NCBI RefSeq assembly: GCF_000521565.1
Contig: NZ_CP002701.1
Span: 62,001-126,000 of the forward strand
DNA from: Buchnera aphidicola str. G002 (Myzus persicae)
GTDB taxonomy: Bacteria > Pseudomonadota > Gammaproteobacteria > Enterobacterales > Enterobacteriaceae
DNA: 64,000 nucleotides
Direction: 5' to 3'
Made by a program: the position numbers and the translations under genes. The notes under the pieces are model-generated. The model worked only from the letters and a program-made list of their open reading frames with translations, was not told the DNA's origin and made no database searches. Below are positions 1 through 64,000 of this stretch, piece by piece. Numbering within the stretch: position 1 is the stretch's first letter; each line of letters opens with the position of its first letter.

Positions 1-1029
1 ATCAGGATCTTCATTATTAGGTAATAATATAAATTTTAATGTTTTTTTATCAGTAATATGTGGTAAAGATTTTTTTAATATTCGCCAAGCTGCATTTTTT
101 CCTGCATCATCACCATCATAGCAGTATATAACGACATCAGTATTTTGAAACAGAATTTGGATGTGTTCGTTTGTTGTTGCTGTTCCTAATGAAGAAACTA
201 CATAATTAATATTATATTGTGTTAAAGTTATCACATCAATATAACCTTCAACAACTAATAAATATTTAGGTTGATTACATTTTTTTTTAACCTGATATAA
301 TCCATAAATATGCTTTCCTTTATGAAAAATATCTGTTTCAGGTGAATTAAGATATTTGGGAAAGATATTATTTATTGCTCGACTTCCAAAACCTACAATT
401 CTACCGTGATGATCTTGTATGGGAAATATTATACGTCCTTGAAAGCGATCATATTTATATCCTTTTTCGCTAATAGAAATTATATTGTAATGTAATAGTT
501 TTTGTTCTAATTTTTTACTTATATCTAGTTTTTTGTAAAAATTTTTCCACTGTAAACTAGAAAATCCAATGAGAAAAAAATCAATCATTTTTTTATTAAT
601 CCCTCTTTTAGCTAGATATTGATGAGCTAAATTAGTAAAAATTATATTTTTTTGATATAATTTACACATTTTTTCCATTAATAAATATAAATTTTGTTTT
701 TTATTATAATGATTGTTTTTTTTTGTATTTTCAAATGGTATTTGCATACCATGAATCATAGAAAGTTCTTCGATACTTTCTATAAAACTTAAATGTTCAT
801 AATTGATTAGAAAATCAATAGCATTTCCATGTGCGTTACATCCAAAACAATAGTAAAATTGTTTTTCATTACTTACAGTAAAAGATGGAGTTTTATCATG
901 ATGAAAGGGACAGTTAGTTTGATAGTTTTTGCCGTATTTTTTTAATTTTATACGTGTATTAATCAGTTCTACAATATTAGTGCGAAATAGTAGTTCAGTA
1001 ATAAAAGATTTAGGTATTTTTCCAGACAT
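1..1029 (-). CDS. dnaG: DNA primase DnaG, N-terminal 343 residues (runs off window)
   Basis: Primase that lays RNA primers for the replication fork through the DnaB helicase. The reading frame begins at an ATG at 1027-1029 and stays open to the window edge, so the C-terminal DnaB-binding part is not seen. The CHC2 zinc motif is intact, with C40, H43, C61 and C64 at the same positions as in E. coli. The TOPRIM core is visible as VEGYIDV near residue 265 followed by [11 protein letters not shown]. It lies directly downstream of rpsU on the same strand, the macromolecular-synthesis operon order (rpsU-dnaG-rpoD). No clear Shine-Dalgarno sequence precedes the start, which suggests low translation, as is known for dnaG in E. 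coli. Identification is secure. Confidence 0.96.
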
Positions 1030-1055
1030 ATAATTTTACATTATAGAATTCATTT

Positions 1056-1075
1056 CCGTTCTTAAAAAAGAACGG
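1056..1075 (-). terminator. Hairpin between rpsU and dnaG (possible internal terminator)
   Basis: An 8-bp perfect inverted repeat, CCGTTCTT / AAGAACGG with a 4-nt loop, sits between the rpsU stop and the dnaG start. E. coli has an internal terminator at this place that lowers dnaG relative to rpsU. Here no clean U-run follows the stem in the direction of transcription, so it may act as a weak terminator or as an mRNA processing or stability stem. Confidence 0.55.
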
Positions 1076-1104
1076 TTTTTAATATTTTTATTTTTTTCAT
1101 ATAT

Positions 1105-1320
<216 letters not shown>

Positions 1321-1498
1321 TTAAGATTTACCTTAATAAGTTATCTTTATTAAATAGAAAAAATTCTAAAATATTTTTTAGGATAATAGATCTTATATTA
1401 ATCAATGTGATATTATAAAGTATAATTTTTTACATTTACTATGATTTTTCAGAAACTCTTTATTAATTTAAAAAATTAGAATATAGGTGTAAATAATT

Positions 1499-2503
1499 AT
1501 GAAGATCTTGGGTATTGAAACTTCTTGTGATGATACAGGTATTGCCCTTTATGATAGTGATAAAGGATTATTAATAAATAAAATATATAATCAAAAAAAA
1601 TTGCATAATATATATGGAGGAATAGTTCCTGAATTAGCATCTCGTGAACATATGAAAGCAATAATTTCTTTATTAAAACAAACATTTAGAAAAAAAAATA
1701 TGATTGAAGATATTAATCTTATTGCATATACTGCAGGACCTGGTCTAGTAGGTTCTTTATTAGTAGGTGCTACATTTGCATGCTCTTTGGGTTTATCTTT
1801 AAATATTCCAGTTCTTCCAGTAAATCATATGGAAGCACATTTATTATCACCTATGTTAGAATTTAAATCAATTAAGTTTCCATTTATTGCATTATTAGTA
1901 TCAGGAAAACATACTCAAATTATTGCTGCTTATGAATTAGGTAAGTATGAAATACTCGGAAATTGTCTAGATGACGCAGCAGGTGAAGCATTTGACAAGA
2001 CTGCAAATCTATTAGGATTGTCATATCCAGGTGGTGTTCAATTATCTAAATTAGCTTCTCAAGGAATTAAAGATTATTTTTATTTTCCTCGACCTATGAT
2101 TAATCATCCAGGTCTAAACTTTAGTTTTTCTGGATTAAAAACTTTTACAGCTCAAATTATTAATAAATGTGGTCAAAGTATACAAGAAAAAGCTAATATT
2201 GCAAGAGCTTTTGAAGATGCAGTAATTGATATATTATTAATTAAAACTAAAAAAGCTTTAAAAGAAAAAAAATGGAAACGTTTAATTATAGCAGGTGGTG
2301 TGAGTGCGAATTATCTTTTACGAAAAAAATCAGAACAAATGATGGAAAAGTATTTTAATGGAAAAGTATTTTATTCTAGTGTAAAATTTTGTACAGATAA
2401 TGGCGCGATGATTGCATATCTTGGTTTTTTACGTTATTTAGAAGCTAGAGACTCTCAATTAGAAATTTTAGTAAAACCTAAGTGGTCTATTAGTGATTTA
2501 TAG
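1499..2503 (+). CDS. tsaD: tRNA N6-threonylcarbamoyladenosine transferase TsaD
   Basis: Catalytic subunit of the complex that transfers threonylcarbamoyl to A37 of ANN-decoding tRNAs, a near-universal modification. The protein has 334 residues, close to the usual 337. It opens with the ASKHA-fold signature GIETSCDDTG, carries the metal-binding pair in NHMEAH near residue 110, and has the nucleotide-binding motif IIAGGVSANYLLR and a C-terminal CTDNGAMIA. It is divergent from rpsU as in E. coli. A run of nine A residues at 1690-1698 lies inside the frame, but the frame is intact. Confidence 0.97.
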   Translation: MKILGIETSCDDTGIALYDSDKGLLINKIYNQKKLHNIYGGIVPELASREHMKAIISLLKQTFRKKNMIEDINLIAYTAGPGLVGSLLVGATFACSLGLSLNIPVLPVNHMEAHLLSPMLEFKSIKFPFIALLVSGKHTQIIAAYELGKYEILGNCLDDAAGEAFDKTANLLGLSYPGGVQLSKLASQGIKDYFYFPRPMINHPGLNFSFSGLKTFTAQIINKCGQSIQEKANIARAFEDAVIDILLIKTKKALKEKKWKRLIIAGGVSANYLLRKKSEQMMEKYFNGKVFYSSVKFCTDNGAMIAYLGFLRYLEARDSQLEILVKPKWSISDL

Positions 2504-2538
2504 TTATTTTTTTAAAAAAATTAATTTTAATAACTATT

Positions 2539-3177
2539 TTATGTATTTTTAACATAAAAAATGATGTCTTGTATAGTTAAAACTTGCATATTATTATTTT
2601 TAGAAAATTTTATTATTTCATTAGTACGAGCCATAGTTCCATCTTTGTTAGTTAATTCACATATTACTCCGGCTGGTTTAAAACCTGCTAATGAAACAAT
2701 TTCGATAGCAGCTTCTGTATGCCCGGCTCTTGCTAAAATTCCACCACTGTCAGCTCTTAATGGAAAAACATGTCCTGGCCGATTTAAATCACTAGGTTTA
2801 GCATTATCAGCTATCGCTGTTTTTATAGTCGTAAGTCTGTCCTGAGCTGATACACCAGTAGATACACCTTTAGAAGCTTCGATTGTGACTGTGAATCCTG
2901 TACGATATTTACTAGTATTTTTTTTTACCATCATAGGTAAATTAAGTTTTTTTCTTCTAGATTCTGTGATACAGAGACATACGATGCCGCTACCATATCG
3001 AATGGTTAGAGCCATTTGTTCTACTGTCATATTTTCACATGCAAAAACTAGATCTCCTTCATTTTCGCGTTTTTCATCATCTAAGATGATAATACCTTGA
3101 CCGGATTGTAAAGCAAATATTGCTTTTTTAATTCTTTCTATAGGTGTTCCAAATTCGTATAAGAGCGTTTGATTCAT
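2539..3177 (-). CDS. ribB: 3,4-dihydroxy-2-butanone 4-phosphate synthase RibB
   Basis: Converts ribulose 5-phosphate to the four-carbon precursor of riboflavin. The 212 residues are close to the E. coli length (217). Characteristic stretches include [14 protein letters not shown], which holds the acidic metal-binding residues, and [10 protein letters not shown], which holds a conserved histidine. ribE, at the other end of the window, performs the last riboflavin step. In E. coli ribB is preceded by an FMN riboswitch; the roughly 240 bp upstream here show no recognisable conserved core of that element, so the control appears to be lost. Only a small GTACAA/TTGTAC inverted repeat is visible there. 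Confidence 0.96.
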
Positions 3178-3418
3178 TCCTACAAACCTTCTGAATAAAA
3201 TACATTATTGAAAAATAGAATTTTTAGATAAATGATATTTATAGTTAATATCGAATCCTTAAAATATTTTTTATAAAAATATTTATTTAGTATATTATAT
3301 ATTGAAATAAATTTAAGAGCAATGTACAAAATTGTACTTTTAAATTAGACATACGTTTTTCTTTTCAAGAAAAGAATTTATTGAATAGTTTGAAAAAACT
3401 AAATTTTATAAAAATTTT

Positions 3419-4366
3419 TTATTTAAAGCATAGTTTAAAATTTAACTCGTTAATTGTTAAAGTTTCAGTTCCAATTTTTTTGATAACTATACTAGCTCCT
3501 ATATTAGCGTAAAAACATGCTTCTTCTAAAGAATATCCTTTAGCTAAAGAAGCAGCAATTATAGCAATTACTGTATCTCCTGCACCTGTTACATCACATG
3601 CTGTTTTTGAAATGGCAGGAAAATGTATTGGTTTTTTTTTATTTTGAAATAAAGTCATTCCGTGATGAGAACGAGTTATTAATAATGCTGATAGTTTCAG
3701 TTCAGATAATAATTTTATTCCTCTTTGTAAAATTTCTTGTTCTTTATAACATTTTCCGACTATTTTTTCAAATTCAGCAAGATTCGGTGTTAATAAACTC
3801 GCTCCAGAATATTTTGTAAAATCTATTCCTTTTGGATCCACAAGTATAGGGATTGACATTTTTTTTGCTAAATTAATTATTTTTTTAATATGAAATAAAG
3901 TTCCTTTTTCATAATCTGATAAAATTAAAATTTTAAAGTATGGGAGTGAATTAATTATTTTTTGATATAATAAATCATTTTGTTTAGCGATATATTTTTC
4001 TTGAAAATCTATTCGAATCAATTGTTTATTTTCCGATAAAATTCTAATTTTTGTGATGGTCTTATTTTTTTTTATAGGAATTAGATCACAATCAATTCTA
4101 ATGTGATGTAAAAGTTTTTTTAATATTAATCCTTCATCATCTACACCAATAAAACCAATTATTTTAGAAGATCCACCAATTTCAGCAATATTTTTAGCTA
4201 CGTTTGCAGCACCACCTGGTTGTTTTTTAACTTTATTGATTTTGACAATTGGTATAGATTTTTCTGATAGTATGGAATAATTTTTACTATACCAATAACA
4301 ATCTAATATAAGATCTCCAACCACAAGAACAAGTGAGTTATTAAAATCAATAAATTTTTTTTTCAT
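3419..4366 (-). CDS. hldE: HldE kinase domain only (D-glycero-beta-D-manno-heptose-7-phosphate kinase)
   Basis: Belongs to the PfkB/ribokinase family and aligns along its length with the N-terminal kinase half of E. coli HldE. It has the early [12 protein letters not shown] substrate motif, [15 protein letters not shown], and the catalytic GAGDTV motif near residue 260. E. coli HldE is about 477 residues and adds a C-terminal nucleotidyltransferase domain that makes ADP-heptose. This protein stops at 315 residues, right at the domain boundary, and the 240 bp downstream show no trace of the HxGH nucleotidyltransferase signature. The protein is therefore a stand-alone kinase. Its physiological product is unclear, because ADP-heptose could not be completed by this protein alone. 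Confidence 0.88.
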
Positions 4367-4581
4367 AATATTTTCTCTTTAAATAATCATAATTTTAAAT
4401 ATTTAATATATTTTGTAAAATTAAAAATAATTATATATTTTAAAACATGAACAATGTATTTTTTTATATATCTTATCTATAAAATAATTACAAGATTTAA
4501 TTATTTATATTAATAAATAATTTATTTAATAGTATTTTATGTAATAGAATATAATATTATTTTAAAATATAAGAAAATAGC

Positions 4582-5820
4582 ATGAAAATATATTTAGTAG
4601 GAGGAGCAGTTCGTGATTCTTTATTAAACTTACCTATTAAAGATAGGGACTGGGTAGTAGTAGGAGCGACAAAACAAATGTTATTAGAAAAAAACTTTCA
4701 GCCGGTAGGAAAAGATTTTCCTGTTTTTTTACATCCAGAAACGCACGAAGAATATGCTCTTGCGAGAAAAGAAAGAAAATCTGGAAAAGGATATACTGGA
4801 TTTTATACTGATTCTAATTCTAGTGTCACTCTAGAAGATGATTTGATAAGAAGAGATTTAACCATGAATGCTATTGCTGAAGATCAAGACGGAAATCATA
4901 TTGATCCTTTTAAAGGAAAAAAAGATATTCAATGTCGTTTAATAAGACATGTTTCTGAAGCCTTTATAGAAGATCCGTTACGAGTTTTACGTACAGCGAG
5001 ATTTGCTGCTTCCTTAATACATTTAGGATTTCAAATAGCCAAGGAAACTATGGAATTAATGTCTATTGTAGTAAGAAAAAAAGAATTATTATATTTAACT
5101 GCAAATAGAATATGGAATGAAACTGAAAAAGCATTTAAAACTTATAATCCTCATGTATATTTTCAGGTTTTATATTCTTGTAAGGCGCTCCAACTGTTTT
5201 TTCCAAAAATGTATTTTTTTTATGAAAGAGATATTTTTTTAAAAAATAACCTATTAAAAAAAATATGTAATAAAGATAATATATTAATGGGATTAGCAAA
5301 AATATCAAATTTTGAAAAAAATGTTGATATTCGCTTTGCTTATCTCTGTCAATTTTTATCAATTAATCAACTGTTTTTTTTTCCTTCTAAAATATTTTAT
5401 GATACTAATTCTGTTTCTATTGTACAGAGTTTATGTAAAAGTTTTCATATTCCATCTTCTATTCGAGATATAGCAGTTTTAAATACGGGTTTTTATATTT
5501 TTTTGAAAACGATTCAATCTCAATCATCCAAAAATATTGTCAGATTATTTTATAAAATTGATGCTTGGCGAAAACCGGATCGTATAAAAAAATTAGCGTT
5601 TTTAAATGACTTTAATTTTTTGAATCAAATTTCGACTAAGTTAATTAGTTTTAAATCTGGTTGTTTTCTAAAAAAATGTTTTTCTATTGTAAAAAATGTT
5701 TCTATTCAATTAATTTTAGATAAAGGTTTTAAAGGAAATGAAATTAAAGATGAATTAATGCGCATTAGAATTAAAAAGCTTCAACTATGGCGTTTAAAAA
5801 ATTTTAAATCTCATATTTAA
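4582..5820 (+). CDS. cca: CCA-adding tRNA nucleotidyltransferase with eroded HD domain
   Basis: Adds or repairs the 3'-CCA of tRNAs. It is 412 residues long, the same as E. coli. The class II polymerase head is well preserved: GGAVRD at 7-12, the metal-binding pair D21/D23 in KDRDWVV, and RRDLTMNAIA near 90-99. The C-terminal HD phosphohydrolase domain is recognisable in VDIRFAYLC and DAWRKPDR, but the E. coli H-D pair (255/256) is replaced by Q257-F258. Phosphatase and phosphodiesterase activity is therefore presumably lost while CCA addition remains. The activity is needed here: three of the four tRNA genes in this window lack an encoded CCA. Confidence 0.95.
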   Translation: MKIYLVGGAVRDSLLNLPIKDRDWVVVGATKQMLLEKNFQPVGKDFPVFLHPETHEEYALARKERKSGKGYTGFYTDSNSSVTLEDDLIRRDLTMNAIAEDQDGNHIDPFKGKKDIQCRLIRHVSEAFIEDPLRVLRTARFAASLIHLGFQIAKETMELMSIVVRKKELLYLTANRIWNETEKAFKTYNPHVYFQVLYSCKALQLFFPKMYFFYERDIFLKNNLLKKICNKDNILMGLAKISNFEKNVDIRFAYLCQFLSINQLFFFPSKIFYDTNSVSIVQSLCKSFHIPSSIRDIAVLNTGFYIFLKTIQSQSSKNIVRLFYKIDAWRKPDRIKKLAFLNDFNFLNQISTKLISFKSGCFLKKCFSIVKNVSIQLILDKGFKGNEIKDELMRIRIKKLQLWRLKNFKSHI

Positions 5821-5860
5821 TTTTATAAAAAAAGTATTTTTCTATAGTTATAAATTTAAA

Positions 5861-6661
5861 TTAATTTATAAAATAAATTAGTAAAGCCATTATCAAGCGA
5901 TATATTCCAAAAAATATTAGTGATGTTTTATCAATAAATTTTAATAATTTTTTTATACATATTATAGAAATTGTAAAAGATATTATAAATCCGATAAAAA
6001 AAACGGGAAGATCTAATATTTTTATATTATGAAAATTATTGATTAAATCATATAAAGATGCTCCTATTAATAAAGGAATAGATATAATAAAAGAAAATTC
6101 TATGGCAACCGAACGTTTGATTCCTAATAATATTCCAGTTCCTATAGTCATTCCAGATCTTGAAAAACCAGGGCATAAACAAAAAATTTGAAATAGTCCA
6201 ATAATAATGGATTGTGATAAATTAATTTTATTAAGATTTGATATTTTATATTTTTTAGGTTTAAATATTTCAGAAATTATAAAAAACAAACTACCTAATA
6301 TTAATGCATACATAACACTATTAATATTAAATAATATTTTAATTCTTTTATAAAATATATATCCTAAAATGATAGTAGGTGCAATAGAAAAAAAAACATG
6401 GATTACATTTGTTTTTTTATTTTTTATATTAATTTTTAATATTAGCATATTAATAATTTTTTTATGAAAAAAATATAATGTTCCAAATACAGAACCTAAT
6501 TGAATAAATATATCTAATATTTTTGTGTTATTATTATTTTGTATTCCTAACCAGTGTGAAGCGATAATTATATGTCCTGTAGAAGAAATAGGAAGAAATT
6601 CTGTGATTCCTTCTACGATTCCAAGAATAATCGAAGTAATAATCTTATAGAATTCAATCAT
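5861..6661 (-). CDS. uppP: Undecaprenyl-diphosphate phosphatase UppP (BacA)
   Basis: Integral membrane enzyme that dephosphorylates undecaprenyl diphosphate to recycle the lipid carrier for peptidoglycan synthesis. The 266 residues contain several hydrophobic segments and both family signatures: GIVEGITEFLPISSTGH near the N-terminus and PGFSRSGMTIGTGIL around residue 165, where the catalytic Glu, Ser and Arg residues lie. It runs on the minus strand downstream of crr but is separated from it by a terminator-like hairpin, so it is probably its own unit. Confidence 0.95.
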   Translation of the reverse strand: MIEFYKIITSIILGIVEGITEFLPISSTGHIIIASHWLGIQNNNNTKILDIFIQLGSVFGTLYFFHKKIINMLILKINIKNKKTNVIHVFFSIAPTIILGYIFYKRIKILFNINSVMYALILGSLFFIISEIFKPKKYKISNLNKINLSQSIIIGLFQIFCLCPGFSRSGMTIGTGILLGIKRSVAIEFSFIISIPLLIGASLYDLINNFHNIKILDLPVFFIGFIISFTISIICIKKLLKFIDKTSLIFFGIYRLIMALLIYFIN

Positions 6662-6703
6662 TTTTTTCTTATTTATGTGTTAGAATTTGATATGAATAAA
6701 ATT

Positions 6704-6732
6704 AAAACGGTACTAAATAACAGCACCGTTTT
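6704..6732 (-). terminator. Terminator downstream of crr
   Basis: Inverted repeat AAAACGGT / ACCGTTTT with inner partial pairing. It is located just after the crr stop (minus strand) and before the uppP start. The stem is followed in the crr direction by an A/T-rich tail containing TTTT. It is a plausible end of the ptsH-ptsI-crr transcript. Confidence 0.6.
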
Positions 6733-6743
6733 TATATTGAAAA

Positions 6744-7247
6744 TCAATTATATAGAGTTATAATAGTTGTTTCTCCAGCAACAGTATTACCAGATGATTT
6801 TTCTATTTTTTTAAAATTTTCTATATTAGATATTACAACAGGAGTTAAAATAGATTTAGATGCTTCTGTTAAAAAATCTAAATCAAATAAAATTATTTCA
6901 TCTCCTATGTTTACGTTTTGATTATCATTAGCTATTTTTGTAAAACCCTTACCTTTTAACTTCACAGTATCAATACCAAAGTGAACAAATAATTCGACAT
7001 TATCTTCAGAAATAATTGAAAAAGCATGTAGACTTTCAAATATTTTACCAATAGTACCGTTCACTGGTGCTAATATTTTATTTCCTGTTGGTTTAATTGC
7101 TATTCCATCTCCTACAATTTTTTTGGAAAAAACTAGATCTGGCACATCTTCAATATGAACAATATCACCAGATAAAGGTGCAACAATTTCTATTTTTTTA
7201 GAAAAATTAGATTTTTTACTATTAAATAAATTAGAAAAGAAATTCAT
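6744..7247 (-). CDS. crr: Glucose-specific phosphotransferase enzyme IIA component
   Basis: Cytoplasmic phosphocarrier that takes phosphate from HPr and passes it to a sugar-specific EIIBC; it also regulates carbon use in E. coli. The 167 residues begin with a short N-terminal tail and then [11 protein letters not shown]. The active-site histidines are present: H89 in VHFGIDTV, the phosphorylation site, and H74 in ESLHAFS. It is the last gene of ptsH-ptsI-crr, 54 bp from ptsI, preceded by an AGGAG-like sequence. Confidence 0.96.
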
Positions 7248-7301
7248 TTTTTCTCCTAAGTGTTTTTTATTTTATTTGCGGTATTTTTACCTCCTAATAT
7301 T

Positions 7302-9008
7302 TCATAAATTTTTTACTAAATGAAGTATTTCTTTTGTAGTTGATAATTTTAATGCTTTTTGTGCTATTTTTTTTGCTTTAGAAAAAGATGTATTACGAAT
7401 TATTTCTTTTATTTTAGGAATGCTAATTGAACTCATACTAAATTCATCTAGTCCCATACCTAATAATAGAACAGTAGCACGTTCATCCCCTGCAAGTTCT
7501 CCACACATACCAGTCCATTTTCCATTTAAATGTGCTACGTCAATAACTGTTTTAATTAATTTTAAAACAGATGGATGCATTGGATTGTAAAGATGTGAAA
7601 TTAAATCATTTCCTCTATCAACTGCTAAAGTGTATTGTGTTAAATCATTAGTTCCAATACTAAAAAAATCTACTTCTTTTATTAAATATTCAGCGATTAT
7701 AGCTGATGCAGGTGTTTCTATCATAATGCCAATTTTAATATTTTCATCAAATAATATATTATTATTTTTAAGTTGTTTTTGAATATTATTGATTTCTAAT
7801 TTTAGCATTCTAATTTCTTCAACAGAAATTATCATAGGGAAAAGAATGTATATTTTGCCAAAAGCTGAAGCCCTAAGGATAGCTTTTAATTGAGCATATA
7901 ATATTTCTTTCCGATCTATTGAAATTCTGATTGCACGCCAACCAAGAAAAGGGTTATCTTCTTTTGGTAAATTCATGTAAGGAAGATCTTTATCACCACC
8001 AATATCCATGGTTCTTATAATAACAGATTTATTTTGCATTAATTCTGCAACTTTTTTGTATGCTTGGAATTGTTCATTTTCAGTAGGTAAAGAGTTTCTT
8101 CCCATAAATAAAAATTCTGTTCGATAAAGACCAATACATTCGGCACCGTTTTTTTGAGCAGAATAAATATCTTCTATATTACCAATATTAGAACCAATTT
8201 TAACATTATGTCCATCAATAGTAGTAGCATGTAAATTTTTTAAATTGATTAATTTATTTTTTTTTGCGGAATATTTATTTTTTACTTCTTTTTTCTGATT
8301 AATTAATTCATTAGATGGATTGATAAAAATTTCATTATGAATAGCATCTAAAATAATATAATCATTATTTTTGACCATACTTGTTACGTTACTAGTCCCT
8401 ACAATTGCTGGAATTTCTAATGATCTTGCCATAATCGAAGTATGTGATGTCCTCCCTCCTAAATCAGTAATAAATCCTAAAATATATTTTAGATTAATTT
8501 GTGCTGTTTCTGAAGGAGTTAAATCTTTCGAAATTAAAATCACTTCACTTGTTATATTGTTTAAATCAATAATATTTAAATTAAGTATGTTTTTTAATAA
8601 ACGATTTCCAATATCTCTTACGTCAATAGCTCTGTTTTTTAAGTACTCATCTTTGAGTTTTTCTAAAGCTTTTGCTTGACTTTCAATAATCAATTCAGTG
8701 GCTTCTGCAGCGCATATTTGTCTTTCTTTTATTAAAGAAATTATTTCCTGTTCTAACTCTTCATCTTCAAGAAGCATAATATGGCCTTCAAAGATGCTTT
8801 CTTTATCTTCTCCCAATGTTTCTCTTGCTTTAATTTTAATTTGTTTTATTTGTTCTATTGATTTTTTTCTGCCTTCAAAAAAAATTTTTATTTCTTTTGT
8901 AATATTTTCAATATGAATAATTTTGCGGTTAATAAGAATTTCTTCTTCTTTTAATAAAAGAGCCCGGCCAAAAGCTATACCCGGTGATGCTAAAATGCCT
9001 GAAATCAT
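7302..9008 (-). CDS. ptsI: Phosphoenolpyruvate-protein phosphotransferase, enzyme I
   Basis: First enzyme of the sugar phosphotransferase system: autophosphorylates from PEP and donates to HPr. The protein is 568 residues (E. coli 575). The phosphorylated histidine is H189 in [13 protein letters not shown], the same number as in E. coli. The C-terminal PEP-binding TIM barrel shows [12 protein letters not shown], the [16 protein letters not shown] signature, and the catalytic cysteine in [10 protein letters not shown]. It lies between ptsH and crr on the same strand. Confidence 0.97.
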
Positions 9009-9093
9009 AACATTACCTTTAATAATAAAGTTTATCTATGTCAGAGAAGGACAATATGGTGGGTCAGGCAAATACATTTTTTCATATAATAAT

Positions 9094-9121
9094 TCGGAAG
9101 TTATTTTTATATAACCTCCGA
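9094..9121 (-). promoter_or_regulatory. Hairpin in the ptsH-ptsI intergenic region
   Basis: An imperfect inverted repeat (TCGGAAGTTAT / ATAACCTCCGA on the plus strand) lies in the 151-bp gap between ptsH and ptsI, where both genes read on the minus strand. There is no long U-run in the operon direction. It could be a partial terminator or an mRNA-stabilising stem that raises ptsH over ptsI. The function is inference. Confidence 0.4.
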
Positions 9122-9159
9122 TATTTTTAGAAAAATTAATAAATTATTTTTATGATAAT

Positions 9160-9417
9160 TTATTCTAGTTCTGTCATTATGTTAGATAAATGCTCAATAG
9201 CTTGCTGTTCATCTTCTCCTTCAGCAGACAATGTAATAAGACTTCCTTTAATTAATCCTAGTGTTTGAATCTTGAATAAACTTTTGGCATTTACTGTTTT
9301 ATCATTGTAAATAATATAAATTTCAGAAATAAATTTTTTTGCTTCTTTTACAAATTGAGCTGCAGGACGAGTATGTAATCCATGTGGAGCTGTTATTGTT
9401 ATTTGGTTTTGAAACAT
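9160..9417 (-). CDS. ptsH: Phosphocarrier protein HPr
   Basis: Small carrier that moves phosphate from enzyme I to the EIIA components. It is 85 residues, the E. coli length. The active-site H15 lies in [10 protein letters not shown], and S46 in [10 protein letters not shown] matches the conserved serine. It is the first gene of ptsH-ptsI-crr and is preceded by an AAGGAAA-type ribosome binding site. The upstream cysK-ptsH order matches E. coli. Confidence 0.97.
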
Positions 9418-9549
9418 TTTTTTTCCTTAAATTCGGTTTTATTAAAATGATTTTTCAAGTTATAATTTTATTATAAATAATTGAAATACAACTTCTGAAA
9501 TAAAAAAGATCACATAAAAAGATTTTTTTATTGCAGAAATTGTATCATT

Positions 9550-10518
9550 TTAATGTTTTTCTTTATTTTCAAATAATGTAGAAAATAGTTCTGTACTTAA
9601 ATAACGTTCTCCTGAAGAAGGTAATATAACAACTATTGTTTTATTTAAAAATTTTTTTTGTTTCTGTATTTTTAAAGCTGCAAATAAAGCTGCACCTGAA
9701 GAAATTCCTGCTAATATTCCTTCTTTTTTCATTAGTTTTTGAGCTGTAAATATTGACTCTTCACTTGAAACAGTAATTACTTGGTCAATTAATTTTAAGT
9801 CTAAATTTTTAGGAATAAATCCAGGTCCTATACCTTGAATTTTATGTGGTCCAGGTGTTATTTTTTTTCCTGATAAAAATTGTGTAATAACAGGTGATTC
9901 TGATGGTTCAACTGCAATACTAATTAATTTTTTTTTGCCTTGTCTTTGTTTGATATACCTAGTAATACCTGTAATAGTTCCTCCTGTTCCTACAGCAGAA
10001 ATTAAAATATCTATTTTACCATCAGTATCATTCCATATTTCAGGACCAGTTGTTTTTTCATGAATTTCAGGATTAGCTGGATTTTCAAATTGTTTTAATA
10101 AAAGATATTTTTTAGGATTACATGATATAATTTCATTAGCTTCAGATATGGCTCCTTTCATGCCTAATGTTCCATCTGTTAATACTAATTTAGCTCCTAA
10201 AGATTTTAGCAGTTTTTTTCTTTCAATAGACATTGTATCTGGCATAGTAAGAGTTAAATCATAGTTTCGAGAAGCTGCAACATAAGCAAGCGCTATTCCA
10301 GTATTCCCGCTAGTAGCCTCGATTAATTCTATATTTTTACTAAGCCTTCCATTTTTTTCGGCATCCCAGATCATATTAGCACCAATCCTACATTTAACAC
10401 TGAAGCTAGGATTTCTAGATTCTATTTTTACTAAAATATTTCCATGTCCTATATTTTTTAAACGAACTAGTGGTGTGTTTCCGATTGTTAAAGAATTATC
10501 TTCATATATTTTACTCAT
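9550..10518 (-). CDS. cysK: Cysteine synthase A (O-acetylserine sulfhydrylase)
   Basis: PLP enzyme that makes cysteine from O-acetylserine and sulfide. It is 322 residues. The PLP lysine is K42 in [11 protein letters not shown], the same number as in E. coli. The substrate loop [16 protein letters not shown] and the phosphate-binding GTGGTITG are intact, and the C-terminal [12 protein letters not shown] is typical. It lies upstream of ptsH, as in E. coli. The E. coli genes zipA and cysZ that lie between cysK and ligA are absent; the 237 bp to ligA hold only A/T-rich spacer. Confidence 0.97.
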
Positions 10519-10716
10519 ATTAATCCCTGTTTTTGAAAAATTTTTTTATTTTAATTAAGAGCTTTTACAATATGAAATATACTGTTATTTTTTTTAAAAT
10601 TAAAATATTTATTATACTTTTGTTTATTTTTAAAAAAATCTATTTTTTTATTATAAGTAAAATTATATAATAAAAAATATTAAAAAATACTAATATTATT
10701 AATTTATAAAATTTGA

Positions 10717-12765
<2,049 letters not shown>

Positions 12766-12772
12766 TTTTTTT

Positions 12773-12845
12773 TGGGTCGTGCAGGATTTGAACCTGCGAC
12801 CAATTGATTAAAAGTCAACTGCTCTACCGACTGAGCTAACGACCC
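12773..12845 (-). tRNA. tRNA-Lys (anticodon TTT)
   Basis: Cloverleaf with acceptor GGGTCGT/ACGACCC, D-arm GCTC...GAGC, anticodon loop CTTTTAA and T-arm GCAGGTTCAAATCCTGC. The 3' CCA is not encoded, since the discriminator A is followed by AAA. It lies downstream of tRNA-Val in one transcript, matching the E. coli valU-lysV cluster beside gltX. Confidence 0.97.
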
Positions 12846-12861
12846 TTTTTATAATATGTTT

Positions 12862-12937
12862 TGGTGGGTGATGACGGACTTGAACCGCCGACTTCCTCCG
12901 TGTAAAGGAGGAGCTCTACCAACTGAGCTAATCACCC
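12862..12937 (-). tRNA. tRNA-Val (anticodon TAC)
   Basis: Cloverleaf with acceptor GGGTGAT/ATCACCC, anticodon loop around TTTACAC with anticodon TAC, and a T-arm containing GGTTCAAGTCC. The 3' CCA is encoded here (TGG on the plus strand at 12862-12864), unlike the other tRNAs in the window. It is the first gene of the Val-Lys tRNA pair. Confidence 0.97.
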
Positions 12938-12961
12938 TTCAAATTACTATCTGTCATTCTT

Positions 12962-12989
12962 ATTGTAATGGTAGAAGAAATAGAGTCAA
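12962..12989 (-). promoter_or_regulatory. Sigma-70-type promoter for tRNA-Val/tRNA-Lys
   Basis: On the minus strand TTGACT (-35) is separated by 16 bp from TACAAT (-10), ending about 25 bp before the tRNA-Val 5' end. Both boxes are close to consensus. This is an inference from pattern only. Confidence 0.6.
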
Positions 12990-13125
12990 TCTTTTTTTAA
13001 AAAATAATATTTGTTTGTTGTAAATTTAATCATTATGATCAAAATAACATCTATATTTTTTATTTGAAATTAGTTCTGAATATTTTAAAAATATTTTTAT
13101 TAACAAAAAATTTTAAAAGGAATAC

Positions 13126-14535
13126 ATGAAAATAAAAACTCGTTTTGCGCCTAGCCCCACTGGGGATTTACATATTGGTAGCATTCGCACTGCTTTATAC
13201 TCTTGGTTATTTGCAAGGCATCATAATGGAGAATTTGTTCTTCGTATAGAAGATACAGATCTTCAACGTTCTCAAAAAATTTCTATTGATTCTATTTTAC
13301 AGGGATTAGAATGGTTAGGATTAAATTGGGATGAAGGACCTTATTTTCAAACTAAGAGATTAGATCGCTATAAAGAAGTAATTAACATTCTTTTAGAAAA
13401 AAAAAATGCATATAAATGTTTTTGTTCATCTCAAGAATTAGAAGAAATTAGAACTAATCAAATTCAAAAAGGTTTAAAACCTCGATATCCTGGTACTTGT
13501 AGAAATTTAAAAATTAATCATCTTCATAATAAAGATTACGTAATACGATTTAAAAATCCAACTACTGGAAAAGTAATATTTAACGACAAAATTAGAGGAG
13601 ATATTATTTTTGATAATTCAGAATTAGACGATCTTATTATTCAACGGTCAAACGGAATCCCAACTTATAATTTTTGTGTGGTTATAGACGATTTAGATAT
13701 GAAGATTACTCATGTAATTCGTGGAGAAGATCATATTAATAATACGCCACGTCAAATTAATATTTTAAAGTCTTTAGGCGCGCAAATACCTATTTATGCT
13801 CATTTATCAATGATTTTAGATGAAGAAGGCAATAAAATTTCTAAGAGAAAAAATGCATTAAATATCATTGAGTATTATAAAAAAGGATTTCTACCAGAAG
13901 CATTATTAAACTATATAGTCCGATTAGGTTGGTCACATGGTGATAAAGAAATTTTTAGTCTATTAGAAATGAAAAAGTTATTTAATTTAAATTTTATTAG
14001 CAAATCTTCTAGTATTGTAAATATAAAAAAGCTTTTATGGATTAATAAGTATTATATTAATAATCTATCAGTACAACATATTTCTAGCCTTCTTAAAGAT
14101 TATATGGAAAGAGAAAAAATTGATATTCATAATGGTCCTAGTTTAGAATTATTAGTAAAATTATTAAGAAGTCGTTGTCACACATTAAAAGAAATGACAG
14201 AATTTTCTCGTTATTTTTATGAAGAATTTGATTTTTCTGATCAAAAATTAGTAGAGAAATATTTGACATGTAATAATTGTCAGATTTTAGAAAAGATATA
14301 TAACAAATTAGAAAAAATATTGGTTTGGAATCATTTAGTGATATCTGAAGTTATTAATAACTTATCAAAAAAAAATCAAATTAATACAAAAGAAATAAAC
14401 ATGATTTTACGTATTGTAATCACAGGTAATATTTACTCGCCGAGTATCAGTTCTGTGATTGATTTAGTTGGTCAAAAAAAAACTTTATTGAGAATAAAAA
14501 AAGCAATTAATTATATTAATACTTTATATATTTGA
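13126..14535 (+). CDS. gltX: Glutamyl-tRNA synthetase
   Basis: Class I synthetase charging tRNA-Glu. It is 469 residues (E. coli 471). The HIGH-type motif appears as [11 protein letters not shown] near residue 16, and the KMSKS-type loop is the usual GltX variant KISKRKNA near 240. The catalytic domain motif RIEDTD and the zinc-region CFCSSQEL...CR are present. An AAGGA ribosome binding site precedes ATG 13126. A ten-A tract at 13397-13406 falls within the intact frame and could be slippage-prone. Flanking Val/Lys and Ala tRNA genes match the E. coli gltX neighbourhood. Confidence 0.97.
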
Positions 14536-14575
14536 CAAACATAAATAATTAAATTTAATTTTTTAAAGAAATAAA

Positions 14576-14604
14576 TTGACAGAATTCATGTGTTTTTATA
14601 TTGT
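14576..14604 (+). promoter_or_regulatory. Promoter of tRNA-Ala
   Basis: A perfect TTGACA at 14576-14581 is followed after 17 bp by TATTGT (overlapping TATATT at a 15-bp spacing), ending about 9 bp before the tRNA 5' end. The -35 box is strong. The exact -10 is uncertain. Confidence 0.55.
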
Positions 14605-14613
14605 AATATTTTT

Positions 14614-14686
14614 GGGGTTATAGCTCAGTTGGTAGAGTGCTTGCATGGCATGCAAGATGTCAGCGGTTCGAGTCCGCTTAACTCCA
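14614..14686 (+). tRNA. tRNA-Ala (anticodon GGC)
   Basis: Cloverleaf with acceptor GGGGTTA/TAACTCC, including one G-T wobble pair, anticodon stem CTTGC/GCAAG around ATGGCAT, and T-arm AGCGGTTCGAGTCCGCT. The sequence is nearly that of E. coli alaW/alaX, which also lies next to gltX. CCA is not encoded. Confidence 0.97.
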
Positions 14687-14787
14687 AAAAACTCATTCTT
14701 ATCGGCATGATGAAGATTAAATTAAAAAATACTCAAAATAACATGAAATATTACTACTAAGTCCTTTAAATTCATTTTAAAATTATA

Positions 14788-14822
14788 GTACCGTGCTGTA
14801 TTTTATTCAGCACAGTATTTTT
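14788..14822 (+). terminator. Rho-independent terminator after tRNA-Ala
   Basis: Stem GTGCTG/CAGCAC, extended by TAC/GTA, is followed on the plus strand by a T-run (GTATTTTT). It is placed between tRNA-Ala and the convergent 3' end of fliE, so it may serve both directions. Confidence 0.7.
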
Positions 14823-14826
14823 AGAA

Positions 14827-15138
14827 TTAAATTTGTTGATTCATTATTTCTTGATAAGCAGAAATAATTTTATTTCTTACTTGAATGGCCATTTGCATAG
14901 AAAGAGTAGACTTTTCTAAATTTATCATTACATCATTCAAAGAGATTCCTGATTGATTTAATGTAAATTTTTCAGAATCTTTTTTTGCATTGTTTTGAAT
15001 ATTGCTAATTTCTCCTAATGCCGTTTTTATATAGTCGATAAAATGATTTGATTCTATATTATTTTCTGTATTTATATTTTTATTTAAAAAATTAATTTTT
15101 GTGTGAATGTTGTGATAATTAATATTTTTAATAAACAT
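14827..15138 (-). CDS. fliE: Flagellar hook-basal body protein FliE
   Basis: Rod/MS-ring junction protein and early export substrate of the flagellar type III apparatus. It is 103 residues (E. coli 104). The N-terminal half is poorly conserved and Asn-rich. The C-terminal half is clear: EKFTLNQSGISLNDVM, then STLSMQMAIQVRNKII and AYQEIM. It is monocistronic and divergent from fliF as in E. coli, across a 265-bp region holding a tandem repeat. Confidence 0.93.
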   Translation of the reverse strand: MFIKNINYHNIHTKINFLNKNINTENNIESNHFIDYIKTALGEISNIQNNAKKDSEKFTLNQSGISLNDVMINLEKSTLSMQMAIQVRNKIISAYQEIMNQQI

Positions 15139-15181
15139 AATTTTCCTCTTATATAAATTTTTTATTTTTTAAATGACTATC

Positions 15182-15236
15182 TTATTGTTTTTTGATAAAC
15201 AATAAATAAAGATTTTTGATAAACAATAAATAAAGA
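15182..15236 (+). repeat. 24-bp tandem duplication with overlapping hairpin, fliE-fliF intergenic region
   Basis: Two perfect head-to-tail copies of a 24-bp unit occupy 15189-15212 and 15213-15236. The first copy also forms a 9-bp inverted repeat with the sequence before it: TTATTGTTT at 15182-15190 pairs with AAACAATAA at 15197-15205. The repeat lies in the shared upstream region of fliE and fliF and may be simple slippage duplication or a regulatory site. Confidence 0.85.
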
Positions 15237-15403
15237 TAAATATTTTTATATTATATTAAAATACATATTTTTTAATATATTATTCATAATAATTTAATTA
15301 AAAATAATTTAACAGGAAATTTTTTTATTTCATACTATATTAGTGAAATTATTTAATAATCGCTAAATTTTAGTTAGAATTAACTATCAGACAGGAAGAT
15401 TTC

Positions 15404-17059
15404 ATGAATTTCAGTGCTATAGAAGATTCAGTTTTAGAAGAGAAAAAAAAATTTAATAATTTTTTTTCTCGTTTTTTAAAAAATTCTCGTGTTTTAATTA
15501 TTTTATTAACAGCTTCAGTTATTACCGCTGTCTCTGTTTCAATATGGATTAAATCTCCCGAGTATCAAGTTTTATATAATCATTTATCTAATGAAGATGG
15601 TGGAGCTATTATTAATCAGTTAAATCAAATGAAAATTCCTTATCAGTTTACTGATGTGTCAGGTCAAATATCTGTTCCGAAAAATAAAGTTTATGATATT
15701 CGCTTACGTTTAGCAGAAAAAAATCTTCCTAGAGGTGGAGGAGTTGGTTTCGAACTATTAGATAAAGAGAAATTTGGAATTAGTCAGTTTAACGAACAAA
15801 TAAATTACCAACGTGCTTTAGAAGGAGAACTCGCTCGAACCATACAAAGAATTAATATTATTAAAAATGCGAGAATACATCTAGTATTTCCTAAATCATC
15901 ATTGTTCTTACAAGATAAAAAAAAATCTTCGGCTTCAGTTGTTTTGGAACTACAGCCCGGACAAGTATTAAATTCAGAACAAATTAATTCAATATTACAT
16001 ATTCTTTCGAGTAGTGTATCGAATCTTTCATCTCAAAATATTACAATTGTAGATCAATTTGGACAATTATTAAATCAGCCTTTTTTAGAATATCAAAAAG
16101 TTAATAATGTACAATTTAAATATTCTGAAGATATTGAATCTCGTTATAGTAATAGAATAAAAGAAATTTTAGAACCATTAGTTGGTATTGGGAATGTACA
16201 TGCTCAAGTAACTGCTCAGATTGATTTTAATTCTCAAGAAGAAACACAAGAAAAATATTTACCGAATACTAATCATAAAAATCAAGCAATAAGATCCTAT
16301 CAAAAAAGTATTCATGATCAAGTGCAAAAAAAAGAGATAGTGACATCTTTATCCAATAATACACCTTCTGATAGTCTGAAAAATAAATATACTAACACAA
16401 TGAATAATGGATTTAATTTTGTCAAAAATAATACAAAAGTAAATAATTTTGATAATCCTATAAATTCTAATATTAATCGTGATAATACGATAAATTATGA
16501 GTTAAATCATAGTATTTCACATACTAAAATGAATGTAGGAGAAATTAAAAGATTATCTGCTGCAGTTATTATAAATTTCACTAAAGATAAAAATGGAAAA
16601 TCTATTCCTTTTGCGACAGATAAAATAAAGAATATTGAACATTTAATACGTGAAACAATAGGATATTCTAAATCTCGAGGAGATAGTGTTCATGTCGTTA
16701 ATGCATTATTTGCTAAACATCAAGAAAAAATGCCTATTCCACTAAAACATCCGAGTCCATTGCAATTTTCATATATATTATTTAGTTTAACACCTTGGTT
16801 TCTTTCTGCTTTATTTCTATGTCTTTTATTAAAAAAATACATTTGTCCTGTTTCAAGAAATAATGTTACAAACAATAGAATAAATAATGAAAAAAAGTAT
16901 ACAGAAAAATATGAAAATATAGAAAAAAATACTTTTCAAGAAAATATTAAAAATAATTTCAATACAGATACATTAATTCATCAAATTTGCAATATATCTA
17001 ATCAAAATCCGCGTACTATAGCGTTAATTATTCGTAAATGGATGAGTGATAAAATATGA
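15404..17059 (+). CDS. fliF: Flagellar MS-ring protein FliF
   Basis: Forms the membrane-embedded MS ring that houses the export gate and carries FliG. It is 551 residues (E. coli 552). The first membrane segment is at about 29-49. The conserved ring-building region includes NLPRGGGVGFELLD and YQRALEGELARTI. An Asn-rich, low-conservation stretch covers about 285-380, and the second membrane segment lies near 450-477. The FliG-binding C-terminus, ending in IRKWMSDKI, is intact. Its stop overlaps the fliG start by 4 bp. Confidence 0.96.
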   Translation: MNFSAIEDSVLEEKKKFNNFFSRFLKNSRVLIILLTASVITAVSVSIWIKSPEYQVLYNHLSNEDGGAIINQLNQMKIPYQFTDVSGQISVPKNKVYDIRLRLAEKNLPRGGGVGFELLDKEKFGISQFNEQINYQRALEGELARTIQRINIIKNARIHLVFPKSSLFLQDKKKSSASVVLELQPGQVLNSEQINSILHILSSSVSNLSSQNITIVDQFGQLLNQPFLEYQKVNNVQFKYSEDIESRYSNRIKEILEPLVGIGNVHAQVTAQIDFNSQEETQEKYLPNTNHKNQAIRSYQKSIHDQVQKKEIVTSLSNNTPSDSLKNKYTNTMNNGFNFVKNNTKVNNFDNPINSNINRDNTINYELNHSISHTKMNVGEIKRLSAAVIINFTKDKNGKSIPFATDKIKNIEHLIRETIGYSKSRGDSVHVVNALFAKHQEKMPIPLKHPSPLQFSYILFSLTPWFLSALFLCLLLKKYICPVSRNNVTNNRINNEKKYTEKYENIEKNTFQENIKNNFNTDTLIHQICNISNQNPRTIALIIRKWMSDKI

Positions 17060-18051
17060 TTTTAAATGGTACTGAAAAAAGTGCACTATTATTAATGTCA
17101 ATAGGATCTGATCAAGCAGGAGAGATATTAAAAAATTTAACTCCTTTTGAAGTACAAGAGCTGATCACAACTATGTTAAATATGAAAAGAGTGTCAACTA
17201 AAAAATTAAACGAAACACTTCATGAATGTTATGATCTTGCAGTGAAAAACAATGCTTTTAACTGTAATAATAGTGATAATTATCTTATGGATATGTTAAC
17301 AAAAGCTTTAGGAGAAAAAAAAGGTAATTCTTTGTTACAGGAAGCACTAGAAATTCGTAACGCAAAAATATGTATTGACAAACTAAATTATATGAAACCC
17401 AAGCAAATTGCTTTTTTATTAAATAATGAACACTCTCAAATTATTACAACTATACTTATTTATCTAGATCAAAATCATGCCGCTAAGGTTTTGTCGTTCC
17501 TTAGCAACAAAAAACGTGCTGAAATTATATTAAGAATTACGGAATTTCAAGGTATTGAAGAGTCTTCTTTAGTAGAGTTAACTAAATTCATTGATACTTT
17601 ATTAAAAAATAAGAAATTAATTTTATCGGAAAAAGGAGGTATAAAAACCGCAGCTAAAATTTTAAATTCAATGAAAATTCAAGATGAAAAAGAAACAATA
17701 AAAAAAATTAGTATGTTTAATGAAGAATTAGCGAATAAGATTCTTAAAGAAATGTTTTCATTTGAAAACATAGTAGATTTAGATGATAATTATATTCAAT
17801 TAGTGATTAAAAATATTGAAAAAGAAAAATTATATATTGCACTTCAAGATACAAGTGCTTCTGTAAGAGAAAAATTTTTTAAAAATATGACTAAAATAGA
17901 ATCAAATGAATTATTGCTAAGTTTAGAAAAAAAATCTTATATTTCTAATGTTGCTATAAAAAACGAACAAAAATTAATTTTAATAATGATTAAAAATATG
18001 GCAGAGAAAAAATCTTTTTCATTAAAAAATTTAAGAGAATATTATGCCTAA
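17056..18051 (+). CDS. fliG: Flagellar C-ring protein FliG lacking torque residues
   Basis: C-ring protein bridging FliF and FliM. Its 331 residues equal E. coli in length, so numbering is identical. The FliM-binding EHPQ motif is nearly kept as EHSQ at 125-128. All five charged residues of the E. coli torque ridge are changed: K264 to Q, R281 to I, D288 to L, D289 to S, R297 to S, read from ALQDT at 262-266 and neighbouring positions. Family knowledge says these contact MotA. Structural roles seem preserved and rotation lost. It overlaps fliF and fliH by a few bases. Confidence 0.95.
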   Translation: MILNGTEKSALLLMSIGSDQAGEILKNLTPFEVQELITTMLNMKRVSTKKLNETLHECYDLAVKNNAFNCNNSDNYLMDMLTKALGEKKGNSLLQEALEIRNAKICIDKLNYMKPKQIAFLLNNEHSQIITTILIYLDQNHAAKVLSFLSNKKRAEIILRITEFQGIEESSLVELTKFIDTLLKNKKLILSEKGGIKTAAKILNSMKIQDEKETIKKISMFNEELANKILKEMFSFENIVDLDDNYIQLVIKNIEKEKLYIALQDTSASVREKFFKNMTKIESNELLLSLEKKSYISNVAIKNEQKLILIMIKNMAEKKSFSLKNLREYYA

Positions 18052-18712
18052 TTTGACATTAGAAAAAAAATGGACACGATGGTATCCTAAAAAAATATCT
18101 TTTAAAAATAAAGAAAAAAATAAGAAATTTTTATATTTTTCTTCTCAATTGACTCAAGAAGATTTTTTTATAGACCAAAATAATAAAGGAAAAAAAGACG
18201 ATTCTCAAACTTATCAAAAATCAGAAATAATAGATTTAACAACAACAAAAGAATACAAAATAGGTTTCAAAAAAGGTTTTTTAGAAGCTTCACAAGATAA
18301 TATTATATTGAAAAAAAAATTAAATAGTTTTTTGTTAGATTTTGAAAAATCTTTTTCTATCTTTCAAAATACACTTTCTTCTCGTTTATTAAAAATAGTA
18401 TTAATAGTTACATCTTATGTAATCGGAAAAAAAACTGATGCGAATGAGTCATTTTTAATTAAACATATAAAAAAAATTATTCAAAAAGATGGTATTTTTT
18501 TAAAAAAACCACATCTTTTTATTCATCCGAACAATAAAGATTTAATAGAAAAAACATTTGAAAACTTTTTAAATACCTATCAATGGAAATTAGTATGTGA
18601 TGATAGTTTAGAACTAAATAGTTTTAGAATTAAGTCAGCAAGTAGTAATATAGATGCTACCGTAGATGCAAGATGGCAAGAATTATGTCGTCTTATTGAC
18701 TTAGAGGAATAA
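18044..18712 (+). CDS. fliH: Flagellar assembly protein FliH
   Basis: Regulatory partner of the export ATPase FliI, linking it to the C ring. It is 222 residues, close to the E. coli length. Recognisable features are the Trp-rich start LEKKWTRWYP, the middle YKIGFKKGFLEA typical of the FliH family, and the C-terminal domain with DDSLELNSFRIKSASSNIDA and DARWQEL. The N-terminal 80 residues are Lys-rich and weakly conserved. It overlaps fliG and sits 5 bp before fliI. Confidence 0.92.
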   Translation: MPNLTLEKKWTRWYPKKISFKNKEKNKKFLYFSSQLTQEDFFIDQNNKGKKDDSQTYQKSEIIDLTTTKEYKIGFKKGFLEASQDNIILKKKLNSFLLDFEKSFSIFQNTLSSRLLKIVLIVTSYVIGKKTDANESFLIKHIKKIIQKDGIFLKKPHLFIHPNNKDLIEKTFENFLNTYQWKLVCDDSLELNSFRIKSASSNIDATVDARWQELCRLIDLEE

Positions 18713-18717
18713 TATTA

Positions 18718-20079
18718 ATGAATTTAAAATTTACTCAATTTTTGAAGAATCTTTCTTCTTTTGAAAATAGAGTTAAAAAACTTCCTGATGTTATTTATTA
18801 TGGTCGTCTTGTTGGTATTAATGGTTTAGTTTTAGAAGTTGTTGGATTAAAAATTCCTATTGGTACAGAATGTTCTATTGAGAGAATTATTAATGGTAAA
18901 GTCTTTAATATTGATGCTGAAGTAATAGGTTTTTCCGGTGAAAAAACATTATTACTATCTTTTGAAGAACATCACGGTATTTTCCCTGGATCGTGTGTTT
19001 TTTTAAAGAATAGTCAAAATATGAATGGTTTAGTAAAAAAAATACCATTAGATATATCATTATTAGGACGAGTAGTAGATGGAAAGGGGAATCCATTAGA
19101 TAAGCTTCCTCCATTACAAGATAAATATTATCGTATACAAAAAAAACAATATAATATTAATCCATTACATAGAAAACCTATTACAGAAGTATTAGATATT
19201 GGTATACGCTCTATTAATGCACTCTTAACTATTGGACGAGGTCAAAGAATAGGAATTTTTTCTAGTTCAGGTATTGGTAAAAGTATTTTGCTTGGCATGA
19301 TGGCAAAATATACTCAAGCTGATGTGATTGTTATAGCTCTTATTGGTGAAAGAGGACGAGAAGTAAAAGATTTTATAGAAAAAATATTAGGTTCAGAAGG
19401 ATTGTCAAGATCAATAGTAGTTGCTGCTCCTGCAGATGTATCACCTTTAATGCGTATACAAGCAGCTTCCTATGCTACTAGCATAGCAGAATATTTTTGT
19501 AAGAAAAACAAACATGTATTATTAATAATGGATTCTTTGACTCGTTATGCAATGGCAGAACGAGAAGTTTCTTTATCTTTAGGAGAGTTACCAGTTTCCA
19601 AAGGTTATCCATCTTCTATATTTTCAAAAATTCCTAATTTAGTAGAACGTGTAGGAAATATAAATAATAAAGGTTCCATTACTGCTTTTTATACAGTTTT
19701 AACTGAAGGTGATGAAGAACAAGATCCAGTATCATATGTAGCACGTTCTATATTAGATGGACATATTATTTTATCTCAATATTATGCTGATTTGGGTCAT
19801 TATCCTGCTATTGATATAGAATCTTCAATTAGTCGTGTTATGCCAGAAATTACAGATTCTAAACAGTATCAACAAGCTGTTTATTTTAAAAAATTAGTTT
19901 CTTCTTATCAAAGAAATCGAGACTTAATTAAAGTAGGCGCCTATATTGTGGGAACAGATTTAATATTAGATAATGCTATTAAACTTTGGCCAAAATTAGA
20001 GAATTTTTTAAAGCAAGAAACATCAGAAAAAATTAACTATTCTATTTCTTGTCAAGATTTAAATAAAATATTTCTTTAA
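18718..20079 (+). CDS. fliI: Flagellum-specific ATPase FliI
   Basis: Hexameric ATPase that energises type III export of rod and hook proteins. It is 453 residues (E. coli 457). The Walker A motif SSSGIGKS is near residue 182, followed by ALIGERGREVKDF. Walker B is VLLIMDSLTRYAMAERE. The catalytic machinery appears complete, unlike several other enzymes in this window, which argues that export is still under selection. It lies in the fliF-K run, 5 bp after fliH. Confidence 0.97.
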   Translation: MNLKFTQFLKNLSSFENRVKKLPDVIYYGRLVGINGLVLEVVGLKIPIGTECSIERIINGKVFNIDAEVIGFSGEKTLLLSFEEHHGIFPGSCVFLKNSQNMNGLVKKIPLDISLLGRVVDGKGNPLDKLPPLQDKYYRIQKKQYNINPLHRKPITEVLDIGIRSINALLTIGRGQRIGIFSSSGIGKSILLGMMAKYTQADVIVIALIGERGREVKDFIEKILGSEGLSRSIVVAAPADVSPLMRIQAASYATSIAEYFCKKNKHVLLIMDSLTRYAMAEREVSLSLGELPVSKGYPSSIFSKIPNLVERVGNINNKGSITAFYTVLTEGDEEQDPVSYVARSILDGHIILSQYYADLGHYPAIDIESSISRVMPEITDSKQYQQAVYFKKLVSSYQRNRDLIKVGAYIVGTDLILDNAIKLWPKLENFLKQETSEKINYSISCQDLNKIFL

Positions 20080-20108
20080 TATTAAAAGAAATTGGATATA
20101 TTAAATTC

Positions 20109-20552
20109 ATGAAAAGTAAAAAAATTTGTTTTTTGATTTTAGAGAAAATAGAAAGAAAAAAATCAGAAAAAATAATAATTGATATTCAGAGTATGTTTTT
20201 GAAAAAAAAAGAAAATGATGAACAATTAAAATTATTAGTTGAATATGAAAAAGAATATATAACGAAAATAAAAAATCAATTATTATTAGGAATTTTTGTA
20301 TATCAATGGAAAAATTATAATAATTTTATTTCTGTATTAGGTATAATTATTCATAATCATAGAATTATGCTGGAAGAAAATAAAAAATTAATTGAAAAAA
20401 AAATGAGTAGTTGGTCTAAAAGTCAAAAAAAAATAAAAATTTGGAATCATTTAAATAGTATTAATAAAAAGAAAATATTAAAAATAAAAAAAATAAAAGA
20501 ACAAATAATTAATGATTATCACGTTCAGTTAAAATTTTCAACAAAAGGATAA
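20109..20552 (+). CDS. fliJ: Flagellar export chaperone FliJ
   Basis: Coiled-coil stalk protein of the export ATPase complex. Identification rests on position (fliI-J-K), exact length (147, same as E. coli) and composition: an almost wholly helical, Lys/Glu-rich protein with no Cys-rich or membrane segment. Sequence similarity is weak and a homology search was not possible here, so confidence is lower than for its neighbours. Confidence 0.8.
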   Translation: MKSKKICFLILEKIERKKSEKIIIDIQSMFLKKKENDEQLKLLVEYEKEYITKIKNQLLLGIFVYQWKNYNNFISVLGIIIHNHRIMLEENKKLIEKKMSSWSKSQKKIKIWNHLNSINKKKILKIKKIKEQIINDYHVQLKFSTKG

Positions 20553-20560
20553 AAATCATA

Positions 20561-21720
20561 ATGTTAGAAATGATTCATAATATAAAATTAAAACCTAGTT
20601 TTTTTCATAATCAAGATCATCATTCTTCTAATATTATAGACGAACTATACTTATATCAATCTATTTTTAATGAATTAAAAAAAACCGCATTAACTAAAAA
20701 AATAGAATTTGTTAATGTTATAACAGAAGAAAAAAAAAATGATGATAAAAATATTATATGTACTAATTTTGTAATTAATAATTTATTAAACATTTTCAAT
20801 AACACAAATAAAGATGCAAAAATTAATCATTTTAATGATAGTAGAATTCAGAATAATAAAAAAAAAAAGATAAGTATGAAAATATTTTATTAGATCATCC
20901 TGATTTTTCAAAAAGAATAAAAACAGATTCATTTAAAAAAAATAAAAAAATATTTCAAACATTAGATATAAAACTGTTGTTTAATGAGTTTAAAAAAAAT
21001 AAAAATTTATATGTTCAGAATAACAAATCAAATAATATAAATATAAAAAAAAAATTAGACTTAATCAAATTAAACCATTCGTATAATCATGAGCAAGTAA
21101 ATTTTCGAAAGATAGACCAAGATCATATAAACGGTATTAAAAATCAAAAAAATATAATCTTGTTGACAGATTTTAAAAATTATAAAAATAGTTTGTTTTT
21201 ATCTAAAAATATAAATCAAATTGATAATTTTTTACGAAATACAAACTTGATAAAAGATACTAATCAAAAAAAAACTCTTCAATTAAATACAGAACCGTCA
21301 TTTTTTTGTCATTCGGAAAATTCTATGGAATGGAAAAAATCAGTTAGTCAAAAAATACTTCTCTCCATTTCCAACAAAGATAATCAAGCAGAAATATATT
21401 TAAAACCAGAAAATTTAGGATTAATATATATAAAAATTATTATGAAAGATGATGAGGCGACGTTAAATTTTATTTCTAATCACAACGAAGTTAGAATGTC
21501 TTTAGATAATTATGTGCCTTTTTTAAGAGATTCACTTAGGAAAAATGGTATTAAATTACGTGAAGCAAAAATTTCTAGTTCTTTAAAAAATAAAGAAGTA
21601 AAGAATTCTAAATTTTTTTACAAAAACATTTTAAATTCAGATGTATGTAATAAAACATTAAATATATATAAAAAAAATAGAGATATATCAAAATATAAAT
21701 TGATTGACGTATATGTTTAA
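20561..21720 (+). CDS. fliK: Flagellar hook-length control protein FliK, frame split at an A11 tract
   Basis: Molecular ruler for the hook and substrate-specificity switch. The first frame (from ATG 20561) stops after 110 codons at 20893. The rest continues in another frame from immediately after an 11-A run at 20858-20868. One extra A in the mRNA would join NNKKKK to DKYENILLDHPDF and give about 386 residues, near the E. coli size (375). The C-terminal FliK domain is conserved: YLKPENLGLIYIKI then PFLRDSLRKNGIKL. The downstream frame has no good ATG near the tract. It is either rescued by transcriptional slippage, as reported for Buchnera poly(A) genes, or a pseudogene. Confidence 0.85.
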
Positions 21721-21828
21721 TAAACAATATTAATATATATTTTAAAAAATATTAAATTATGCGAGTATAAATAAAAAAATAATTTTTTTATCTTATCTTA
21801 CAATAACTTTTACCTGTGAGGTATATAA

Positions 21829-23130
21829 ATGGGCAAAAGTAACAATCTACATCATGAACCTAAAAAAATTTATCAGAGAGAAAAAAAAATAAATAATTTT
21901 TTTGGAGAAAATGAAATTCAAGTATTAGAAGATATTACAAACTATTTTATAAAAAAAATTATAATAGATTTTTCTAATTTTTTAAAAAACAAGATAGAAT
22001 TAGTGTCTTATAATATAAATATAGAATTTTATAACGAAAATAATATAAAAAATTTTAGTTGTCTGAATTTATTAGAAACATCTCCTGAGAATAATAAATT
22101 TTTTGTAATTTTTTCTTCAAGATTTTTATCTGTTATGATAGATCTTTTATTTGGAGGTCATAGTCATTATATAGATAAAATAAGAAATATAGAAGATATT
22201 ACATCTTCTGAATTTTCTCTTAACAAAAAAATTATTACATTTATTACAGAACGTTTTTCCTATACTTATGAAAAATTTTTTTCTCGGAAAATAAAATTTA
22301 TTAATACTCAAGTGTTCACAGATTTAAAAGCATTTAATTATAATTTAAATGAATTACTTGTAATCACTTCTTTTAATTTTAAGGTTAATAATACTAAAAT
22401 GTTCTTTAGTATTTTAAGCTCTTTATCTACAATTAAACAGTTAAATAGAAAAACAGCTATTTCAACAAATACTAAAAAAGATAAAAATGTAGAAAGCAAC
22501 ATTTTAAGTACGATTTCATTTTCAGATATGTATGATATTAAACTAGATATTATAGCGAGAATCATAAATATTTCTATTTCTTATAATGAATTTTATAATT
22601 TATCAATAGGAAGTATTTTATTAATGGAAAAACCTGATAAAATTATTGCGTTTATAGGAAACAAATCTGTATTTTATGGTAATTACAAAAGATTTAATGA
22701 ACAATCGATTATTTTTATAGACGAATTTATTAATAAAAATTTAGAGTCTAATCAAGATAAGGAAAACCATTTAATGAACCATATAGAAAAACGATCTGAT
22801 AATAAATCATTAATTAATTCTGATAAAAAGATATCTAAAGATGAAAATATATCATATGAATCTGAAAATAATTTAGATAATAAAAATATTTTACTTGATA
22901 CAGTTTTAAATGTTACTGTCGAACTAGGAAAAGCAAAAATAAAAATTAAAGATTTTCTTGGTTTTTCAAAAGGAAGTATGTTGATTTTAGATAAATTAAT
23001 AAAAGAACCGTTAGATGTTTTCATAAATGGTCATTTAATTGCATCTGGTGAAATAGTTTTCTTAGATGATAAATATGGTCTTCGAATTATTGATATTAAA
23101 AATAATTTTAAAAAAATTATAAACGTTTAA
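21829..23130 (+). CDS. fliM-fliN: FliM-FliN fusion, flagellar C-ring protein
   Basis: One uninterrupted 433-codon frame covers two C-ring proteins that are separate in E. coli. Residues 1-305 align with Fli[17 protein letters not shown] at 95-110 and [14 protein letters not shown] near 264-277. Residues 306-352 form a polar linker. Residues 353-433 are Fli[25 protein letters not shown], then [16 protein letters not shown] and KYGLRIIDI. The FliM N-terminal CheY-binding EIDALL motif is missing. fliL, which precedes fliM in E. coli, is absent from the 108 bp upstream of this gene. A permanent 1:1 FliM:FliN link would alter C-ring stoichiometry. Confidence 0.9.
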
Positions 23131-23147
23131 GTTTAAATATAAAATTT

Positions 23148-24287
23148 ATGGAAAAAAATACATCTTTTCAATCATTATCAAGTACTTTTATATCCATATT
23201 TGATAATGAAAAATTTTTTCAAATAATAAGTTCGTTATCTCAAATAATATTACTAATATTAGTGTTAAGTTGGATTTTAAAAAAAATTTCTTTTTTTAAA
23301 GTTAATAACATACTTTCTTGTATGAAAGTTTTAGATAGACTGTCTGTTGGACCAAATGAATCTGTTGTTTTAATAGAAATACAAAAAGTAAAATTAGTAT
23401 TAGGTGTCACAACAAGAAATATTACTTATTTATATAGATTATCATCTATTTTAAAAGATACATCAGTACATCATACAGATGATGCTTTGTTAAAAAAAAA
23501 TATATGTAATTATTCTTTACAAAATTTTTTTAAAATTTCCTGGAAAAAAAAAATGTTTTATCGAATTCTTCCATTTTTAGTTTTTTTGTTCTTTTGTCCT
23601 ACAGTACATGCGGAAATACCTGGTGTAACAAGTCATATTTTAGATGATGGAGGACAAACTTGGTCTATACCAGTTCAAACATTAGTTTTATTGACATCAT
23701 TAACTTTTCTTCCAGCTTTTCTTTTAATGATGACTAGTTTTACAAGAATTATTATTGTTTTTGGTTTATTACGGAACGCATTAGGTACTCCTTATGCTCC
23801 TCCCAATCAAATATTACTTGGTTTAGCGTTGTTTTTAACTTTTTTTATTATGTCTCCAACATTCGATAAAATTTATAAAGATACCTATATACCATTTAGT
23901 CAAGAAAAAATAAATATGGAAGATGCTATTATTAAAGGTTCAGCTCCTTTAAAAGAATTTATGTTAAATCAAACACGTATACCTGATTTAGAATTATTTT
24001 CAAAATTAGCACATATTGCTTCTTATGAAAATAAAAATGAAATACCAATGCGAATTTTATTACCTGCATTTATTACTAGTGAATTAAAAACTGCTTTTCA
24101 AATTGGTTTTACTATTTTTATACCTTTTTTAATTATTGATTTAGTTATAGCTAGTGTATTGATGGCTCTGGGTATGATGATGGTGCCACCTGCAACAATT
24201 TCTTTACCTTTTAAATTGATGCTTTTTGTATTAGTAGATGGATGGCAATTATTAATCACTTCATTAGCACAAAGTTTTAATACATAA
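23148..24287 (+). CDS. fliO-fliP: FliO-FliP fusion, flagellar export gate protein
   Basis: A single 379-codon frame. Residues 1-130 resemble FliO: a membrane segment at about 24-45, then [19 protein letters not shown] and [11 protein letters not shown]. From M136 on it is full-length FliP, beginning with its own signal peptide ([15 protein letters not shown], ending VHA155-E156) and continuing with [18 protein letters not shown] and the [20 protein letters not shown] block. Cleavage after A155 could release mature FliP from the fusion. A ten-A tract (23544-23553) sits exactly at the junction, directly before the in-frame ATG at 23553, so separate initiation or slippage is also possible. Confidence 0.92.
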
Positions 24288-24353
24288 TGTCTTCATAAAT
24301 ATTTTTATATATTATAAATAATTTCAAGTTAATTTTAAATAATGGAGATGTTG

Positions 24354-24623
24354 ATGACATCCGAATATGTAATGGAATTATTCCAGAATGCTATGAAAGT
24401 TGCATTAATTCTTGCATCACCATTACTACTAGCAGCTTTAGTTAGTGGTTTAATTATTAGTGTGTTACAAGCAGCTACACAAGTTAATGAACAAACTTTA
24501 TCTTTTATCCCTAAAATTATTTCTGTGTTAGGTGTAATGGCAGTACTTGGACCTTGGATGTTAGGTGTTATGCTAGATTATATGCATAATTTATTTTACA
24601 ATATACCACTGATTATTAAATAA
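24354..24623 (+). CDS. fliQ: Flagellar export gate protein FliQ
   Basis: Small two-helix membrane subunit of the export gate with FliP and FliR. I chose ATG 24354 because it gives 89 residues beginning MTSEYVMELF, the E. coli length and start, with GGAG at 24344-24347 at proper spacing. An in-frame ATG at 24342 would add four residues but overlaps that ribosome binding site. LISVLQAATQVNEQTLSFIPK is the family hallmark. The stop overlaps the fliR start (TAATG). Confidence 0.95.
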   Translation: MTSEYVMELFQNAMKVALILASPLLLAALVSGLIISVLQAATQVNEQTLSFIPKIISVLGVMAVLGPWMLGVMLDYMHNLFYNIPLIIK

Positions 24624-25396
24624 TGTTAACATTTAGTAGCCTTGAATTCATAACGTTAATTAGTAATTTTTTTTGGCCTATGGTGCGAATTTTATCTTTT
24701 TTTTCTACTGCACCAATTTTTAACGATAAACTTATAAATAGAAAAAATAAAATATTTTTATCTGGTATAATAAGTTGGTTAATATTTCCATTTTTACCTG
24801 AAGTTCATACTATTTTATTTTCTTATTTTGGAATATTAGTATTATTTCAGCAAATATTAATTGGAATTGTTTTAGGTTTTACTGCACAATTCTTATTTGT
24901 TACAGTTAATTTATCTGGAGAAATCGTAGGTTTACAGATGGGATTATCATTTGCAACTTTTTTTAATAATAGTCGTATGGGTACTTCTATAATATCTCGT
25001 TTATTAAATATTTTCGTTTTGTTTTTTTTCTTAGTATTTAATACTCATCTTTATTTGATTTCTATTTTAATCAATAGTTTTGACAGTATGCCTATTGACA
25101 GCTATTTTTTAAATAAGAATGTTTTTTTGTCTTTATTAAGTTTTTCTAGTCATATTTTTTTAAATAGTATTTTATTCATTTTGCCAGTAATGATCGTTTT
25201 ATTAACAATCGGTTTTATAATGAGTTTGCTAAATCGACTATCTCCTCAGATATCTATTTTTTCTATTGGTTTTCCACTAAATTTACTAATAGGAATATTA
25301 GTATTATACTCTTTAATATCTTTTATGTTACCTTTTTTTAAAACATTATTATACGAATTGATTTTTTTTATATCTAATATTTTTAAAATTGTATAA
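24623..25396 (+). CDS. fliR: Flagellar export gate protein FliR
   Basis: Polytopic membrane protein completing the FliP-FliQ-FliR gate. It is 257 residues (E. coli 261), with about six hydrophobic segments. Conserved stretches include FFSTAPIFND, GEIVGLQMGLSFATFF and LNRLSPQISIFSIGFPL. It is translationally coupled to fliQ by a 1-bp overlap and is the last gene of the flagellar run; in E. coli rcsA follows, here ribosomal protein genes on the other strand. Confidence 0.95.
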   Translation: MLTFSSLEFITLISNFFWPMVRILSFFSTAPIFNDKLINRKNKIFLSGIISWLIFPFLPEVHTILFSYFGILVLFQQILIGIVLGFTAQFLFVTVNLSGEIVGLQMGLSFATFFNNSRMGTSIISRLLNIFVLFFFLVFNTHLYLISILINSFDSMPIDSYFLNKNVFLSLLSFSSHIFLNSILFILPVMIVLLTIGFIMSLLNRLSPQISIFSIGFPLNLLIGILVLYSLISFMLPFFKTLLYELIFFISNIFKIV

Positions 25397-25486
25397 AAAA
25401 TAAATCTAGCTTGATATTAATTTTGATATATTATAAATAGTTGATTATCTATATATTTTGGAATAAAAAAAATAATCTTTATGAAT

Positions 25487-25516
25487 AAAGTATAATTTTG
25501 AAAAAAATTATACTTT
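25487..25516 (+). terminator. Terminator between convergent fliR and rpmG
   Basis: A perfect 13-bp inverted repeat, AAAGTATAATTTT / AAAATTATACTTT, with a GAAA loop. T-rich sequence follows on the plus side. It is located midway between the converging fliR and rpmG genes and is probably bidirectional. Confidence 0.7.
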
Positions 25517-25559
25517 AGTTTATTTAGAAAAAGACCTTTAAAATAAAAATTAATAATTT

Positions 25560-25727
25560 TTATTTTATTTTTGCTTCATGATATAAAATATGTTTCCGAA
25601 GAACAGGATCATATTTTTTAAATTTTAACTTATCAGGTGTCTTTCTTTTATTTTTAGTTGTAGTATAATAGTGCCCAGTTCCTGCAGATGAAACCATTTT
25701 TATTTTTTCACGAGTTTTTTTGGCCAT
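25560..25727 (-). CDS. rpmG: 50S ribosomal protein L33
   Basis: Small 55-residue protein of the large ribosomal subunit, the same length as in E. coli. It starts [16 protein letters not shown] and ends with YHEAKIK, both near-identical to E. coli. It follows rpmB by 19 bp on the minus strand, the usual rpmB-rpmG operon. Confidence 0.97.
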
Positions 25728-25746
25728 AAATTAACCTTTATTTTTT

Positions 25747-25977
25747 TTATTTATTTTTTTTATTTATTTTTTTTAATATTTTTTCAATACCATGTTTATC
25801 AATACAACGCATGCCATTAGCTGAAATACGTAATTTAATAAATCTTTTTTCATCAGAAAGCCAAAATCGATGATATTGAATATTCGTTAAAAATTGTCGT
25901 TTAGTTGCATTCATAGCATGAGATCGATTATTACCAATCATTCTTTTTTTTCCAGTAACTTGACATATACGTGACAT
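25747..25977 (-). CDS. rpmB: 50S ribosomal protein L28
   Basis: 76-residue large-subunit protein. The start was set at 25977 because [11 protein letters not shown] matches the family N-terminus and has an AGAGA-type ribosome binding site just upstream; the open frame extends another 19 codons upstream without similarity. [15 protein letters not shown] and [10 protein letters not shown] are characteristic. It is the first gene of rpmB-rpmG. Confidence 0.97.
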
Positions 25978-26263
25978 AATTTTATCTCTCTTAATTAAAA
26001 AATTAAATATATTTAAATTAACAAATAATACCAAGATGATTTTTATATAAAAAATATTTTAACATATTATAAAAAACTATAATAGCTGTTTGATATTTGC
26101 TAATTTGATAAAATTAATTATTAATTTTCATAATAATAATTCATATATACTATTTAAAGAGATAAAAAAGTATCATTTTTATATAATGTATATTGAATAT
26201 TAGTTCATTTATCATAAAGTACTTTTTAACTTGATAATCTAATATTAGATCAGGACAATTTTT

Positions 26264-29170
26264 ATGAGTATATATCAGAGATACTTATCTAAGTCTTTGA
26301 TTTTTTTTTCTAGTGTTATTATTATATTTTTTGTATTTATAGAAAGTAATACGGGATTCAAATTATTTTTTAACTTTACTAATCGACTTTTTTTAGGATT
26401 TAAAGTAGAAGAAATATCAGGGAATTGGCGTAATTTTACATTAAAAAATATTAATTATAATAATTCCAAAGTCTCTATTCAAGCTAACAGTATACATATA
26501 ATATTAGATATTCCTTCATTATTTAATGTGTCAACAATTTTTAAGGAAATTGAGACAAATAATTTAATGATTTTATTTAAAAAAGAAAATATATCTACTC
26601 ATTCTATAATACAAAAATTATCTTTTGATACTATAAAACAAAATATATTTATTAAATATCCTGTAATTTTTCAAAAAATACATTCTGATAAAATTTTGAT
26701 TAAAACATCTAACATAAACATACTCTTATCAAATTTTTTTGGTGGTGTAAAATTAATTAATAATAATATTACTTTTTTCCCCACTAATATTGATACTATT
26801 CATGTAGTATCATCGAATATCACACTAAAAGAAAATCTTTTAAAAAATAATTTATCAAATTTTGATTATCTTTATAAAAAAAATAAAATCAATAATTTTT
26901 TACATTTTTTATCAACTCAATCAAACATTTTTATTCCATTTAATATTAATTTTATCTCTGTAAAATGTAAAAACGTAAATTTAATAGATCATAAAATATC
27001 TAATTTTTTTTCAGCAGAATTACGAGCTAAAATAGAAGATAATATTTTAAAAATAAAAAAAATAAAAATTTATAATAATATTATAAGTATTAAATCTTAT
27101 GGGAAAATTATTTTTAGTCACGATACTATTATATGTAATATAAAAAATAAAATATTAATACCTAAATTTTATAAAAAAGTTATTAATTTTTCATTTAAAT
27201 CTTTTCTAAATAATAAATTTATGTTTCAGTTAATTTTTAATAATTTATATAAAATTAATATACATGGTGAAATATTTTTAGATGATTTAAATCATCCGTT
27301 TCAAATATATTTTACTAGTAAAAATTTATTTTTTTCTATAAAAAAAAATATAACACTAGAAATAAAAAAATTTAAAGCTATTTTAACAGGAGAAATAGAT
27401 AACTATTCTTTATCTTTTCAACAAATTTTTAAAATATGTGATATGCCATCAATTTTTATTGATATTAATGGAAATGGTAATTTAAAAAATATTTTTTTGA
27501 AAAAAATTAATTTTTCTCTTCTTAAAAGTACTATTTTTAATAAAAAAAAAAATGAATTAGCGAAAAATATTATACATAATCCATATATTTTAGAATTAAT
27601 AGGAAAAACAAATATCATAGGTAAAACGATAAATAATACATATAATTTATGTGCTCCTAAAATAAGTATAGATACTAAGCTTATGCAAAAAAAATTATCT
27701 ATATTAGGTTCTCTATGTTATAGAAATCTTAATGTTTTAGAAACTTCTGGAATAAATTTATTAGCAGGAAAAAATAAGCTATATTTAAAAGGTTTCATAG
27801 GGAAAAAGAATAATATTTATTCATCTATTCTAGCTAATAATTTAGATTATTTTTTTCCTAATTTGAAAGGTAAAATTGAATCTGTATTACATGTATATGG
27901 AAATTATATGCATCCTGTCATAATGAATCAAATTTCAGTAAATAATTTAAATTGGAAAGATAACTTATATTTAAAAAGTATAAAAATACTTTCTAACATG
28001 AATATAAAAAATAAATTTTTAGGGAATTTTTTATTAGATATTAAGAAAGCTCAATTTTTTCAATTTTATATAAATTCCTTACATATTTACGCTAATTGGA
28101 ATAATAAAAATCAAAAATTTTGCTTTTTATTTAAAAGTCCTATTTTATATATGAATATCATGTTGAATAGTATCATTGATGATAAAACAGGACACTGGTA
28201 TGGTTTTTTAAAAAAAATTTATATTAAAACTTTTTGGGGGAAATTCATTACTAAAAAAGTTCCTTTTTCTTATTTCTATAATTCACATAGTATAATAAAT
28301 AATTTTTATACAAAAAAAATAAAAGTAGAAAATTTTTTTTCATCTTTGATATACAAGACAAAAAAATCTTTTTTAAATATACTTAATAAACCTTTTATAA
28401 ATTTTACAAGTGAACTATTTATTCAAACAAAATTAAAATGGATATTAGGAAAAAATATTTCATATGGAAATATATTATTAAATAGTCAGAATATTAAATT
28501 AGAAAGAAAAAATAAAGAACTAACATTTTATGAAAATATAGATTATTTACATTTATCTTTAAATTTAATACATAATGATTTAAAAAGTAAATGGATCATA
28601 AAAAAATCTATTACTTCTCTAGAAAAACAAGATATTTCTGGTCAGTTAAATGTTTTAGACCTTTATAATCAAAAGAAATTAGAAGGTAAATTTGTAATAT
28701 CTAATTTTCCTCTTTCTTTTATTAATCTTTTTACTACAAAGTTTAAACAAGTAAAAGGTAGATTTAATAGTCAAATTAAATTTTTTGGATCTTTATATTG
28801 TCCTCAAGTATTAGCTAATGTTAATTTTAAAAACATTTTAATTAAGAGTGATAATATATTAAGGTATATAAGTTTATTTTTTCCTTATTTCTTAGGTAAG
28901 CTAGATCATATAAAAATTAATCAAGAAATTATAATGGAGAAAGGTGACTTATTATTTACATTTAATAAATTATTAAGTAATTCTAATCATATACAATGGA
29001 ATCTTTTATTTAAAAGTAAAAAAGTAGAAATAGTTTCTTTTTCTAAAATAAAATTCCAATTTTCTTCTAAATTAAATTTACATTATTTTCTTAAAAAATA
29101 TGATTTAATAGGATATATAAAATTTTCTTTTTTTTATTTTAAAATTAACGAAAAAAATTTTATGATTTAA
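26264..29170 (+). CDS. tamB: TamB-like translocation/assembly module protein, C-terminally shortened
   Basis: Large (968-residue) envelope protein with one N-terminal membrane anchor (about 11-33) and a long, Asn/Lys/Ile-rich periplasmic body expected to form a beta-taco lipid-transfer groove. I identify it as TamB (YtfN) from the anchor, the size class, the weakly conserved blocks (FKVEEISGNWRNFTLKNI near the start, GRFNSQIKFFGSLYCPQVLANV near 830) and its place beside ppa as in E. coli. E. coli TamB is about 1259 residues. The terminal region, which in E. coli meets TamA at the outer membrane, is missing, and no tamA lies in the 286 bp upstream. Assignment is good but not certain. Confidence 0.8.
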   Translation: MSIYQRYLSKSLIFFSSVIIIFFVFIESNTGFKLFFNFTNRLFLGFKVEEISGNWRNFTLKNINYNNSKVSIQANSIHIILDIPSLFNVSTIFKEIETNNLMILFKKENISTHSIIQKLSFDTIKQNIFIKYPVIFQKIHSDKILIKTSNINILLSNFFGGVKLINNNITFFPTNIDTIHVVSSNITLKENLLKNNLSNFDYLYKKNKINNFLHFLSTQSNIFIPFNINFISVKCKNVNLIDHKISNFFSAELRAKIEDNILKIKKIKIYNNIISIKSYGKIIFSHDTIICNIKNKILIPKFYKKVINFSFKSFLNNKFMFQLIFNNLYKINIHGEIFLDDLNHPFQIYFTSKNLFFSIKKNITLEIKKFKAILTGEIDNYSLSFQQIFKICDMPSIFIDINGNGNLKNIFLKKINFSLLKSTIFNKKKNELAKNIIHNPYILELIGKTNIIGKTINNTYNLCAPKISIDTKLMQKKLSILGSLCYRNLNVLETSGINLLAGKNKLYLKGFIGKKNNIYSSILANNLDYFFPNLKGKIESVLHVYGNYMHPVIMNQISVNNLNWKDNLYLKSIKILSNMNIKNKFLGNFLLDIKKAQFFQFYINSLHIYANWNNKNQKFCFLFKSPILYMNIMLNSIIDDKTGHWYGFLKKIYIKTFWGKFITKKVPFSYFYNSHSIINNFYTKKIKVENFFSSLIYKTKKSFLNILNKPFINFTSELFIQTKLKWILGKNISYGNILLNSQNIKLERKNKELTFYENIDYLHLSLNLIHNDLKSKWIIKKSITSLEKQDISGQLNVLDLYNQKKLEGKFVISNFPLSFINLFTTKFKQVKGRFNSQIKFFGSLYCPQVLANVNFKNILIKSDNILRYISLFFPYFLGKLDHIKINQEIIMEKGDLLFTFNKLLSNSNHIQWNLLFKSKKVEIVSFSKIKFQFSSKLNLHYFLKKYDLIGYIKFSFFYFKINEKNFMI

Positions 29171-29195
29171 TTATATTTAAAAAATAAAATATTTT

Positions 29196-29735
29196 TTAAG
29201 TACCATGTATTTTTTTTGCTCGATTATATGAAGTACTAATTTCTAATTTAGCATCAGTTTGATTTCCCCAACCTATAATTTTAACCCATTTTTCTTTTTC
29301 TAATTTTTTGTAATTTTGAAAGAAATGTGAAATCTGTTTTTTTAATAATGTTGATAGATCTGATATATCATTTATTGTTTCATATTCTTTACAAATTTTA
29401 CTATTTGGTACTGCTATTATTTTAGCATCTTCTCCTGATTCGTCATGCATTTTTAACATTCCAATAGGTTTACAATGAATAACACAATTCGATTGTATAG
29501 GATAATAAGAAGGTACTAATGCATCTAAAGGATCACCATCTGAAGACAATGTTTGATTTATATATCCATAGTTACAAGGATAAAACATTGGAGTTGATAT
29601 AAAACGATCTACAAATAGCATGCCAGATTTTTTATCCATTTCATATTTGATAGGAGATGAGTTTGATGGAATTTCTATGATGACGTATATATCATTTGGT
29701 ATATTATCCCCTGCAATAATTTTGTCTAAGTTCAT
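29196..29735 (-). CDS. ppa: Inorganic pyrophosphatase
   Basis: Hydrolyses pyrophosphate, pulling biosynthetic reactions forward. It is 179 residues (E. coli 176). The catalytic metal-binding signature DGDPLDALV is intact near residue 65, as are YPCNYGYI and the later [13 protein letters not shown]. It converges on tamB with only about 25 bp between the genes, an A/T-rich stretch with weak hairpin potential. Confidence 0.97.
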
Positions 29736-29954
29736 ATAGATTAAGTCCTTAATAATGAGTATTTACGTAATTAATATAATTTTATATTATATAAATTATT
29801 TTTTTAAGTATGAATGAATTAACATCATTGATGAAATAAATTTTAATTTCAAAATAGAATTATATCTATTTTTTATGCATAAAGTAATTTATTTTAATTT
29901 TTTTTTATTTAATATATTATAAAAATATAAAAACATCTTTGTAAGGATTTATAT

Positions 29955-31295
29955 ATGCAATTCGCTAAAGATATAGAGAAAGAAGAATCTTTTCTTTTAA
30001 ATACAGTAAAAGAAACATTAAATTTTGCTAAAAATAAAACAACCTCTATAGAGGTTTCCGTAAAAAAAACAATAGGTATCAGTGTTAATATTAGAAATAG
30101 TATTGTTGAAAACGTTGAATTTAATACTGATGGTGGGCTCTTTCTAACAGTATATAACAAATTTTCTAAAGGTAGTGTATCATCTAAAGATTTTAGTTTA
30201 AATGGCATTAAAAAAATGTTCAATATAGCTTTTGACATTTCTAAACATTCTTCTTCTGATTTTTTTTCCGGTTTACCGGACATAAAATTATTGTGCTACC
30301 GTACTATAGATCTTGATTTATTTCATCCTTGGGTTTTTAATGTAGAAAATGCAATCAAATTAGCTACAATTTCGGAAAAAGCAGCTTTTAAATTTGATAA
30401 AAGAATTGTGAATAGTGAAGGTAGTTTTTTTAATAGTCACATCACTATAAATGTTTTTGGAAATAGTTTAGGCATGTTGGGAAAATATACATCTACTCGT
30501 TATTCTATCTATAATTGTATGATTGCGAGAGATAAACATTCGATGCAAAGAGATTTTAATTATTCTATTGCAAGAAACATAGATGATTTAGAAAAATCAG
30601 AAACATTAGGTAAAAAAACTGCTGCGCGTGTTTTATCTAGATTAGGTGCACGTAAGATACATACTATGAAATCACCTGTTATTTTTTCATCAGAAATATC
30701 TCATATGTTTTTTTCTCATCTAGTGAGTGCTATTAGTGGAGATAATGTTTATCAAAAATCTACATTTTTAATCGATGATCTCAAGAAAAAAATTTTTCCT
30801 GAATGGTTGAATATTGAAGAAAATCCTCATTTAAAAAAGGGATTAGGAAGTAAACCTTTTGATAGTGAAGGAGTAGAGACAAAGAATAAATATATTATTC
30901 AAAATGGAATATTACAAACTTGGCTTTTAAATAGTTATAATAGTCGTAAACTTCAATTATCTAGTACAGGAAATTCTGGAGGTATTCATAATTGGTTAGT
31001 TTCTAGTAACAATATATCTTTTGAAGAACTATTGAAAAAAATGCATCAAGGTTTATTAATAACTGAATTAATGGGTCAAGGTGTTGATATTGTAAGTGGA
31101 AATTATTCACGTGGAGCAATAGGATTTTGGATTCAAAATGGTAAAATAGCCTATCCTGTTCATGAAATAACTATATCTGGAAATTTAAGAAGTATGTGGA
31201 ATAATATTATTAATATTAGTAATGATGTGGATATACGTAATAATATACAATGTGGGTCTGTTCTATTATCTGAAATACAAGTTTCCGGTAATTGA
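29955..31295 (+). CDS. tldE: TldE/PmbA metalloprotease-family protein
   Basis: Inactive-subunit homologue of the TldD/TldE peptidase, which in E. coli matures microcin B17 and degrades CcdA. It is 446 residues (E. coli 450). It has the typical [27 protein letters not shown] and [21 protein letters not shown] blocks. The partner TldD is not in this window. It lies between ppa (divergent) and the RNase P RNA gene (convergent). The substrate in an endosymbiont is unknown. Confidence 0.95.
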
Positions 31296-31330
31296 TATTT
31301 TATTTTTGATAAAATTTTACTGAATTTATT

Positions 31331-31354
31331 AAAGGTAATAAATTTATTACCTTT
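31331..31354. terminator. Palindromic terminator between tldE and rnpB
   Basis: AAAGGTAATAAA/TTTATTACCTTT is a perfect 12-bp inverted repeat without spacer. It lies between the converging tldE coding end and the rnpB 3' end, so it can fold from either transcript. No long T-run follows. Confidence 0.5.
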
Positions 31355-31390
31355 ACGGTAAAATTATTAATTTTTTAACAAAATTTTATT

Positions 31391-31777
31391 AATTGAAGTT
31401 GACCTATAAGCCGGGTTCTGTTTAAAACAGTCATTCATCTAGATTAGCAATCACTTACTAATTCAAGCAGCCTACCCAGGTTTACATAGTACGAGCAATA
31501 CAAAAAAATTTTCCTATATTTGGCTTTGCTCCGGGTGGAAGTTTACCATGCCATGAATTGTTACCAATTATGCGGTGTGCTCTTACCACACCTTTTCACC
31601 CTGGCCGTATTTCAATTACATTAAGTACTATAAAAAGAAATAGGTGGTTTTTTTTCTGTTGCACTAGTCATAAGCTTACGCTTTCCAGGTGTTATCTGGC
31701 ACCCTGCTCTATGGAGCCCGGACTTTCCTCTTTTTAATTTTTTTAAAAAATTAAACAGCGACTGTTTAGTCAACTTC
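31391..31777 (-). ncRNA. rnpB: RNase P RNA (M1 RNA)
   Basis: Catalytic RNA that removes 5' leaders from pre-tRNAs. About 385 nt match E. coli M1 RNA along their length. The 5' GAAGTTGAC pairs with 3' GTCAACTTC (P1). GAGGAAAGTCCGGGCTCCAT, GGGTGCCAG, the CCACCCGGAGCAAAGCC block and the P4 3' strand in ACAGAACCCGGCTTATAGG are all present. Helix P3 and other peripheral stems have become A/U-rich. The 3' boundary is approximate. Confidence 0.98.
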
Positions 31778-31785
31778 AAAAATAA

Positions 31786-31814
31786 ATAATACATTATTTA
31801 AATAATTTTGTCAT
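31786..31814 (-). promoter_or_regulatory. Promoter of rnpB
   Basis: On the minus strand ATGACA (-35) is followed after exactly 17 bp by TATTAT (-10), ending 8 bp before the first base of the RNase P RNA. The -35 box overlaps the last codons of the upstream gene rsmI. Confidence 0.65.
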
Positions 31815-32670
31815 TTTTATTTTTTAATGCATATTGATATAAATTGTTCTTACTAACATTATGTATTTTAGAAGTAATTGAAACTGATTGTTTTAGTGAA
31901 AAAAAATTTCTTAATATCAATAAAGTATCTAATGTTTTCTTTGAGAAAACAGTTGTATTTAATTTTTTAAAGCCATCCATAATAATTACCATTTCCCCTT
32001 TATAACGATATTTATCTTTTTTAAGCCATTCAAACATTAAAGTTGCTGTTGCTCCAAAAATGGATTCCCATTTTTTTGTAATTTCTCTTGCTATTACTAT
32101 ATGTCTATTTTTATCTATTTGTTCTATTATGTCTTGTATACTTTCAAGTATTCTATGTTTAGTTTCATAAAAAATAATGGTGCGTGTTTCTTTTTTTAAA
32201 GATTGAAGTAAATTGCATCTTAATGTTTTTTTAGTAGGAAGAAAACCCTCATAGCAAAAACGATTGTTAGTGATTCCAGAAGCACTTAGTGCTGTAATAG
32301 CAGCACAAGCTCCAGGAAGAGGAATAATTTTAATATTATACAAATGACATTTTTTGATTAAAATACTGCCAGGATCATTGATGATTGGGGTACCTGCATT
32401 AGAAACTAAAGCAATTTTTTTTCCTATTTGGAGTTCTTTAATTAAAATATCACTTTTTATTTTTTCATTATCTTTATTCATCGATGTTAGATTGTTTTTA
32501 ATATTAAAATGTTGTAGTAAAATATTAGTATGTCTAATATTTTCTGCTGCAATTAAATTAACATTTTTTAAGACTTCTAATGCTCTATGAGTAATATCTG
32601 ATAAATTACCAATAGGAGTTGGTACAATATAAAGAATACCATTATAAAATGTATGCATTTTTTTATCCAT
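31798..32670 (-). CDS. rsmI: 16S rRNA 2'-O-ribose C1402 methyltransferase RsmI
   Basis: SAM-dependent methylase of the tetrapyrrole-methylase fold that modifies C1402 in the ribosomal decoding centre. It is 290 residues (E. coli 286). LYIVPTPIGNLSDITHRALE opens the protein, followed by LVSNAGTPIINDPG and PGACAAITALSASG (SAM site), then FYETKHRILE. The rnpB promoter overlaps its 3' end. It is divergent from fabB. Confidence 0.96.
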   Translation of the reverse strand: MDKKMHTFYNGILYIVPTPIGNLSDITHRALEVLKNVNLIAAENIRHTNILLQHFNIKNNLTSMNKDNEKIKSDILIKELQIGKKIALVSNAGTPIINDPGSILIKKCHLYNIKIIPLPGACAAITALSASGITNNRFCYEGFLPTKKTLRCNLLQSLKKETRTIIFYETKHRILESIQDIIEQIDKNRHIVIAREITKKWESIFGATATLMFEWLKKDKYRYKGEMVIIMDGFKKLNTTVFSKKTLDTLLILRNFFSLKQSVSITSKIHNVSKNNLYQYALKNKNDKII

Positions 32671-32769
32671 AAAATATTTTTATATAGGTGATAATCATAA
32701 AAAATTTATTTTCTCATGAAATTAAATTTAAATTATATACATAATTTTTTATAGTTGTAAGGATTATAA

Positions 32770-33996
32770 GTGAGACGAGTAGTTATTACCGGTTTAGGTA
32801 TTATTTCTAGCATTGGAAACAATAAAAAAGAAGTATTAAATTCTTTATATAATGGAACTTCAGGTATTGTGTTTTCAGAAGAAATGAAAGCGTTAGGCTT
32901 ACACAGTCAAATTCATGGAAGTATTAAGTTAATAAACAAAAATATTTTAACTCATAAGATAACTCGTTTTATGAATGATGCTTCTATTTATTCATTTTTA
33001 TCTATGATTCAAGCTATTAAAGACGCTTCTATAAAAACTAAAGAATATCAAAATAATCCTCGTGTAGGATTAATTGCTGGTTCTGGATGTAGTTTTTTAA
33101 AACATCAAGTATACCAATCTAGCGTAAAATCTAAAAAAAGAAGTACGAGTGTTTTTAATTCTATGAATCCTTATTTTGCAATAAAAACTATGCCTTCTGG
33201 AATATCAGCATGCTTATCTACTTTATTTAAAATTCATGGTGTAAATTATTCAATAAGTTCAGCTTGTGCTACTTCTGCTCATTGTATTGGGAATGCATTT
33301 GAATTAATTAAATTTGGTAAACAAGATCTTATTTTTGCAGGTGGAGGTGATGAAATTAGTTTAGAATTAGCTAGTGCATTCGATACCATGAGAGTACTTT
33401 CTTCTAATTTTAATAATACTCCTAGAACAGCATCAAGAGTATACGATATTAATCGTGATGGTTTTGTTATTTCTGGTGGTGCAGGTATATTAGTTCTTGA
33501 AGAATTAAATTTTGCTTTATCTCGTTCGGCGCGTATTTACGCTGAAATTATCGGATACGGAACAGCATCTGATGGTGAAAATATGGTTTTACCTTCAGAA
33601 AAAGGTGCAGTTCGTTGTATGAACTTAGCAAGAAAAGAAAAAAATACATCTATTGATTATATTAATGTACATGGTACGTCTACTCAAATGGGTGATTTAA
33701 TAGAGTTACAAGCTATCAAAGAAGTATTTCATAATGAAAAAAAACCAATGATTTCAGCAACAAAATCAATAACAGGTCATGCATTAGGCGCATCAGGAGT
33801 ACATGAAATTATTTATACATTACTCATGTTAAAATATAATTTCATCGCTCCAACAATTAATATTCAAATATTAGAACCTAATGCAGCAGATATGAATATT
33901 ATTCAAAAAACTATAAATACTCCAATCAATACAGCGATGTCTAATAGTTTTGGATTCGGTGGTACTAATGTATCGTTAATACTTCAAAAGTATTAA
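32770..33996 (+). CDS. fabB: 3-oxoacyl-[acyl-carrier-protein] synthase I
   Basis: Condensing enzyme of fatty acid elongation, needed in E. coli for unsaturated chains. It is 408 residues (E. coli 406). It starts at GTG 32770 after AAGGA, giving MRRVVITGLGI. The nucleophilic cysteine lies in SSACATSAHCIG, and the two catalytic histidines lie in NVHGTSTQMGD and TGHALGASG. The C-terminal NSFGFGGTN is typical. It is followed by talA after 32 bp. Confidence 0.97.
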   Translation: MRRVVITGLGIISSIGNNKKEVLNSLYNGTSGIVFSEEMKALGLHSQIHGSIKLINKNILTHKITRFMNDASIYSFLSMIQAIKDASIKTKEYQNNPRVGLIAGSGCSFLKHQVYQSSVKSKKRSTSVFNSMNPYFAIKTMPSGISACLSTLFKIHGVNYSISSACATSAHCIGNAFELIKFGKQDLIFAGGGDEISLELASAFDTMRVLSSNFNNTPRTASRVYDINRDGFVISGGAGILVLEELNFALSRSARIYAEIIGYGTASDGENMVLPSEKGAVRCMNLARKEKNTSIDYINVHGTSTQMGDLIELQAIKEVFHNEKKPMISATKSITGHALGASGVHEIIYTLLMLKYNFIAPTINIQILEPNAADMNIIQKTINTPINTAMSNSFGFGGTNVSLILQKY

Positions 33997-34028
33997 TATT
34001 TTTATATTGAAAATAAAGAGAATAAAAT

Positions 34029-34979
34029 ATGAATCAATTAAATTCATTAAAAAGATTTACAACTATTGTTGCAGATACTAGTAATATTGAATCTATCTGT
34101 AAGTATAAGCCAGAAGATGCTACGACTAATCCGTCCTTAATTTTACAGGCAGTAAATCATAGTTTCAATGAATGTTTTATTAATCAAGCAGTAGAATATG
34201 CAAAAAAGAAAGGTGGTTTATATAGGGATCAGATTGTTAACGCTAGTGATAAAATATTAGTTGATCTTGGAGTAGAAATTTTAAAATATATACCAGGTTA
34301 TATTTCTAGTGAAGTTGATGCTCGTTTATCATTTAGTAAAGAACAATCTATTTTAAAAGCAAAAAAAATAATTAATTTATATGAAGAACAAGGAATTTCT
34401 AGAAAGAGAGTTTTAATTAAATTAGCTGCTACATGGGAATGCATAAAAGCAGCAGAAGAACTTAAAAAAGATAATATTTTGTGTAATTTAACTCTTTTAT
34501 TTTCTTTTGCTCAAGCACGTGCTTGTGCAGAATCAGATGTATTTTTAATTTCACCTTTTGTTGGACGCATTTATGATTGGTATATTTCTCAAAAATTAAT
34601 ATCAAATTCTTCTAATGAAAGAGATCCTGGTGTTAAATCTGTTTATAAAATATATGATTATTATAAAAAACATAATTATAAAACTATAATTATGGGAGCA
34701 AGCTTTCGTAATATTCAACAAATATTAAATTTGTCTGGATGTGATCGATTGACTATTTCACCTGTTTTATTAAAAGAATTAGAATCTAATGATGAGATAG
34801 TAGATAGAAAACTTATTCCTCCTAGTATTTTTTCAACTCCTCCTTCAGAACTTTCTGAAGAAGAATTTAGATGGGACCATAATCAAGATGTAATGGCTGT
34901 TCAAAAATTATCAGAAGGTATAAGAAATTTTGCAAAAGATCAGTTGGCTTTAGAAAAAATACTTTCAAAAAAAATATAA
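34029..34979 (+). CDS. talA: Transaldolase
   Basis: Non-oxidative pentose-phosphate enzyme moving a three-carbon unit. It is 316 residues, equal to E. coli TalA. It shows DATTNPSLI near the start, and the Schiff-base lysine in [11 protein letters not shown] near residue 132, followed by [12 protein letters not shown]. Its pairing with the adjacent transketolase is the E. coli talA-tktB arrangement, which is why I use talA rather than talB. Confidence 0.95.
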
Positions 34980-35027
34980 TTTTTTAAAAATAAATTTAAA
35001 ATTATATTTTAATTACAAGGAAAAAAT

Positions 35028-37025
35028 ATGTGTTCACGAAGAGAATTAGCTAATGCAATTAGAATGTTAAGTATAGATGCTGTTCAGAATGCAAAATCTG
35101 GACATCCTGGTATGCCTATGGGAATGGCAGATATTGCTGAAGTTTTGTGGCGAGATTTTTTACAACACAATCCAAAAAATCCTAATTGGAATAACCGTGA
35201 CCGTTTTATACTCTCTAATGGACATGGTTCTATGTTGTTGTATAGTTTATTACATCTTACCGGATATAATCTATCAATTCAAGAATTAAAAAATTTTAGA
35301 CAACTCAACTCAAAAACTCCTGGACATCCTGAAACAGGTGAAACACCTGGTGTTGAAACAACTACTGGCCCACTAGGACAAGGATTAGCAAATGCTGTTG
35401 GTATGGCTGTTGCAGAAAAAACCTTAAGTGCATATTTTAATCGACCAAACTATAATATAGTTGATCATTACACTTGGGCTTTTGTAGGCGATGGTTGCTT
35501 GATGGAAGGTATTTCTCATGAAGTATGTTCTTTAGCTGGAACTTTAAAACTCGGTAAATTAATTATATTTTATGATAAAAATGGTATTTCAATAGATGGA
35601 GAAACATCTAATTGGTTTACAGATGATACAGTACAACGTTTTAAATCTTATAATTGGCACGTATTAGATAATGTTAATGGTCATGACGCAGAATCTATAA
35701 GAAAAAATATAGAAGAAGCAAAATTGATAACAGATAAACCTTCAATTATTATTTGTAATACTATTATTGGTTTTGGTTCTCCTAATAAGTCAGGAACTGC
35801 AGAATCACATGGTGCCCCTTTAGGAGAAAAAGAGATTAATTTAACAAGACAAAAATTAGATTGGAAATATCCTGCTTTTCAAATACCAACTAAAATTTAT
35901 GAGAAATGGGATTTTAGAAAAAAAGGTTTAGAACTTGAAAAAAAATGGAATAAAAAATTTTCTTCATATCAATCTGAATATCCTGATTTATCAATTGAAT
36001 ATTTAAGACGAATCAATAAAGAATTACCTATTAATTGGCATGAAAAAACAAATAATTATATTAATTTTTTACAAGATAACCCAAAAAATATTGCTAGTCG
36101 TCAAGCTTCACAAAATTCATTAGAAGAATTTAGTAAGATATTGCCTGAATTAATAGGTGGATCAGCAGATTTATCACCTAGTAATTTAACTAAATGTTCT
36201 CATTCTTCTTCTATTACTGATAATTCATCTGGAAATTATATTCATTATGGAGTACGTGAATTTGGAATGACAGCTATAGCAAATGGTATTTCTCATCATG
36301 GAGGTTTCATTCCATATACTGCTACATTCTTAATTTTTGTTGAATACGCACGTAATGCAGTTCGTATGTCTGCTTTAATGAATACTAAGCATATTTTTGT
36401 ATATACGCATGATTCGATTGGATTAGGAGAAGATGGTCCGACGCATCAACCAATAGAACAACTATCTAGTTTACGTATGACTCCAAATATAGATGTATGG
36501 AGACCTAGTGATCAAGTAGAAACAGCAGTGGCTTGGAAATATGCAATTGAAAAGAAATCCGGACCAACTGCATTGATTTTATCACGCCAAAATCTATTTC
36601 AATTTGACAGAGAACCTAAACAATTAGATGAAATTTATTATGGAGCATATATATTATATGATTCTAAAAAAACACTTGATATTATTTTTATATCAACTGG
36701 TTCAGAGTTAAATATTACTTTATTAGCTGCAAAAAAAATTGCTTCTTTAGGTTATTCTGTACGTGTTATTTCAATGCCTTCTACTAATGTTTATGATCAA
36801 CAAGACGATTCTTATAAAGAATTTCTATTACCATCTTATGTAACTAAAAGAGTTGTTGTTGAAGCTAGTATAGAAGATTTCTGGTATAAATATGTGGGAA
36901 TTAATGGTTTAATTATTGGAATGAAAACTTTTGGAGAATCAGCTCCAGCAGAAGATTTATTTGAAAAATTTGGTTTTACTATTGACAATATAGTAAGTAG
37001 ATCTTTAAATTTACTAAAGTCTTAA
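35028..37025 (+). CDS. tktB: Transketolase
   Basis: Thiamine-diphosphate enzyme linking pentose phosphates with glycolysis. It is 665 residues (E. coli 667). Key pieces are [11 protein letters not shown], the ThDP-binding [13 protein letters not shown] motif near 155, GADLSP-type [10 protein letters not shown], and the histidine-bearing [14 protein letters not shown] near 470. It lies 48 bp after talA and is closed by a strong terminator. Confidence 0.96.
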
Positions 37026-37050
37026 GTATTATGATTTTTTGAATAGTTAT

Positions 37051-37084
37051 GGGGCTTTTTATAAAAGCCCCATTTATTTTTTTT
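37051..37084 (+). terminator. Rho-independent terminator after tktB
   Basis: GGGGCTTTT/AAAAGCCCC stem with a short loop, followed by ATTTATTTTTTTT. It is the clearest classical terminator in the window. Confidence 0.9.
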
Positions 37085-37127
37085 AAAAAAGTGAAATATA
37101 TAAAATTAAAATAAATTAGGAAAAGAA

Positions 37128-38258
37128 ATGATTTGTTCAATAACAAAATTAGCACAAAAACTCATTCGAATTCCTTCTATTAGTCCGCAAGATTTAGGTT
37201 GTCAGGATATTATTATAGAACGTTTAAATAAAATTGGATTTAAAGTTAAAATTATCAATATAAATGATACAAAAAATTTTTGGGCTGTAAGAGGTAATAC
37301 TGGAAAGACATTAACATTTGCAGGGCATACAGATGTAGTATCGCCTGGTTTAAAAAAAGATTGGAATACTGATCCTTTTGAACCGATAATTAATAATGGA
37401 TTTTTATTTGGTCGAGGATCCTCAGATATGAAAGGTGCCTTAGCTGCCATGATTGTAGCAGTTGAGAGATTTGTTAAAAAATACCCATTTCATGTAGGAC
37501 GTTTATCTTTTCTTATTACTTCAGATGAAGAATCTAATGCTATTGATGGAACTGTGAAAGTAGTAGAGTATTTAATGTCTAAAAATTATACAATTGATTA
37601 TTGTTTAATAGGAGAACCATCTAGCAATACCAAAGTTGGTGATGTTATTAAGAATGGTCGACGTGGTTCTATCACAGCTAACTTAACTATCCACGGCGTA
37701 CAAGGTCATATTGCGTATCCTGAGTTAGCTGATAATCCTATACATAAAGGCTTGCCTATTATTTTAAAGATATTATCTATTAGTTTCGATCATGGAAATG
37801 ATTTTTTTTCTCCAACTACTATTAATATTGCTAATATTCATGCAGGAGATGGAACTAATAATATTATTCCGGGGTCTTTATTTGTTCAATTTAATATTCG
37901 GTTCAGTACTGAAGTGTCTGACATAGAGATTAAATCTAAAATTCAAAAAATATTGAATCAAAATAATATAAATTATTCTATAAAATGGTATCTTTCAGGT
38001 CAACCGTTTATTACTAAAACAGGTGTATTATTAGATACAGTTATAAAGTCGATTGTACATTTTAATAAAATAAAACCTATTTTGTCTACTTCAGGTGGCA
38101 CTTCTGATGGTCGATTTATTTCATTGATGGGTTCTGAAATAGTAGAATTAGGATTAATTAATCGTACTATTCATAAAGTGAATGAATGTGTAAAGATAGC
38201 TGATTTACAATTATTAACTCTTATTTATGAAGATGTTATGAAAAAACTATTCGTTTAA
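37128..38258 (+). CDS. dapE: Succinyl-diaminopimelate desuccinylase
   Basis: Zinc aminohydrolase of the lysine and meso-diaminopimelate pathway. It is 376 residues (E. coli 375). Metal-binding residues are in [11 protein letters not shown] and GRGSSDMKG, the catalytic Glu pair in [12 protein letters not shown], then GEPSSNT and the late [11 protein letters not shown] and IHKVNECV. Lysine is an essential amino acid for an insect host, and diaminopimelate is needed for the wall. It converges on the dapA side of the locus. Confidence 0.96.
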
Positions 38259-38299
38259 TTTTTTAAAAATTTAATTAGACAGTAGTTATGATAATGAAT

Positions 38300-38324
38300 G
38301 CAGATTATCATAAAGATAATCTGC
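38300..38324. terminator. Hairpin between dapE and the bamC-like frame
   Basis: Perfect 10-bp stem GCAGATTATC/GATAATCTGC with an ATAAA loop, in the gap between convergent units. There is no long T-run on either side, so it is a probable but non-canonical terminator. Confidence 0.5.
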
Positions 38325-38399
38325 CTTAATAACCATTAATCATGCTTTATTTAATAGAAAAATATTATTCAATATTTTTTATTATTCTTTAAAAATTAT

Positions 38400-38636
38400 T
38401 TATATAGGAGGAAATATATTATAATTTTCTCTTTGTAAATCTTGTTTTGTATAGGGAATATTATATTTTTTGTCTTGATCAGGGATAGTAATACCTTTTG
38501 GAACTATTAATGTTTTAAATTGATTTTCTTTTTCATCAAATAAAAAAAACTTGTTTTTTTTAAAATCTTCTAAGGTACAAGATGTTATTAGAAAAAAATT
38601 AATAATTTGAAATGTTATAATGATAACTTTAAAAAT
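38400..38636 (-). CDS. bamC: Miniature BamC-like lipoprotein (N-terminal segment only), non-ATG start
   Basis: A 78-codon frame directly downstream of dapA, the position of bamC in E. coli. It encodes a hydrophobic signal segment ending in the lipobox LITSC (Cys20), then a short mature part. The spacing KTLIVPKGITIP...YNIP...NIFPPI follows the BamC N-terminal pattern (AP.GM.LP...YAIP...DIRPP), the stretch that binds BamD in E. coli. Both globular BamC domains are gone. There is no ATG, GTG or TTG upstream in this frame: a stop lies just before a nine-A run, so initiation would need ATT at 38634-38636. It is either a functional remnant or a decaying gene. Confidence 0.55.
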   Translation of the reverse strand: MFKVIIITFQIINFFLITSCTLEDFKKNKFFLFDEKENQFKTLIVPKGITIPDQDKKYNIPYTKQDLQRENYNIFPPI

Positions 38637-38651
38637 TTTTTTTTATATGTT

Positions 38652-39536
38652 TTATAATTTTTGTAGATTAGCATATTGAAGTGCTTTTTCAAGTTGTAAG
38701 CGTGTGGAATTTAAAATTGGAGTTAACGGTAATCTAAGTGTATCATTTTTTATTAATCCAATTTTTTTGGCTAACCATTTAACTGGAATAGGATTAGGTT
38801 CTATAAACAATGCTTCATGTAATAACATCAAACGTTTATTTATAGTTCTAGCATTTATAAAGTCTCCTTTTAATGCATAGGAACAGATTTGCATCATTTC
38901 TTTTGCAGCAATATTAGCTGTTACTGAAATAACACCTTGACCACCTAATTGCATAAAATCTAATGCTGTTGCATCATCTCCGCTAATTAATAGAAAATTT
39001 TTTTTGACTAGTTCTTTGATTTTATTGATTCTAGATAAATCACCAGTTGCTTCTTTTATTCCTATAATATTTTGAAATTTAGATAGTTTAGCTACTGTTT
39101 CTGGAAGTAAATCACATCCAGTACGACTAGGAACATTATATAAAATCTGTGGTAATTCAGTATTTTCTGAAATAGCTTTAAAGTGTTGATATAATCCTTC
39201 TTGTGTTGGTTTATTATAATATGGAGTAACTGTTAAACATCCTGAAATTCCAGATTTTTCAAATCTCTTTGTTAAAGATATAGCTTCTGTTGTAGCATTT
39301 GCGCCTGTTCCTGCAATAATTGGAATACGTTGGTCAGCTAATTCCAAGGTCATCATAACAATATTTATATGTTCTTCTTGACTTAGTGTTGCAGATTCTC
39401 CGGTTGTTCCAATGGAAACAATAGCTCTAGTTTCATTGCAAATATGGTAATTGATCAATTTTTTTAAACTGGTACGACAAATCTGACCTTTTTCGTCCAT
39501 GGGTGTGATTAGTGCAACGATACTTCCTGTGAACAT
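38652..39536 (-). CDS. dapA: 4-hydroxy-tetrahydrodipicolinate synthase
   Basis: First committed step to lysine and diaminopimelate, condensing pyruvate with aspartate semialdehyde. It is 294 residues (E. coli 292). It begins [17 protein letters not shown], has [13 protein letters not shown], the catalytic tyrosine in [11 protein letters not shown] and the Schiff-base lysine in [10 protein letters not shown] near 161. It has a GGAGGC-type ribosome binding site. In E. coli the gene lies next to bamC; here a bamC remnant follows. Confidence 0.97.
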
Positions 39537-40156
39537 TAGTTTGCCTCCATAAAAATTACTTTATGGTATGTTTTGATATATATCTACAATAAAGTATATC
39601 AAAATTATGAATGTAATATTTTAAAAAATTATTTCATTTTAAATATAAAAGTATTATAGGATATAATATCTATCATACATTATGAATAACTTTATATTAT
39701 AAAAAATATATTTGATGAATTTGTAAAAAAATAAATAAAATTTCTGATCTCATTTATTCTTATAAAGAATACATTATATAATGAACATATTTATAAATAG
39801 AACTATTGTCGTCTTATTTTTAGTCCCTAATTTTATTATAAAATTAGCATATTTTTATCGTAAAAAACTGTTTTTTTTATTATGCGTATAATAATGTTTA
39901 TAATATGAGAGATAATATAGAGTTTTGTAATAATAAAAATATATAAATTTTGATTATTAGTTTTTAATCACATTGAGAGAATTTTATCTTTAGAGAAAAA
40001 ATTAAAAATCAATTTATTCATAAATGATAAATATATTATTAAAATATTATGTTTTGCATCACACTAATTTTATATCAGAAATTTTTTTATTCAAGAAGCT
40101 ACTAAATAATATATAATTTAGTAGCATTACTATTATTAAAAATATTTTAAAAACAA
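39537..40156. other. 620-bp gene-free region between dapA and aroC
   Basis: No convincing gene. It holds an inverted repeat TTTTGATATA/TATATCAAAA at 39571-39604 upstream of dapA, and a 9-bp hairpin CTAATTTTA/TAAAATTAG at 39827-39847 followed by ATATTTTT on the plus strand. That hairpin resembles a terminator although no plus-strand gene precedes it. A 36-codon ATG frame at 39781 shows no recognisable family. The region may be a fully decayed gene, a regulatory region or a small RNA locus. Confidence 0.6.
40098..40125 (-). terminator. Hairpin downstream of aroC
   Basis: Perfect 10-bp stem GCTACTAAAT/ATTTAGTAGC just past the aroC stop on the minus strand. It is followed, after a short gap, by a run of T residues in the aroC direction. 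It is the probable aroC terminator. Confidence 0.55.
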
Positions 40157-41221
40157 CTATTTTTTACCACATTGAGCTCGAAATCTTAATAGGTGATCCA
40201 TTAATATAATAGCAACCATTGCTTCAGTTATCGGTACAGCACGTAATCCTACACATGGATCATGTCGACCTCTGACAATAATTGGTGCAGTTTCGTTTTT
40301 ATCATTTATTGTTTTACCTTCTTTCTTAATACTTGATGTTGGTTTAAATGCTGCTTGTAAAATAATTTTTTCACCATTACTAATACCACCTAAAATACCT
40401 CCACAATGATTACTTAAGAATCCCTTTGATGTCATTTCATCACGATGTTCGCTTCCTTTTTGATTGACTACTAAAAATCCATCGCCAATTTCAATTCCTT
40501 TTACTGCATTGATACTCATTATAGCATGTGCTAAGTCAGCATCAAGGCGATCAAAAACTGGTTCTCCTAATCCTATAGGGACATTTTCAGCTATAATAGT
40601 TATTTTAGCTCCAATAGAATCTCCTGTTTTTTTTAAAACTTTCATCATATTTTCAAGTTCTGGAACTTGTTTAGAATTAGGACAGAAAAAAGGATTTTTT
40701 TCTACTTCTTCCCAAGATTGAAATAAACATTCTATATTACCAATAGATGATAAATATGCTCGTACGGTTATACCATATGTTTGATTAAGATATTTTTTTG
40801 CAATTGCACCTGCAGCAACCCGCATAGTGGTTTCTCGAGCGGAAGATCTTCCTCCTCCACGATAATCTCTAATTCCATATTTTTTTTCATAAGTGTAGTC
40901 AGCATGGCCTGGTCTAAATAAATTTTTTATGACGCTATAGTCTTCTGAACGTTGATCGCTATTATGAATTATTAAACCAATACTTGTCCCCGTTGTAACA
41001 CCATTGAAAACTCCAGAAAGTATATTAATTTCATCTAATTCACGACGTGGAGTTGTGTAACGAGAAGTTCCCGGTCGTCTACGATTTAAATCGTATTGTA
41101 TGTCTTCTTTAGAAATTTGTAGACCTGGTGGTGTTCCATCAATTATACATCCTAATGCTTTACCGTGTGATTCACCAAAAGTAGTTACACAGAATATTTT
41201 ACCAATTGTATTTCCAGACAT
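40157..41221 (-). CDS. aroC: Chorismate synthase
   Basis: Last step of the shikimate pathway, supplying chorismate for aromatic amino acids. It is 354 residues (E. coli 361). [15 protein letters not shown] near the start, [34 protein letters not shown] and the late [13 protein letters not shown] are family signatures, including the FMN-binding region. It is divergent from smrB; the E. coli gene prmB, normally between them, is absent. Confidence 0.97.
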
Positions 41222-41477
41222 TTATATTCTTCTATCTTATCAAAGTGAAATAATATAACTATACAGAATAAATACACAAAAATGCTTTTTTATTTTTTAA
41301 AAATTAAAATAAATAGAATTTTAATAAAAATTAATCTATAAAAATTTACTCATTTATCATTTTTTATTTGTTGTTTTTATAAAAACTAAATTATATAATT
41401 ATTAGAAAAAAATAATAAAAAATTTAAATCAAAAAATGTATGTTTTACATTTATTAATTTTATTGGTAAAAATAACT

Positions 41478-42011
41478 ATGAATAAAAATAGCGGATGTAC
41501 TATTAATTCTAGTATTTTATTTCGTCAATGGTTAAATGGTACTCGCGAAATAGTGCAAGATACTATTTTCCATTCTAGAATTGATAAAAAAGATAATACT
41601 AACATAGTATATAAGCGTATAGTTTTTGAACAAGATGCTCATAGTCATTATTTTTCTTGTAGAAATAAAAAAGATTTATTTAAAGATGATCCAGTTTCTT
41701 ATGTTCGTCATAAAAATTCGTATAATATTTTAAAAAATTTAAAAAAAGGAAAATATAATCCAGATATTTCTCTTGATTTACATGGATTAACACAATATGA
41801 AGCACAAAAAGCATTAGGTGAGTTAATTACAACATGTCAAAAAGAAAAATTTTTTTGTGCACATATCATGCATGGATATGGTAAACATATTTTAAAACAA
41901 CAGACACCTTTTTGGTTATCTCAACATCCAGATATCATAGCTTTTCATGAAGCTCCTAAATTTTTTGGAAGCGATGCTGCAATTATAGCCATCATTGAAA
42001 TTAACTCTTAA
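41478..42011 (+). CDS. smrB: SmrB-like ribosome rescue endonuclease
   Basis: Smr-domain protein. E. coli SmrB (YfcN) cleaves mRNA between collided ribosomes. I set the start at ATG 41478 (177 residues) because MNKNSGCTINSSILFRQW aligns with the family start, whereas the open frame upstream of it is a hydrophobic stretch without similarity. Signature motifs are LDLHGLTQYEA and MHGYGKHILKQQTP, then FGSDAAIIAIIE. It is divergent from aroC as in E. coli and upstream of the his operon. Confidence 0.92.
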   Translation: MNKNSGCTINSSILFRQWLNGTREIVQDTIFHSRIDKKDNTNIVYKRIVFEQDAHSHYFSCRNKKDLFKDDPVSYVRHKNSYNILKNLKKGKYNPDISLDLHGLTQYEAQKALGELITTCQKEKFFCAHIMHGYGKHILKQQTPFWLSQHPDIIAFHEAPKFFGSDAAIIAIIEINS

Positions 42012-42226
42012 TTTTAAAAACATAAATATTTCAAGTAAAGATGCTTTTATTACTTTAATAAAATTAATGATTTTATTATTGTAAATTTGATGAAGCATAT
42101 TTTTTAGTATTTATCAAGAATTTTATGAATAATTTTTATTTATTATATTTAAATTTTACGATAACATCATTGATAGTTCATATGTTATATAATAAGTTTT
42201 CTAATTAAAATAGAAAAATTTTTTTT

Positions 42227-42258
42227 AAAAACCCGTATTTTTTGGGTTTTTTTATTTT
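42227..42258 (+). terminator. Terminator hairpin upstream of hisG
   Basis: AAAAACCC/GGGTTTTT stem with a T-rich tail ends about 36 bp before hisG. In E. coli an attenuator terminator sits at the same place. Here no His-codon-rich leader peptide precedes it, so it either ends smrB or is a relic of the attenuator. Confidence 0.7.
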
Positions 42259-42294
42259 TCATAATATATGAAAAATTTTTAAGGAATTTGAAAT

Positions 42295-43194
42295 ATGTTT
42301 GATAATAATCGTGTACGTATAGCGATGCAAAAAACTGGTCGTTTAAGCAGTGATTCTATAAAATTACTGACATCTTGTGGAATTAAGATTAATTTAAAAC
42401 AGCAAAAATTAATAGCTTTTGCTGAAAATATGCCTATTGATGTGATGTTAGTACGTGACGATGATATTCCTGGATTAGTAATGGATGGTGTAGTAGATCT
42501 TGGAATCGTCGGAGAAAATGTTCTTGAAGAAGAATTATTAAATCGCATATCTCAAAAATCAGAATATTCTTATGTCACTTTAAGACGACTTGATTTTGGG
42601 ATTTGTAGGTTATCTTTAGCTTTACCAGTTAGTACTGTATATTCTGATATAAGATGTTTCAGAAATATTAGAATTGCTACTTCATATCCTCATTTGCTAA
42701 AAAAATACCTAGATAAAAAAAATGTTTCATTTAAATCATGTATGTTAAATGGTTCAGTAGAAGTTGCACCAAGAGCAGGTTTAGCTGATGCTATTTGTGA
42801 TTTGGTTTCAACGGGAGCAACATTAGAAGCAAACGGTTTACGTGAAGTACAGGTAGTATATCGTTCGCATGCATGTCTTATTTGCAAGAGTGGAGATATT
42901 AATGATATAAAGAAAGAAGTTATTAATAAATTGATGACACGCATTAAAGGTGTAATTAAAGCGCGTGAATCTAAATACATTATGTTGCATGCTCCTGTAA
43001 ATAAATTAGAAGAAGTAATATCTTTATTACGTGGAGCGGAAAGACCAACTGTTTTAAAATTAGCCGGTGATAATAATCGCGTAGCAATGCATATGGTAAG
43101 CAGTGAAACACTATTTTGGGAAACAATGGAAAAATTAAAATCTTTAGGAGCTAGTTCAATTTTAGTATTACCGATTGAAAAGATGATGGAGTAA
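42295..43194 (+). CDS. hisG: ATP phosphoribosyltransferase
   Basis: First, rate-limiting enzyme of histidine synthesis. It is 299 residues, the E. coli size for the long form with the C-terminal regulatory ACT-like domain (about 225-299). [10 protein letters not shown] at the start, [27 protein letters not shown] and the phosphate-binding [14 protein letters not shown] are characteristic. With the long form kept, histidine feedback could still work even though attenuation seems lost. It is the first gene of hisGDCBHAFI, with AAGGA before the start. Confidence 0.97.
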
Positions 43195-43200
43195 AAAATA

Positions 43201-44505
43201 GTGGAATTTTTTAAAAAAATTATATATTGGAATAAATTAGATTCTAATACTCAAAAAAAAATATTATTAAGACCTGTATCAAAAGATAATAAGATCAAAA
43301 AGATTGTTCAAGATATTATAGAAGAGGTTAAAAAAATAGGTGATGAAGCTCTAAAGAAATATACTTTTATATTTGATAAATACAAAATAAATCAATTTCA
43401 AGTACTTGAAAAAAAAATTTTTGATGCTTCTAATAGTATTAGTCAAGAATTAAAAGATGCCATTTTAGTTGCAAAAAAAAATATTACAAGTTTTCATCAG
43501 GCTCAGATACCATATAAAATAGATCTTGAAACTCAAATTGGAGTGCGTTGTCAGCAAATTCATTTGCCTTTAAATTCTATAGGAATTTATATTCCTGGTG
43601 GAACAGCACCTTTGTTTTCAACTGTTTTAATGCTTGCTATACCAGCTAAAATTGCTGGTTGTAAAGAAATTGTTCTTTGTTCTCCACCTCCTATTAGCAA
43701 TGAAGTACTTTATACAGCTCATATTTGTGGTGTTAAAAAAATTTTTCAAATTGGAGGTGCTCAAGCTGTAGCAGCACTTGCTTTTGGTACACAAACTATT
43801 TCTAAAGTAGATAAAATTTTTGGACCAGGAAATGCTTATGTAACAGAAGCAAAACTACAAGTTAGTTCTCTTTTTGGTGGACCAGCAATAGATATGTTAG
43901 CAGGACCTTCAGAATTATTAGTAATTGCAGATCACCTTGCTAATCCAGATTTTATTGCGGCAGATCTATTATCACAAGCGGAGCATGGTGTATCTTCTCA
44001 AGTAATTTTATTAACACCATCTGAAGATTTAGCACAAAGAGTTATTATTTCTGTTAATGAACAGTTAAAAAAAATACCTAGATTACAAGAGCTATTAATG
44101 TCATTAAAAAATAGCGCTATTATTGTTGCTAAAAATGTATTGCAATGTGTTCAAATATCAAATAAATATGCACCCGAGCATTTAATTATTCAAACAGAAT
44201 CACCTAGGAAAATACTAGATCATATTTTTAATGCTAGTTCTGTTTTTTTAGGTCCATGGTCTCCTGAATCTGTAGGTGATTATGCGTCTGGAACAAATCA
44301 TGTTTTACCAACATACGGAAAATCAACTACTCATTCTGCTTTAGGATTATCTGATTTTCAAAAACGTATACTTATTCAAGAACTTAGTTCAAAGGGATTA
44401 ATAGAACTATCTAATACTGTTCAAATTTTATCTTCTTCAGAAAAACTAGAAGGCCATAAAAATGCTGTAAAAGTTCGAATAGATTTTTTAAAGGAGAAAA
44501 TATGA
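43201..44505 (+). CDS. hisD: Histidinol dehydrogenase
   Basis: Zinc enzyme that oxidises histidinol to histidine in two NAD-dependent steps. It is 434 residues (E. coli 434). It starts at GTG 43201, 6 bp after hisG. IGIYIPGGTAPLFSTVLM, FGPGNAYVTEAK, IDMLAGPSELLVIAD and the metal-site SQAEHGVSSQ are intact, as are YAPEHL and GTNHVLPT. It overlaps hisC by 4 bp. Confidence 0.97.
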   Translation: MEFFKKIIYWNKLDSNTQKKILLRPVSKDNKIKKIVQDIIEEVKKIGDEALKKYTFIFDKYKINQFQVLEKKIFDASNSISQELKDAILVAKKNITSFHQAQIPYKIDLETQIGVRCQQIHLPLNSIGIYIPGGTAPLFSTVLMLAIPAKIAGCKEIVLCSPPPISNEVLYTAHICGVKKIFQIGGAQAVAALAFGTQTISKVDKIFGPGNAYVTEAKLQVSSLFGGPAIDMLAGPSELLVIADHLANPDFIAADLLSQAEHGVSSQVILLTPSEDLAQRVIISVNEQLKKIPRLQELLMSLKNSAIIVAKNVLQCVQISNKYAPEHLIIQTESPRKILDHIFNASSVFLGPWSPESVGDYASGTNHVLPTYGKSTTHSALGLSDFQKRILIQELSSKGLIELSNTVQILSSSEKLEGHKNAVKVRIDFLKEKI

Positions 44506-45587
44506 TAGATAATATGCTTAAATTAGCTAGGATTAATATACAAAAATTAAAACCCTATCAATCTGCAAGACGCATAGGAGGAGAACATGGTGACATATGG
44601 TTAAATGCAAATGAATCACCAATATCTGTTCTTTTTAAATTAAAAAAAAAATCATTTAATCGTTATCCAGAATGTCAGCCACTTAATTTAATATCTGCTT
44701 ATGCAAATTATTCTAATTTATGTAATGATCAAATTTTAGTTACAAGAGGTGCAGATGAAGGGATCGAATTATTAATTAAAGCTTTTTGTGAACCAGGAAA
44801 AGATGCAATTATTTATTGTCCTCCTACTTATGATATGTATCGCATAAATGCAAAAATATATGGAGTGGAAGTAAAAGAAGTTCCTACTATTAAAAATAGT
44901 TGGCAATTAGATATATTAAATATTAAATTGAATTTAGATAAAGTAAAGTTAATATATATTTGCAATCCTAACAATCCCACCGGTAACGTTGTTTTTAAAA
45001 AAGATCTTTTATTTTTGTTAAAAATAACTTTAGGTACTGCTTTAATTATTATAGACGAAGCTTATATTGAATTTTTTCCTCAAGAAAGTATGTCTTTCTA
45101 TTTAAAAGATTATCCTAATTTAATTATTTTGAGAACATTATCAAAAGCTTTTGCTTTAGCAGGAATAAGATGTGGTTTTACTTTAGCAAGAAAAGATGTT
45201 ATTGATATTTTAAACAAAGTAATTAGCCCTTATCCCATTCCTGTACCTGTTTCTGATATAGCTATTCAAGCTTTAGAAAAAGATGCTATTAAAACTATGA
45301 AAAGTAGAGTGTCAGATCTAAACGCCAATCGTACTTGGTTAGTTAATAAATTAAAGAAGATAAGTTGTGTAAAAAAAATTTTTGATAGTAGTGCTAATTA
45401 TATATTGGTACAATTTTTTATGTTTGAAAAAGTATTTTGTACTTTATGGGAGCAAGGTATTATTGTAAGAAATCAAAGTGATAAAATTAATTTGAATCAG
45501 TGTTTGAGAATATCTATAGGAACACGTATGGAATGTGAGCGTTTGATTGAAGAGATTCAATTTTTTTCTAAAAAATTTCATTTTTAA
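44502..45587 (+). CDS. hisC: Histidinol-phosphate aminotransferase
   Basis: PLP-dependent transaminase making histidinol phosphate. It is 361 residues (E. coli 356). It has LNANESP near the start, RGADEGIELLI, CNPNNPTGN, IDEAYIEF, and the PLP lysine in TLSKAFALAGIRCG near residue 215. A ten-A tract at 44642-44651 lies in the intact frame. It overlaps hisD and is followed by hisB after 13 bp. Confidence 0.97.
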   Translation: MIDNMLKLARINIQKLKPYQSARRIGGEHGDIWLNANESPISVLFKLKKKSFNRYPECQPLNLISAYANYSNLCNDQILVTRGADEGIELLIKAFCEPGKDAIIYCPPTYDMYRINAKIYGVEVKEVPTIKNSWQLDILNIKLNLDKVKLIYICNPNNPTGNVVFKKDLLFLLKITLGTALIIIDEAYIEFFPQESMSFYLKDYPNLIILRTLSKAFALAGIRCGFTLARKDVIDILNKVISPYPIPVPVSDIAIQALEKDAIKTMKSRVSDLNANRTWLVNKLKKISCVKKIFDSSANYILVQFFMFEKVFCTLWEQGIIVRNQSDKINLNQCLRISIGTRMECERLIEEIQFFSKKFHF

Positions 45588-45600
45588 AAAAGAGGTATTA

Positions 45601-46662
45601 ATGAAAGAAAAAATATTATTTATTGATCGTGACGGCACATTAATAGACGAACCTATTAAAGATTGTCAAGTGGATGAAATTACTAAACTAGTTTTCAAAA
45701 AAAATGTAATTTCTTCATTGTTTAAATTAATACAATTGAACTATAAATTAATTATGATTACAAATCAAGATGGACTAGGTAGTGAAAAATTTCCTTGGGT
45801 AAATTTTAATATACCTCATTCTTTTATGTTAAATATTTTCCGTAACGAGGGCATAATATTTGAAGATGTATTAATTTGCCCTCATTTTTTGGAAGATAAT
45901 TGTGAATGTCGCAAACCAAAGACAAAAATGATAGAACCATGGTTGAATAAAATCGATCTCAAACATAGTTATGTTATTGGGGATAGAGATACAGATTTAG
46001 AAATGGCTAAAAAAATTCAAGTAACAGGTATCAAATATAAAGAAAATACATTTAATTGGATTCATATAGAAAAAGAAATAATTAAAAAAAATCGATATTC
46101 AGAAATTTTTAGAGAAACAAAAGAAACTAAAATAAATGTGCAAGTATGGTTAGATTTAGAAGAACATAGTAAAATTAACACTGGTATAAAATTTTTTGAT
46201 CATATGTTAGAACAATTATCAATTCATAGTGGCATTTGTATGCATATTGTAGCTAAAGGTGATCTGCATATTGATGATCATCATACAGTAGAAGATATAG
46301 GAATTGTATTAGGAGAAGCTTTATTAGAGTCTTTAGGTCAAAAAAAAGGTTTGTCTAGATTTGGTTTCTATCTGCCTATGGATGAGAGTAGAGCAAATTG
46401 CATTATAGATATATCTAATCGTCCATATTTAAAATTTCAAGCAAATTTCAAGCATAAAATGGTTGGTGATCTTAGTACGAATATGATAGAACATTTTTTT
46501 TATTCTCTTTGTTATTCTATGAAAATAACATTGCATTTATTTTCAGAAGGTACAAATGATCATCATTGTGCTGAAAGTATATTTAAAGTTTTTGGGCGTG
46601 CATTACGTCAAGCTATTAAAATTGAAGGAAATATGTTACCTACTTCTAAAGGGATTTTATAA
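45601..46662 (+). CDS. hisB: Bifunctional histidinol-phosphatase / imidazoleglycerol-phosphate dehydratase
   Basis: Catalyses two histidine steps. The start at ATG 45601 gives 353 residues (E. coli 355), preceded by AGAGG; the frame is open a further 18 codons into hisC but without similarity. The N-terminal HAD phosphatase shows [10 protein letters not shown] and a zinc loop [15 protein letters not shown]. The C-terminal dehydratase shows [25 protein letters not shown] and [11 protein letters not shown]. The fused enterobacterial form is retained. Confidence 0.97.
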
Positions 46663-47252
46663 TGGATATAGTAATAGTAGATACTGGCTGTGCTAATTTA
46701 ACTTCGATTCAAGTAGCAATTAAAAGATTAGGTTATAATTCTATAATAACTTCTCAACCTTCTATACTATCAAAGTCTAAAAAAATTTTTTTACCTGGAG
46801 TCGGTACTGCTTCTGCAGTTATGAAAGTATTATCTGAAAAAAAACTAATTAATATTATTAGAGACTTTAAGAAACCAATTTTAGGAATATGTTTAGGAAT
46901 GCAACTTCTTTGTAATTTTAGTGAAGAATGTCAGGGAGTTAAAACTATTGGTATAATTCCAACAGCTGTCCTACGTTTAAAAACTAATAACTTACCGCTA
47001 CCACATATTGGATGGAATCAAATTGCATTTGATACATTTCATCCTTTATTTGAAAAAATATCAAATAATTCTAGATTTTATTTTGTCCACAGTTATATTG
47101 TACCTATTAATCAATATACATTATCTACTACAGATTATGGTATAAATTTTAGTTCAGTGATACAAAAAAATAATTTTTTTGGTGTCCAATTTCATCCGGA
47201 AAAGTCTGGTCATGTAGGATCTCAATTGTTAAAAAATTTTTTGGAGATGTAA
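46662..47252 (+). CDS. hisH: Imidazole glycerol phosphate synthase glutaminase subunit HisH
   Basis: Supplies ammonia to HisF. It is 196 residues, equal to E. coli. Class I glutamine amidotransferase triad: Cys in [10 protein letters not shown], and His and Glu in [16 protein letters not shown] is also present. It overlaps the hisB stop by one base, so translation is probably coupled. Confidence 0.97.
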
Positions 47253-47256
47253 TTTA

Positions 47257-47997
47257 ATGATTATACCTGCGTTTGATTTTATTAATGGTCAAGCAGTGCG
47301 TTTGTATCAAGGTGATTATTCTAATAAAAAAAAATATGATGTAAATCTAAAACGTTATTTAGAAGAATATAAATTAAAAGGAGTTAAAATTATTCACTTA
47401 GTAGATTTAGACGGAGCTAGAAATAGTAAAAATAGACAATTAAAATTATTTAAAAATATATTATCTTATACTACTATTCCATTGCAAATAGGAGGTGGTA
47501 TAAGAAGTGTAGAAGATATTAATATGTTTTTAGATTTAGGAGCTAAAAGGATAGTTATTGGATCTTCTATTATAAATAATAAAGTTGAAGTAAAAAAATG
47601 GCTTAAAATATATGGGTCAGATGCAATTGTTTTAGCATTAGATGTAAATATTGACAGCTATAATAATAAAGTAATATGTATTAACGGTTGGCGAGAAAAA
47701 TCAAAGATTACTTTAGAACAAATTATTGAATATTTCTCACCATATGGATTAAAACATGTATTATGTACTGATATATCTAAAGATGGAACATTGCTAGGTC
47801 CTAACATTGAATTATACAAAGAAATTTCGAATTCTTTTCAACATATAAAATTTCAAGCCTCTGGAGGCATAGGAACATTGCAAGATATTATTTCTTTAAG
47901 AAAAACTAAAATTACAAGTGTGATTATTGGTCGCAGTTTACTGGAGAAAAAATTTAGAATAGAAGAGGCCTTAAAATGTTGGCAAAACGGATCATAG
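47257..47997 (+). CDS. hisA: ProFAR isomerase HisA
   Basis: TIM-barrel isomerase of the fourth histidine step. It is 246 residues (E. coli 245). [33 protein letters not shown] and [14 protein letters not shown] carry the phosphate-binding loops and catalytic acids. The expected Asp near the start is present, although the usual PALD is PAFD. It overlaps hisF by 22 bp. Confidence 0.97.
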
Positions 47998-48752
47998 CAT
48001 GTTTAGATGTTAGTGACGGTGTAGTAGTAAAAGGCGTTCAATTTAAAAATCATCAAATCATGGGTAATATAATCCCTCTTGCTCAACGTTATGCAGATGA
48101 TGGCATAGATGAATTAGTTTTTTATGATATTACTGCTGCCACAAAAAATACATTAGTTAATCGAAACTGGATAGAAAAAGTTGCTAAAGTGATAAATATT
48201 CCTTTTTGTGTTGCTGGAGGAATTAAAAGTGTAGAAGACGCAAAAAATATTTTATCTAGTGGTGCAGATAAAATATCAATTAATTCTTCAGCTTTAATAA
48301 ATCCGAATTTAATCACTAAAATTTCAGAACGTTTTGGTGTTCAATGTATGGTAGTAGGAATTGATTCTTGGTTTGATGAAGAAAAAAAATGCTATATGGT
48401 ACAACAATATACAGGAGATGTTAATAAAACCTATCAGACTAACTGGAAAACATTTGAATGGATTAAAAAGGTTCAAGAAAAAGGAGCAGGTGAAATTGTT
48501 TTAAATATGATGAATCAAGATGGATTACAAAAAGGTTATGATCTTATACAACTGAGTCAAATAAGAGATATTTGTAAAGTTCCATTAATTGCTTCAGGAG
48601 GTGCTGGAAAAATAAAACATTTTTATGATGCATTCTATAAATCTAATGTAGATGGTGTTTTAGCTGCTTCTGTTTTTCATAAAAATTTAGTAAATATCAA
48701 AAAATTAAAAGATTTTTTAATTCAAAAAGGAATGGAGATCAGAACGTGTTAA
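47976..48752 (+). CDS. hisF: Imidazole glycerol phosphate synthase cyclase subunit HisF
   Basis: Cyclase partner of HisH, producing imidazoleglycerol phosphate and AICAR. It is 258 residues, as in E. coli. [19 protein letters not shown] with the catalytic Asp, [27 protein letters not shown] and IASGGAGK are intact. It overlaps hisA upstream and hisI downstream (7 bp). Confidence 0.97.
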
Positions 48753-49387
48753 CATCACAAGATTTATTAAATCTAAATTGGCTTAAAACTGATGGTATGA
48801 TACCAGTAATAATACAAAATTTTTTTTCAAATAAAATTTTGATGCATGGGTATATGAATAAAGAAGCATTATTAAAAACTCAAAAAAATGGTTTAGTTAC
48901 ATTTTATTCTCGTACTAAAAAACGTTTATGGACTAAAGGAGAAGAATCAGGAAATTATTTAAAAGTAATTGAAATAACTACAGACTGTGATTATGATACA
49001 TTATTAATTTTAGTTGAACCATTAGGAAAAACCTGTCATTTAGGGAATTCAAGTTGTTTTCTTTTAAAGAAATCTAATATGACTTTTCTTGTTGAATTAG
49101 AAAATATTATAAAAAAGAGAAAAAAAATATATAAAAATAATTCTTATACATCTGAATTATATAAATCAGGAACTAGTCGAATAGCACAAAAAGTAGGTGA
49201 AGAAGCTATAGAAACAATTTTAGCAGTGATGAAAAAAGAGAAATTAGAAATAATTAATGAATCTTCAGATTTACTTTATCATTTTATTGTTTTATTACAT
49301 GATCAAAATTTAAATTTAAATATTATTCTTGATAATTTGCAAAAAAGAAATATTAAAAAATTATCAACTGACTCTCAATTAATTTAA
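48746..49387 (+). CDS. hisI: Bifunctional phosphoribosyl-AMP cyclohydrolase / phosphoribosyl-ATP pyrophosphatase
   Basis: Second and third histidine steps. It is 213 residues (E. coli 203), starting at GTG 48746. The cyclohydrolase part shows [28 protein letters not shown] and the metal-binding Cys residues in TTDCDYDT and [11 protein letters not shown]. The pyrophosphohydrolase part shows [16 protein letters not shown] and NESSDLLYH. It is the last gene of the operon. Confidence 0.97.
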
Positions 49388-49737
49388 TTATTATTTTAAT
49401 TAAATAAGACACTCGTTATTCAAAGAATAAATTTATAGTGTTTCAATTTCAAAAAAAATTCAATAATATTAAACACATATATCTTATAATCAATCATCTT
49501 TATTTTTTAAAAAAATTTATTAGATTAACATACAAGTAAATTTTTTTTATTTAAATGTCAAACACAAATATAAAAAACATTTATCTGTATTTAAATTGAT
49601 AGAAAAACTATTTTTTAAATTTTATTTTGCTAAATGAAAAATTGAAAATAGTCATAATATCATTTATTGTGTAAGAGAGTAAATAAAGAATATTAATTTA
49701 GAAATGTTTTTAGTATATTTTTTAGTTGGAGAGAAAA
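49388..49737. other. 350-bp spacer between the his operon and gnd
   Basis: No gene seen. A bulged inverted repeat (ACACT/AGTGT with inner TTATTC/GAATAA) at about 49409-49441 could end the his transcript. The remainder is very A/T-rich. A GGAGAG ribosome binding site lies just before gnd. Confidence 0.6.
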
Positions 49738-51150
49738 ATGTCAAAACAACAAATTGGTGTTGTGGGAATGGCAGTAATGGGGCGAAATTTAGCATTAAAC
49801 ATTGAAAGTAGAAATTATACTGTGTCTATATTTAATAGAACATCTTCTATAACAAAAGATGTAATTAATCAAAATAAAGGAAAAAATATTTTTCCATATT
49901 TTACTATAAAAGATTTTGTTAACTCATTAATTAAACCTAGATGTATTTTATTGATGGTGAAATCAGGTCAAGCAACTGATGATACTATTAAATCAATTAT
50001 ACCTTATTTAGAAAAAGAAGACATATTAATTGATGCAGGAAATACTTTTTATAAAGATACTATTCGACGAAATGATGAATTATCTCAATACGGAATTAAT
50101 TTTATTGGAATGGGAGTGTCTGGGGGTGAATTAGGAGCATTACATGGTCCCTCAATTATGCCTGGCGGTCAAAAAGAAGCATATGAACTTGTTTTTCCAA
50201 TGTTGAAAAAAATATCAGCCAAGTTTCAAGATGATCCATGTGTAAGTTATATTGGTCCAAATGGAGCAGGGCATTATGTTAAAATGGTTCATAATGGTAT
50301 TGAATATGGTGACATGCAATTAATTTCAGAAGCATATTTTTTATTAAAATATTTATTACGTATGAACAATAAAGAATTATCAGATATATTTTCTAAATGG
50401 AATAAAGGTGAATTAAATAGTTATTTAATTGAGATAACAAAAGATATTTTTCTTGAAAAAGATAGAAATAACAAATATTTAATAGATTTCATTTTAGATG
50501 TTGCAGAAGACAAAGGTACTGGTAAATGGATAAGTCAAAATGCTTTAGAACTTCGAGAACCTCTTTCGTTAATAACTGAATCTGTTTTTTCACGTTATTT
50601 ATCTTCTCTTAAAAAACAACGAACAGTAGCATCGAAAATATTAAAAGGACCTATAATAGAAGAGTTAATTAAAGATAAAGATAATTTTACTGAAGAAATT
50701 AGACGTGCTTTATATTTAGGGAAAATAATTTCTTACGCACAAGGTTTTTCCCAATTAAAAAAAGCTTCAGAAAAATATTCTTGGAATTTAAAATATGGTG
50801 AAATTGCTAAAATTTTTAGATCTGGTTGTATTATCCGAGCTAATTTTTTACAAAAAATAACAGAAGAATATTCTAATAATAAAGATATAGTTAATTTATT
50901 ATTAACACCTTATTTTTCAAAAATAGCTAATAAATATGAAAAATCACTACGTAAAATTGTTATTTATGCAATAAAATATGGAATTCCTATTCCTACTTTT
51001 TCTTCAGCTATATCTTATTATGATACTTATCGTAGCTTAAATTTACCAGCTAATCTTATCCAAGCTCAAAGAGATTATTTTGGTTCACATACTTATCAAA
51101 GAATTGATGAAGAAGGTTATTTTCATACTAATTGGGCTATTAAAAAATGA
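49738..51150 (+). CDS. gnd: 6-phosphogluconate dehydrogenase, decarboxylating
   Basis: Oxidative pentose-phosphate enzyme producing NADPH and ribulose 5-phosphate. I chose ATG 49738 (470 residues; E. coli 468) since [20 protein letters not shown] matches the family start and GGAGAG precedes it. [19 protein letters not shown] and the catalytic [13 protein letters not shown] are intact, then [11 protein letters not shown]. Its link to the his operon recalls the E. coli gnd-his neighbourhood with the intervening O-antigen genes removed. Confidence 0.97.
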
Positions 51151-51233
51151 CAGTAATCTTAATGATATTGAAATAATTCATATCGTTATTATACTTATAA
51201 TCTCATTTATATCGCTCGATTATTAAAAAAATA

Positions 51234-51268
51234 AATAGCAGACGATTTTAAAAAATATCTCTGCTATT
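51234..51268. terminator. Inverted repeat between gnd and dcd
   Basis: AATAGCAG/CTGCTATT 8-bp stem with an A/T-rich loop of about 19 nt, followed by ATAATC. It may act as the gnd terminator, though the loop is long and no T-run is present. Confidence 0.4.
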
Positions 51269-51354
51269 ATAATCTATCAATTTTCTAATATATTTATTAT
51301 ATTTTTATAGTGGATAATTTTAAAAAATATATCTATTATATAACGGGAATAAAA

Positions 51355-51936
51355 ATGCGTTTATGTGATAAAGATATTGAAGAATGGTTAACAAGAAAAG
51401 AATTAATTATTGAACCCTATCCAAAAAAAGAATTAATTAATGGAATTACTGTTGATATACATCTTAGTAATAAATTTCGTTTTTTTTATGATCATGTTAG
51501 ATCGCATATTGATTTAAGTGATTCAAAAAAAAATACAGCTTTAGCATTATCTGAAGTTATGAGTACTGAAAGATTATTTTCTAAGGAAAAACCATTATTT
51601 TTACAACCAGGTTCTTTAGTTTTATCTTCTACTTTTGAAAATATTATTATTCCTAATAATTTAGTAGGTTGGTTAGATGGTCGATCTTCTTTAGCTCGTT
51701 TAGGCTTAATGATTCATGCTACAGCACATCGAATTGATCCAGGATGGAGAGGAAATATTGTTTTAGAAATTTTTAATGCGGGAAAATTAACTTTAGTATT
51801 ACGTCCTAAAATGAGAATTGCGGCACTTAGTTTTGAACTTCTTTCTCAATCAGTTTTACGTCCTTATTATTCTCGTTATGAAGCTAAATATAAAAGCCAA
51901 AATGGAGTTGTTCCTAGTCGTATTGATGAAGAATAG
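51355..51936 (+). CDS. dcd: dCTP deaminase
   Basis: Makes dUTP from dCTP, the first step of the main dTMP route. The start at ATG 51355 gives 193 residues, the E. coli length and N-terminus (MRLCDKDIEEWL). The open frame upstream from a GTG at 51310 adds 15 unrelated residues. VGWLDGRSSLARLGLM and AHRIDPGWRGNIVLE contain the catalytic Ser, Arg and Glu residues. Confidence 0.96.
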   Translation: MRLCDKDIEEWLTRKELIIEPYPKKELINGITVDIHLSNKFRFFYDHVRSHIDLSDSKKNTALALSEVMSTERLFSKEKPLFLQPGSLVLSSTFENIIIPNNLVGWLDGRSSLARLGLMIHATAHRIDPGWRGNIVLEIFNAGKLTLVLRPKMRIAALSFELLSQSVLRPYYSRYEAKYKSQNGVVPSRIDEE

Positions 51937-52021
51937 AATATTTTTTTTATTTAAAAAAGGAATAGTTTACGATTAGTTTTATTTTGTATATCATATTACT
52001 TATTTAAAGAAATATAATATT

Positions 52022-53668
52022 ATGTTAAGTACTGTATTAAGAAAAATTTTAGTAACTTGTGCTTTGCCTTATGCAAATGGTCCTATTCATATTGGTCATA
52101 TGCTTGAGCATATTCAGGCAGATATTTGGGTTCGTTATCAAAGAATGCGAGGGCATGAAGTTTGGTTCGTTTCTGCAGATGACGCACACGGTACTGCTAT
52201 CATGTTAAAATCTGAAAATTTAGGGATATCTTCGAATCAACTAATTAAAAATATTAGAAGAGAACATCAAAGAGATTTTATTAATTTCAAAATTTCTTAT
52301 GATAATTATTATTCTACACATAGTATAGAAAACTTATATCTACTAAGAAAAATATTTTCATCTTTAAATACTAACGGTTTAATTCAAAAAAAAATTATTT
52401 CTCAATTTTATGATAATATAAAAAATATTTTTCTTCCTGATAGATTTATAAAAGGTACGTGTCCACTTTGTAAATCACGAGATCAATATGGCGATAATTG
52501 TGAAATATGTAGTTCAACTTATGATCCTATAGATTTAATTAATCCAATATCTGTGATCTCAGGAACTAAACCTATTTTAAAAGATACAGAACATTTATAT
52601 TTTAATTTACCTCTTTTAAGTGATTTTTTAAAAAAATGGATACATTCTGGTGTATTAGAAAATTCAGTTATTAAAAAAACAAAGGAATGGTTTCAAAAAG
52701 GTTTAAAACCATGGGGGATTTCTAGAGATGCACCATATTTTGGATTTAAGATTCCTGGTTTTCCTAATAAATATTTTTATGTATGGTTAGATGCACCTAT
52801 TGGTTATATAAGTGCTTTTAAAAATCTTTGTCTTAAGAATAAAAAATTAAATTTTAATAGTCTTTGGCATAAAAAATCTAATTATGAATTATATCATTTT
52901 ATCGGAAAAGATATTATATACTTTCATACTTTATTTTGGCCTGCGATACTAGAAGCTGTTTATTTAAGAAAACCGAACGGTATATTTGTTCATGGCTATC
53001 TTACAATGAACGGATTAAAATTATCAAAATCACGTGGAATGTTAATTACAGCTAATGATTGGTTGAAATGCTTTGATTCGGATAGTTTGCGTTATTATTA
53101 TGCTAGTAAATTATCTAATAATATTAATGATATTGAAATGGATTTAGAACATTTTATCACTAAAATAAATAGTGATATTGTAAATAAACTCGTAAATTTA
53201 GCTTCAAGAAATGCTTATTTTATTAATAAATATTTTAATGGATATTTATCTAATGAATTAAGTGACGATAAATTATATCAATATTTTATTAATAGTAGTA
53301 GTAAAATTGAAGATTGCTTCGAAAACCGTGAATTTAGTACTGTTATCAGAGAATCTATGAGATTAATAGATATAGCTAATCAATATATTAATGAGAAAAA
53401 ACCATGGAAAATTGAAGTTAAAGAAGAAAATATGAATAAATTACAAAAAATTTGTACTATGGGTATTAATTTATTTAGAATAGTTATGATTTTTTTAAAA
53501 CCAATATTACCTGATTTAGCAAATAAAACAGAACTATTTTTAATTTCTAATTTGGTTTGGCAAAGTATAAAAAAACCATTATTATCTCATAAAATAAATA
53601 AATTCAAACCATTATATACACGTATTAGTTTTGAAAAAATTTCTCAATTAATGAATCTATACAGATAA
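52022..53668 (+). CDS. metG: Methionyl-tRNA synthetase, short form
   Basis: Class I synthetase charging initiator and elongator tRNA-Met. It is 548 residues. The HIGH-type motif lies in ANGPIHIGHMLEH, KMSKS in LKLSKSRGM, and the four zinc cysteines in CPLCKSRDQYGDNCEIC are all present. E. coli MetG is 677 residues with a C-terminal tRNA-binding dimerisation domain. That domain is missing here, so the enzyme is probably a monomer, and the sequence ends after the anticodon-binding helical domain. Confidence 0.96.
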   Translation: MLSTVLRKILVTCALPYANGPIHIGHMLEHIQADIWVRYQRMRGHEVWFVSADDAHGTAIMLKSENLGISSNQLIKNIRREHQRDFINFKISYDNYYSTHSIENLYLLRKIFSSLNTNGLIQKKIISQFYDNIKNIFLPDRFIKGTCPLCKSRDQYGDNCEICSSTYDPIDLINPISVISGTKPILKDTEHLYFNLPLLSDFLKKWIHSGVLENSVIKKTKEWFQKGLKPWGISRDAPYFGFKIPGFPNKYFYVWLDAPIGYISAFKNLCLKNKKLNFNSLWHKKSNYELYHFIGKDIIYFHTLFWPAILEAVYLRKPNGIFVHGYLTMNGLKLSKSRGMLITANDWLKCFDSDSLRYYYASKLSNNINDIEMDLEHFITKINSDIVNKLVNLASRNAYFINKYFNGYLSNELSDDKLYQYFINSSSKIEDCFENREFSTVIRESMRLIDIANQYINEKKPWKIEVKEENMNKLQKICTMGINLFRIVMIFLKPILPDLANKTELFLISNLVWQSIKKPLLSHKINKFKPLYTRISFEKISQLMNLYR

Positions 53669-53728
53669 AACATATTTTTTATAATTTATGGAATCTAGAA
53701 AAATTTTAATTTCATTAAAATAAATATT

Positions 53729-55054
53729 TTAAGAAAATAAAAATAAACGATCATGATTCGATTTTAAGTTATCCTGCCATGCTATAGTCCAAGTTTTTTT
53801 ATTTGGATTTTTTATATTGACAACAAAGACTCCTAAAGCACTAACAAAGATATTATTATAAAATAAAAGTGGAATTTGACTACGTAACCAAGGAGGAATA
53901 TTTTTTTCTTGCCAAATTTTTTTTATTTTTCGTTTTTTGTTTCTACCTAAAATTAATATATTTCCTTCATATTGAAATCGAATATTAATTAATTCATTAT
54001 CTTTAGGTGCAGGAAGAGTCATTCCGTTTTTATGCTGCACTAAATTTCCTAGATTATTAGGTAAAGTAAACTGAATATCAATATTATGCCAAAATAATAA
54101 AGTTCTTTTTAAGCTTAATGTTGTTTTTATTAAATAAAGAGATTGTCTATAGCGTCTGATTTCATGTTTTTTTAAAATTATTTTAGGATTTGCATCTTTT
54201 CTACTAAAAATCATTTGATCATAAATACATTGAATATTTCTATATGATGGCAGTTTTATTTTTTTTAATGAAATCCAATGTCTGATCAGTGCTGTAGCCA
54301 ATTCTTTTTGTAAATTTTTAAAACTACTAATGTTTAATGAATCATCATATTGTATGAAAGAATGAATTTTTTCATTAAGTAGATTTCTGAGAATTTTTTT
54401 TTCTTCTTGACAAATATTAATTGTACGGTAACAGTTTTTTAAAAAAAAAGGCCATCTTTTTTCTAGTATAGGAATAATTTTATGTCTTATAAAATTACGA
54501 TCATAATTAATATTTAAATTACTAAAGTCTTCAATCCAATTTAATTTTTTATGATATGCCCATAATTTTAATTCTTTTTTTGTGATATGAAGAAAAGGTC
54601 TAACTATTATTTTATAGCCAAATGAAGTTTCTAAAGACATTGCAGAAAGTCCAGTAGGACCACTACCTCTCTTTAAAGATAAAATAAAGGTTTCACATTG
54701 ATCATTCATATGATGACCAGTAAGTAGTATTTCATCCTGAAGTAAATAATGATAAAGAATATTATAACGTTCAATTCTTAATCTTTCTTCAATGTTTTTT
54801 TTATTTAAATCAATATTAATATTTTCAATAATTAATGGTATTTGATGTATTTTACAAATTTTTTTGCAATGTTCTGCCCATTTCTTTGACAGAGTATTAA
54901 TATTATGATTGATATGAATAGCACGTATTTGAAGGTGAGGTGTTTTTTTTTTTATTTGTAACAACTGATAAAGAAGTACTGTGGAATCTAATCCACCACT
55001 ATAAGCTATTAGAAATGTTTTTTTTTTATATTGATTAATAATTTTTTCAATCAA
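53729..55054 (-). CDS. tilS: tRNA(Ile)-lysidine synthase
   Basis: Converts C34 of the CAU-anticodon tRNA-Ile to lysidine so that AUA is read as isoleucine, which matters in an A/T-rich genome. It is 441 residues (E. coli 432). The PP-loop SGGLDSTVLLYQLL lies near residue 19, with HINHNINTLS and TGHHMNDQCETFIL following. The C-terminal domain is weaker but present (KKIWQEKNIPPWLRSQIPLL). It converges with metG. Confidence 0.95.
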   Translation of the reverse strand: MIEKIINQYKKKTFLIAYSGGLDSTVLLYQLLQIKKKTPHLQIRAIHINHNINTLSKKWAEHCKKICKIHQIPLIIENINIDLNKKNIEERLRIERYNILYHYLLQDEILLTGHHMNDQCETFILSLKRGSGPTGLSAMSLETSFGYKIIVRPFLHITKKELKLWAYHKKLNWIEDFSNLNINYDRNFIRHKIIPILEKRWPFFLKNCYRTINICQEEKKILRNLLNEKIHSFIQYDDSLNISSFKNLQKELATALIRHWISLKKIKLPSYRNIQCIYDQMIFSRKDANPKIILKKHEIRRYRQSLYLIKTTLSLKRTLLFWHNIDIQFTLPNNLGNLVQHKNGMTLPAPKDNELINIRFQYEGNILILGRNKKRKIKKIWQEKNIPPWLRSQIPLLFYNNIFVSALGVFVVNIKNPNKKTWTIAWQDNLKSNHDRLFLFS

Positions 55055-55091
55055 AAAAAATCGCCTATAACAGTTGTTTTTGAATTTTCTA

Positions 55092-55165
55092 TACGTTCGA
55101 GTGGACTTGAACCACTAACTTCTACCATGTCATGGTAGTGCTCTAACCAATTGAGCTACGAACGT
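55092..55165 (-). tRNA. tRNA-Val (anticodon GAC)
   Basis: Cloverleaf with acceptor ACGTTCG/CGAACGT, anticodon stem CTACC/GGTAG around loop ATGACAT, and T-arm AGTGGTTCAAGTCCACT. It closely resembles E. coli valV/valW, but the first pair is A1-U72 instead of G1-C72. CCA is not encoded. The second Val isoacceptor in the window. Confidence 0.95.
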
Positions 55166-55310
55166 AATTAATAAAAATAAAGATTTTTAATGTTCATCTT
55201 TTTATAATTTCAATTATATATTATTATTATATAATATCCAAATAATTTTATTAGTAATATATATTTATTTATATTAAATTAATTTCATTGCGTTATTTTA
55301 AGGAAATATT

Positions 55311-55952
55311 ATGTTTACAGGTATTGTACATGGAATTGGTAATATAGTGTTTATAGAGAAGAAAAAAAAAAGTAATATTTATATGGTAAAACTACCATCT
55401 ATTTTATCCCAAGATTTAAAAATTGGTGCTTCAGTTGCTCATAATGGATGTTGTTTGACCGTAAAATGTATTGATAATGATTTCATAGTATGTGATGCAG
55501 TAGAAGAAACTTTGAAAAATACTAATTTAGGAATATTAAATATTGGAGATTATATTAATATTGAAAGATCAGTAAAATATGGAGATGAAATTGGAGGTCA
55601 TATAATTTCTGGTCATATTATAGACACAACTGAGATTTCTAAAATATTAAAAAATAATGATAATTGTACCTTGTGGTTAAAAGTTAGAAATGTAAATTTA
55701 ATGAAATATATTTTTTATAAAGGATTTGTATGTCTGGACGGAGTTAGTCTAACTATTTCAGATATTATAAAGAATGAATTTTGTGTAAATATTATACCAC
55801 ATACATTATTATCTACTACAATCAAATATAAAAAAAATGGGGATTTAATGAATCTAGAAATTGATTTTTATACACAAACAATTGTAGATACTACAGAACG
55901 CTTAATAAATAAAAAATATAAAAATTTTGATTTAAAATCCGAAATTATTTAA
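55311..55952 (+). CDS. ribE: Riboflavin synthase, alpha chain
   Basis: Dismutates two lumazines to riboflavin and the pyrimidine precursor. It is 213 residues, as in E. coli, built of two repeated lumazine-binding barrels: [13 protein letters not shown]...AHNGCCLTV, then [15 protein letters not shown]...LDGVSLTI. A ten-A tract (55362-55371) is in the intact frame. It precedes the rsx operon as ribE (ribC) lies apart from it in E. coli. Riboflavin also serves the flavin-bearing Rsx subunits. Confidence 0.96.
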
Positions 55953-56008
55953 GATTAATTATATAAAAATTTTACTAATATACTTTATATTAATAATAAG
56001 GTTTGTAA

Positions 56009-56590
56009 ATGCAACACTATTTTTTATTTTTTGTTTCTAATATATTAATTGAAAATTTTATTTTAGTAAAATTTCTTGGTTTATGTCCTTTTTTAGGAGC
56101 ATCAAGTAAAATTGAAACATCTATTGGAATGAGTTTTGCAACTACTTTTGTAATTTTATTGTCTACAGTGTTACTCTGGTTAGTCAATTTTTTTATTTTA
56201 TTACCTTTAGATTTAGTTTATTTAAGAATTATAGCTTATATGTTAATAATTTCAGTGAGTGTTCAGTTTTTAGAAATAGTCTTAAGTAGTACTAGCCCTA
56301 TTTTATATCGTCTACTTGGAATTTTTCTTCCTTTAATCACCACTAATTGTACAGTTTTAGCTATTCCATTATTTAGTTTGTATGCAAATCATACTTTTTT
56401 AGATTCCGTATTATACGGTATTAGTGCATCTTTTGGATTCACTTTAGTCATGATTATTTTTTCTTGCATACGTGAACGTATAGTATTATCTGATGTTCCT
56501 CTACCTTTTCAGGGTGCTCCTGTTATTTTAATTACAGCTAGCATCATGTCTATTGCATTTATGGGATTTCAAGGTTTAGTAAAATTTTAA
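56009..56590 (+). CDS. rsxA: Electron transport complex subunit RsxA
   Basis: Polytopic inner-membrane subunit of the Rsx/Rnf complex. It is 193 residues, as in E. coli, with six hydrophobic segments. [17 protein letters not shown] and [16 protein letters not shown] carry the cysteines that in Rnf homologues coordinate an intramembrane iron centre. It is the first gene of rsxABCDGE, 2 bp before rsxB. Confidence 0.96.
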
Positions 56591-56592
56591 TT

Positions 56593-57090
56593 ATGCTTAC
56601 AATTATTATTTTTAGTATATTATCTTTTTTTTTGGGAATTATATTAGGTTTTGCTACTTATACATTTCATGTAAAAAAAGATCCTGCTGTAGAAATTATT
56701 AACGAGTTATTACCTCAAAGTCAATGCGCACAATGTGGTTATGCTGGATGCTATCCTTATGCTGAATCAGTAGTTTATAATTCTGAAAAAATTGATAAAT
56801 GCATTCCAGGTGGAACTGACCTTATATCAAAAATATCTGAAGTATTAAATATAGAAACACCTGTATACAATTTTATTGTTGAGCACAAGAAAACATTTAA
56901 TACTACTGTATGGATAGATGAAAAGAACTGTGTCGGATGCTCAAAATGTGCTATTTTTTGTCCAGTCGATGCAATAATTGGTTCTCCTAGTTTTATGCAT
57001 ACAGTTTTACAAAAATTTTGTACTGGTTGTAATGTTTGTTTAGATCACTGTCCAACTAATTGCATTCAAATAAAAAAAAGAGATTTTTGA
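56593..57090 (+). CDS. rsxB: Electron transport complex subunit RsxB (ferredoxin-like)
   Basis: Membrane-anchored iron-sulfur subunit. It is 165 residues (E. coli 192, shorter at the C-terminus). It has an N-terminal anchor (1-25), an Fe-S cluster motif [14 protein letters not shown], then two 4Fe-4S motifs [15 protein letters not shown] and [15 protein letters not shown]. All cluster cysteines are present, so the truncation removes only the variable tail. Confidence 0.95.
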
Positions 57091-57163
57091 AAATATCATG
57101 TTAATAAAATGGAACCAATTTTTTAAAAAATTTTTTTTCCTGAGATTATGGAATAATATAATT

Positions 57164-58695
57164 ATGAATTTTTTTAACATAAAAAAAAATATAATTTTAA
57201 GGGAGGTATTAAATGTTTATCTGAAAAAAATAAATTTGATAATTATTTATTCAAAACTTTACCATTATCTGATAAATTTTTAGTATTTATTGATGGGAAT
57301 ATTTGTAATAAAAAAATATGTGTTAAAATTAATCAAAAAGTACTTCGTGGACAACCGTTGATTTTGGACGACCAGATTAATGTTCCTATACATGCACCTA
57401 CTTCCGGTCAGATAGAAGAAATTTCTTTTTACACAGATCCTTTGGATCCACATAAAAAAAATATAAAAATTGTGATTTTATCTGATTATTTAGATCAGTG
57501 GATCAGATTACAACCTATTAAAAATTATAAAAAATATAATTCTAAAGAATTAATTCAAATAATTCATAAATCTGGTATTGTTGGCCTTGGTGGTGGTCAG
57601 TTTTCATCTGCAAAAAAATTAATGTTAAGTGTTAACAAAGTGCATACTTTAATTGTTAATGCAGTAGAAAGTGAACCATATATAACATCAGATAATTGCT
57701 TAATAAATAATTATATAGATGAAATTTTAAAAGGATGTGAAATTATATCTTGGATCTCTAATATTAAAAAAGTTTTAATAGCTATTCAAGAGGATAAAAT
57801 CGAAGCAATTTCAAAAATTTATAAATATATTGAAAATAGATTATCATTTAAAATTTGTATTATTAAAAATAAATATCCTGGAGGCAGTAGTAAAGTACTG
57901 ATCAAATCTTTAACAGGAAAAGAGATTCCTCATGGCAAACATTCTATAGATATAGGATATCTTGTTTTTAATGTTGCAACAATATATGCTATAAAAAGAG
58001 CTATTTTGAATGGAGAACCATTAACTGAACGTATTATTACTATTTTAGGTAGTAAACATTTTTTATCTGGAAATTTTTGGACTAGAATTGGAACTCCAAT
58101 AAAATATTTTTTAAATAATCAAAAATATAAGATACCTCTAGATACTACTGTATATTTAGGAGGTCCATTTATGGGTAAAAAAGTTAACGATTTGAATTAT
58201 TCTATATTAAAAAATACTAATTGTATTTCAATTCAATTTAAGAAAAAACAAAACAAGAGTATTATTGAGCAGGGTTGTATAAGATGCGGCTATTGTTCTA
58301 CTGTATGTCCAGTAAATTTACTTCCTCAACAACTTTATTTATACAGTAAAAATGGTCATCATGAAAAAAGCAAAAGATATGATATATTAGATTGTATAGA
58401 ATGTAAAGCATGTGAAAAAGTTTGTCCAAGTTCTATCCCCTTAGTTAATTATTTTAAAATGGAAAAAAATATCATAAAAAATATTGAATTAGAAAATCAC
58501 TTAAAAAAAATATCGTTTTTCCGTTTCAAAAAAAGAGAAGCAAGATTGTTAAATACTCAAAGATTCGTCAATAAATTTAATAAGAATAGTATCGAAAGAA
58601 TTATAAGTAAATATGAAAAATCAGATGATATTAAAAAAAATATAAGAAAAAAACAAGTTCAGGACGCAATAGAACGAATGAAAAATAAAAAATAA
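57164..58695 (+). CDS. rsxC: Electron transport complex subunit RsxC, frame split at an A9 tract
   Basis: Peripheral subunit carrying two 4Fe-4S clusters (CIRCGYCSTVCP and CIECKACEKVCP) and the NADH/FMN-type domain. Conserved sequence begins upstream of any good start: NFKGGIKC, LRGQPLILD and VPIHAPTSGQ are in one frame, whereas the probable start (ATG 57164, MNFFNIKK) is in another. The shift falls at nine A residues (57181-57189); one extra A gives a continuous 510-codon gene. The Ala/Lys-rich repeat tail of E. coli RsxC (740 residues) is mostly absent. An upstream in-frame ATG at 57098 is possible. Slippage-rescued or damaged. Confidence 0.87.
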
Positions 58696-58741
58696 TTTTT
58701 TTAAAATCCAACTTTATATTAATCAATGAAAATAAGAAAAA

Positions 58742-59785
58742 ATGAACTTTCCTTCCATATATCCTGTTTATAGTGTTAGAAAAATAATGTTTTTAGTTAT
58801 TATAGCTTGTATTCCAGGTATTTTTACTAAATGTTATTTTTTTGGTAGTGGTACCTTAATACAGATTTTTTTTTCTATAATAATTGCGATATTATTAGAA
58901 ATTATTATTTTAAAGATTCGTTCAAAAAATATAAAAATACATCTACAAGATAATTCAGTACTTCTAACTGCAATTTTATTTGGAGTTAGTATTCCTTCTT
59001 TATTACCTTGGTGGATAACTATGATTGGTGTATTTTTTTCTGTTCTGGTTGGTAAACATGTATATGGTGGCATTGGTCAAAATATATTTAATCCAGCTAT
59101 GGTTGGTTATACGGTATTGTTAATATCTTTTCCTCTTTATATGCACAATTGGCATGAAAATCATTTAAATGTATCTTTATTAAAAGATATTCAAAAATCA
59201 TTTAATATTATTTTTTCTAAATCAGATAATATTATTAATGATAATATAAATTCAAATGTTTCTACTGATATTTTTACAGAAGCTACTCCTTTAGATAATT
59301 TAAAAATACAATTGCATTCGCAAAATAATTATAACTCAGAAAAATCTGTATTTGATCAAAACACTATTTCTATCAGCAATAGCTGGAAGTATATCAATAT
59401 TAGTTTTTTTTTAGGTGGTATTTTTTTATTATTTAAAAAAATTATTTGTTGGCGGATCCCAATAAGTTTTTTGATTTTTTTAGGTTTTTTATCTAGTATT
59501 AATTATTTTTTTTTAAAAGATTTACTTGCGTCACCATTACTTCATTTTTGTTCTGGAGGAACAATGGTATGTGCTTTTTTTATTTCTACAGATCCAGTTA
59601 CTACTGCATGTACTAATATAGGAAAGATAATCTTTGGTATGACAACTGCTTTCTTAGTTTGGATTATTCGTTATTACAGCGATTATCCTGATGGAATTGC
59701 TTTTGCGGTTTTACTGTCTAATATGATCGTACCATTAATAGATTATTATATAAAAACATCTGGATATGGTCATAGTAATATATGA
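58742..59785 (+). CDS. rsxD: Electron transport complex subunit RsxD
   Basis: Polytopic membrane flavoprotein. It is 347 residues (E. coli 352). [19 protein letters not shown] and the covalent-flavin threonine region TEATPLDNL near 185 are present, as are [19 protein letters not shown] and [14 protein letters not shown]. It overlaps rsxG by 4 bp. Confidence 0.95.
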
Positions 59786-60414
59786 ATATAAGAAAGAAAA
59801 TATTAAAACATGCTTTTTTAATAAGTTTATTTTCTACTATCTCTGTAGCCACTACAGTCTTTATAAATACTATAACTAAAAATAAAATAATTTATCAAAA
59901 AGAACAAGAAAAAAATGTTTTATTAAAACAAGTAATGCCTCTAAAAATATATAATCAATTTACAAAAAAATTATACACAATAAAAAATCAATCTTTAGGG
60001 GATAATAAAAAACGTAATTTGTGGTTATTGTTTAAAAATAATCAAGCACAAGCAGCAATTGTAGAAACTACTGCTCCTGATGGTTATGCTGGTTCTATTA
60101 ATATGTTAGTGGCTGCATATTTCGATGGCAAAATCATTGGTGTTAGAGTTTTATCTCATAAAGAAACTCCAGGTATTGGAGATAAAATTGAGTTGTCTAT
60201 TTCTAATTGGATTAAAAAATTTACTGATATGTACGTATTTTCTTTAGAAGATAAAAATTTTTCATTAAAAAAATATGGAGGCAGAATTGAACAATTTACT
60301 GGCGCTACAATAACACCACAATCAGTGACTAATGCTGTCAAAAGAACAGTTGTTTTTATTAAAACTATACCGTTAATATTAAATTTGTTAAATCAAGATA
60401 TTTATGAATGTTAA
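59782..60414 (+). CDS. rsxG: Electron transport complex subunit RsxG
   Basis: Single-pass membrane protein whose periplasmic domain binds FMN covalently. It is 210 residues (E. coli 206). It has an N-terminal membrane helix (about 9-28), [14 protein letters not shown] and [15 protein letters not shown], with the flavin-accepting threonine in the TGATITP motif. It overlaps rsxD and rsxE. Confidence 0.95.
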
Positions 60415-61111
60415 AGATTTTTTTATCAATAGATTATGGAAAAGAAATTCTTCTTTAGTGCAATTATTAGGGCTATGCCCAGTTTTAGCTATGACAACTA
60501 ATGCTATTAATGCTATAGGTTTAGGTATCACTACTACTTTTGTCTTGACTATTACTAATACTATTATTTCTGTTTTTAAAAAATTTATACCTAGAAATAT
60601 AAGAATACCTATTTATATGATGATTGTTTCTTCTGTTGTGACATGTGTTGAAATGTTAATTCATGCTTATCAATATAATTTATATCAGTCATTGGGTATT
60701 TTCATTCCTCTTATAGTTACGAACTGTATTATTGTAGGTCGAGCAGATCTTGTTGCTTATAAGAGTTCAATATTTTTTTCTTTTTTAGATGGAATTTTAA
60801 TTGGACTAGGCTCAACTATTTCTATGTTTATAATAGGTTCTATAAGAGAAATATTAGGTAATGGAACTTTATTTTTTGGAGCTAATAAAATTATATCTTC
60901 TATAGATAGTTCTTTTTTTATTACTTTATTAGATAAAAATTCGACAATAATTTTAGCTGTTTTACCACCAGGTGGTTTTTTTATATTAGGTTGTATAATT
61001 GCTATTAAGAACTTTATAGATCGAAATAATAAGAAAAATACTGTTTTAACTAGTTTAAAATGTTCTTGTATAAATAAAAAAATTAAATATGAACAAAGAA
61101 AAACGTTATAA
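60404..61111 (+). CDS. rsxE: Electron transport complex subunit RsxE
   Basis: Polytopic membrane subunit, paralogous to RsxA. It is 235 residues (E. coli 231). [35 protein letters not shown] and the [13 protein letters not shown] segment are typical, including the two cysteines equivalent to those of RsxA. It overlaps nth by 23 bp, an unusually long overlap suggesting coupled translation. Confidence 0.95.
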
Positions 61112-61724
61112 AATATTATCATTGTTTTATGATAATAATCCAAATCCGAAAATAGAATTAATTTTTTCTTCCGATTTTGAATTATTATTATCAGTGATAT
61201 TATCAGCAAAGTCTACTGACAAAATAGTTAATAAAACTACTAAAATATTATTTAAAATTGCAAATACTCCACAAAGCATTTTATGTCTAGGGATCGAATG
61301 TCTTAAAAAATATATTAGAAATATTGGGTTATATAATTCTAAAGCATTAAATATTATACGTACTTCTTTTTTAATAATATATAAATATAATGGAAAAATT
61401 CCTAAAGATCGTATTGAATTAGAGTCTTTACCTGGTGTGGGAAGAAAAACAGCTAATATTATTTTAAATACTTTATTTAAAAAAGATACTATTGCCGTGG
61501 ATACTCATGTTTTTAGAGTTTCTAATCGTACTAATTTTGCTAAAGGTAAAAATACAAAAGAAGTTGAGAATAAATTAATAAAAGTAGTTCCTACTATTTT
61601 TAAATCTAAAATGCATTTATGGTTTGTTTTTCATGGTCGTTATATTTGTACTGCACGTAAAATTAAATGCAATATGTGTTTAATAGTTAGATTATGTGAA
61701 TTTAATAAAAAAACTTTGAAATAG
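61089..61724 (+). CDS. nth: Endonuclease III
   Basis: Base-excision repair glycosylase/lyase for oxidised pyrimidines. It is 211 residues, as in E. coli. Catalytic Lys lies in [13 protein letters not shown] near 120 and Asp in [12 protein letters not shown] near 138. The 4Fe-4S cluster cysteines in [19 protein letters not shown] keep the C-x6-C-x2-C-x5-C spacing. It is attached to the rsx operon as in E. coli. One of few repair genes seen. Confidence 0.97.
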
Positions 61725-61747
61725 TTAATTTTTTTATAGGTATATAA

Positions 61748-63934
61748 GTGATTATTGTAAAAGTTGTTTTACCTTTACCAATTAGACAATGTTTTGAATA
61801 TTTTATGTCTGATAAAATGTGTCCTCCTGTTATTGGTAGTCGAATAGTAGTTCCTTTTCGTTCTAAAGATATAATTGGTATTATTATTTCTTTTTATACA
61901 AACACGAATACAAAAAATTTAAATCTAAAATATGTAAAATCATTAATTGATACTAAATCACTATATACTAATGTTTTATTAGATCTTCTTCAATGGATTA
62001 GTAAAAATTATTATTGTCCTATTGGAAGCATATTTTTTTCTATTTTACCAAAATTATTACGTAATAATCATATAATAAAAAATCAATATATTTATCAATG
62101 GACTATAACAAAAAAAGGACAAGAAATAGATCTAAAAAACTTTATAAAAAAACAGAAACAATTTAAAACTCTAATGTTTTTAAAAAAAAATAACATTTTA
62201 ACTTCCGAATTAAAAAAATATAATTTGTCTGAATTTATTTTAAAAAAGCTGGAAGAACAAGAATTATGTAAAATAAAAAAATATTCTAAACCTTCACTTG
62301 AATATAAATATATATGTGACAACGAAAAAAATTTTTTTGTAAATAAAAATATTTTATTTCATATTAATAATATTTTAATAAGAAGAAAATTTGCATCGTG
62401 GTTGTTAACTAAAGTTAATTTATATACAAAAGTGAAATTTTATTTGAAATTGATTAGATCAGTGCTACTAAAAAATAAGCAAGTTTTGATTTTAGTTCCC
62501 TATATTAAAGATATTAACGTCATTTCAGTTTTTTTAAAAAAATTTTTTAATATTTCTATTAATATAATTCATTCAGAATTAAGTAATATTCAATACTTGA
62601 ATAGTTGGATGAAGATACAAAATGGTGAAAACTTAATTATAATTGGTTCAAATAAAAGTGTATTTTTACCTTTTTTAAAATTAGGTATAATTATTATTTT
62701 CGAAGAACATAATTTGAATTATAAGAATAGAAAAACATGTAGATATAATTTTAGAGACATAGGAATATTAAGAGCATATAGAGAAAATATACCTATAATT
62801 TTGGACTCTGATACTCCTTCTTTAAAAACATTGCATAATATTTTTTTAAAAAAATGTTTTTACATAAAAATAAAACAAGATTATAGTCTTTTAAAATTTA
62901 ATAATGATATTGTTGATTTAAAAAAAGAAAGAATAAAATTTGGTTTGTCTTTAACACTGATAAATGAAATTAATAAAAATTTTAAAGAAAGACAGGTGTT
63001 ATTAATTTTTAATAAATTTAATTTATTTTTTTTAATACTTGTCTGTAATATATGTGGATATATCAACAAATGTAGTAATTGCAATGATTATTTTGAAGTG
63101 AATCAATACCATAATATGCTATTTTGCAGATTTTGTTTGATTAAAATAAAAAAACCTATATTTTGTTATAATTGTAAAAATTTATCTTTAATAATAAAAA
63201 ATATCAGAATAGAAGAAATAAAAAATAGTATACAAAGTTTTTTTCCTAAAAAACCATTGTTTTTTTTATTAGATAAAAAAAAAATTAATGAAAACTTTTT
63301 AAATAAAAAATCTTTTAATTTTTCAGTTACTACTCCGTTTGTTATTTTTACAACAGAAGATATTGTTTATAATTATTATTTTCCTTGTGTCAAATTGATT
63401 GGTTTGATATGTATTGATAATTATTTTCTTTCTTTTAATTTTCGCTCTATAGAATATTTTGCTCAATTTTATATGAATTTGAAAAAATTAACGAAAAAGG
63501 GTAAAAAATTATTGAAAATATTAGTACAAACGTCATTTTATAATCATTTTAATTTAACAGAATTATATAATAATGGATATTTTTCTTTTGTAAAAAAAAT
63601 ATTATCGACTAGAAAAAAATTTTTATTACCACCTTGGAGTATACAAAGTATTATTTATTCTGAAAGTTTAGATTCTAAAAAAAATATTATTTTTTTAAAT
63701 TTATTTCGTAAAATTTTAGAAAAAAAATCTAAGGAATATCATGGTTTTTTATGGTGTATGAGTCCTTATCCTTGTTTTTTTCTTAAAAATAAAAAAAAAT
63801 ATGTTCATCAATTATTAATCCACTGTTCTTCACGTCTATATTTTAATAATTTATTCCACGAATGCATGAATATAATGAATTTTTTTGATATTGCAAAAAA
63901 AGTAAGATGCATTATAGATATAGAACCTAATTAA
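61748..63934 (+). CDS. priA: Primosomal protein PriA with degraded helicase motifs
   Basis: Restarts collapsed replication forks by loading DnaB. It is 728 residues (E. coli 732), starting at GTG 61748. The zinc-binding region is perfect: eight cysteines at 433, 436, 442, 445, 460, 463, 473 and 476 with E. coli spacing. The helicase core is not. Walker A GVTGSGKT aligns with KVNLYTKV (221-229), Walker B DEEH is FEEH, motif III GSATP is DSDTP, motif V GTQM is TTED, and the QxxGRxGR motif is MNLKKLTKK. ATP-driven unwinding is therefore very unlikely, yet length and C-terminus (DIEPN) are kept. Confidence 0.93.
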   Translation: MIIVKVVLPLPIRQCFEYFMSDKMCPPVIGSRIVVPFRSKDIIGIIISFYTNTNTKNLNLKYVKSLIDTKSLYTNVLLDLLQWISKNYYCPIGSIFFSILPKLLRNNHIIKNQYIYQWTITKKGQEIDLKNFIKKQKQFKTLMFLKKNNILTSELKKYNLSEFILKKLEEQELCKIKKYSKPSLEYKYICDNEKNFFVNKNILFHINNILIRRKFASWLLTKVNLYTKVKFYLKLIRSVLLKNKQVLILVPYIKDINVISVFLKKFFNISINIIHSELSNIQYLNSWMKIQNGENLIIIGSNKSVFLPFLKLGIIIIFEEHNLNYKNRKTCRYNFRDIGILRAYRENIPIILDSDTPSLKTLHNIFLKKCFYIKIKQDYSLLKFNNDIVDLKKERIKFGLSLTLINEINKNFKERQVLLIFNKFNLFFLILVCNICGYINKCSNCNDYFEVNQYHNMLFCRFCLIKIKKPIFCYNCKNLSLIIKNIRIEEIKNSIQSFFPKKPLFFLLDKKKINENFLNKKSFNFSVTTPFVIFTTEDIVYNYYFPCVKLIGLICIDNYFLSFNFRSIEYFAQFYMNLKKLTKKGKKLLKILVQTSFYNHFNLTELYNNGYFSFVKKILSTRKKFLLPPWSIQSIIYSESLDSKKNIIFLNLFRKILEKKSKEYHGFLWCMSPYPCFFLKNKKKYVHQLLIHCSSRLYFNNLFHECMNIMNFFDIAKKVRCIIDIEPN

Positions 63935-63953
63935 AATGATATAAAATATATGA

Positions 63954-64000
63954 TTAAAAAATAATTTTATATTTTACTCGTTGCTGTTCTAATAAAATTA
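63954..64000 (-). CDS. C-terminal tail of a minus-strand gene, possibly tyrS
   Basis: A frame entering from the right edge ends at a TAA (63954-63956) with the tail ILLEQQRVKYKIIF. It loosely fits the end of TyrS in E. coli (LLRRGKKNYCLIC), and tyrS lies on the minus strand beyond nth in E. coli. Only about 15 codons are visible, so this is a guess from weak similarity and gene order. Confidence 0.35.
   Translation of the reverse strand, partial: ILLEQQRVKYKIIF

Follow-up and report, generated by a model that had tools for sequence, protein, structure and literature searches.

The closest described relatives of the system analyzed here are the Escherichia coli PriA-PriB-DnaT preprimosome and the PriA pseudohelicase of Deinococcus radiodurans. 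In the accessible parts of the structural reports, E. coli PriA grips all three arms of the fork, and its zinc region swings, closing a pore around the lagging-strand ssDNA and exposing the site for DnaT (PMC10175261, PMC13377028). E. coli PriB docks on PriA at D438, S481, T482, and H483 (PMC10175261), holds the acidic linker of DnaT with its D66 and D70, and normally keeps the zinc region where DnaT can dock, while the C-terminal domain of DnaT docks on HD2 and the C-terminal domain (CTD) of PriA (PMC13377028). When the PriB-docking site of PriA was broken, DnaB was not loaded, whichever PriB concentration was tried (PMC10175261). DnaB-loading assays used ATPase-dead K230A PriA (PMC10175261), and ATPase-dead PriA still assembles primosomes in viable strains (PMC4504706), so, by the available text of these papers, the PriA ATPase is not needed for loading.

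The PriA protein of D. radiodurans is described, in the accessible sections of PMC4504706, as having no measurable ATPase and negligible unwinding activity, as binding ssDNA and forks, and as giving evidence of interaction with DnaB; the change named there is Walker A Lys to Arg, together with poor motifs I and II. Actinobacterial PriA is called 'smaller and very divergent' in the part of PMC1193525 available. A PriA pseudohelicase is already published for Deinococcus; no report of motor-motif loss in Buchnera PriA was found by title or abstract start in the open-licence literature searched.

The window, that is, the whole stretch of DNA analyzed (64,000 nucleotides), belongs to a Buchnera genome of 651 kb in two contigs; all features given below lie on the + strand. 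The host aphid is Myzus persicae, as shown by the second contig (7,799 bases), whose first 6,000 bases match leucine plasmids of Buchnera aphidicola from that aphid at 99.7% identity (four records at 99% or above). Its priA gene (61748..63934) has a GTG start immediately 3' of a TAA, ends at a TAA stop, and encodes 728 aa, with nth (endonuclease III; 61089..61724) as its upstream neighbor. Among 41 loci from outside the genus, nth adjoins priA in this way in two (G065, G125), rpmE adjoins it, as in E. coli, in 35, and neither gene does so in four. The protein aligns end to end with residues 3-727 of E. coli PriA (PDB chain 8fak_H, E 5.6e-103), and its homology to PriA (primosomal protein N') is full-length, comprising the 3' DNA-binding domain (3'BD), the zinc region (CRR), and the CTD. 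Pfam models of the 3'BD (PF17764; 61760..62050, residues 5-101, E 6.2e-23), the winged helix (PF21213; 62090..62272, residues 115-175), and the PriA CTD (PF18074; 63632..63928, residues 629-727) exceed their cut-offs, and the DEAD and Helicase_C models both remain under theirs. The score for TIGR00595 is above the cut-off (270.3 vs 230.35), and that for NCBIfam NF004065 (PRK05580.1-1) is below it (492.6 bits vs 858). Actinobacterial PriA has lost its helicase motifs, and PRK14873 presumably represents that group. The window protein resembles actinobacterial PriA in being diverged; however, the best PRK14873 model scores only 55.2 against the 492.6 of NF004065, by which Buchnera looks like a separate lineage of loss.

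The zinc region (63044..63175, residues 433-476) carries eight cysteines, at residues 433/436/442/445/460/463/473/476, whose spacing matches that of E. coli 436/439/445/448/463/466/476/479. Every one of the 36 genus genomes searched, among them that of the window, yielded a priA locus, and all eight cysteines are present in each of them, as expected of PriA. The statements of the earlier note that PriA keeps its length and every zinc cysteine at exact spacing were thus borne out for the window, and for the cysteines across the genus. A search of the window's genome revealed no second PriA, so the second intact gene that the note had named as an argument against its own reading was not found.

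In contrast to these retained features, the window gene does not carry the SF2 helicase motifs I-VI of PriA. The former Walker A reads KVNLYTKV (62411..62434, residues 222-229) against E. coli GVTGSGKT, the former Walker B reads FEEH (62699..62710, residues 318-321) against DEEH, and the former motif III, aligned with GSATP, lies within LDSDTPSLKT (62801..62830, residues 352-361). By alignment with E. coli PriA, motif V corresponds to FTTEDIVYNYYFP (63347..63385) and motif VI to NLKKLTKKGK (63476..63505) against QVAGRAGRAG. The motif correspondences proposed in the earlier note are therefore correct, motifs V and VI being gone. Walker A is destroyed in 36/36 genus genomes, as read in 27 intact ORFs and in pieces of nine broken genes aligned with E. 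coli, with motifs V and VI likewise replaced throughout, which points to a state that predates the diversification of the sampled genus.

The claim that every motif had been lost was, however, too broad. In the 27 intact genes, G224 and G227 of Walker A, the Walker-B Asp, and the motif VI arginines R584 and R587 are lost without exception, and G229 and T231 in 26 each. The Walker-A lysine column, on the other hand, is K in 26 and R in one, E321, E322, and H323 are retained in 25, 27, and 26, respectively, and the S, T, and P of motif III are retained within an invariant LDSxTPS, in which G355D is newly fixed in 27/27. Altogether, the genus has newly fixed residues at 32 positions, and for 13 of these the column is at least 97% conserved among relatives with intact motifs. 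The DNA-binding domains have changed as well. The winged helix (about residues 110-190) is absent from 8/27 intact genes, and among four residues that we take to form the 3'-end pocket of PriA, F16 is kept in 27/27 and K61 in 24/27, with D17 and G37 replaced.

Selection on the 27 intact genes was assessed with codon models on a fixed PriA tree. The dN/dS values were 0.241 for the 3'BD, 0.300 for the winged helix, 0.207 for lobe 1 (E. coli residues 200-419), 0.199 for the zinc region, 0.249 for lobe 2, and 0.260 for the CTD; the dead lobes are thus about as constrained as the zinc and DNA-binding regions, and fits with dN/dS fixed at 1 were poorer by 47-354 lnL units in all six domains. A value near 1 over the whole gene, the other observation named in the earlier note as speaking against it, was found neither in the intact genes (0.20-0.30 in all domains) nor in the longest pieces of the nine broken genes. 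The whole-gene value (0.244) is higher than that of the neighboring control gene nth (0.146). Since the genus lineages are highly diverged, simulations were run on the fitted lobe-1 tree: under neutrality the estimator gave 0.93-1.04 (5/5), and at a dN/dS of 0.2 it returned 0.205-0.219 (3/3). Saturation as the source of the low priA values was rejected because the neutral simulations returned about 1. Codon bootstraps (30 replicates each) agree, with the exception of an upper bound of 1.0 for the zinc region that looks like failed optimisation.

Column rates, expressed relative to the whole protein with the winged helix left out, were compared between 29 motif-intact PriAs (28 family members and E. 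coli) and Buchnera. The ATP-motif columns rose from 0.23 to 0.90, while the 3'BD changed from 1.58 to 0.99, the CTD from 1.57 to 1.24, the zinc region from 1.03 to 0.96, and the non-motif parts of HD1 and HD2 from 0.92 to 0.91 and from 0.87 to 1.10. The special constraint on the ATP-motif columns has been lost, whereas the lobes of the dead motor remain about as constrained as the regions that bind zinc and DNA, so that the release is seen in those columns and not over the whole helicase core. Retention of family-invariant residues did not differ significantly between motif columns (9/40) and the rest of the protein (76/213; p 0.14), and this contrast was therefore dropped as evidence. Many non-motif invariants are altered too, as in any fast-evolving symbiont protein.

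The restart partners of PriA were searched in the same 36 genomes. DnaT is present in all of them, and so is an IstB/DnaC-family ORF of 246-252 aa adjoining dnaT, which shows about 65% identity to E. coli DnaC across six aligned genus loci; an ORF of 454-499 aa from the same family search is probably DnaA. Residue 176 of DnaC, which we take to be the site of the dnaC809/810 bypass mutation E176G, is E in all eight loci aligned (six of the genus), and a bypass by this type of change was not seen. PriC and RecA were found in 0/36 genomes and PriB above the cut-off in 0/36. Matches to the PriB family below the cut-off occur in every genome (at most 28.3 bits vs a cut-off of 72, in ORFs of 172-204 aa); these appear to be SSB, not PriB.

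The loss of PriB is reflected in both of the proteins that it contacts in E. coli. Where E. coli PriA has the docking residues S481-T482-H483 (listed, with D438, in the available text of PMC10175261), the window protein has N-L-S (63179..63187), and its D438 column is I; of the 27 intact genes, none keeps T482 or H483, the D438 column contains a variety of unrelated residues, and S persists at 481 in seven. An alignment of 12 genus DnaTs, out of 36 genomes, shows a gap at the D66 column of the linker in nine and N or P in three, and D70 is a gap in all 12, the C-terminal domain being highly conserved. From the PriA-PriB-DnaT system Buchnera therefore lacks PriB and its docking residues and retains DnaT (36/36) with a conserved C-terminal domain (12 aligned). 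Surfaces facing the lost partner are eroded; those facing retained partners and DNA are not.

Compared with the described systems, Buchnera PriA shares with that of D. radiodurans the loss of Walker A/B function and the retention of DNA-binding domains, here under selection, the Buchnera case being known from sequence. The Deinococcus protein belongs to another phylum and carries the changes named above (accessible sections of PMC4504706); in Buchnera, the alterations extend to motifs I, II, III, V, and VI, PriB and its docking sites are lost, and DnaT is present. The E. coli K230R and K230A mutants (PMC4504706; PMC10175261, as far as the accessible text goes) are ATPase-dead and retain primosome assembly, both of which would be expected of Buchnera PriA by analogy; these mutants are engineered in a system containing PriB, whereas the Buchnera state is natural, genus-wide, and PriB-free. 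With the E. coli preprimosome, as described in the available part of PMC13377028, Buchnera shares the PriA domains and the DnaT C-terminal domain, but it lacks PriB, the acidic DnaT linker, and the ATPase motifs.

In the wider family, a PriA match was found in 105 of the 119 genomes sampled, 103 of them outside the genus, and PriA was undetectable in the other 14. Motifs were read in 41 of the 103, namely the 28 best-scoring loci and 13 chosen for small genome size, a biased choice from which frequencies should not be taken; 28 were motif-intact, ten motor-dead (G125, G082, G093, G098, G087, G040, G126, G122, G136, and G065, representing ten sampled genera besides Buchnera), and three partly eroded (G101, G050, and G150). 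Walker A was read in nine of the ten motor-dead genomes, G136 being seen only as a piece up to a TGA, and G150 was read to motif II only. The eight cysteines are kept in all ten and in G101 and G050; the latter two also still have the GKT of motif I. PriB above the cut-off was found in 0/10 motor-dead, 1/3 partly eroded, and 12/14 motif-intact genomes searched (dead vs intact, Fisher p 7e-5, not corrected for relatedness). Two intact-motif genomes without PriB (G048, G068) suggest that PriB may be lost first, whereas in G101 PriB is present while the motor is eroding, which suggests the opposite order. DnaT was detected in five of the ten motor-dead genomes, with no match in the other five; its presence does not separate dead PriA significantly from intact PriA (5/10 vs 1/10, the latter among intact genomes of small or medium size, p 0.14). 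DnaT also persists in two symbiont genomes where PriA was not detected, G053 and G134, and must therefore serve some purpose other than its work with PriA; PriA, in turn, may have a use apart from DnaT.

A 29-row RpoB tree, from which G053 and G134 were excluded, requires three changes of the dead state, at least two by the starred branches. A single clade of all 14 motor-dead rows was, however, not rejected by the AU test (p 0.335), so that the independence of the full motor losses is not proven, and when G093 or G082 was held singly with the Buchnera group the likelihood was higher than that of the free quick tree. The case for separate erosion comes only from G101 and G050, both partly eroded, whose GKT could not be derived from the Buchnera state without reversal. 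We propose only tentatively that, in reduced insect symbionts, PriA has repeatedly become a scaffold that works without ATP, in a process coupled to the loss of PriB, leaving a minimal PriA-DnaT-DnaC platform for restart or origin-independent initiation.

For Buchnera itself, we consider it probable that PriA is a pseudohelicase under purifying selection that serves as an ATP-independent, PriB-free platform, binding forks and allowing DnaB to be reloaded; both activities are here predicted from the retained domains and partners. Such a PriA would bind an abandoned fork via its 3'BD, HD1, and CTD, and the lagging-strand ssDNA would pass through a pore that the zinc region, HD2, and CTD form together. 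The C-terminal domain of DnaT would then dock on PriA directly, without PriB, and DnaT would recruit DnaB/DnaC. Lacking a motor, such a PriA could restart only those forks in which the lagging arm is single-stranded beforehand or has been opened by another helicase, and the loss of unwinding might cost little in a symbiont that lacks RecA and presumably has few forks to remodel.

An alternative is that PriA is no longer needed and is dying slowly, its motor first, the ORF persisting through slow decay. The broken copies bear on this possibility: the frame is intact in the window and 26 other genomes (27/36) and broken in 9/36, in G008 at three places, from which it follows that priA is dispensable in some lineages. 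Deletion of the winged helix in 8/27 intact genes, a dN/dS exceeding that of nth, the 14/119 family genomes without detectable PriA, and the loss of both auxiliary restart proteins, PriB and PriC, also agree with decay. Yet each of the other eight broken genes is interrupted only once, and the overlap of its two frames contains a homopolymer of 9-12 A or T, although such runs are also common in intact genes, which contain one to five A-runs of at least nine each; in six of these eight the break lies at residues about 147-200, at or just past the winged helix. Slippage is known for Buchnera poly-A tracts, and the broken copies may be recently broken, rescued by slippage, or assembly errors. Their longest pieces, analyzed with the nearest intact genes, keep a dN/dS of 0.16-0.24, similar to that of the intact sets alone (a comparison covering seven of the nine). 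A dN/dS of 0.2-0.3 in every domain of the intact genes with a neutral control of about 1, the persistence of 27 intact frames at only 46-67% identity to the window copy, and the residues newly fixed in the genus likewise speak against slow death, which we regard as improbable.

It is also unlikely, in our assessment, that PriA has been turned to a role outside restart, such as that of an ssDNA- or structure-binding factor of the nucleoid or the origin. The altered 3'-pocket residues, the newly fixed positions, and the lost PriB site would fit such a change, as would the five other motor-dead lineages with no DnaT match and the absence of RecA from 36/36 genomes, which means that no RecA-made D-loops form; however, the zinc region, 3'BD, and CTD are all kept, the DnaT C-terminal domain is kept in the genus, and constraint is evenly spread, as expected for a whole scaffold. 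Persisting ATP binding or hydrolysis of an unconventional kind would account for the retained Walker-A lysine, E321/E322/H323, and S-x-T-P of motif III, but it is very improbable given the loss of the Walker A glycines and threonine, of the Walker-B Asp, and of both motif VI arginines, the rise of the motif-column rate to background, and the lack of measurable ATPase in Deinococcus PriA, which has poor motifs I and II and a Walker A Lys to Arg change (accessible sections of PMC4504706).

Several observations count against the platform reading too. Buchnera has neither PriB nor PriC, although loading in E. coli needs the PriB-docking site, and hence Buchnera PriA must hold its zinc region open by itself, load less efficiently, or act otherwise. 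The nine broken genes, DnaT in genomes without PriA, and the five motor-dead genomes with no DnaT match also count against it, as do a dN/dS above that of nth, the p of 0.14 for the retention contrast, and the replacement of D17 and G37. The helicase-dead scaffold inferred in the earlier note accordingly stands in part: a dead motor and selection on the protein are well supported, fork binding and DnaB loading are predictions, and the scaffold has changed as well, with PriB and its docking residues gone, the winged helix deleted in 8/27, and two 3'-pocket residues replaced. In addition, 9/36 genes are broken.

If the platform reading is true, these genomes repeat in nature, dozens of times over, a separation of functions previously known from laboratory point mutants and Deinococcus, and would show which parts of PriA are needed without unwinding and without PriB. 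A PriB-free mode of DnaT docking is predicted, and 'helicase PriA' annotations in reduced genomes would overstate the repair capacity of their bearers.

In the window, the GTG start codon of priA immediately follows an in-frame stop (61745-61750), and most intact genes of the genus carry a V/M-I-I start at the same position. Six of the nine broken priA genes (L039, L047, L051, L053, L058, and L065) are interrupted in or just after the region encoding the winged helix (residues about 147-200), at runs of A9-A11. The deletions in eight intact genes fall in this region too, a hint that PriA can do without its winged helix, or that the protein's two halves could work as separate chains.

Another gene of the window genome, rsxC, looks frame-shifted in the region 57098-57375. 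Judged against E. coli RsxC, its main ORF (57358-58695, TTG start) apparently lacks the N-terminal part, which extends upstream in that frame as NFKGGIKCLSEKNK... and joins the ATG-led start of a different frame close to an A9 run (57181-57189).

Outside the genus, the PriA motors of G101, G050, and G150 (L072, L111, and L119) are eroded only in part, as exemplified by G101, which has GASGSGKT and NEEHD alongside a decayed motif VI; these proteins are possible intermediates in motor loss. The small symbiont genome G136 (L118 and L161; main contig of 258 kb), whose PriA is motor-dead, has three in-frame TGA codons in RpoB and likewise three in PriA, and probably decodes TGA as Trp. Two further symbiont genomes, G053 and G134 (L128 and L129), keep DnaT while PriA was not found in them, which suggests that DnaT has a PriA-independent role, perhaps at the origin.
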